A stretch of DNA of 64,000 bases from Siniperca chuatsi (lineage: Eukaryota; Chordata; Actinopteri; Centrarchiformes; Sinipercidae). The DNA lies in contig NC_058062.1 of NCBI RefSeq assembly GCF_020085105.1, forward strand, positions 1,760,001-1,824,000. The letters are read 5' to 3'. The position numbers and the translations under genes were made by a program. Below, piece by piece: positions 1 to 64,000 of this stretch. Positions within the stretch are counted from its first letter, which is position 1, and the number at the start of each line of letters is the position of its first letter. The notes under the pieces were generated by a model. It saw only the letters and a program-made list of their open reading frames with translations, made no database searches and was not told the DNA's origin.

Positions 1-1553
1 GTTTTGCCATCATGACGACTTTCACCTTGATTTTGTATCAGGTACTGGAATCAAACCGGCGCCACAACGACACCGTGTTATGCCTTCTGTACGATCGTAC
101 GTGCTGAGATCGCGACAAGGAGAACAACGGCTGATTTCAGCGTTTCTGTGATTCTGTCAAACGATAAGAGTTTCTGCTATACTGCCACTGCAACCTCTAA
201 CACGCTTTACTGTGACAGCTGTTACCAAACATGGCGCCAGCGTAATATTTAATCAGAACGCGACAACATGAAAAAGACCGAAGCGTCGACCAGACACCGT
301 CAGGTGAGGTGTTACTGCTCTACAGAAAAACCTGTACACTACAGTTTGTGCACAAACTGTACACATATCCAAATGTTCTTATATCTCACATCTGAATATT
401 ACACAGCTAAATACTAAATACTATAGGGGCGCCATGTTTGCCAGTAGGCCTACCTATCGAAATAAAGTGTGATAAAAGATTTACAGTGGCGATACAGAAT
501 CTGACGGGTCACAGGATTCGGCATAACGCGCTGTAGAGGCGACCTCCACAGATCGCTTACGGACAGTTACACTTGGAAGGAGTAAAGACTCCCTTTGGGT
601 CTTACATTTATACCTGTTGAACATCCGTCTGCGATGCTTCTTGGTTGCATTTACACCGGGATTTTTTTGATATCAGATCCGCCGAAGACGCACGAAGTGG
701 CTCAGTGTGAACGGAGGTCAAAGTCTCCCTCCTAGTTACAAGAAAATAGTTTTTTTTTTGGCAGGCTCCAGTATCTCCAACCTGACTAAAAACTGAATCA
801 GGAAACGCATCTAAAAATCAAACATCGTGTCATTAGTGTTAGTATTATTATTATTATTATTATACATTCGACAACATATCGTGTTGCTGATTTTAAATTC
901 ACATTTCGGTTTGGTCTCGTAGCTCCTGTAACTGTGTTCTGATGTCAGTGTGTTAATGCTGTTAATACGCTACATGCAGAACCTTTAAAGCCAGTATAAT
1001 GTTTTTTTTTAAATTGGAGCTCGCTGTGACGTCGGCTCCGTTCCAGTAAGAGTGTAATGTCTTGGGTCTACTTGCCACAGTGCAAATGTCTGTAGAGTAC
1101 GTTCGGCCTCTGGCTAGCGTGTGCCGTCTTGGCAGGACCACTGTGAGGTATTGGGACTGCTGGCTCCACAGGGCTCAAGCTCTCACTGCTGTTCACTTGC
1201 ACGTCCGAGAAAGAGCCTGCTGCGAGGCGTACCGGCAAAAACAAAAGCTTATCTGACTAAAAAAAATTAAAGAAATGTACCGCTAGTTAGTGTTGTAAAG
1301 CTGCTCTCACCCGTCTCTCCGTCTGCTTAGTCTTCTCTCTCTCTCTCTCTCGTATAGTGTTAGTACTTTTACACCACCTCCTCCTCCTCCTCCTCCTCCT
1401 CCTCTTCTCCTCCAGCTTGCTAACAAAATAAAAATACTGGTTATGAATGGCTATGATGTACGCCGCCTCATCCAATCTCACGTTCGCTCACACACACTCT
1501 GTCGGACACACACACACACACACACACTCCTCCCCCTCATGGCCTTCCCTTTA
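1..1553. other. 3' flank of sh2b1, no gene recognised
   Basis: This stretch lies downstream of the sh2b1 stop codon, and part of it is probably sh2b1 3'UTR. It holds a short ATT run near 841-865, a CT run near 1336-1352 and a CTC-triplet run near 1374-1404. No open frame resembles a protein family I know. The short open frame around 1062-1256 has no recognisable content. I cannot place the polyadenylation site. Confidence 0.5.
1336..1404. repeat. CT and CTC microsatellites
   Basis: A CT run is followed by a run of about nine CTC triplets. It lies just beyond the sh2b1 stop codon, in probable 3'UTR. Confidence 0.85.
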
Positions 1554-2149
1554 TCAGAAGAAGGAGTACTGGTTATCGATGGCTCGGGGTGCCCTCGCTC
1601 CGTCCCTCTCTTCTCCCTCCACAGCTTCTAGTTGGCGGAGAGGAGTGTCCCTGTCCCTCTCCTCCCAGTCCTCCACTCCTCCTCCACTACCACCTCCGCT
1701 GCCTCCACTTCCTCCTCCTCCTCCTCCTGTCGTTGCCATTGTCACCACAGCTGCTCCTCCTCCTCCTCCCCCTCCTCCCACCTCCGTCTCGTTTCCTCTC
1801 TCCTGGGGAGGAGTCGGGGGCGGCGGGCGGCCCGGCGGCAGGGGAGGAGGCTGAGGAGGGCTACGGGGTCTGCTGGTCAAGTCTGCATGGAGAAGAAACA
1901 GACGAGAGAAAGAGAAAAGAAAGAAAAAGGGGGGGGGGGGACGAGAGAAAAGTGTAAATAAAGGAAGGCAGAGGGGGCGGGGGAGGAAATAAGGTCAAAA
2001 GTGTAAGGAGTGAAGTGACAGCGTAGTCGGAGGAGAGAAGGGCGAGAGGCGGGAGAGAAAAAGAGAAAATGACAGTGAGTGGCCAGTTAGGTGGAAGAAG
2101 TCTGCGGTCATGGAGTCCATGGGAGTCATGGAGGCAGTCCAGCTCCAGG

Positions 2150-2188
<39 letters not shown>

Positions 2189-5100
2189 TGTCTCCACATT
2201 TAATCTCATCTATAGCAGAGATGTACACAAACAATCACGGATCCAGAGCAGGGCTGCAACGAATGACTATTTCCATCATCAATTCATCTGCCGATTATTT
2301 TCTTGATTAATTCATTTATCGTCTGATCAATAAAAGTGTCAGAAAAATGTGAAAAGTGCCCCTCACAAGTTCCCAGATCTCTAGCTGACGTCTTCGACCA
2401 AAAGTCCAAAATCCAAAGACATTCAGTTCATATAAAGACAAAATAAAAAAGCTGCAGAACCTCAGTACTGAGCAGCTGGAACAGGAGGATGTTTGGCATT
2501 TTTGCTTGAAAAACAACTTCTAACAAAATCTATTGATTATGAAAATATTTGCTGGTTAATTTTTTGCGCCGATCAACTTATCATTTCAGCTTTAATCCAG
2601 GATTTCCCAAAGTGTATTACAAAGGAGGCAGCCGCCTTGCCTAAAATACATAATGTTGAAACTCTTTTATAAACATGATAATCAGGGAAAACGAGTGAGG
2701 CGATTGATTAAACTGTAAAGTAGCAACGCGTCAGGATGCGTTTGATTCAGCTCAGCAGGCGACCGACTGATCGATCGCACTGCATGTTCGCTTCGCAGCT
2801 AATTAATCAGAGTTTTTAAAAGTCGGTTAAAGTGAAGACTAACAGCTGAATCGGTCAGTCAGGCGGAGATAAACTGCTGCGGCGCTGCACGTCAGGCAGC
2901 AGGCTGAAGTCAGTTTGATAAGGACACATTTTACCTGCTAAACATGTCAATGTGTCCAAACTGAATATGCACATAAAAAAAATAAAGAAATATCACCTCA
3001 TTCACCCACTCACTCCCAAACACTCCCTCCCTCTCTCTCAGACTTGCTCTCAGCCGAGTCCAGTCTCACTTACACACAGTCAGAGATGGGGGTTGATGGA
3101 GAGTCAGGATGGCGCGTGGTGATGACATCACAGACTGTAGGCCGACTGCCTGCCCTGTCCCGGCCTGCAAGGGATGAGTCGACGGATACAACAGACAACA
3201 ACAACAACAACAGAGAGGTCAGAACACCGATGGGTGCAGGTGGAAAAGGCTGCAGGGGGAAGCAGGTGAGTTTCTCACCAAAACATTTGTGTTTAGTTTC
3301 TATTCCTGACAATCACTTAACGCACGTTTAACTCGGCGACCAACAGCTACGCTGCCTTTCACTTTTAGTCTGATGCTTCTTAGAAAAAACTAACAAATGT
3401 TTGAGATCTAGGATTTTCATTACAGTCCGATTCTCTGGTATGTGGCGAGGAAGAGGAGAGGACGACACGAGAGATGAGGCACAAAGTGAGAGAGGACGTG
3501 GCTGATATTGCTTTTGGCAATTGTAGATACCATGCAGTGTGTAACCGTATGGCCAGCATGCACATACACACAGATACAAAGACGTTTAGCGGATTTTGTT
3601 GCATCTTAACAACACGCACACACACCTTCATGGTGATCTTCCAGGCTTTTGCCCACCAGGTAGTTTAGACTCGCTCTAACTAAACACTGGCCGGCAGACA
3701 ACAACTACACTTTTTGGACTGAATTGCGTACATGGTGTCACTCAGACAGTCATGTCTGTTACACTTTAGGTAGAAAACAAGTGTAATAACGAAGCAAAGA
3801 AAGCAGGAGAACTTAAGAATGACGGATGTGCTGTTTAATATCTGTCATCATAAGATGCTCCTGCTTTCGTTCAAAGTCTTATACGTGTTTTCTGCGGCTT
3901 CATTAACCTGACCGTTACAGAAGGAGCCGCAATGCTCAGTGATATCTGTTTCCTGTATGACCGCTGTTGATGGTTTTGGCTTTTATGCCTCTTTTCTTTT
4001 TAAATTTGGAGGGTGGGGCTCACTCCATACCTGGCTGGCGAACAGCAGTGGCACCCACGAAGCTGATGAGCGTGACGTCTGAGGCGCCGCCGGACTCCAG
4101 GGGGATCGGGTGCACCCGGAAGTGCTCCAGCATGTCAAAGATGGACTGGAACCAAAGGTGCTGCACTCGGCACTGACCGTCCTCGTTCAGGGACAGACGG
4201 AGGTGCTGACGGGCAGAAAGCAAAGTCAGGGCAGGACAGAATACATTTTTCTTACTGAATTTAATTAGAAAACATTCTGTACGCCAATCACTCTCTGGTT
4301 TCAGCTTCTTAAATGTGAATACGCGCTGCTTTTCTCTGTTTTATATCGTTGTAAACTGAACATCTTTGGTTTTTGGACTGCTGGTCGGACAAGACAAGAC
4401 ATTTGAAGACACTGGCCTCTGGAAACTGTGATGGATATTTTTCACAATTTTCTGGCATTTTATAAACCAAACAATTTATTGATTAATTGAGAACTAACTG
4501 GCAGATTAATCGATAATAATGAAAATAGTTGCTAGTCGTATTTCCAAACATAGCACAGTCCCAGACTCACCTTGGCCTTGCCCTGGAAGTTAAAGGTGAG
4601 GACATATTCTCCGCGCCGTGTCTCGCTCTGGCGAACCAGGAAGACACCGTGGCTCGCCGGGCCTCCAGCCAACACCAGCTGAGCAGCTTTGAGACGGGAC
4701 AGCGTGCCGTGGAACCACTGGCACTCGCTGAGCGGGTGCTCCACCGTCTCTGCAACGGTCGTCTCCGAGAACAGGAAGGACCCTAGATGGGTGGACGGTA
4801 CATATGGTACTTTGAAGTTTAAAAGATGGTACATGAAGCAAGTTATTATCATTTTAAACAGAAAAGACTAAACTGGAAGACTCTTTGGTGCAACACAGCC
4901 AATCAAAGAAGATCACAGTTTTGGTTCAATTTTTACATTTTTAAATAAAAAATATGTTTTTGGATCGTATTCACCTGTGGCGTCTGGCGTCTCAGCAAAA
5001 GGTGTGCCCAGACTAGCCCCGCCTCCGAGAATCCTGTCTGGTTCATCGAGGGGGGCTCGAGGTGGCAGCTCCGGCGGGAGAGGATCCATCAGAGGCGAGG

Positions 5101-8100
5101 AGCCTCCGATACCTCCATAACACACTGAGACAACAACAAAAGAACCAACAAAAGAGAGAGAAAGTTTGAGTTTTCACGTAGATAATTCGAGACCTGCTTA
5201 CGTTACATCTACGAGTCAGGCTAAATTAGCTTAAAACTAAAAGTCTCCAAATCAGGGTTCAGAGCTGCAGGTCTGGGAACGCAACAGGACAAAAGGCACT
5301 CAAAACTGACCAATAATGAACAGAAAGTAACAACTACTTAAAGGGGCAATATCTAAGAACTGAGACGACTCTCCACCTGTCGAATTCATACTCCAAAAAA
5401 ATAAATAAACAGGGGGCAGCATGTCACATATCAGGTCACAACTGCTGCAAACTGCTGTTAGCGAGTTAGCCCAGTTTGACGGCAGGGAGTTCAGTACCGA
5501 GGTGATTTACAGTGGCTCGGACCAGGACTCTGACTCCGGGGGCGACGAAAACACGGCGCGTTCAGGCGGGGACAGGAGAGGCGTCAGGCATCAGAGAGGC
5601 AGCGACAGCCGGAATATTTTTCACATCTAACTCAGTGAATTAAAGATTTATTTCGACCAAACCAGAGTTGGTGATTGTTGGAACAGTTTAAAGCCTAACC
5701 AAGACGGTTTTGGTGAGTTTTTTGTTTTGTTTGTCGTGTTTGACTGAAGTGAGTTTTATGATTAAGCTGGTCTTAGTTCGGGAAAAGAGAGACACATGAA
5801 TTCAGAAGGTGTACGGTTGTATTTTTCTGTTTAATAAGGAAAATAGGTGTAAGAATATTTCCTGTTTTGTTTATTTATTAGACTAAAAAAGCTAAGACAG
5901 CTTGTGTAGCGTAGCGAACTCACCGCTCGCACACATTTCCCAGCTGGAACTACCTGAGCCGTACTATCGGACCGTCGCCTCTCGAGGCACAAGTGGCGTT
6001 ATAAACACAGGACGGGCCGGGGCTAGCACGTTAGCATGCTAATTTTAGTAGATATCTCTGCAACACAACACATAGACGTCTTTGACATGGCGTCAGCCCT
6101 GTTACTTCTTCACATTCTGCTGATGAGGTTAGTTAATTTTTTTAACGTTTTAAAATAAAATTCTGGCCAAATCTTACACACTGCCCCTTTAAACTGCAGG
6201 CTATAACTCACAAATCACACTCGTCAATCAGTCCGATCCCAGTCAGCGTGATTTGAAAATGAGAGCAGAACGTGATCTTGCAAAGTCCTCGGCCACGCCT
6301 TCACAAATCTGCCGTTATCCTGGAGTATTTTCTCCGTACACAAACATCTCACAAAGAACTGCTGTTTGTTTCTATCATGAATTTTGCGTTACTCTTTAAC
6401 CGCTGCGGCCGTGCTGTACCGCAACTGACCTTGTGAAAGACGGTCAACAATCTCAGGTGTCCCACTGATGTCCAGCGGCCCCCCACACACACCTTCAGCA
6501 TCTTCCTGTTCACTGTGGGAGAGTGACAGTAGTTAGACCCATCAAAAGGCAGCTCCTGTTCAAGCAGCTTCACGTTGTCCCACACAGTTCGTCCTTCCCA
6601 TGCTTTAAAGCCCGGGTGCCCCCATTCACTCCTTACCTGAGACAGATGCCGTTCCTGATGTCACTCAGCCAGGCTCTCATCTGTACAGCGTCACGTGTCT
6701 CGATCACATACTGCGCCGCCCCTTCCAGCTGAAGAAAAATACGGAGGGCTGAGCTTTAGACTGATCTCGGGACAGTTCTTTAAAGATCTCTGCTCATGTC
6801 TATCATTCAACTAAATGCACCGACTGTCAGGTGTCAAATCCACCTCCCTTTACCCACAGTTCCTTGTATTTTCAGGTTATTTGCTATAGTTGGTTCAGAT
6901 TCTCAGATATTTGGTGCCTCTGAAGTTCAAATGGCAGAGTCGCACTACGCACTACGCAGTACGCAGTACACACTCTCTGGCTGGGAATTAGACGTCAGTG
7001 ATGCAGAAATATTACTGCGGCATACATTTGTCAATATGTCCTCTGTTACAGCATCTCTGTCCTCAGAGGCAGCGGAGAAGACAGCAGAGGAACAAACTGT
7101 CTTCACCGGGCTGAGGAACATCAGAAATTCACTGGACAAAAATAGTTTTACAGGCGGCTCCAGGAGGAGTATTCAGGAAGAAAACTGTATTGTTTTTATT
7201 CACTCATTCGTTTATTTTATCTCCGTGCCCACGGTGAACCTGGAGGCCTTGATCCATCATTACAAATATAGATAACAAGTTCACAACAGAGTGACAGCAG
7301 GAGATTTGAACAGCTGTCTACACTTCACTGAGTGCACCGGGAAATTGATTGCCCTTGAGAGACTAGTCGTAGAAGAAAAGTAAGACAGACGGACTCCGAT
7401 GAAGGAGCGGTTACCTGCAGCAGAAAGGTGTTCTCCTTGTCGGGGACCTCCAGCGCTGTGGTGCTCCTCACATCCACAATTGAGCAGCAAGGGACAGTCA
7501 GCCGGGGCTTTGATGACTGGGGAGACAAACCAAGCAAAAAGCAATAAAATCAAAATGTTTCTACATTAAAGTTTACTGCTTGCAAAACCTGAAGTGTGAA
7601 GAAATTTGCCGTTACACGAGGGGGGGGGGGTTGTGGGCCAGACTATTTCTTGCCTTTGCAACCAGTGGAGACTCCAGGAAGTCGTGGCTCCCAGACAGGA
7701 AATAGTCCAATACATAACCCCCAGTAAACTACAACTTGTTGTTTTGTTTCTGGACGGATTAAACAAATGCGATATAACGTGTTAGTTAGCGAGCTTTATA
7801 AAAGGTGCTGGTAGGTACATTTTGAGCCCGGCTACCTCTTTCCAGTCTTTAGGCTAAGCTAAGCTAACCGGCTGTTATCAATCTGAACATCTAACTCTCA
7901 GCAGGAAAGTGAATTTCCAAAAAATGTCAACTACTTCCTTAGACAGACCTGCCAACAAGGGCTGCAACTAATCTGATTCATCTGACGATTATTTTCTCGA
8001 ACCATCTGATCTATAAAATGTCAAAAATAGTGAAAAATAGATAGTGAAAGAGTCAAAGCTGACGTCTTCAAACTGCTCGTTTTATCTGACCAACGGTCCA

Positions 8101-10331
8101 AAACCCAAAGATATTCAGTAGAATATTAGATATGAGCGAAGGAAATGATCAAATCTGGATAACTTCAGAAGCTGGAATCAGAGAATATTTGTTTTGGGGG
8201 TTTTTGTTGGAAAAATGACTGAAACGATTAATTATCAAAACAGCTGCTGATTAATATTCTGTCAGTTGACTAATAGATTAATCAACTCTCAATAACTATA
8301 TTTCATGCTGCTAACACTGCAGACACTGGACCCTTGACTCATATTATTTGTGACTAATTTTGCCTCAATACACTTTAGTTATTTATGTTTATATAGTAGA
8401 TGAAGCTCATAATGTTTCTATATTTATAGTTACTTATCTATACTATACATCTGTTCTTGTACTTCTGCTGCTGTGATACTTCAGTTTCCCTGCATGGGGT
8501 CAATAAAGTTTATCTTATCTCTTATGCTGGAATGATATTTAGACAGGCCTGCCAACTGTAACGACCGTAATCATGTTTTAATGTTTCGCGGGAGAGAAAC
8601 GCTTACTTTAGGTGGAATGAAGAATTCCAAGTAGTACTCCTCTCCCCGCTCACCACCTTCTCGGTCTCTCTCTCTGAGGACCAGACGACATTTATGCCAG
8701 CGTCCTCCTCTCCAGGGCACGTTCCCTCCGCTGGCCAGAGGCTGCACTGGACCTGCCTGAGCAGCAGCGGGTGAAGCTGAGGCAGCGTTGTTGTTGTCCG
8801 TACCGTGATGCAGTAGACTAAACGAGAAGCCAGAAAAGCCGTGGCTTGCACTTAACTCGTCGCTGGATGAACTAACGCTCACCCCGCCCTCCCGCACCAG
8901 CCGGCCCACCTTCCTCGGAGGTCCCATGGCGGCGGCGGCGGCACTGCTCGGAGGCAGCGTGGAGGAGGCGGAGTGAGAGCCGGCGGTGGGGGTGAGGACG
9001 GGAGGAGGGGATCGTGACAGTCTGAGTTTCTCCAGACGATGGCTCCACTTTTCCTTCTCACCTCCTTCGCCGTTGCTCCGCCGCCGATCCCGGGCAGCTT
9101 CCGAAAGAGACAGAGAGGTGGCGCTGCTTGAAGATGAGGGGGGCAGCGAGGAGGAGGAAGAGTGGGGAAGGGAGAGGGGCATGGACAGAGAAACAGGCAT
9201 GGAGGAGGTGGGTGTAGGAGGCTGCGTACCAGAGTTCCTCTTTGAGGTTGAAACAAAGCTGGCGTCCTGCACACCCATAGTGTAGCTGTAGCTGGAGGGC
9301 AGCTGGCTCTGGGCGGAGTCACTGGAGGAGCTTCGCCAGTGCAGGATGCCCCGGACACTCCCCCGCACACTGCGACCCACACTCCGCAGAGAAAAGCGCT
9401 TCTTCAGTTTGTTTTTAGAGGAGTTGGGCGTACCGTTACCTTTTGAGCCAGGTGGGGGAGTGACCGAGGAAGAGGAAGGTGGAATCTGACGAGTGTGGGA
9501 GGGGTCTGCGCTGTCCACCTCTGTGGACTCTGCTTCCTGCTCTTCTGGCTCAACGTCTTCCCCCACAGACGCTACCCCTAACCAGCTGTCCTCCTCTTCC
9601 TCAACTGGTGCTTCCCCGTTCCCAGGTGCAATCATGGCCCCCCTCTCTTCACGCCTCCCATTGTTTCCTCCCACTGAGGAGCAACACGACGATGACGAAG
9701 ATGGAGGCAGGACTTGGCTGTGGGCGTAAGAATCTTGAAACCTGTCCCCGCTGCGGTTCTCCAACACCAGCCGTGTCGGTGCAGGCTTGGACAAGGCCCG
9801 TGTCATGTTAGTCGGGGGACATGGGAGGACAGCTCCCCCAGACGCTGACAGGGGGGAAACCGCTTCCTCTTCAAGGGAAGTAGCATCTGACTGGGGAGCC
9901 CAGCTCACCATATCGTCCCTCCTAGAAGCACAGGTGGGCGGGAGCGCCCCCTCCAGCTCGCTCTGGAAGTGACGAACAAACCGGTCGGTGAAGCGCCGGC
10001 AGAAGGCGGCTGCTGAATCTGGGGAGTAGTGGGGGTTTTCCAGGAGAAAAGCCCGAAAGTGGCGTGCAAAGTCACCAGCTGCAACGCGGGCGTGGAGCTC
10101 ACAGAATTCGGTCCAGCTCAGGCAAGGCGAGGGGGACGGTGTGGGGGTGTCGGACAGGGAGGATGGGTGAGCCTGGGGCGGAGGGCTCACCAGAGGTGGT
10201 AGAGGGGGTGGCCGGGGGGACAGGGGCAGCAAAGAGGGAGACGGAGGGGACGGAGATGGGGAGGGTGAGGGAGGTAAAGGAGAGGAGTTTGCCGCCCGCG
10301 GGCTGGGCGGGGTTAAAAGAGAGCCGTTCAT
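1554..10331 (-). CDS. sh2b1: SH2B adaptor protein 1 (SH2B1), 8 coding exons
   Basis: This is a cytoplasmic adaptor that binds phosphotyrosines of JAK2, insulin, leptin and other receptors and boosts their signalling. Coding exons, read on the minus strand, are 10331-8607, 7516-7415, 6728-6637, 6512-6430, 5124-4975, 4782-4571, 4205-4031 and 1882-1554. All junctions are GT-AG, and the phases join into one frame of about 955 residues. The N-terminus (MNGS..., then [21 protein letters not shown]) is the dimerisation domain. The PH domain spans the exon 1/2/3 junctions ([24 protein letters not shown]). The SH2 domain is in exons 6-7 ([15 protein letters not shown], with FLVRQSE as its phosphate-binding arginine). 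The C-terminus is [10 protein letters not shown], matching the family's tail tyrosine. The protein is longer than mammalian SH2B1 because exon 1 is rich in Pro/Ser and the last exon in Gly/Pro. SH2-domain and ELPPR-linker residues favour SH2B1 over SH2B2/3. Family tails vary by alternative splicing, so other 3' exons could exist in the 4031-1882 intron. Confidence 0.93.
2151..2186. repeat. (CA)n microsatellite in last sh2b1 intron
   Basis: About 18 CA dinucleotides lie within the intron between exon 4205-4031 and the final exon. Confidence 0.9.
2250..2600 (+). repeat. Dispersed AT-rich repeat (gctgcaacgatta... family)
   Basis: It starts with a 'gggctgcaacgaatgacta' type end. It contains the family's 'ctgacgtcttcgaccaaaagtcc' block (split at about 2383) and ends with an 'attaatt...gatcaact' tail. 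The same block recurs about ten times in the window. This looks like a non-autonomous, MITE-like teleost element, but its superfamily is not established from the sequence alone. Confidence 0.6.
4320..4550 (-). repeat. Dispersed AT-rich repeat (gctgcaacgatta family)
   Basis: Shares the 'tttggtttttggactgctgg' core and the 'attaatcgataataatgaaa' end with the copies at 41.2, 50.9 and 60.9 kb. It lies in an sh2b1 intron, between the two SH2-coding exons. Confidence 0.55.
7955..8295 (+). repeat. Dispersed AT-rich repeat (gctgcaacgatta family)
   Basis: This copy lies in sh2b1 intron 1. It starts 'agggctgcaactaatctg' and carries the 'gacgtcttcaaactgctcg' core. It ends in 'gactaatagattaatcaac'. Confidence 0.6.
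8460..8522 (+). repeat. LINE-type 3' tail (gggtcaataaagtttatctt)
   Basis: The motif 'tgcatggggtcaataaagtt' followed by a short TATCT repeat matches the tails at 17.8, 25.8, 45.85 and 60.8 kb. Such tails are typical of teleost non-LTR retrotransposons and SINEs that use them. Class is inferred. Confidence 0.4.
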
Positions 10332-10849
10332 TCTCCCGAAAGGCCAGGGGCGCTGACTGACTTGATGGTATCAAATCACTTCAAACATACAACAGAAACC
10401 TGAAGTGGCTGCACAGCTGGGGTAACTGACTGGGGGCAAATACGGCACATTGGTCTAATAATTTACAAATGAGTGCGAACTTAAGTGTTGTGCTCAGCCC
10501 CATCGAAAATGAAGCGTTAAAAAGACAATGCACCGGACCCATGCGAGATGGGGTTACAAGAGGTCAAATATCTCCAAGGATACGCTTTTTGCTACATTAT
10601 TTTGTGAAATTAAACACTTTATCGTTTCAACAAGAAAATCTGGGTTTCAGATAGCCAGTAAAAGGATGGGTAGAGGAGGTCAGATGTGTAGGATTCACGG
10701 GTTCTGCTCCTGCTTCACCGTCTGTCATACATCCAGAGAAGTTTGGCCACATCCTGGAAAAAGCACAGAAACAAACTCTTAAGTTCAACTTCACGTAAAT
10801 TATAGTGCAAATCACCCTCTGGATGCTTTACAGGTTAAAATACAAAACA

Positions 10850-11480
10850 GCAGAGTATGCATACACACACACACACAGAAAGAATCCCAAACATACAGAT
10901 AAGAATTTTAATACAGCAGGATGGCGGTTAAGAAATTAAGAAAGCTAATACAACAGCAATAACAGAGTGAAGGCCACTAGTTTACCCAGCCAGTGAAACT
11001 AGGAGGGACCAAAGCACATAGAGAAAAAACAGGTTTTTTTTAGCCCAGATTTGAAAATCTCAGAGCTTCTCGAATTTGCAGTGGGAGTTGATTCCAAAGG
11101 AAGGGAGCTTGATGAGCGATGGCTCTACCCCCGCGAAAAACTTTTAATCAAACCTACAAAACAGTTAAATAACCAGCACTGAGGGAGCGTACAGGACGTG
11201 ATGGAGTATGCAGAGTAAAACTACTGGAGGTACGCGGGAGGGCAATTTATTTAAAACCTTGTAATTCAGATGGAGGATTCTCAAATCTTTTGTTGGTTGC
11301 CAACTTCTTAGATCTTGTAAGGACGCTAGCAGATGTATTTTGGACCAAATGAGGACCCCTTGATGCTGTCATGGGAAGGCCACAGAAAAGTGACAGTTTG
11401 TACAAGGACATTAGCGTCTGTAATAGATAACATGGGATGAAAAAGCCATATTTGTTATTATTCTTGATATGTGACTTTAA
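10850..11480. repeat. Degraded interspersed element, family unknown
   Basis: The text 'gggagttgattccaaaggaa' and 'ctaccccc' at 11085-11130, and 'ccacagaaaagtgacag' near 11385, resemble a common teleost interspersed repeat. It has no intact open frame. The assignment rests on memory of similar fish repeats and needs a repeat-library search. Confidence 0.35.
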
Positions 11481-11499
11481 AAGGTAAGAGAGGGACCAA

Positions 11500-11840
11500 A
11501 GGCTACTCCAAGAGAGAGATATTTTTACTCCACTACATTTATCTGACAGCTTATGGTTAGGAGTTTCTAACAAAATGATTAGTTTCCAAAATATAAAGCA
11601 TTATTATAGATTCAACTACCCAACAGTATATAAATAACTGACAGCTCCACCAGCTTCAACATGAAAAAATGCTTCTTCTCATGTATAATAACACTCACAG
11701 GGGCTGTTCTGCAGCGTAACGAGTACTTTTAGGATTTTAAGTACATGATGATAATACTTTTACTTAACTAGAATTTCTAATGCAGGACTTTTACTTGTAA
11801 TTGAATGTCTTTATATTTTTTCACACTAAAGTAAAGGATC
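11500..11840. repeat. Dispersed 'aagtacttttac' repeat copy
   Basis: The words 'ctccactacatttatctgac', 'gtacttttaggattttaagt' and 'gcaggacttttacttgtaat' are shared with copies at 13.0, 26.4, 28.95, 36.55 and 56.05 kb. It is a very abundant teleost non-autonomous element. Confidence 0.55.
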
Positions 11841-12589
11841 CTAATACGTCTTTCCCCATATATACTTGTACACAAATTAATTTATCTGCAGAGAGAAAAT
11901 CTGCATTATCACTTTTTTGCATTTAGAGGATGAAACATCTAAATTAGCTCGCAGCTGTTTTCCTTGCTAAGTTTATTCTTGCTTGACGTCTAACTGATGT
12001 TAGCAGGAATTATTATGAACCATTATATCTAGCTTATGCGAAAAGCAATGCATGTGTAAGCAATGAGCGACGATAACTGACATGAATATTAGATGAACTC
12101 GCCTCACTCGCTAGCCTGCTAGCATGAACTAGCAAGCAATTTGTCTTGCTCATTCAGCTCTCTTTAAAGACGTGTAACGTTCGCTAGCTAACAATAGCTA
12201 ACTAACGTCAACTTGCTTACGGACCTGCTGTTAATTAGCATCTTTATTTGGCGATGTTCTTAGATCTGGCTTATTTTGTGATGACTACTGCAACCTGCCG
12301 CCGACACGACCACATACTGAATCATCCAACAGCAGCTATCACGAAAGATTCTTTGCTAGCTAAGCTAACCAGTTAGCCAGTTAGCTAGCTATTAATAAAC
12401 CAGCTAGCTAGCTATCAATATTGCTTCACCACAATGTACTGTGTCTTCTCTACCTGTACATCACAGTCCAGTGTTTTCATCCGTGTCTTTTGGTAAAACT
12501 GGCACACATTTCATCAATCTTTAAGTCTACATAACGGAATAATCATTTTCGTAAAGGTTGTTGTTGTTGTTGCTAAATATGAATATTGC

Positions 12590-12790
12590 TATGCCTTGCC
12601 TGTGCCCGTTCTTCTCGCACTGCCCCGTCTTCTCGCGATAGTTGGCTGGTCGGCGCTGGATCTTGACAGCTGCCATTAAAAACCGCTGGATGACTCGCTT
12701 CCCGAAAACTGTGACGGTAAACACGAAAAAGAAACGTAGACAGACTCTTTCCAGTCGGACTTCCACCCCACCCCTTCTAACCAACTAACT
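12590..12790 (-). promoter_or_regulatory. Candidate sh2b1 promoter / first non-coding exon
   Basis: This is a local CpG-containing block in an otherwise AT-rich flank. On the minus strand it carries CTATCGCGAGAAG, close to the TCTCGCGAGA element of vertebrate TATA-less promoters. It is followed upstream by GC-rich pyrimidine tracts. It lies about 2.3 kb before the sh2b1 start codon. The role is inferred from composition and position only. Confidence 0.3.
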
Positions 12791-12804
12791 AACTAACTAA
12801 CTAA
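12781..12804. repeat. (CTAA)n microsatellite
   Basis: About six tandem 'ctaa' units. Confidence 0.85.
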
Positions 12805-13004
12805 CCCAGACTGGTCGCTGATTGCTCTCCATCCTGGAGGGGTCCCACATCACTGACTGAGTCCGTCCACCTGCTGTAATGTCATCGATCTGTCTTTTGC
12901 ATAATGCATGTGGCTAAAAGCATCGTGGGGTTATGAACATAGCCTATATGATGTTAAGGCTGTATCGATACAGCAGCCTGCAGATGTTCGATATAACCGG
13001 TGGT

Positions 13005-13390
13005 GGAAAGTACTGTTTTGAGGTACTTTACTTGAGTATTTCCATTTTCTGCTACTTTATACTTCTACTCTACTACATTACATTGATTTTAAAGCTTTAG
13101 TTACTTTGCAGATTCAGATTATTAGCCTAATAATCAGCTCATACATTATGATATATTATAAACAGGTTAAGCTACCCAGCAGTGTATAAAGTAATGAGCT
13201 CCAGCTGCAACATTAAAGTGATGAACACGTTAATGCATCAGTTATTATAATCCAATAACATAATATATATTATTCTGCATAACTTTATGTATATTTTGAT
13301 GCTAATACTAATTCAACACTGTTGTATTGCTACCATATTGCTTGACCATATGAGGCATCCTGCACTGTCTCACGAGGTCCATCCATTCAT

Positions 13391-13486
<96 letters not shown>

Positions 13487-13500
13487 AATAATCTAATTCC
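13005..13500. repeat. Dispersed 'aagtacttttac' repeat with (TA)n tract
   Basis: It starts 'ggtggaaagtactgttttga' and includes 'gcaacattaaagtgatgaac'. A pure (TA)n tract of about 88 bp spans 13394-13482. The same family copy at 56.04-56.53 kb also holds a long (TA)n run. Confidence 0.65.
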
Positions 13501-13757
13501 TACTTTTTACTCTATATGATGTGGTCTATAATGACAAATGTCTAGTTCTGTAGGTTTATCTCTCTAAATTGGGATAAACAGTTTTTTCTCATAAGTGCTG
13601 ATAATCTCTGTAACACCGCCTTTATATAAAAACCTGAAACATAAAGTTAAGAGCCTTAAAATAAAATGCTGCCACTTGAGTTTTTGTTATTCTTAGAAAA
13701 AATATTTGTATTGAGTGGTGGTAACTGTGGCTTTCACACACACTTTTTTCAATCAGT

Positions 13758-14240
13758 TCTTCTTCTTCTTCTTCTTCTTCTTCTTCTTCTTCTTCTTCTT
13801 CTTCTTCTTCTTCGTAAAGTTTAATGGCGGTTGTGCATCAACGTTGTGGTGCATTACCGCCACCAACTGGACTGGAGTGTGGATCTGTACATTCACTAAT
13901 TATTAAATAAAAGAAAATGAGAAAGATCAATAAAAAAAACACTCCATAGTTATATTCTCTCTAACCAAAATACACTGAAACAACAACAGATAACACTCCT
14001 CTCTATAACTTCTTTGTGAAAGATCTCGTAAATTAAACCTCGTCTTTATTTCTTTAAGGTTCAGCGTCACTTCTCTTCTCTCAGCGTCGTGTTTTGGACA
14101 GTAAATCATAACATGTTCTACAGTTTCTTCTTGATCACAGATCGTCCTGTGTTATGTTTTCCTATTTTAAATAATGAGCTGTTTAATCCTGTGTGATCAA
14201 AACGTAGCCTGGATGTTGCTGTTTCCTCTTTAGTGGTTCT
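13758..14240 (-). mobile_element. 3' end of a LINE (L1/Tx1-like) with (GAA)n tail
   Basis: Read on the minus strand, fragments translate as ...SRLRFDHTGLNSSLFKIGKHNTG, then ETVEHVMIYCPKHD. This is the histidine/cysteine stretch found at the C-terminus of L1/Tx1-type reverse transcriptase proteins, and here it is frameshifted. The 3' end contains a short inverted motif (tggcggttgtgcatc... gcattaccgcca, 13824-13861) and ends in a (TTC/GAA)n tail at 13758-13813. The part inside 13980-14240 is duplicated at the right end of the hsp70 inverted repeat. The element is 5' truncated and inactive. The clade is inferred. Confidence 0.65.
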
Positions 14241-14370
14241 CCCCGTTTCTCTCATCACAAGTCAGTTTATACATTAGGAACATTTTATTTTGAAATTCAA
14301 TCCCAGGAAGCTTGGATGAATACCAGAAAGACGAAACCAGAAAAAGTAAATATTCTATTAGACGTTCATC

Positions 14371-14376
14371 TTTATT
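14371..14376 (-). terminator. Poly(A) signal of left hsp70
   Basis: AATAAA on the minus strand, about 295 bases after the stop codon. The same signal is at 21041 in the right copy. A second AATAAA-like site lies near 14520. Confidence 0.6.
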
Positions 14377-14671
14377 GCAAAGTCCAGCAAGGCAGAGATG
14401 AAAAATACATTTAAACTTGTACATTTACAAAAAGGACAAAAACATATGAACTTCAAGAAGGTATAAAACTACAGTTGTATCCTAAACCACTGTTGGGATC
14501 GTAATGCAGAGATGAAACATTTATTTACATGGAAGATATGTGGACATTTTGGATCCTTACATCTTATACATCACATATAAAATAAGGAACAAACTTGCGA
14601 ACAAACGGCAGGAGGTTACAGTTGAACGTTAAACAGTCCCAGTGATCATAGAGTCCATATGAAGGGCCACT

Positions 14672-16591
14672 TTAGTCCACCTCCTCAATGGTGGGCCCCT
14701 GGGAGCCGGCTCGTGCCTGCTCTCTACAACTACCAGTGGGCATTCCTCCCTGATACAACTTGCTGATGATGGGGTTACACACTTTCTCCAGCTCCTTCTG
14801 CTGGTGTTGGTACTCCTCTTTATCAGCCAGCTGGTTGTTCTCCAGCCAGGCGATGGTCTCGTCGCACTTCTCCATCAGCTTCTTCTGGTCCTCCTCGCTG
14901 ATTTTGCCCTTCAACTTCTCGTCCTGCACAGTGCTCTTCACGTTGAAGGCGTAGGACTCCAGCGAGTTCTTGGCGGCGATTTTGTCCCTCTGAAGGTCGT
15001 CCTCAGCTTTGTATTTGTCAGCGTCCTGCACCATCCTCTCGATCTCTTCTTTGCTCAGTCGGCCCTTATCGTTGGTGATGGTGATCTTGTTCTCTTTGCC
15101 GGTGCTTTTGTCCACCGCAGACACGTTCAAAATGCCGTTGGCGTCCACGTCGAAGGTGACCTCGATCTGCGGGACCCCTCGTGGAGCGGGTGGGATTCCT
15201 GTCAGCTCAAACGTGCCCAGCAGGTTGTTGTCCTTGGTCATGGCTCTTTCCCCTTCGTAGACCTGGATGAGGACCCCGGGCTGGTTGTCAGAGTAGGTGC
15301 TGAAGACCTGGGTTTGTTTAGTGGGGATGGTGGTGTTGCGTTTGATCAGGGACGTCATGACTCCTCCAGCTGTCTCGATACCCAGGGACAGAGGCGCCAC
15401 GTCCAGCAGCAGCAGGTCCTGAACGTTGCCCGAGGTATCGCCTGTGAGGATGGCGGCCTGGGCGGCAGCACCGTAAGCCACCGCCTCGTCTGGGTTGATG
15501 CTCTTGTTCAGCTCCCTGCCGTTGAAGAAATCCTGCAGGAGCTTCTGGATTTTGGGGATTCGGGTGGAGCCTCCGACCAGGGCGGCGTCGTGGATCTGCG
15601 CCTTGTCCATTTTGGCGTCCCTCAGGGCTTTCTCCACCGGCTCTAACGTTCCCCTGAACAGGTCGGAGCACAGCTCCTCAAAGCGAGCCCTGGTGATGGA
15701 GGTGTAGAAGTCGATGCCCTCAAACAGAGAGTCGATCTCGACGCTGGCCTGGGAGCTGGAGGACAGGGTTCTCTTGGCCCTCTCGCAAGCTGTGCGCAGC
15801 CTCCTCAAGGCTCTCTTGTTCTGCCCGATGTCCTTCTTGTGTTTCCTCTTGAACTCCTCCACAAAGTGGTTGACCATGCGGTTGTCAAAGTCTTCTCCAC
15901 CCAGGTGAGTGTCTCCAGCCGTGGCTTTGACCTCAAAGATGCCGTCTTCGATGGTCAGGATGGACACGTCGAAGGTGCCTCCACCCAGGTCAAAGATCAG
16001 GACGTTACGTTCTCCTGTCCTGCCTTTGTCCAGACCGTACGCGATGGCGGCTGCCGTCGGCTCGTTGATGATCCTCAGGACGTTCAGTCCCGCGATGACG
16101 CCTGCGTCTTTAGTCGCCTGTCGCTGGGAGTCGTTGAAGTACGCCGGGACCGTGATGACTGCGCTGGACACCTTGTGGCCCAGGTAGGCCTCAGCGATCT
16201 CCTTCATCTTCACCAGGACCATGGAGGAAATCTCCTCGGGGTAGAAGGCTTTGTCCTCCCCTTTGTATTCCACCTGAATTTTGGGCTTGCCTCCGTCTCC
16301 GACCACCTTGAAGGGCCAGTGCTTCATGTCAGCCTGCACCACCGGATCGTCCAGCTTTCTTCCAATCAGTCTCTTGGCATCAAACACAGTGTTGCTGGGG
16401 TTCAAAGCCACCTGGTTCTTGGCTGCGTCCCCAATGAGCCTCTCGCTGTCGGTGAACGCCACATAGCTGGGCGTGGTCCTGTTGCCCTGGTCGTTGGCGA
16501 TGATTTCTACTTTTCCGTGCTGGAAAACCCCCACGCAGGAGTAGGTGGTGCCCAGGTCGATGCCGATCGCTACGCCTTTAGCTGCGGACAT
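14672..16591 (-). CDS. hsp70: Heat-inducible HSP70 chaperone, intact copy
   Basis: This is a cytosolic/nuclear ATP-dependent chaperone of 639 residues, the usual length for inducible fish HSP70. The coding region has no intron. The start is the ATG of [18 protein letters not shown]; a GTG six bases upstream in frame is not the start. Visible HSP70 signatures are [38 protein letters not shown], a VGGSTRIPK block, the substrate-binding domain ([21 protein letters not shown]) and the C-terminal GPTIEEVD, whose EEVD binds TPR co-chaperones. It differs from the family at [11 protein letters not shown] and GAAAQAAI, where the frameshifted neighbour has the usual VV and V. A 5'UTR intron spans 16941-16611, and a TATA box and a heat-shock element lie upstream. 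Lack of coding introns and the EEVD tail favour the inducible HSPA1-type over hsc70. Confidence 0.96.
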
Positions 16592-16610
16592 TTTCACCGG
16601 AGACGGCCGT

Positions 16611-16941
16611 CTGTGAAACAGTTAAACAACATTTTAGAAACCAGCTGAAGGAACTGAACATCGGCACATTACTGCACATGTACACCGACTCGCAGCTCAC
16701 GTTTAACAGGCTGCAGTCACATTTATCATCATTCGCTCAGTCAAATATTGTTCTGTTTAAGTCGTTTGAGGCACCAGAACATTTAGGCTGTGCTTCTCGG
16801 GAGCGTGAAAACATTTTTTAAAACTCCTCAACTCTTTGTTCCACTGACATTACTTACACACATAATGCATTTACCAAATATCAAAGCATCAGACCTTCAG
16901 TGTAAACTAGTTTTCCCATCAGAAATGAGGGTTGAACTTAC
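16611..16941 (-). other. 5'UTR intron of left hsp70
   Basis: On the minus strand there is a CTG|GTAAGT-like donor at 16941-16936 and a TTTCACAG acceptor ending at 16611. It is 331 bp long, exactly the length of the intron in the right copy. A 5'UTR intron is known for some fish hsp70 genes. Confidence 0.7.
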
Positions 16942-17056
16942 AGGTTAGAGTTGAGTGGTCTGTGTTGTGAAGAGGATCGAGCTCCTCCTTCCTCTCTGGA
17001 TCTTCTGCTGCGGTCTGATCTCTCTCTGTTTCTGCCTCTGCGCTCCGACCAGCCGC

Positions 17057-17101
17057 CTTATATCTGAGGAAGCTGCCTGTCTGGCTGCTTCTAGACGTTT
17101 C
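17057..17101 (-). promoter_or_regulatory. TATA box and heat-shock element of left hsp70
   Basis: On the minus strand, AGATATAAGG lies at 17066-17057. GAAacGTCtaGAA lies at 17101-17089. The second matches nGAAnnTTCnnGAAn at eight of nine fixed bases, the central TTC being GTC. The HSE is just upstream of TATA, as expected for an HSF1-controlled promoter. Confidence 0.6.
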
Positions 17102-17360
17102 ACACGCAGCGCCATCAAGTCAGCGTCTGTGGCAAGCGCGACTTCCTGTTACTCATTTCACAATAAAACGCCCCGCGGTGCATGCAAGCTGTGGTTAACC
17201 AGAATAAACAAGCACTTGTCTTATTGTGAAAGCAAAGTCTAACACTATCACTGACAACTTGACGCAGAAGTCCGGACTCAGCCTGGAGGAGTGGAGCGAA
17301 ACCCAGAAACATCCAGACACACAGCTGTAGGTAAAAACAATATCACAATAATGAATAGAT

Positions 17361-17845
17361 AAATAAAAATAAAACTTCCATTGCTTACCAGTGTACATTT
17401 ATAATGTAAGAAGCATAAATTAAATGAATGGGGGGAGTTTTGTTGATATGCTTTAATGCTGTTTTAAAATAATTGTTTATATTGTAGCTTTATTATTCTG
17501 ATCATAAATGTTTTCTAGAAAGTTTCTCTAAGAAAATAAGATTCCTGAGCTCAGTTTGCAACCTGCCTTTTTAGGAGTGACAACAAAAACACTGATAAGT
17601 AAATACATTAAAGAAATGCTAAGTTACAGACACATCGTAGTTTGGCATCAGTCTTTATCAGGTTTAATAGAAAAAGAATAATTTGGAATTGTACTTGTAT
17701 ATAATATATTTATTAATCAAGAAAATAAATGGCAGATTAATCGATAATGAAATAATCGTTAGTTGTTACATGTATGCATACTGGTTTAGGGAAAATACTG
17801 TAACCTTCCCTCCTAGGATCAATAAAGTTGTATCTTTACTTATCT
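17361..17845. other. Spacer between hsp70 inverted arms
   Basis: AT-rich sequence of about 485 bp joins the two arms. It includes a partial copy of the 'gctgcaacgatta' repeat near 17690-17770 and a 'ggatcaataaagttgtatct' LINE-type tail near 17816. No gene is seen. Confidence 0.6.
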
Positions 17846-18317
17846 TTTATTTATTATTGTGATATTGTTTTTACCTACAGCTGTGTTACTGTTAGGCTGT
17901 TGTTCTTATTACAGTTACATTATTGACACGCATCCTTTTATAAAATATGCAGGTCAAACAAGTCTGTTATTAGTTGAGCAACATCTGGGTCAAGTTTTCA
18001 TCACGTTTTTAGTACAGATGAACTGATTAACTACTTGTGTGAATAAACTACCAACCGCCAATAAATCACCCTCGAATAACGTTTAGAAGTAAAAGTGTGT
18101 TTCTGGATGTTTCTGGGTTTCGCTCCAGTCCTCCAGGCTGAGTCCGGACTTCTGCGTCAAGTTGTCAGTGATAGTGTTAGACTTTGCTTTCACAATAAGA
18201 CAAGTGCTTGTTTATTCTGGTTAACCACAGCTTGCATGCACCGCGGGGCGTTTTATTGTGAAATGAGTAACAGGAAGTCGCGCTTGCCACAGACGCTGAC
18301 TTGATGGCGCTGCGTGT

Positions 18318-18363
18318 GAAACGTCTAGAAGCAGCCAGACAGGCAGCTTCCTCAGATATAAGG
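18318..18363 (+). promoter_or_regulatory. Heat-shock element and TATA box of right hsp70
   Basis: GAAacGTCtaGAA lies at 18318-18330 and AGATATAAGG at 18354-18363, both identical to the left arm. The promoter appears intact although the coding region is broken. Confidence 0.6.
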
Positions 18364-18477
18364 CGGCTGGTCGGAGCGCAGAGGCAGAAACAGAGAGAGA
18401 TCAGACCGCAGCAGAAGATCCAGAGAGGAAGGAGGAGCTCGATCCTCTTCACAACACAGACCACTCAACTCTAAACT

Positions 18478-18808
18478 GTAAGTTCAACCCTCATTTCTGA
18501 TGGGAAAACTAGTTTACACTGAAGGTCTGATGCTTTGATATTTGGTAAATGCATTATGTGTGTAAGTAATGTCAGTGGAACAAAGAGTTGAGGAGTTTTA
18601 AAAAATGTTTTCACGCTCCCGAGAAGCACAGCCTAAATGTTCTGGTGCCTCAAACGACTTAAACAGAACAATATTTGACTAAACGAATGATGATAAATGT
18701 GACTGCAGCCTGTTAAACGTGAGCTGCGAGTCGGTGTACATGTGCAGTAATGTGCCGATGTTCAGTTCCTTCAGCTGGTTTCTAAAATTTTGTTTAACTG
18801 TTTCACAG
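18478..18808 (+). other. 5'UTR intron of right hsp70
   Basis: Donor GTAAGT at 18478 and acceptor TTTCACAG ending at 18808. It is 331 bp long, the same length as in the left arm. Confidence 0.7.
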
Positions 18809-18827
18809 ACGACCGTCTCCGGTGAAA

Positions 18828-20744
18828 ATGTCCGCAGCTAAAGGCGTAGCGATCGGCATCGACCTGGGCACCACCTACTCCTGCGTGGGGGTTTTCCAGC
18901 ACGGAAAAGTAGAAATCATCGCCAACGACCAGGGCAACAGGACCACGCCCAGCTATGTGGCGTTCACCGACAGCGAGAGGCTCATTGGGGACGCAGCCAA
19001 GAACCAGGTGGCTTTGAACCCCAGCAACACTGTGTTTGATGCCAAGAGACTGATTGGAAGAAAGCTGGACGATCCGGTGGTGCAGGCTGACATGAAGCAC
19101 TGGCCCTTCAAGGTGGTCGGAGACGGAGGGAAGCCCAAAATTCAGGTGGAATACAAAGGGGAGGACAAAGCCTTCTACCCCGAGGAGATTTCCTCCATGG
19201 TCCTGGTGAAGATGAAGGAGATCGCTGAGGCCTACCTGGGCCACAAGGTGTCCAGCGCAGTCATCACGGTCCCGGCGCACTTCAACGACTCCCAGCGACA
19301 GGCGACTAAAGACGCAGGCGTCATCGCGGGACTGAACGTCCTGAGGATCATCAACGAGCCGACGGCAGCCGCCATCGCGTACGGTCTGGACAAAGGCAGG
19401 ACAGGAGAACGTAACGTCTTGATCTTTGACCTGGGTGGAGGCACCTTCGACGTGTCCATCCTGACCATCGAAGACGGTATCTTTGAGGTCAAAGCCACGG
19501 CTGGAGACACTCACCTGGGTGGAGAAGACTTTGACAACCGCATGGTCAACCACTTTGTGGAGGAGTTCAAGAGGAAACACAAGAAGGACATCGGCCAGAA
19601 CAAGAGAGCCTTGAGGAGGCTGCGCACAGCTTGCGAGAGGGCCAAGAGAACCCTGTCCTCCAGCTCCCAGGCCAGCGTCGAGATCGACTCTCTGTTTGAG
19701 GGCATCGACTTCTACACCTCCATCACCAGGGCTCGCTTTGAGGAGCTGTGCTCCGACCTGTTCAGGGGCGTTAGAGCCGGTGGAGAAAGCCCTGAGGGAC
19801 GCCAAAATGGACAAGGCGCAGATCCACGACGTCGTCCTGGTCGGAGGCTCCACCCGAATCCCCAAAATCCAGAAGCTCCTGCAGGATTTCTTCAACGGCA
19901 GGGAGCTGAACAAGAGCATCAACCCAGACGAGGCGGTGGCTTACGGTGCTGCCGTCCAGGCCGCCATCCTCACAGGCGATACCTCGGGCAACGTTCAGGA
20001 CCTGCTGCTGCTGGACGTGGCGCCTCTGTCCCTGGGTATCGAGACAGCTGGAGGAGTCATGACGTCCCTGATCAAACGCAACACCACCATCCCCACTAAA
20101 CAAACCCAGGTCTTCAGCACCTACTCTGACAACCAGCCCGGGTCCTCATCCAGGTCACGAAGGGGAAAGAGCCATGACCAAGGACAACAACCTGCTGGGC
20201 GCGTTTGAGCTGACAGGAATCCCTCCCGCTCCACGAGGGGTCCCGCGAGATCGAGGTCACCTTCGACGTGGGCGCCAGCGGCATTTTGAGCGTGTCTGCG
20301 GTGGACAAAAGCACCGGCAAAGAGAACAAGATCACCATAACCAACGATAAGGGCCGACTGAGCAAAGAAGAGATCGAGAGGATGGTGCAGGACGCTGACA
20401 AATACAAAGCTGAGGACGACCTTCAGAGGGACAAAATCGCCGCCAAGAACTCGCTGGAGTCCTACGCCTTCAACGTGAAGAGCACTGTGCAGGACGAGAA
20501 GTTGAAGGGCAAAATCAGCGAGGAGGACCAGAAGAAGCTGATGGAGAAGTGCGACGAGACCATCGCCTGGCTGGAGAACAACCAGCTGGCTGATAAAGAG
20601 GAGTACCAACACCAGCAGAAGGAGCTGGAGAAAGTGTGTAACCCCATCATCAGCAAGTTGTATCAGGGAGGAATGCCCACTGGTAGTTGTAGCGAGCAGG
20701 CACGAGCCGGCTCCCAGGGGCCCACCATTGAGGAGGTGGACTAA
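18828..20744 (+). pseudogene. hsp70: HSP70 copy broken by four clustered indels
   Basis: This is a near-identical mirror copy of the gene at 14672-16591, with the same MSAAKG start and GPTIEEVD end. Compared with the intact copy it has a 2-bp deletion near 19768 (ggggAAcgtt to ggggcgtt) and a 1-bp deletion near 20140 in a G run. A 1-bp deletion near 20156 (gtcTacg to gtcacg) and a 1-bp insertion near 20245 (ccgcagatc to ccgcGagatc) follow. The net change is -3, so both termini are in the same frame while roughly residues 314-475 are not. As it stands it would encode about 315 ATPase-domain residues plus a foreign tail, stopping near 20099. It also has Tyr to His in VPAYFNDSQ. The indels may be true mutations or sequencing/assembly errors in a duplicated region, so the gene could be functional. 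Confidence 0.8.
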
Positions 20745-21040
20745 AGTGGCCCTTCATATGGACTCTATGATCACTGGGACTGTTTAACGTTCAACTGTAA
20801 CCTCCTGCCGTTTGTTCGCAAGTTTGGTCCTTATTTTATATGTGATGTATAAGTTGTAAGGATCCAAAATGTCCACATATCTTCCATGTAAATAAATGTT
20901 TCATCTCTGCATTACGATCCCAACACTGGTTTAGGATACAACTGTAGTTTTATACCTTCTTGAAGTTCATATGTTTTTGTCCTTTTTTGTAAATGCACAA
21001 GTTTAAATGTATTTTTCATCTCTGCCTTGCTGGACTTTGC

Positions 21041-21046
21041 AATAAA
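21041..21046 (+). terminator. Poly(A) signal of right hsp70
   Basis: AATAAA follows 'tggactttgc', matching the left arm. A second AATAAA lies near 20890. Confidence 0.6.
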
Positions 21047-21483
21047 GATGAACGTCTAATAGAATATTTACTTTTTCTGGTTTCGTCTTTCTGGTATTCA
21101 TCCAAGCTTCCTGGGGTTGAATTTCAAAATAAAATGTTCCTAATGTATAAACTGACTTGTGATGAGAGAAACGGGGAGAACCACTAAAGAGGAAACAGCA
21201 ACACCCAGGCTACGTTTTGGTCACACAGGATTAAACAGCTCATTATTTAAAATAGGAAAACATAATAAAGGACGATCTGTGATCAAGAAGAAACTGTAGA
21301 ACATGTTATGATTTACTGTCCAAAACACGACGCTGAGAGAAGAGAAGTGACGCTGAAACTTAAAGAAATAATGATGAGGTTTGATTTACGATATCTTTCA
21401 CAACGAAGTTATAGAGAGAAGTGTTATCTGTTGTTTGCACCATAACGTTGATTACCAACTGCCATAAAACTTTACGAAGAAGA

Positions 21484-22040
21484 GGCCCTTCATATGGACT
21501 CTATGATCACTGGGACTGTTTAACATTCAACTGTAACCTCCTGCCGTTTGTTACATATTGTGTGTTTTGTTGTTATTTTAATGGATCATTTGACATCAGG
21601 CCAACGGACAACAGCTGAAAGTTTGCGTTTTGGCTAACGCTGGCACATTTACAGTGATTGATCAATGTGATTGTCCCTGTAAATTAATCACATTTTAAAG
21701 AAAATGTTTGGTCCCTTGGTCCCCGTGTGATGAATAACTAACTTCATCTCTGGACTATGATCACTACTGCGGTTTAAAATTCAACTGTGACTTTATATCT
21801 CATGTTCAAATGTATTTTTTCTTAATTGTAAATGTATAAGTTGTAAAAAAAAAACATACTAAAATTTAAATGTATTTTTCATATCTGCCTCGCTGGACTT
21901 TGCAATAAAGATGAAAACCTAATAGAATTTTTATTGTTTTGATTTTTCATGTTTTATTGTTTTAGTCAATCATGAATTTTGAAAAAAGAAGTCATCCAAA
22001 CTTCCTGGGATTCAATCACAAAATAAAATGTGTTTAATTT
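21484..22040 (+). repeat. Degenerate third copy of hsp70 3' flank
   Basis: Positions 21484-21551 repeat the sequence just after the right hsp70 stop codon (ccttcatatggactctatga..., compare 20750-20818). Positions 21865-21930 repeat the polyadenylation segment (tggactttgcaataaagatg, compare 21031-21050). Positions 21985-22035 repeat 'cttcctgggattcaatcaca' (compare 21107-21130 and the left arm). No coding sequence is attached. It is a remnant of a further tandem copy or of the duplication process. Confidence 0.7.
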
Positions 22041-22640
22041 TTTTACTGAAAATTGAAGAAAGTGTACACTGAAGTTAGTAATGAGCACGGCTCTATATCC
22101 TCAGAAAAAGCTGTAAAATGAAAAACGTTCGACTGTGTAATGAGATACAGTATGTTGGTTTGTGGGGGCATATAGGGGCCACGATTAATTAATCAATAGA
22201 TATTTTGACCAAAGGAATACATAAATAAATGTGTCCAGTTAAATTTAAATAAAGAATATTACATTTTTCTGTATTTTCATTTAACCTCCCTGCGTATTTC
22301 CATATAATCAGTACAAATATCTGTATCTATTTCCAATGAAGAATGTGGAGTTGTAGACCAGAGAACAATGAACATGACCATTTCTGTATATATTATAATA
22401 TTAAAGCAATGTTATTAGTAATAATCACATGTTGGTATCAATAACCTCCACCTGTGTAAGGACAGAAACAATATCATAAACAGTTTCAAAATAAAACCAT
22501 GGACAGCCAGACATTCAAAATAAAAGACCCCCAGCAGAGTGTATGTAGACAGAGGGGAACTGCTTTCTGGGATACATCACATGATTCACATTATTTATTA
22601 ATACAAATACTATTAACATTAATATTAATGGGGCGCCTGG
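22041..22640. other. AT-rich stretch without recognised features
   Basis: No gene, RNA or repeat family is recognised. Confidence 0.4.
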
Positions 22641-22659
22641 TTTCCTGGCGGTTAGGATA

Positions 22660-22905
22660 CAACATATACAACATAACAACACATAAAACATAACAACACA
22701 TACAACATAACAACATACAACATAACAACACATAAAACATAACAACACATACAACATAACAACACATAAAACATAACAACACACAACATAACACATAAAA
22801 CACAACATACAACATAACACACAACATAACAACACATACAACATAACAACACACAACATAACAACATACAACATAACACACAACATAACAACACATACAA
22901 CATAA
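22660..22905. repeat. Tandem (acaacata/acacataaa)n repeat
   Basis: Irregular tandem array of 'acaacataacaac' and 'acataaaac' words over about 245 bp. The long open frames across it on the minus strand are repeat artefacts (Cys/Tyr/Val/Met only). Confidence 0.85.
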
Positions 22906-22917
22906 GGCATGTAAGTC

Positions 22918-23198
22918 CTTCTTCCTTATTTTCTTTCGTCCTTTCTTTTCTTCCTTATTTTTTCCTTATTTTCTTTTGTTCTCTTTCTTCCTTCCTTCCC
23001 TCTTTCCTTCCCTTCCCTGCTTACTTCTTTCTTCCTTATTTTCTTTTGTTCTTTCTTTCTTTCTTTCTTTCCTTCCTTGCTTCCTTTTTTCCTCTCTTTC
23101 TTTCTTCCTTATTTTTTCCTTATTTTCTTTTTCTTCTTTCCTTCCCTTCCCTGCTTCCCTCTTTCCTTCCCTTTTCCGTATTTTCTTTCATCCATTTT

Positions 23199-23261
<63 letters not shown>

Positions 23262-23896
23262 CTCTCTTTCCTTCCTTTTGTTCTTTCTTTCTTTCTTTCT
23301 TTCTCTCTCTTTCTTTCCTTTTGTTCTTTCTTTCTTTCTTTCTTTCTCTCTCTTTCCTTCCTTTTGTTCTTTCTCTCTCTTTCCTTCCTTTTGTTCTTTC
23401 TTTCTTTCTTTCTCTCTCTTTCCTTCCTTTTGTTCTTTCTTTCTTTCTCTCTCTCTCTTTCCTTCCTTTTGTTCTTTCTTTCTTTTTCATTCTCTCTCTT
23501 TCCTTCCTTTTGTTCTTTCTCTCTCTTTCCTTCCTTTTGTTCTTTCTTTCTCTTTCATTCCTTTTGTTCTTTCTTTCTCTTTCCTTCCTTTTGTTCTTTC
23601 GTTCTTTCTTTATCTTTCCTTCCTTTCTTTCTTTCCTTATTTTCTTTCTTTCATCCTTTCTCTCTCTTTCTTCCTTATTTTCTTTTGTCCTTTCTTCCTT
23701 CTTTTCCTTCCTTCCCTCTTTTCTTTCTTCCTTGCTTACTTCCTTCTTCCTCATTTCTTTCCTTCCTTTCCTTCTTTCCTTCCTTCCCTTCCTTGCTTCC
23801 TTCTTTCCTTCCTTTTTCCTTATTTTCTTTCATAATTTTTTCTTTCTTCCTTCCTTCCTCTCTTTCTTTCTTTCTTCCTTATTTTCTTTTCTTCTT
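22918..23896. repeat. ~1-kb polypyrimidine TTTC/TTCC tract
   Basis: Nearly pure C+T on the plus strand, built of TTTC and TTCC words. A higher-order unit of about 35 bp (ctctctttccttccttttgt plus ttctttcttt) repeats roughly a dozen times between 23260 and 23610. The 330-residue frame across it is an artefact. Confidence 0.9.
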
Positions 23897-23899
23897 GTG

Positions 23900-24700
23900 A
23901 GGTGGGGTGAGGTGGGGGTGGGATGGTGGGGTTTCCTGAAGGTCCGGGACCAAAAGATATATAAGTAAAAAGTTTTGAGCAGCTTCTCAGAGCAGAGGGA
24001 CAAATGAGTCTGAAGGAGTAACAGTACTTTACTGTAAAAGTCAAACAACAGTTCAGAATCAAATGATGCTGGTTTTTAAATCAGTTTTAATAAGTCTGAG
24101 TGTTAATGTGGAGCAGCTGAACTGTATGGAGAAGAAGAACAAGACAACAGCTGTATTTAAAGTCGCTTTAAAAGGTGTAATTACACTTTAATCCGTTAAA
24201 TACATCAACATAGACGTCTGAGATGTTTCTAGATCTGTTAAATAATCGGAGTTAATCAGCCGAACCAATTAAAGGACAATGTTTTAAAGATCTGCTTTTA
24301 AAAACATGTTAATATTTACAGAATATCTGTGACCAGATTGGTGCATTTCTATCGTCCTGAAACTGTCCATCCTGTCAGTATTGATCACGCTGATCAAAAA
24401 CTGTTTCCGTCGTTTTGTGTCGTCACAGTTTCGGAGAGAGACCGGCTCTCGTGGCAAAATGTAAATTAATAAATGAATTCCTTAAACGCTGATTTCTCTC
24501 AGCTCCTCGTCTGGTAAAACTTCACGATGGCCTTTTAATGTTCTTTAATTTCAGTCATGAGACTTTGTCCATTTGAAGCTGGAGCCCGTCCTTTCATTCA
24601 GCACCTCCTCTGTCACTCACTGGCTCTGACTCTCACATCTAAAGAGGAGAAACACTCGTCTTCTCGCAGGTTTCATCTGCAGTAAACAAAACCTTTGCAG
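23900..24700. other. 3' flank of tlcd3b, no feature
   Basis: AT-rich sequence after the tlcd3b stop codon, read on the minus strand, probably including its 3'UTR. No repeat or gene is recognised. Confidence 0.4.
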
Positions 24701-33724
<9,024 letters not shown>

Positions 33725-33758
33725 GGCTCCTGAGTTCACCTGTGTGTGTGTGTATGTC

Positions 33759-33794
<36 letters not shown>

Positions 33795-34009
33795 CTCACA
33801 CACACTCTCTGGATGTGCTGCGAGTGTTAAATGAGGTCAGGTTTGTAGGAGCTCAGAGAGGAGGATCAGGAGGGAGGAGCCTCCTGCTGCCACCTGTCAG
33901 AGGTGTAGGAAGTACTCAGGTCCGTTACTGCAGTAAAAGCACTGACACACACTCTGTGAAACCCTCTGCTGCAGTGAAAGTGTGAGAGTGTGATCAGGAA
34001 AAAGCCCTT

Positions 34010-34450
34010 AAAGCATTAAAGCAGTGCAGCGTCCCTGTGGCTGCTGTGCTGTTATATATTCTATCATCAGGTTATTATTCCTCGTGCATTAATGTAAAGC
34101 AGGATGTTGCTGCTGCAGCTGGTGGAGCTGGAGCTCATGTTGAACCGGTTTGTATCGGACTGCAGCTGATGATGCTTTTCATTCTGGATCCATCTGCCGA
34201 TTCTTTTCTCCGTCGATCCGTCGATCGGTTTGGAAAACTGGTGAAAACGGTGAGAAACGCCGTCACGACGACCCAGAGCCCAAAGCGACGCCTTCAGCGT
34301 GTCGTCGTGTCCGACCGACAGTCCAAAGCTCGACGTTATTAACAAACATTACAGTTATTACAGTCGTTCAGAGGAAAAGCAGCAGATCTGCACATCTGAG
34401 GAGCTGCAGCCAGGAAGGGATTTACAGGAGAAACGACTCCAAACATCAAA
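34010..34450 (+). repeat. ~430-bp dispersed repeat, copy A
   Basis: Contains 'gtaaagcaggatgttgctgc', 'gcagctgatgatgcttttca' and 'gaaaacggtgagaaacgccg'. It is nearly identical to the inverted copy at 43560-44115, and part of it recurs at 36777-36995. The open frames through it are not conserved proteins. Confidence 0.75.
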
Positions 34451-34544
34451 ACAGCTGCTGATCGATTAATCGATTAATCGATTCAGCTGAACTCGTATAA
34501 ACTGTTGGGAGTTTCATTTATAGCGGCAAAAATCTGAATCTGAA

Positions 34545-34625
34545 TAGAAGGATGCTGAGGTTGGAGCTGCCAGGCAGGAGGTCTAGAGGAAGACCAAAGA
34601 GGAGATTTCTGGATGTAGTGAGAGA
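34545..34625 (+). mobile_element. LINE fragment (LPGRRSRGRPKRRFLDVVREL)
   Basis: The plus-strand frame gives RMLRLELPGRRSRGRPKRRF followed by LDVVREL. This basic stretch is typical of the C-terminal part of some LINE polyproteins. It abuts the oppositely oriented reverse-transcriptase fragment that follows. Confidence 0.5.
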
Positions 34626-35690
34626 GCTGGACACCCGCTGCAGAGCCCTCCGGTCCTGGCCGTGCACATCCCGTGCCAGTTTGTGATGTTTCCGGTCAGG
34701 ATGCTTTCTGTTGCTCCTCTGTAAAAGTTGACAAGAATCCGGCACGGGAATTTTGCCTTAAGCTTCCTTAAGAAATACAGCCGATGCTGAGCTTTCTTGA
34801 CCAGGGTGGAGATGTGAGAGGACCATGTCAGGTTCTCTGTGATGCTGATTTCCAGGAACCTGAAACTGTTCACCTGCTCCACCTCAGCTCCACTGATGTA
34901 GACAGGGGTGTGTGTCTTTGCCTCTTTTTCCTAAAATCAACGATCAGCTCCTTGGTTTTGCTGACGTTGAGCAGTAGGTTGTTCTCTGTGCACCTCTCTG
35001 CAAAAATGTTGATTTCCCCCCTTCCTGATATGAAGTTTCATCGTTGTTTATAATCCGGCCGATGATGGTGGTGTCATCCGCAAACTACACCACAGAGTGT
35101 CTCCGTGTCCGGGGGCTGCAGTCATGGGTGTAGAGCGTGAACAGGAGGGGGCTGAGCACACAGCTCTGGGGGGCTCCGGTGTTCAGCACTAGAGTGGAGG
35201 AGGTGTGACCGGCAATCTGAACTGTCTGGAGTCTGTTTGTGAGGAACTCCAATATCCAGTTGCAGAGTGTGGTACTCAAGCCCAGAGTGCTACGTTTTCC
35301 AGTCAGTTTCATGGGGGAGATTGTGTTGAATGCTGATCTGAAATCAACAAACAGCATTCTGATGTAGGTGGTGTTGTTCTCAAGGTGTGTGAAGACTGAG
35401 TGGAGGGCAGTGGAGATGGCATCCTATGTGGATCTGCTGGTTCTGAAAGCAAAGAGGTGAGGGTCCAGGCTGGCTGGGATGTTGTTTTTTATGTGCTGGA
35501 GAACCAGTTTCTCAAAGCACTTCATCGGAACGGGGGTGAGAGCCACAGGGCGGTAGTCGTTTAGACTAGACACTGCAGACCTTTTAGGTACAGGGACAAT
35601 GGTGGCTGTCTTGAAGCAGGTGGGAACAATCTCCTGTGACGGTGATGTTAAAAACGTATGATCATACTGACGCTCTACCACTAAGTAATA
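34625..35690 (-). mobile_element. Decayed LINE reverse-transcriptase fragment
   Basis: Minus-strand pieces in order are [82 protein letters not shown], then a C-terminal EQVNSFRFLEISITENLTW and STLVKKAQHRLYFLRKLKAK. These are successive reverse-transcriptase blocks of a jockey-superfamily (L2/CR1/Rex1-like) element. In-frame TAG stops fall after FRTSRST and directly before the catalytic FADD. There are also frameshifts near 35060 and 34650. No endonuclease domain is seen, so it is a 5'-truncated fossil. Confidence 0.85.
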
Positions 35691-36540
35691 TCTGTCAGCG
35701 ACACCTTTTGCTGTGCTGTTAGCCACTTAATAAAGACACGGATGTGATAACACCTCAAACCTTTTTATTCTGAGCTCTCTTTGTCATGTAAGAGCAAACT
35801 GTGCAACAATAAAGTTCCCTAAAAGTTTTCACCCCCCATTGAAGTTTTGTTCGATTGTTTTGCAACATTGAATAATTATTTTGTTAATGTTTCTTTTTAG
35901 ACAATGATCAACAGAAAAATACACTTTAATGTCAAAGTGAAACCAAAGTAAATACAGTGTTATCAAGGCACAAACACAGCAATAAAACTTATTACAATAT
36001 TCAAACAAAGTCACTCCTTTGACTTTGAGATGAATAAGGTCTAGAAAATGAAAATGAAAGCCAAAAAATATAAAAGTAACAATAATAATGATAAAAGAAC
36101 ATAAGATACATCAGACAAAGGCATAAAAAAACTACAATCCAGTTCCATAATAAGTGATCAAACTATCCTCCAGTTCCCTCTACATGTCTGGTACCCTGTA
36201 TAAATTATGTAAATCAAAAAGGAAATGTAAAAATAATAAAGTCCTATTTGATGATTAACATTTCTTTTAAAGAGCAAGATTCTCACACCAAAGCTCACAC
36301 TGTTAATTTATGGGATCTTTGTTTTTTGATGCACATTTAAAGATGTTATACTCAGAATCAAACTGTGTGGGTGGCAGCACATTTCACTTTCTGATTCTCT
36401 TTCGCTTTGAACATCTGCATCCAGGTTTATGGCTTTATTATCTATTGTTTGAATTTGCGGAAGTAGTAAATCAGGTCGACACGTTAACGTGTCCGACACT
36501 TTGGTTTATGACCAAACACCTGCAGAGCTGCTGACATGAT
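35690..36540. other. AT-rich intergenic stretch
   Basis: Contains a 'gttttgttcgattgttttgc' block near 35845 that resembles a common teleost repeat end. No gene is recognised. Confidence 0.35.
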
Positions 36541-36544
36541 GTTG

Positions 36545-36780
36545 TTTGAATGTAGCTACGTACATTTACTCAAGTACTGTACTTAAGTACAAATCTGAGG
36601 TACTTTTACTTTACTCAAGGCTTTGTTTTCACGCCACTTTCTCCTTCTGCTCTCCTACATCTCTCTTTTTCACTTCACTGCATTTATCTGACAGCTTTAG
36701 TTACTTTACAAATCAAGATTTTTGCTACAAAACATATGAGGAGTTTATAAAATATGTTTTGTTATAAATTAAACTAATGT
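36545..36780. repeat. Dispersed 'aagtacttttac' repeat copy
   Basis: 'acatttactcaagtactgta' and 'gcatttatctgacagcttta' are shared with the other copies. It is followed directly by copy B of the ~430-bp repeat. Confidence 0.6.
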
Positions 36781-36995
36781 AAAGCAGGATGTTGCTGCTG
36801 CAGCTGGTGGAGCTGGAGCTCATGTTGAACCGGTTTGTATCGGACTGCAGCTGATGATGCTTTTCATTCTGGATCCATCTGCCCATTCTTTTCTCCGTCG
36901 ATCCATCGATCGGTTTGGAAAACTGGTGAAAACGGTGAGAAACGCCGTCACGACGACCCAGAGCCCAAAGCGACGCCTGCAGCCAGGAAGGGATT
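36777..36995 (+). repeat. ~430-bp dispersed repeat, copy B (partial)
   Basis: Matches 34098-34290 closely from 'gtaaagcaggatgttgctgc' through 'cccaaagcgacgcct', then diverges. Confidence 0.75.
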
Positions 36996-36999
36996 TAAC

Positions 37000-37450
37000 T
37001 TCTAACAAAAAAAATCTGATTTTCTTTTGTTTTGTAGCAAAAATCTGAATCTGTAAAGTAACTGAAGCCGTCAGATAAATGCAGTGAAGTAAAAAGTCCA
37101 ACATTTCCCTCTGAGACGTTGGAGTGGACGCAGAAAGCGGCAGAAAATACAAATATCAGTTAATGTACCACTGACACCTTGTTAATATAATCTCATGAGG
37201 GTCTCGCTACTGGTTTTACACGAAAAACGACTTCTACCATCAAACTAGCTGCTGATTAATTTTCTGTCAGTCGACTAATCCATTAATCGACTTTTACATT
37301 TTTATGTTTTGTGCAAAAATCTGAATCTATAAAGTAACTGAAGCCGTCAGATAAATGCAGTGAAGTAAAAAGTCCAACATTTCCCTCTGAGACGAGACGG
37401 AGTGGACGCAGAAGGCGACAACAAAACTAAATCTAAGTAAAAGTATATTA
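37000..37450 (-). repeat. Two tandem pieces of 'aagtacttttac' family
   Basis: The segment 'aaagtaactgaagccgtcag' to 'catttccctctgagacg' occurs twice, near 37055-37120 and 37330-37395. Confidence 0.6.
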
Positions 37451-37464
37451 CTCATATTTGTAGC

Positions 37465-37645
37465 GGACTGCAGTCCTGCCGATGAGTGCGCCGAGGTGCC
37501 CTGGAGCAAGGCCCTTAACCCCGACCGCTCCGTGGCCAGCAGGTCAGCCTGGTCGTCCCGGTCCAGGTGTGAACGTGTACCTGTGTGAATGTGATCGGGG
37601 CCAAAGAGAAGCTTCCTCTCCGTGAAACTTCCCCGAATAAATAAA
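37465..37645 (+). repeat. Teleost interspersed repeat (gagcaaggcccttaacc)
   Basis: 'gtgccctggagcaaggccct' followed by 'taaccccgaccgctccg' and 'gtgtgaatgtgatcgggg' is a widespread SINE-like fish repeat. The class is from memory of similar sequences. Confidence 0.5.
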
Positions 37646-37649
37646 ATAA

Positions 37650-39440
37650 TAATATATAATAAATGAAAAAAAAATACAAGTGGCCGTGTTCGGTTTCAGA
37701 AAGTCACAGAAATTTAACAAATGTGGAGAATAAATTAATCATGAAATCAATGTTTTTATCTATAATTAGTCCCAAATCTCAGATTCTTCCAGGAAACTTT
37801 CTAAGAAATTATTAGGACATTACAGAAATATTAATTACCAAAATTAACTTTTTATTTCAACTCTGTCATCAAACCACTTACCTGGATTTATTATTGTTAA
37901 ACATATATTTAGATTTCTGCTGATTTATCCAGCTACCAATTATTTTTCAAGTCATTTTATTATGAAATTGCTTAAAATTGAATTATATTTCTTAACTTTT
38001 CTGAAGGAATGGGCCGGACAGACTTTAAAATCCGGCTCTGACACTCAGAGGGATCGGTGAGACCGGATCGCTCTCCGGAAACCTGCGAAGAAACTTTGCG
38101 ACTTCGAGATGTAGAAGTGAAGAAACTTATGTAAGTCACAGGCTTTGCTTTCACAGCTGAACGCAGAGTTTTTTAATCTACAACCACAAACTTTTTTCAC
38201 AGATTGGGAAAGAGTTATTTACACCCTGCGACATCATGCCCAAACAAGAATCTCGTTGGCGCTTCGAAGTAAAGATGGAGAGAAAAGACTTCTGAACGTG
38301 GCAGAGGAATATTATCCAGTGTCCATTTATTTTTATTTATCATTCACTACTTTAACTCTAAACATTTTTTTTTTTTTTTTAAGAAATTCAAGTATTTGTT
38401 GGGAACACAAGTCAAAAAAAACAAAAAAACCAAAAACTTTTTGCTAAAACTGAGACAAAAACATCTGTTTAAAACATCAGTTTCATATTTAGAATAATAA
38501 AAACATCAAGTTTCTTTTCATAGAAGAAAAACGAGTCTAACGTCTAAAGATGACCGGCCGTCCGTCCCGTCTTCAACGCCTGCCGGCTGATCTGTGAACG
38601 GACGAGCGCTGAAGCGGAGGCTCTGAACGCGCTCGTCAGCTGATCTGCGAACAGCGTGCAGGGAGGGAAAAAGACCGAACACAGGTCACCGGTTTAAAAC
38701 CTGCTCCTCGCCTGGAAGCATCTCTACTAAACACAACAACAGAAAAGAAACAAAGAAAATTAAAAGTCCAAAAGGGAAAAGTTTTGACTCATTGTTTCCT
38801 AAATTAGTAAAAATTTGAGCTTCAAATTAACAATCGTTGCCTCAAATTACTTCTTTCCGCGCTGAGTTTATGCCGTAGCTTCGATTTAATGTTTGTTTAT
38901 TCACTTTAGAGTCGAAACAGTCGAAAGATGGAAAGCCAGTCGGCGTTTTTCAAGCAGAAACGGTCTGTAGCTGCAGCTCCTGCGACGTGACGACTCGCTG
39001 CTTTTCTTTTTAAGGGATTTCTCAGACTTTCGCAGAAACCTCGTCTCGCAGCAGTTTACGTTTGTATGCGTCGCGCTGTGGAAGAAAGCTAACGGCAGCT
39101 GGATCTTTACAACATAACGGCAAAACGTTTCGCCAGTTCTGTTGTGCGATAAGCTGCTCGCAGCGACCGGAGCACGGCTCACGTTTTTACGGTGAAGCTT
39201 TGGGCGAGACGACGCGTTTACTTTGAAACACAGTCGCTCTCTAAACTTCACCAAAGTGCTTCTGTCGCCGAAATCTAACCACGGAGAAATGAAAACAATC
39301 AGCAGCGCATGAACGGAATTTCTAGGAGACATCGTGAGGTTTTTTTTTTTGGAGATAAAAAACGATTATGAAAATTAGTTGCAGGTCCTAATTATTTTTT
39401 TAAACGCCAAATTCATCCTGTGATGTCCAAGTTCAGTTGG
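37650..39440. other. Intergenic, no gene recognised
   Basis: The first half is AT-rich. Positions 38550-38720 and 38880-39300 are more GC-rich, but no open frame there resembles a known protein. Parts may belong to a long nlk 3'UTR, which cannot be decided from sequence. Confidence 0.35.
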
Positions 39441-39456
39441 AGCGTTTAGGGAATAA

Positions 39457-39935
39457 AAGAAGAAGAAGAAGACGAAGGAAGAAGAAGAAGAAGGAAGAAG
39501 AAGAAGAAGAAGAAGAAGAAGAAGAAGAAGAAGGAAGAAGACGAATGAAGAAGAAGAAGACGAATGAAGAAGAAGAAGACGAAGGAAGAAGACGAAGAAG
39601 GAAGAAGACGAAGAAGAAGAAGAAGAAGACGAAGAAGAAGAAGAAGAAGAAGAAGAAGAAGAAGAAGACGAAGGAAGAAGACGAAGGAAGAAGCGAAGGA
39701 AGAAGAAGAAGAAGAAGAAGGAAGAAGAAGAAGAAGACGAAGAAGAAGAAGAAGAAGACGAAGGAAGAAGAAGAAGAAGACGAAGAAGAAGAAGAAGAAG
39801 AAGAAGGAAGAAGAAGAAGGAAGAAGAAGAAGAGAAGAAGGAAGAAGAAGAAGAAGAAGAAGAAGAAGAAGAAGGAAGAAGACGAAGAATGAAGAAGAAG
39901 ACGAATGAAGAAGACGAAGAAGAAGAAGAGAATAT
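39457..39935. repeat. ~480-bp purine tract (GAA/GGAAGAA/GACGAA)n
   Basis: Almost pure A+G on the plus strand with regular GAC and GGAAG interruptions. Long frames of Lys/Glu/Arg (plus) or Ser/Phe/Leu (minus) are artefacts. Confidence 0.95.
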
Positions 39936-39939
39936 TACC

Positions 39940-42900
39940 GTTAATTTAAGCAAACTGATTCAGCAATTTGAGGGAGTGAAGTTGTAATTTGAGGTCACAG
40001 TTTACACCGACGCGTTTATTTCAGGTAGCGGCGTTTGAGTCACGTGATCAGAATGAAGCGCCGCTGCTAAAGGAACGCGTCCGTGCCGGCGGCGTGCGCA
40101 GCCTCTCTGGGTTTTTTTGAGGAACAATTATCAAAACGTTCTCCGGACTTTTGGCTTCCTAAAAATCTAATTAGATCACAACAAACAAAAACAAAAACTT
40201 CTAATAAAATCACTTCCTAAGATGAATTAAATAAAATGACCACAAAATGTACGTTTTCGTCGTCGTCGACAAACTCAACCATTGCACAGCATTCAAACCC
40301 AAACGCTCTCCATGGGATAATAAATATACACATGCAGATATACAAGTCAGGCCGCCAGAGACTCGCTGTGTTCCTGTAGAGGAGGAGCTGAGGTTTCAGG
40401 GGTTCAGGAAACTGTGAGGGATCAACGAGGACGCTCGGGGGCCCGGAGGCTCGGGGGCCCCGCCTGCTGGAGGTTCAGGACGTGCACAAGAAAAAACTAT
40501 TCATCTGAGAACGTTTTGACCGCAGCTTCTCACCATTTAAACAAAACACACATGATCCAGGAACTGAGGAGCCACAGGAACTGAACCAGGAAGTAACGGC
40601 TCCTTCAGTGTGTTCTCATGAGGTTTAAATAAACTGAACCAAAACAGCCGGGTTAGAGACGAACTGCTGTGATGTTTGAATGCCGAGGTGGCCGGCCGTC
40701 ACGCTGTCTGAGTTGTTGCAGAGCGTCCGGCGCCGTCTCATCGTTAAAGTTCCTGAGATCCTAAAAAAAAAAAAAAAAAAAAAAAAAAAGGTTCCTGGAA
40801 AAGTTCCCGCAGTCAAAAAGGGATCGAATGTCTCGGGGCCACCAGAAGCCAGACGACCATACTGATGGTTTTACACGTTTGACTGTCTTGTACACTTTCA
40901 TTTCCCCCCACACATCAGCTGGCAGACTAAACCCTCTGCAGAGTTCTGCTGTGGGTGCAGGTTTGTATTGAACTGACGCAGCGTCAGGACCACGAGGAGG
41001 AATCCATCTCTCCGAGCGCCCTTCGAGTTTTTGCATCAAGTTAAGGCAAATGACAATCTGGGCTACAATTTCCATATTAGAAAAATTCAGTTGGTAGAAA
41101 GTCAGAGCGTCTTTGAACGCACCACTGTGGAGAGCAGCGTCCGGGCCCAGCGGCTCCAACAATTAGTCCATTCATTGATTCGTCAATGGACAGAAAATTA
41201 ATCGGCAACAACTTTGATAAGGTGTTAACGGTTTACGTTAAATCTGAACTTTGTCTTGTAGTGAACTGAATGTGTGTTTGGGGGGTTTGGGGGGTTTTTG
41301 GACTGCTGGCCAGATAAAAACGAGAGATTTGAAGGAATGGGAACATTTTATAGACCAAACAATTAACTGATAATGAAAACATTCATTAGTTGACTGTGAT
41401 GGATTATCAATTAACGGGAAGTCCTTCGTCACTGAGCTGAAAGCAAACAGCAGATGATTTGGTGAACTGGAGGAAAGGTGACAAAATCTGTTGTTAAAAC
41501 AGGCAAAACCAGCAAAACCAGCAGTACGGTCGCGTCGGGCTTCACTGCGGAAATGAACCCAGACTTCATTTTGTCGCCCGCGGCGGCCACGACATCATCC
41601 GTCAGTTTGACGTCACAGGACAAAAATAACAGAATTCACATCACGAGAGAGTCGACGCTCTTCCACGAAACGTCAGACTTCTCGCGGCGTCGCATCGGAT
41701 ACTGTTCTTCACCTCTTTCCGTCCTGATAATCCAAACCAGGATCAATACTGGTGCCTCCTCGTGTGGCTTTGTACAATTCATAGTCTATAACGGGACACC
41801 TGAGCCTTAAACTAAAAACAACAAACCAAAAGAGAAAAAGAAAAAACAGCAGCATTTCACCGACAACATCCCTCTCTCAAAACCTCACACTGACTCTGAA
41901 GGGCGGGCGAGAGACGCGGGGCGAGCGCGAGGTAAAACAAGTCTGAATCCGGAGGAATGACGAGGGTTTCACTTTACAGATACGCACACATCAGTTCTTT
42001 TTTCTTTTTTTTTTTGTCTTTCCAGGGTTTGAGGTAACCAGGACCGCCACAGACGTGCGCGCGGGGCGGCGGGCGAGGGCTGCAAACAAAAACACACTCT
42101 TCAACAAACACTCAATAAATTAAGGAAAAAAACAAAACTAAACACCATCTGTTCCTCTTCCTCTCTCCGCTGGTGGGACACAACGGCGAGGAAGTCAGCA
42201 GGAAAAGCAAAATGTCCACGTGGCGTTACGGTAAAACACGTCGAGATGGGAAAAAGCAGTCAATGACCGTTTTGAAAAATAAAATTTTTTTACTCAAAAC
42301 ACTTAAAGTCACAACTTCCTGTCATAATTTTCAAAAATAATAATAATAATTTGCGATCCAACAGTCTGCTGACATCAGACTTTAGAAACAACTGCGGGGA
42401 ATGACTTCCTGCTCCGTTCAGCTTTGTATCCTGATTAAACTCTCGCTGAATGTGGCAGGTTTCTAAACTAAAACAAAAGAAGAAGAAGAAGAAGAAGAAG
42501 AAGAAGAAGAAGAAGAAGAGGTCACGGTGGTCAAACAGTGCCGATCCAGGACCAAAACAACTCGGCGGGAGGAAAAGACAACGACGAAGCTAACGGCGCG
42601 CGGGGAACCAGCGGGGGAACGGTGGTTAAAACCTGCTACATCTGTTAGATTGCATTATTATCGCCGCGTCGACGCACGAAGACGCCGCGCGGACGAAAAC
42701 ACAGTGAGTGATGTGTTCAAATGCAGTTAAAAAAAAACATAAAGAGAAAACCTTGGAGGTGTTTGGCGGTTAGCGGCGTCATGTCATTTGGCGGGTTATA
42801 ACGTCACGTTTGGGGAGCTTGTGACACACCGATCCCGTGCGTGGTCGAACAGCAAGCGTCCCAAAATCCGGATTAAATTAAACCATATTGCACAGGGCTG

Positions 42901-43350
42901 GAATGACTTCAAAAATCTAAGCAACACGTCTACCAAACAATTAAAACCGTTATGTCTTAATGTCTCTAACAACGATGGAAAATCCAATGAAGTACCGAGT
43001 TCAGTTACTTTCCTCTCTCTTATTCCTCAGAGACTTCAGCAGCATGTTGTTTTAATTCAGCACCGAAAACGCCTCGAGCATCAGCTGTTTGGGTCGTTTA
43101 AAAAAAAAAAAAAAAATGAAGCAGTAGTTTTCATATTCTGGAAACTTCGCAGATTTGAAGGGGAAAAAACAGCGAGGTGTTCAAGAGGAGCTCGGGTGGG
43201 TCGGCTGTTTCCCCGCCTCGTCTCGCCGGGTGAACAGAAAGAAAAAAGAAAAAGGAAAGACCCAAATTCTTCGGTATTTTCAGATGCCACGGCCAATGAA
43301 ATCCTTCCTCAAACTGCTGTCGCTCCTCAGGAAGAGGAGGAGGAGGAGCG
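39940..43350. other. Intergenic or nlk 3'UTR, no second gene seen
   Basis: Contains a poly(A) run at 40761-40789, a 'gctgcaacgatta'-family copy at 41165-41420 and an (AAG)n run at 42478-42520. The block 41880-42720 is fairly GC-rich with several CpGs. I see no exon that fits a known protein. The 225-residue plus-strand frame at 42788-43465 has no recognisable content and overlaps the nlk last exon on the other strand. Confidence 0.35.
41165..41420 (-). repeat. Dispersed AT-rich repeat (gctgcaacgatta family)
   Basis: 'attagtccattcattgattc' lies at one end and 'gataatgaaaacattcatta' at the other, with the core 'tttttggactgctggccaga'. Confidence 0.55.
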
Positions 43351-43351
43351 T

Positions 43352-52074
<8,723 letters not shown>

Positions 52075-53350
52075 CCTCCTTCTCACCAAAAACCCCCGTA
52101 ACAGTCCGCTTCGTGCGCCCCCCAAAGCTGCTGCTGCCGCCCGGCTAGGCTCGCAGGAAACGCAGCCCCCCGCTCCGCATGATCCGTTAGTTTCCTGCGT
52201 GTGCAAACGGGGAAGGCTGAGCTGGAGGTGTAGCGTTAACGCCGCCGATGTAAACAAGCGAGCTCGATGCCAAGATGAAGAAAAGGCAGAGCTACTGTGT
52301 TAACGCTGCAGCCGGAGCCAGGCTAATTTATTTAGCTAGCTAACACACACACATTAAAAGTCTGAAGCAAGTCGAGTTCAAGCACAGCTAAATTCATGAA
52401 ACACATCCTGGATGCGGCGTGACAGCTAACGCACGAATCAACGATTCGTACACTTTAATCCGCGTTTGCTCGTAGCAAGCTGCACTTACCTGGTTAACGT
52501 TAGTGAAGCTGCTCGGTTAACTTAGCTAACAGCATCCAGCTAGCTAGCTAGTTAGCTAACTAGCTAACGATGGCCGGCGGCGACTCCAAAATGTGACCAA
52601 ATTAAAAACGTTCAGCCCGACGCTAACCTCTGCCGCGCAATCTGCAGAGTAATTCTCACTCACACAAGCATGAACGTTATTGCCTTTTACGTTGGAAATG
52701 ACAGATTAAAGAAAAATCCTCTGCCGTCGGGCAACCAGCTAGCTATCGTGCTAACCAGCTGTTTCGGCTAATAGGTCGACCCGATGATGTCTATGGCCCA
52801 CATAACTATCACTGGCCGGGGTACAGTGACCTACATATTACAGAAAGAAAGCAGTCCCCCTGATAACGTAATCTAACCAACGTACAAACCAAGCTCGGTC
52901 AAATCAAAGATGTCATGGCACGAAAACGAATGTCAAAAAGGCGGAAAAAACACCGAGTTAGTCGCTCGTCGCTGGAGCTCCGGGAGCTAGCCGTTAGCTA
53001 GCTCTGTGATGTAGCCGACCAGCTAGCCGCAGCTAGCTTCTGACCGCTCGCTAGCTGGCCATCGCGTCGTAATATCCACTGAACACGCGTCCCATTAAGG
53101 CAGTTTCTTGTGTTTTCTGGATGAACGAGTCTCATCCAGGAGGCCCTCGGTGTTATTTTTATTATTATTTTTTTTAAACAAGCTGGATTTCTGGCCGCTT
53201 TCCCCCCAGCGACAGCTAACTGGCTAGCTTGCCGAGTAGGAGGAGCCGGTAAAGCCGGGTGGGGGAGGGTCGCTGTAAACAATGCTAACTTAGCTTCTGG
53301 TGGCTTCAGACTGCCACCTGAGAAAATCGTGCACAATCAGCAAGGGTCCC
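52075..53350 (-). promoter_or_regulatory. nlk upstream region, CpG-containing
   Basis: The start codon context is GGAGGATGG. The reading frame stays open upstream to 52257 but without NLK similarity, so this is 5'UTR. The block is CpG-containing and interrupted by runs of GCTA/TAGC words at 52335-52345, 52535-52570 and 53000-53060. No TATA box is obvious. The exact start site cannot be read. Confidence 0.35.
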
Positions 53351-55426
53351 AGACACTCATGAAGATCAATTCAACTTGAACCCACACGTGCATTTTACTG
53401 CCTTTTTAATACAGTAGGAACGAGGCTCTATGCATCAAGTACAATCAATATGCACAGCCACAGGAAATGTGTCACCAAGGTAGCTACAAATTACAATTTA
53501 CCTTTTAAAAGAATTACAAATGAGCATCCAGTTTAAGAGCAAAGACCATATGAAGCTATGCACATTCAATGTTCATGGGGAATATCTACACAAACAAGTA
53601 TTCGTCTGCCTTTATCAGCTATATAAAAGTGTTATGTACATGATGGCCCATCTGAAACGGCTGCTCCCCCTGTCCGGTTAGGTTTCCCTGCTCCGAGGAA
53701 TCTGACAAAAAGGCAAACTGGAGACTGTTTAGTAATAAATTAGGGAACAAACTGAGATAAGTCGTGTTATCTTACTCGAGGTCAGTTTCCTCGTTATAAA
53801 CAAACACTGATATCGTGGAATATAAATGATCTAAAAACAGCAGAAGCGTTACAGAATGATGACAGGCTGTTGAAAATTAAAACAATGACATGATGTCAAA
53901 CACAAAACAGCTAACTGCTAAGCCATATGAATAAAAATACACATTGATTTTCCAATTTTCCTACTTAATGAATGAGCTGAGGTTTCCTTATTCTCTTATC
54001 CGCAGTCTCTTCCCTGCTGAGACTCATCTGTACAGCATGTACAGTCAGTGTGTGTCTCTCAGCGCGACAGGTGGCAGGTGAGCTGCTTAACGCCGCTGAT
54101 GGAGCTGGGCGTCACAGATACAAAAACAAAACAAAAAAAGGTCAGAAAAGGCCGCTGACGGAGGAGGGAAGACGACTTCCGCGGCAGCTCGTCCGGGTCT
54201 GCGTCCACGTTTGTTCACAACAAACCTGGAAAGTGAAAACAAAAAGCAGGTAAATGTCATAATAAACCAAGAACAGTTCAAATGTGTTCCAACTCATACT
54301 GAGGCTTTTATTTCAGATTTATTAACACAACATTACTGCTTTTACTGTAATAGTTTTCCAGTGGTTATGTGTGGAATTAGCTGCAGAAGTGTAGCTTTAG
54401 ATTTACAGTTCAGCGACTCTCCGGTCTCCACCAGACAGGTGCATCGTACACGATCAGGTGCTTCGATTACATTCCCCAAACTAACTGTTTACGTTCTTTC
54501 ATTTACTTTGTGATACAGAGCGACGCCTTCCCCATTTTGTCATTACTAAATAAGCTGCTGCTGTGCGGAGCGGAGGTCACAGCGAGCAGGTGTGCTGACG
54601 TCTTTATTAAATGTGTGTTAGTGAAAAGCAGCAGAGTCTTTTTCCAAATTGCTTCATGTTGTCTTCACTTTTAAAACACCGACATCAGACACTTGTAGTT
54701 CTTGTTGTAGTCTTGATGCAGTTACGCGCACTATCCCTTAACACAGAACTACAAATCTCCCTTAACAGCGATCCTTCAAGCCCGCAGAGGTTTGAGTGTG
54801 TCATACTGATTTAGCATTGCACTCCATCACTGTTGGACTTACGATGGACGAAAAGATCCAAATCCCTGCAGCAGAACCAGAGATATCGTCTTTTATTCCA
54901 CACCTTCTTAGTAAAACATGGCGCCTACATTACCCACAATGCAACTGAAGTAGCACTAACGTAGCCTGCAGCCTGCAGCAGAGACGAGCAGCAGCCGCAG
55001 AGGTCTGCTGAGCTCGCGGCTTTCTAACGCCACACCAACACGTTTGTTTCGTCTTCAAACTCGTCGTCTTCGGCCCCGAGCGACGCCGACTCGAGCGACA
55101 TCACTTGAGGACATTTATCAGACGCTCCCCTCTGGAGACGCCGAAGGCTTTAAATACGACTTGTTCCACATATGCAGCCCAACACCTGGAAAAACGCGCT
55201 GAGGTGGGAGAGCAGTGCGCTTCCCCTTTAAGAGTATCAGTTTAAAGGAAAAACAAACAGACGAACATGTTTGTACAGACTAATAGTTCACACACACCTG
55301 GACTGGATGCTGTCTTCCTCTCCTCCGTGAGTCCTCGTTTGCCTTTGCCTCAAACCCCCAGCCTCCCTCCCCAGCCCCACCCGCCCCCCCCCCATCCCCA
55401 GCTCCCCCCCTCGCCCTCCCAGCGTG
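53351..55426. other. nlk-maz interval, probably maz 3'UTR in part
   Basis: This lies after the maz stop codon on the minus strand and before the nlk upstream region. No coding exon, RNA gene or clear repeat is recognised. A C-rich stretch at 55360-55420 borders the maz stop. Confidence 0.4.
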
Positions 55427-56297
55427 CTAGCTGTGGGGCTGGGGGGCAATACTGGAGCAGTCAGTTACCAGCAGTCCCACTGTGCTAGCGCTGGACACAG
55501 TGACAGCCACGCTGGTGGTGCCCACGGGGCCCGCGCTCGTCGGGTCGGGGCCGGGGTCGACCTGGTTGGCGTGGGTGCCCATGTGACCCTGGAGCTGCGT
55601 GGCCGTCTTGCACTGCACCCCGCACAGCTGGCAGAGCAGCACGCCGCCGGCCCCCGTCCCACCGAAGCCCCCCCGCGCCCCGCCGCTCTCCTTCCACTCC
55701 TGGCCGTGGTGCTTCTGGGCGTGGACACGCAGGTAGGTGAGGGTGGTGAAGCCTGGAAAACAGACACAAACACCCCTAATATATATATATGTGCTTTTTG
55801 GGAAAGTTATTTATGTTTTGCCTATTTTATTTATATACACAAATACTTATTAATGTATATAATGTATGTTTTCTTGTGGTTACTGTTGTTGTCCGTTACT
55901 TTTTTAAGCTGCAGGTCTCCCTGCCGGGTCGTACCTGCTTAAATGTGGGTTAAATAAAAAAATAAAAGTACTTCCTCACATATTGCAGAACCACATGTAT
56001 GATGATATCACCTGGTCAGGTGAGTTATCCTCTGATTCCAGTGGTGGAACGTAACTGAGTACATTTACTCAAGTACTGTACCTGAGTATTTCCATTTTAT
56101 GTTAATTTATATTTCTACTGATAAAATTTAGTTACTAGTTACTTTACAGATTGATGTTTAATACAAAATATTACTAACAAATAAACTATCATATATTATC
56201 ATAGATTAAGATACACAGCAGTACATAAAATAATCAAAATGAGCTCCACCTTTACAAGCTGCAACATTACAGTGATGCATATTTTAATCAATGATAA

Positions 56298-56373
<76 letters not shown>

Positions 56374-59300
56374 CTGCATAATGAGTACTTTTACTTTTGG
56401 TACTTTGAGTATATTTTGATGCTAATCTTTTTGTACTTTTACTCAAGTAAAATCTTGAATGTGCCAGAGTATTTCTACACTGTGGTGTTGGTACTTTTAC
56501 TGCAGTGAAAGCTCGGAGTGCTTCCTCCGCTGCTCGTGGGTAAACCGGATCAGTTTTTCGAGGGGGCACTGAGGCCCGGCTGAGCTGTGAGAAACCACGA
56601 CCACTCGAGCCACCTCGCCTGCTGCGAGTCTCTGTCCACGGCACGGCGAGGTGAAAGGTGTCGACGACGCGTTGGACGTGTGCTGGTTCTGTGTAAACCG
56701 CAGTTCAGTCCGTCATGTGCAGCTCTTCTTCTAACAGCTCACTGCGACTGTCTCTGCTTTCAGTTTTACTGCCTTTAATATCTAAAGCTGATCCACTGAC
56801 TCAATAGTGCAGAAAATGTCTCATATCCTATTACGTAGACCTGTTTTTACTGAAGAAGAGCACCACTAAAGCAGCTCCGCAAACTCTGCATTAAACACAC
56901 TGCCTGTCTTACAGCTTCTTCACGATAAAAGCCTCCCGTTTGTTTGCTGGTGCAACGCTTTAAATGTGAAGCAGCAGTTGCAGGACGTGTTGTGTTTGCA
57001 TCAGCAGTAAGCGGACACAGCTCTGATACGGCTGAAAGTGATCAGTAAAATAAAGCTGATAGTACAAACAGGAAGTGAAACTAAACTCCGAACCCTCAGA
57101 GACTCAGTTAGAAGCCACAAACCTGAGAGCTGAAACTTCCTCTCTGGTCACCAGCACAGACACTATTAATCAATGCTATCAATATTGCCGCACCAACATG
57201 AATTTGCAGGCGCGCTGCGACGCCGCTGCGACTTACTGCGGTTGCACAGGTGGCAGGCGTGGTGCTGCGACTGGTTGTGGACCCTCATGTGGTCGGTGAT
57301 GTACGCAGCAGACAGCAGCTTCCCACAGATGTGGCACGGCACCTTCTCCTCGTGGCGGATCAGGTGGGCGCGGAGACGATCCCGCGTGGCAAACGCTGAC
57401 GTGCACGTCTGGGCAAAACAAGAAGACACGCGTCAATAACATGTAGCGAAGACAAAATCACAACGTGTGAGGAAATAAATACAACGAGCAATATGGATAA
57501 AATCTATCATGGTATAGATCATGCTTTAATCGTGATGTTATCTATCATGATATATAAATATGCTACAAACTCTGTGTGTAGACAAAATAAACACACAGGG
57601 ACGTCTGTTTTCTGGCTAATCGAGAGACTTAAACACCTGAAAAATCAAGCTATTTCATCACACTGAAGATATCGCCTTAAAGCACACCGGCTCGCTGATT
57701 TGCCACATTGCCCTTCGTGACCTAATGCAACCAGAGATATGAAAGATAAACTCTTCGATACGCACAGTACAGAAAGATCTGACAGCTGAGACGTTTTCAT
57801 CGTCTCGCAGTGTGTATTGTCATATAGCCAATAATAATAATAATAATTATAACCACAAGGGAAGTTTTGTAAACACAAAAACAAAACTGCAGCATTAATA
57901 GTCATAAAGAAGCAACGCTGATTGATTGATTTCTTCTAAATGTCAAATAAATGACTTCCCATGTTTGTAATATTTCATTTCCTCTTACAGTACTTCAGTT
58001 CTGTTTTGGCTTTTTAAAGTCTTTTACTTGTATGTGTTATACATATGGCTTTCTTTATTCACTTCTGTTTGTTTGCGATGAACGTCTTTGCATTTCTGTG
58101 CAGCTTAATATCGACACACCACAGCTCAGAAGATTATTCTGGCTCGCTCTGAGTTTGATTTTTATTCAAAACAGATCTGGTCCATCATTATCATAATCAT
58201 CATTGTCCAGTGTTTCACGGTCTATATGATTCACAAACCCATATTGGCTGAACTCCAGTAAAGAGACAGATGAAGACGTTACCGTGCACTTGAACGGTCT
58301 CTCTGTAGAGTGCACCTGTCGGACGTGGCTGTTGAGGTGGTCCGGGCTGCAAAAAACAAAATGAGTTACTCCCAAATAGCTCATCGTGTATTAACTTAAA
58401 GCCACTATGTGAAGAATTAAATGTTGCTCGGCAGGTTTATGATGCTGCTCGGTGAGGAGAGCGAGGGCGTGGGCCGAGGTTTGTACCGAGAGAAGGCCTT
58501 GGCGCAGTGAGGGCAGATGTAGGGTTTCTCCACGCCGCCCTGGTGCGAGCGCACATGATAGCTCATTCTGTCTTTCCTCTTGAAGCGCTGCTGGCAGATG
58601 GGGCAGGAGTAGGGCTTCTCGTCTGAGTGGGACAGACGGTGACGGTTGAGGTGGTAGACGTCTCTGAAGGCCTTTCCACAGGCCTCGCAGGCGTGGTTCT
58701 TCCTCACCTGGTTGGGGTTGGGGTTGGGGTTTGGATTCTGTGGAGCAGCAGCAGCACACAAGTTACGAAGCTCTGTCCACCCGTCTCACTCGTCTGGCTC
58801 TCAGTCAGAGCCGGGAGATATAGAAGACATAAAACGACACCAGAGAAGCTAAACAGCAAAGGCAGTAAGTAAGAAATCTACACAATTTGGTTTTCTTCAT
58901 TTTCAAGATGCTGGTAACTCGTTCTGAACGAGCTTCTCTCTATATGGGTTTAGCTCGCTGCTTATTCTGTGCAGCGTTAATATTATATAATAACATTAAT
59001 AAAGTAACGATGTCCTGAGTCAGTTTGCCTTTTTTGATTAAAATTCAAGCCAGACGTTTTCGTCAGAGAGCGACAGCTGTCAAACAGCGAAACTGAACCA
59101 TGAAATAAATAAAGTGCAGGAGTCGGCGTTCTGTAGGTGAACGTCCTCTCTACACGACTTATTACAGGAAACCGCCAAAGCAAAGCGGTGACAGAAACCT
59201 TAGCTTTTCTAAACTGATTTACTCATTTCACGCATAAAATGTAGAAAGATAAATAATTAAATAAATGTTGGATCATAAAATGTGGTCAGGACATTCAGAA

Positions 59301-62300
59301 ATGAAAGTCCGATACCTGCGCCAGTCCAGACATGACGGACCGTTTATGGGATGTTTATGTTACAAATCATATCTAAAATATGCTAAAATAAATAAGGATA
59401 AGACGGATAAATATTTTCTCACAACTTATTGTCAGTTTTATATTTATGATTCTTGACGTGCAGTACTTGCTCTTATCTTTCTTTGTATTTTCTACTTACT
59501 GTGTTTGGTGCACAGCGATTGGCTGGTTTGTGTGAGCCTCGCTGGCGATGAAGCTCTGACACGGGAAACAAGAACAAACCTGCAGTGTCGTGTTCTCGGC
59601 CTGCGCCGCACACTGAACTGCCTGCATACGTATTCCGCTCACTCGCCAGCGAACCCACCTGCTCCATGGAGCCCACGACGACAACAGCTGCCTGGATGGG
59701 TTGAGGCGGCGCAGCCATGGTTACGGTTGCCGGGGCGATGGACACAGAGACGGGCTGGCTCTCTTGGTTGGCGTGCTGGCCGGGCTGGGGGAGGGTCTCC
59801 GGGGCGGCGGTGGGAGGAGGGGGAGGGAGAGGCTGGGAGGGCAGGGTGAGGTGGAGGAGGGAGAGAGGGATCGACTGCTTCTCCACCCGCCCGGCCTTCC
59901 CCCCGTCCTCCTTCTCCCGGGCGACGCGGTCCTTCATCTTGATGCCCGTGTGCACCGACTGGTGCCGCCGCAGGTTGTAGCTGTTCTTGAACTCCTTGTT
60001 GCAGGTGGCGCAGATGTGGGCCGGCCGGCTCGGCTTGGTGAGCGGTTTGACTGACGGACACAGCGGAGGGTCAAAATGTCACGTTCACAGTTTACTTTTA
60101 GATTTATTAGAATTAATAAATCGGCGCATTTTCATACAAATTAACGTCCGTTTTGTGGCTCTGCATCACTGCCTGATACAACGGGACGATGTTTCTGGCT
60201 GCGGGGGAAAGAACGTTTAAAGAAGAAACATTTACAAAATACATTTTCCCATTTAATGATTAGTGTTGGGGGCCTCCAGGTGCGCTCGTGGCTCAGGTGT
60301 ATCACATATAATCCCCCCCACTACAGTTCCCGTCTGTCCACACCGTCAAACTAAGCAAAAACGCCAAATAATTCATCTAAAAATAAACTATATTAAATAC
60401 TTTGCAGAACTTACGCAACAGGAGAATTCAATGTTTTCTTCTCGGTCTGCAAACAATTATTATTTTCCTTATCGACCAATCGGCTGCTTACTTTCTCAAT
60501 TAATCATTTTGTCTTTAAAAATGTCCAACAGTCCAAACGCCACAGATATTCAGTTTATATGACAAATCAAATCCTCACCTTTTGTGTATCTGGAACCAAA
60601 GAATGTTTAGTATTTTTGCTTAAAATATGAATAAAAACGATTAATCGACTAATCGTTGCAGCTCTGTTTTAAACTATTCGATGCGGATCAGGATCCCAAC
60701 AAATGACACTTATTTGGTTAACACTAACACTTCACTCGTTTCCCTCTAAGCTTCGCGTCCTCTCCGATCAATTAGAAACTGATCAATAGTTTCCCTAAAG
60801 AGTTTCCCTACGGGGATCAATAAAGTATTTCGGATTCTGAATATATTGACAGGCTGAATTTGCCGGCAGATAGAGCTGCAACGATTAAATGATTAGTTGT
60901 CAACTATTAAATTAAATCGCCAACTGTTTTATCGATTAATAGGTTTAGATCATTTTTTAAAGAAAATAAAAAGTCGACATTTTTCTGATTCCGGCTTCTC
61001 GAACGTGAATATTTCCGGGCGTCTTCCCTCGTCTGCGACAGTGAACTCAACTTCTTTGGGTCATCTTGGGCTTCGGGAAACGCTGATCAACATTTCCCAC
61101 CATTTTCTGGACCAAACAACTAATCGATTAACTGAGAAAATGATCGACAGATGAATCGACCACGCAAAATAAGCTGCAGCACTATTGGCAGATACGCTGC
61201 GTTTTCCTGGATATTTGATTATTATTTTTCTTGTTTTATTTGTTATTATTAAAATAATAATAATCTAAAAATAATATTAAAGTTTACAGTTTTATTTATT
61301 GTTATTGTCATCTTTGATTTTTAGCTCTGCAGTGATAAATGCTTTCTTAGTGCACGTCCTTGTTTATGTTCATGTATCATCATTTTTTTTTAAAAGTGCA
61401 GCACTCCCGTCTTTACTCAAACAGTGTCTTGGTATAAATCCAGCCCCCTCCCTCCAGGCAGCGGCTCCTCGCTCAGGGCGGCGGTGTCGACGGTGGACGG
61501 CGGCGTGCCGATGTGCTCTGCTGGAGGACTCTGGGCGGAGCCGGTCAGCTCGGGCAGCAGCTCGGACTGAAGAGGCGTCTCGGGCTGGCTCGGAGCCGGC
61601 GCCGTCTGCACAATCAATCACAGAAAGAACACGTCACGGCTTTGGTCCACTGATCAATTTATTGGATCCCACCAGGGTTATGGATCAAAGTGCTGTGGAC
61701 CGACTGGCCTCAGATTCTTTAAACAACATCTTTAAATCTACTTCAGATTAAAAAGGTACCTCGCTGGGTAAAGGCTTGTGTCCTACAGGTGAAACAATCA
61801 GTCCACTAATTGATTATTGAACTATTCTGATCATCGGTTAAGTTCATTTTCACGCAGAAATGTGAAACATTCTCTGGTCCAGCTTCTCAGACGAGAGGAT
61901 TGTAGACTAAAGACTTTTAGAGGGTCTCCGGGAAACTGAGGCTCACATTTCTCACCATTTCCTGGCGTCTTATTGACCAAACAGTAAATCAATTACTTGA
62001 GAAAATAATCTGCAGATTAACGGATGATAATAATAATAATAATAATAATAATAATTCTTAGTTGCATCACTGCTCTGTCAATATCTAAGTTGGGACTCAT
62101 AAGAACCAAGGCTAGATTATCAACCAGGCAACTACCCCAGGGGCCCCAGACCTCCAGGAGGTCGTCCAGGGGCCCCAGACCTCCAGGAGGTCGTCCAGGG
62201 GCCCCAGACCTCCAGGTTCATTGCGTGTCAATTAGTTGCACATAATTTACTTACAAATCTTTTAAGAAATTTCCAATACCAAGGTACAATATCACTACTG

Positions 62301-63000
62301 TGCCCCCTAACATGTATATATATATATATATATATATATTTATTTTCACCTGTAGGCCCTGTCACCTTCAAGTGCACCGTGTGAGCTCAACAAAACTTTA
62401 AATAATGGACGTATTAAAACATGACAGGGCCTCAACATTCAGTCACAACGAAGGAGCTGCGCATTTCAGCTGTGGTTGATTTTGTATTTCAGTGATGCAT
62501 GTTCACAAACAAATTCACAATTAATCAAATTACCCCCAACACATACACATGGTGAGCCCGGGGGGGGCGGCTTCTGGGACCCCCGAGGGTCTGGGGGCCT
62601 TGGGGCAGTAGCCTGCCTTGCCCAGGTGGTAATCCAGCCCTGCTAAGAGGTTAATCTGGACCTGATTAGAAGATTTACATTATTAATAAACATCCAAACA
62701 TTAAGGTGTGTGTGTGTGTGTGTGTGTGGGGGTAAAAGTAAAAATCCACCTCAGGAATGAAAGCATGAGGTAGGCAACATGTCTGGGTGCACCTGTGAGG
62801 GAAGACCAAACCAAAAGCCAGCTTCACACTGACCCCTCTGTGACCTCCTCCATATTTTACCCCCTTAACCCCATGCAGAAATGTCACCCCCACCCCCACC
62901 CCCTTTTTTTTTATTCCTCCCCTCCTCCCCAAACCACAAAGCAGCTCCAGCATCAATTAAGACTTACCTGAAAGAGGAAATTACTCCACGACGTATCCAT
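55427..63000 (-). CDS. maz: MYC-associated zinc finger protein (MAZ), 7 exons
   Basis: This is a nuclear C2H2 factor that binds GC-rich G-run sites and acts in promoter and insulator control. Exons are 63000-62968 (MDTSWSNFLFQ), about 61605-61420, 60050-59659, 58737-58487, 58346-58283, 57408-57237 and 55752-55427. Exon 2 contains STVDTAAL, as in human MAZ. Eight fingers are visible: CATCNKEFKNSYNLRRH, CEACGKAFRDVYHLNRH, CPICQQRFKRKDRMSYH, CPHCAKAFSRPDHLNSH, CTTCTSAFATRDRLRAH, CHICGKLLSAAYITDH, CHLCNRSFTTLTYLRVH and CQLCGVQCKTATQLQGH. Exons 3-7 join in phase and end in APQPHS. Exon 4 opens with an Asn-Pro repeat. The exon 2/3 junction is unresolved: exon 3 needs one base from exon 2, but the frame meets TGA at 61419-61417, right beside a GTAAAG donor. 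A missed small exon or a sequence error is possible. VEZF1 is the close alternative, but STVDTAAL and the last two fingers favour MAZ. Confidence 0.88.
56040..56530. repeat. Dispersed 'aagtacttttac' repeat with (TA)n tract
   Basis: 'cagtggtggaacgtaactga' lies at one end and 'cagtgaaagctcggagtgct' at the other. A (TA)n run of about 68 bp spans 56300-56368, in place of the short 'ataatatattat' of other copies. It lies in the last maz intron. Confidence 0.75.
56531..57236. other. Rest of last maz intron
   Basis: No feature is recognised. Confidence 0.4.
60430..60685 (+). repeat. Dispersed AT-rich repeat (gctgcaacgatta family)
   Basis: Ends in 'aaaacgattaatcgactaat' then 'cgttgcagctctg'. It lies in the maz intron between exons 2 and 3. 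Confidence 0.55.
60800..60845 (+). repeat. LINE-type 3' tail
   Basis: 'ccctacggggatcaataaag' then 'tatttcggattctgaat', a close match to 45.85 kb. Confidence 0.45.
60868..61190 (+). repeat. Dispersed AT-rich repeat (gctgcaacgatta family)
   Basis: Starts 'agagctgcaacgattaaatg', carries 'aacttctttgggtcatcttg' and ends 'agatgaatcgaccacgcaaa'. The plus-strand orientation is read from the 'gagctgcaacgatta' end. Confidence 0.6.
61790..62060 (+). repeat. Dispersed AT-rich repeat copy plus (AAT)n
   Basis: 'ctaattgattattgaactat' to 'tctgcagattaacggatgat', followed by about nine AAT triplets at 62027-62053. Confidence 0.55.
62137..62216 (+). repeat. 29-bp tandem repeat, three units
   Basis: The unit is 'ccaggggccccagacctcca' plus 'ggaggtcgt', two full copies and a partial third. 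It lies in maz intron 1 and contains the GGGGCCCC palindrome in each unit. Confidence 0.85.
62705..62728. repeat. (GT)n microsatellite
   Basis: About 11 GT units in maz intron 1. A (TA)n run lies at 62316-62340. Confidence 0.8.
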
Positions 63001-64000
63001 CCTGAACTGCAGGGACTCCAAGCTAACCAGCCCGGGACCGAAGAGGGGAGGGAGGAGGGCACCGGAGCCCGGGAAGAAAGGCTCCAACGGCTGCTATGAA
63101 AACACAACCCGAGGCCTGTACCGCAGCTCTTCTCTACCTGCCCGGGTTAATCAATGGAAATATATAATGGCATCGGACGATGTTTAGCTTAAAAGTTAGT
63201 GATTAGGCTGCTATGAGTTATGAATTAATATGAAAATCTGTTGGCAATATACAGGCACTGACAAGATGATTTTGTAAATGCGACAAAATGGTTGGTATCA
63301 TGCTTCCCTTAATGGTGCGTTTTTTTTTTATATAATTTGCTTATGTCTACTGTAATAAAATCTGGTGAATTGCATGCAAAATAGAGATCTTTTTTTATAT
63401 ATATATATACAGCAGATGAGTAGGATGTAGTCGAAACGTTGCTAATAATAGTCAGCAGCTGTTCATGAGTTCATTTATTTGCGATAGCTCCGAGAAGGCC
63501 GCAGCGTCGGGTCCAAAGCCTCGGCGTTGCGTACAGCTCGTCCCCTAACTAGAGCGCTCCTGGTCGGCCGCGGTCCATGGCTCCGCCTCGGTGTTTCAAT
63601 CGACAGGATGACATCTTTCTCTTTTTTTCAAATTCTCTCCCTCTCGCCCTCCCTCCCTCTCTGTCTTTCTTCCTTTTCTTTTTTTATGTCTCTCTTCTTC
63701 ACCCCCTCTGTCCCTCTCTGCTTTAAAGGGAAAGTATTTTGTGTATGCACCCTCCTCGCGGACCCCGTCTCGTCTCGTGCCGTCCCTCGCGCCCCCGCCG
63801 CCGCCGCCGCTTCACGGTAGGCCGACAAATAATGAAATCTGACATTTATAGAAGCAGCTCGGCCGTTAATACCCCCCCCCGCTTCGCTTTAAAGAAAACG
63901 ATCCACCGGCAAAACACACGTCCAGACCCCGCTCACCGGGCGCACCAAACTCTTAGCTTAAAATGGTGTCGGGTTTAGCTAAAACAAGGCTTTATCCTCG
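63001..64000. promoter_or_regulatory. maz upstream region, GC-rich in parts
   Basis: Positions 63001-63110 are probably the maz 5'UTR on the minus strand. Positions 63480-63620 and 63760-63960 are CpG-rich, with a GCC-triplet run at 63793-63809. Such blocks suggest a promoter, either an upstream maz promoter or that of a gene to the right of the window. No coding exon is recognised. Confidence 0.4.

Follow-up and report, generated by a model that had tools for sequence, protein, structure and literature searches.

Two hsp70 genes lie in the arms of an inverted repeat in the window (the whole stretch of Siniperca chuatsi DNA analysed here, 64,000 nucleotides), and a third, intact copy, called T below, lies about 85-91 kb from the pair. 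The right arm probably arose as a copy of the left one, made once a LINE-like element was already in place next to the left gene, and ectopic gene conversion probably keeps the coding regions of left, right and T alike. The arms have a 5'-truncated insertion in common, an older hsp70 3'UTR is fused to the end of the right one, and the match between T and the left gene is confined to the coding region plus about 54 bp. The insertion, the older 3'UTR and T did not figure in the earlier sequence-only reading.

The inverted pair and its genes

Aligning the two arms, as the sequence-only reading had proposed, gives a single inverted match in a self-BLAST of the window (13982-17323 vs 21435-18096; 3344 columns, 98.68% identity, 38 mismatches, 5 gap openings, E 0). 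The inverted duplication of divergent hsp70 genes is thus borne out in the assembly, and the outer bounds first given for it (13980 and 21437) agree with the self-BLAST. Homology of the arms extends past both the inner and outer ends of this match:

13982..17323, minus strand: left arm, 98.68% identical to 21435-18096; gene on the minus strand
18096..21435, plus strand: right arm, 98.68% identical to the left arm; gene on the plus strand
17319..17357, minus strand: inner extension of the left arm, 39 bp, 97.4% identical to 17848-17886
17358..17847, no strand: unique inter-arm spacer, about 490 bp, with a short dispersed-repeat tail at about 17703-17767
17887..18095, plus strand: sequence on the right side only, about 209 bp, a left deletion or a right insertion

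The 209-bp segment (17887-18095) has no other match in the DNA compared. At the outer end a further 48 bp can be paired (13806-13853 vs 21436-21483, 87.5%), and just inside this pairing 128 bp of the left arm (13854-13981) are missing from the right. The structure so described is the state of the assembly, not of reads. Misassembly is known to arise at long inverted repeats, and the whole palindrome might be an artefact of a haplotype misjoin or a fold-back read. We consider this very improbable. A plain fold-back artefact is unlikely because the arms differ by 38 substitutions and by the 209-bp and 128-bp indels, and the right arm is joined to a diverged, older 3'UTR; the flanks of the two arms are also unlike each other.

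The genes, their promoter elements and the neighbouring gene are as follows:

14672..16591, minus strand: left hsp70 coding region, open, 639 aa; PF00012, HSPA1A as best PDB chain, EEVD end
18828..20744, plus strand: right hsp70 coding region, with four small indels and a stop at 20097-20099
16611..16941, minus strand: left 5'UTR intron, 331 bp, GT..AG, read by eye
18478..18808, plus strand: right 5'UTR intron, 331 bp, GT..AG, read by eye
17057..17102, minus strand: left promoter, HSE-like TGAAACGTCTAGAAG from 17102 and TATAAG at 17062
18317..18362, plus strand: right promoter, HSE-like TGAAACGTCTAGAAG from 18317 and TATAAG at 18357
8571..10331, minus strand: exon of a neighbouring gene, SH2B adapter protein 1; Phe_ZIP PF08916, up to 96% identical to teleost SH2B1

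The left coding region is one open frame without introns, and its protein terminates in EEVD. PF00012 spans the protein fully (profile positions 1-599 of 599, E 1.6e-260). Among PDB chains HSPA1A scores best (1215 bits, vs 1185 for HSPA2), and among the best 120 matches listed the close full-length fish proteins are mostly named "heat shock 70 kDa protein 1" or "1-like". By its domain, nearest named relatives, C-terminal motif and intronless coding region, the left gene is predicted to encode an HSPA1-type cytosolic Hsp70. In viral_contigs, one contig carries a 66% relative. The left protein has derived Val-to-Ala changes at codons 336, 337 and 377, where relatives have Ile or Val (91/91), Val (91/91), and Val (90/91) or Ile (1/91), respectively. 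The idea that the left copy is a hidden second pseudogene was dropped: at columns conserved in at least 98% of other relatives it departs twice, T once and the C10 paralog once, and two or more departures are seen in 36 of the 91 database members, so that its load is not unusual.

By a by-eye comparison of match lists, hsp70 and SH2B1 apparently lie on the same contig in six species, and the listed copies on separate contigs in Genypterus blacodes, Hippocampus zosterae and Pagrus major; three further species entered the check with SH2B1 not comparable. A tRNA scan found none, and an Rfam scan returned nothing at gathering score.

The 331-bp 5'UTR intron noticed in both arms keeps its splice GT and AG in each, as judged by eye. 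Human HSPA1A is not known to have a 5'UTR intron, a difference from the fish pair. The suggestion that both promoters are intact holds insofar as each arm has an HSE-like site and a TATA-like box. It is weakened in that each arm has one HSE match (8/9), 40 bp upstream of the TATA-like box, which is modest against a chance background of 17 three-unit HSE matches of equal quality per 64 kb on one strand. A second HSE-like match, at 18100, is found in the right arm only, its left counterpart being one base off. With the promoter elements intact in sequence, transcription of the right copy on heat shock is plausible.

The LINE-like insertion and the origin of the right arm

The outer part of each arm is a LINE-like insertion, and on the right it runs into remnants of another hsp70 3'UTR:

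13757..14259, minus strand: LINE-like insertion, 5'-truncated, with an (AAG)n tail, downstream of the left hsp70; a dispersed repeat
21158..21483, plus strand: LINE-like insertion of the right arm, tail cut; same upstream junction, 128 bp missing inside
21480..21552, plus strand: start of an older hsp70 3'UTR, 97% identical to 20744-20816, fused to the LINE-like tail
21743..22049, plus strand: remainder of the older hsp70 3'UTR with its flank, lacking the insertion; 70% and 81% matches; likely an empty site

The element is dispersed (43 match rows from 40 scored of 246 candidates), and most of the other copies inspected reach further upstream. It has no Pfam match and no protein homolog by which to identify it. 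At its truncated end, left and right have 600 bp of unique flank in common (98.8%). Since the repeat is dispersed and the flank unique, the two arms carry one insertion, not two. The left side retains the tail of the element and the flank beyond it; the right is cut within the tail and fused to the 3'UTR remnant. The match to the empty site is reached by 0.19% of random places, but just beyond the element it is short (13/18 bases), and a plain shuffled local alignment gives p 0.06. Because the insertion is common to both arms and the right arm is fused to a remnant resembling the empty site, the left arm was likely the source and the right arm the copy, made when the element already lay beside the left gene. 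The remnant could instead belong to the end of a separate tandem gene and not to one that was replaced.

The proposed history is the following. The right-hand place would once have been occupied by an older hsp70 gene, whose body was lost. To this site a copy of the left gene, extending into the LINE-like tail, would then have been joined, perhaps via short AAG microhomology at the junction. Afterwards, conversion acting mainly over the gene would have kept the inner arms about 1% apart, with the LINE-like part left to drift. This is the pattern expected of such conversion: the inner parts of the arms are about 1% apart and the outer LINE-like part 4-12.5%. At neutral sites left and right differ at 18/1570 positions in the inner part vs 17/329 in the LINE-like part (Fisher p 1.7e-5), and at 11/281 in the latter when its 48-bp tail is left out (p 0.002 vs inner). 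A higher mutation rate could also account for the greater divergence of the LINE-like part. Uneven spacing of all 43 left-right difference events is not significant by three measures (p 0.32, 0.06 and 0.08), nor is clustering of the five indels alone (p 0.37).

The third copy and the broken frame

The intact copy T (C21:1865854-1867770, minus strand) is 99.3% identical to the left copy over its coding region. The close match covers only 14618 to 16594 (99.2%), from 3 bp upstream of the ATG to about 54 bp beyond the stop. Upstream, T has no BLAST match to the arms, and its 3'UTR is mostly diverged. T has a promoter of its own, with a TATA box and a 4-unit HSE (11/12), and its own predicted 5'UTR intron, read by eye. 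The 3'UTR ends of left, remnant and T can be aligned at a low level, and T is therefore an old paralog. In 16 stretches of C21 (1700001-1760000 and 1824001-1920000) no further hsp70 pieces were found besides the coding region and 3'UTR of T; for the arm promoter and the spacer the comparison covered C21 1.70-1.92 Mb, and further copies may lie elsewhere in the genome.

Ks is 0.014 between left and right and 0.016 between T and either arm, vs 1.43 to the C10 paralog, which is too distant to polarise silent sites. The latter value indicates that synonymous sites are not frozen by selection. With T unmatched upstream and mostly diverged in its 3'UTR, the silent sites of T and the arms are more alike than their age allows. 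In the coding region the odd-one-out columns number 6 for left, 14 for right and 7 for T, although the flanks are common to left and right only. Sites specific to one copy include codons 336, 337 and 377 in left, the 3'UTR differences at 20827, 20854 and 20926 in right, and the UTRs of T. In a tree of 53 proteins hand-picked from the 120 listed, left groups with T, and C10 lies apart; for 11 of the 14 database species the copies of one species cluster as a clade of their own, though some of the records may represent alleles or re-annotations. The likeness of T to the left gene is best explained by ectopic gene conversion of the coding region, and the earlier remark that a palindrome of this kind is prone to conversion is supported. 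The case draws on the contrast between coding region and flanks within one genome; the left-right pair taken alone has no independent age estimate.

Two other accounts can be weighed against these data. A close match without flanks might be expected if T were a processed, reverse-transcribed copy of the left gene. However, the limits of the match differ from mRNA ends, and T has promoter elements of its own, a predicted 5'UTR intron, and a 3'UTR with a related end. We find this origin barely credible, and T was not retained as a processed retrocopy. Alternatively, the arms could be alike simply through youth, following a single recent inverted duplication without conversion. Left and right are indeed about 1% apart at silent sites and in the promoter, intron and 3'UTR, and no conversion is required if the duplication is young. 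But the arms are about equally distant in coding sequence from T and from each other, although the flanks of T have diverged, and divergence in the LINE-like outer part exceeds that of the rest by a factor of 3 to 11. We therefore regard duplication without conversion as rather unlikely.

That only the left copy is open was noticed from the start, and the right frame as assembled ends after 423 codons, about 313 of them native. Relative to the left, the right coding region has one 2-bp deletion, two 1-bp deletions and one 1-bp insertion (net -3). As assembled, the right copy would be a young pseudogene with a predicted 423-residue product, whose native part presumably ends inside the nucleotide-binding domain. 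When events are polarised by T, 9 of the 13 right-specific ones, including 3 of the 4 indels, fall inside 210 bp (p 1e-4 vs random placement); this window was picked post hoc, and windows of 150 and 100 give p 0.0017 and 0.0024. Among the clustering tests, only this one is significant. The right-specific events at codons 467 and 623 match the C10 state and are possibly not changes of the right copy. Right-specific changes also hit residues fixed in 91/91 relatives (codons 151, 483, 485 and 489), three of them inside the clustered patch, where error is possible.

Because its changes are so strongly clustered, part of the broken frame could stem from an error of assembly, with the right copy intact in the animal and the patch badly polished in a region of three near-identical copies, among which reads are hard to assign. 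T has a three-base change at codon 492, which is Ala in 91/91 relatives, and this change and the three left Val-to-Ala changes all fall in codons 336-492. On the other hand, A-to-G substitutions account for four of the right-specific changes in the patch, just one of the four indels falls in a run of at least three equal bases, a single 1-bp indel separates the aligned arms outside the coding region, and left, T and C10 have no frameshift. We judge such an error possible but on balance doubtful; it concerns the broken frame only and is compatible with copying and conversion as proposed above. All 7 transitions found within codons 336-489 of the two arms are A-to-G on the plus strand, a number too small to use.

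The copying and conversion reading may tentatively be extended to the whole life of a palindrome at one locus, a sequence of events that we offer as speculation and think unlikely to hold throughout. An older divergent gene would have lost its body and been replaced by an inverted copy of the neighbouring gene, with a LINE tail as the seam; repair synthesis or later conversion within the palindrome would have left a burst of clustered mutations that broke it; and only the coding region would have continued to be exchanged with a third gene that has a different heat-shock promoter.

Parallels in flies, mammals and other fishes

In Drosophila, Hsp70Aa/Hsp70Ab and Hsp70Ba/Hsp70Bb are described as palindromic pairs under ectopic gene conversion (PMC3924832). 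As closely linked inverted copies, the fish genes would constitute a vertebrate parallel. Both systems have linked, mirror-image hsp70 genes of inducible type, apparently kept alike by conversion, with more copies on the same chromosome. Unlike the fly pairs as presented there, the fish pair has one arm whose frame is broken as assembled, a third copy that shares the coding region alone and has an unrelated promoter, and a LINE-like insertion that marks the likely direction of copying (PMC3924832).

In mammals, the near-identical coding regions of HSPA1A and HSPA1B are ascribed to gene conversion and purifying selection, and HSPA1A and HSPA1L are head to head (PMC5865164). The HSPA1A/HSPA1B/HSPA1L cluster resembles the fish locus in its linked copies of stress-inducible type with near-identical coding regions, but HSPA1A and HSPA1B are in tandem and both intact (PMC5865164). 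Tandem hspa1a clusters are reported in teleosts, e.g., Boleophthalmus pectinirostris, likewise a lineage-specific multiplication of inducible hsp70 in a percomorph fish (PMC6406738). Unlike the present pair these clusters are tandem, and the terms "head-to-head" and "gene conversion" are absent from the main text of that report (PMC6406738). Passages of PMC6316144, PMC2871787 and PMC2793543 added nothing decisive. Among the listed titles and abstract openings of open PubMed Central papers, no fish hsp70 palindrome with gene conversion was found. A Fugu hsp70 cluster is said to have been the subject of earlier published work.

A vertebrate case with both an arrow of copying, set by a transposon common to the two arms and an empty site next to them, and a third copy that exchanges its coding region alone would give the rate, direction and tract limits of conversion from one locus. 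For expression assays of hsp70 in this fish, coding-region primers or short reads can hardly separate the three copies, one of which may be non-coding.

The inverted hsp70 pair and its broken frame

When the window is compared with itself, a single large inverted match is seen: 13982-17323 aligns with 21435-18096 at 98.68% identity (3344 columns, 38 mismatches, 5 gap openings). In base-level alignment the arms share the promoter, the 5'UTR with its 331-bp intron, the complete hsp70 coding region, the 3'UTR and more 3' flank, in line with the near-identity described in the sequence-only reading. The bounds given there are right for the main match but not for the end of homology: outside, beyond 128 bp found on the left only, 13806-13853 pairs with 21436-21483 (48 bp, 87.5%), and inside, 17319-17357 pairs with 17848-17886 (39 bp). 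Because these inner stretches pair again, the unique spacer between the arms is about 490 bp; 209 bp (17887-18095) are present on the right side only. The pair comprises:

16591-14672, minus strand: left hsp70 CDS, open, 639 aa, full-length Hsp70 profile match, HSPA1A as best PDB relative
18828-20744, plus strand: right hsp70 CDS; compared with left it lacks 2 bp at one site and 1 bp at each of two more, and has 1 bp extra (net -3)

As assembled, the right frame is 423 codons long, of which about the first 313 are native, and ends in a stop at 20097-20099. The claim of a head-to-head duplication in which only the left copy is open thus holds for the assembly. In a three-way comparison with T, an intact third hsp70 copy outside the window, the odd-one-out columns of the CDS number 6 in left, 14 (13 events) in right and 7 in T (11 when short flanks are added). 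The right-specific events are clustered: 9 of 13, among them three of the four indels, lie within 210 bp, a length picked after the fact (p 1e-4), and the cluster has A-to-G changes at Asp, Asn and Asn residues invariant in 91/91 database relatives. Either a burst of mutation in a pseudogene free of constraint or poor assembly of this part could have produced the patch; that the broken frame is an assembly error we regard as a serious, if minority, possibility. Two of the 13 events (codons 467 and 623) match the state of C10, a distant hsp70 paralog on another contig, and may be old. Left carries three Val-to-Ala changes. Since 36 of the 91 relatives have at least two departures from near-invariant columns, the same load as left, the odd residues of left and T should not be overweighted. 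Codon 492 of T (C21:1866295-1866297, in stretch L009) is CGC where left and right have its reverse complement, GCG, a three-base change to Arg from an Ala present in 91/91 relatives; a micro-inversion of 3 bp, a pair of indels or an error of assembly could each account for it. In 15462-15585 and 20201-20290 all 7 copy-specific transitions are A-to-G on the plus strand, a number too small to interpret.

The view that both heat-shock promoters are intact is put more firmly in the sequence-only reading than the motifs warrant: 346 identical bases span core promoter and first exon in both arms, and each arm has one three-unit HSE-like site (8/9) 40 bp before a TATA-like box. One strand of the 64 kb has 17 sites as good as this one. 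The right arm has a second HSE-like site at 18100. From these motifs, the two genes may plausibly be heat-inducible. The spacer also has an HSE-like match at 17512-17526 (TTTCTAGAAAGTTTC, 8/9). A transcript with an early stop and no exon junction after it may avoid junction-dependent decay. Because the sole intron of the right gene lies in the 5'UTR, its transcript might escape in this way.

Probable exchange between arms and with a third copy

At presumed neutral positions in the inner part of the arms, left and right differ at 7/729 (5' flank, first exon and intron), 6/432 (silent sites) and 5/409 (3'UTR); in the outer part, a LINE-like element, they differ at 11/281, and at 6/48 in its tail. 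Inner 18/1570 versus outer 17/329 gives p 1.7e-5, or 0.002 with the tail removed. Such a pattern would be expected if exchange has gone on over the gene but less so at the edge of the arms; alternatively, the element may mutate faster, which would explain the higher outer divergence. Across whole arms, the spacing of left-right differences is not significantly uneven.

The species' own genome (719 Mb, 65 contigs) has two more full-length hsp70 copies, each a single open frame, the C10 copy (87% protein identity) and T:

C21:1865854-1867770, minus strand: T, on the same contig as the window, 91 kb away, start to start

The T CDS is 99.3% identical to the left one, but the close match begins at 16594, 3 bp ahead of the ATG, and is over by 14618, 54 bp past the stop. 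The region upstream of T holds a TATA box, an inverted CCAAT box, a four-unit heat-shock element (11/12) and, by eye, a predicted 5'UTR intron of its own; the 3'UTR of T has diverged from that of left, yet the polyadenylation-signal region is common to both. Judged by these features, T is an old paralog whose coding sequence is young. Left and right diverge by 0.014 at silent sites, left and T by 0.016, right and T by 0.016; to C10 the figure is 1.43. Protein selection cannot hold silent sites this alike when promoters and introns can no longer be aligned, so the best reading is ectopic gene conversion, with tracts that take in the CDS and the first part of the 3'UTR. Direct proof of gene conversion would be shared polymorphism.

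Two Hsp70 pairs of Drosophila are palindromes that undergo ectopic gene conversion (PMC3924832), mammals have HSPA1A/HSPA1B in tandem, with conversion and purifying selection, and HSPA1A/HSPA1L head-to-head (PMC5865164), and teleosts have tandem hspa1a clusters of possibly independent origins (PMC6406738). Like these, the fish locus has linked, multiplied hsp70 copies, and it is a vertebrate addition to those under gene conversion in other animals. What sets it apart is the likely direction of copying, a probable exchange with T confined to the CDS, and an arm that is disabled as assembled.

The LINE-like element and the likely direction of copying

Three features bear on direction:

14259 down to 13757, left 3' flank: LINE-like element with (AAG)n tail
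21480-21552, plus strand: start of an hsp70 3'UTR, fused to the right element, 97%
21743-22049, same orientation: older hsp70 3'UTR end and flank, 70-81%

The element is dispersed through the genome as a repeat: 40 of 246 candidates were scored, giving 43 match rows. It is 5'-truncated here, judging from ten other copies compared over at most 600 bp upstream, because most stay alike further upstream (~580-600 bp in 7, ~160 in one, ~50 in one); no upstream extension was found in the tenth, L027. The left and right elements are one insertion, not two, because they have their junction in common and the hsp70 sequence past it is 98.8% alike over 600 bp. The left element runs on past its tail into unique flank; the right one breaks off within its tail, and the 3'UTR piece is joined on at 21480. 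After 190 bases without close match comes the older 3'UTR end, whose flank lacks the element where it crosses the insertion site; there is a short match on the far side. This empty-site match is equalled by 0.19% of random places (plain shuffled alignment, p 0.06). Likely, then, the element inserted beside the left gene, and a left-gene copy reaching into its tail was later joined, inverted, to the 3' end of an older hsp70 gene. The older 3'UTR is 97% alike over 73 bp and then ~70%, which suggests that the lost gene was also once homogenised, because T has the same profile (54 bp alike, then diverged).

Neighbourhood, kinship and other repeats

8571-10331: SH2B1 exon, neighbour of the hsp70 pair, up to 96% identical to perch-like fish

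By eye, in two hit lists, hsp70 and SH2B1 are apparently on one contig in six species (Channa striata, where serial record names are also adjacent, Sphaeramia, Pungitius pungitius, Antennarius, Myripristis and Pholidichthys) and on different contigs in Genypterus blacodes, Hippocampus zosterae and Pagrus major. From these lists, the neighbourhood may be old. The closest full-length hsp70 relatives among the matches listed reach 95% (Semicossyphus pulcher). Together with the SH2B1 exon, this marks the animal as a teleost, most likely a percomorph. In a protein tree of 53 hand-picked database proteins with left, T and C10, left groups with T and C10 stands apart. Same-species copies, some possibly alleles or re-annotations, cluster in a clade of their own for 11 of 14 species; two Takifugu species and Lepisosteus (the root) depart from this.

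Elsewhere, the window holds a minisatellite at 48415-48747 (32-bp unit, 10.4 copies, 98%) and two inverted repeat pairs, 33973-34549/43529-44119 (96%, 592 columns; third piece at 36775-36983), possibly a transposable element, and 25188-25812/30655-31262 (92%, 629 columns). Long pyrimidine/purine tracts (TTCT and AAG arrays) at 22916-23896 and 39456-39932 match each other at ~70% in inverted orientation.
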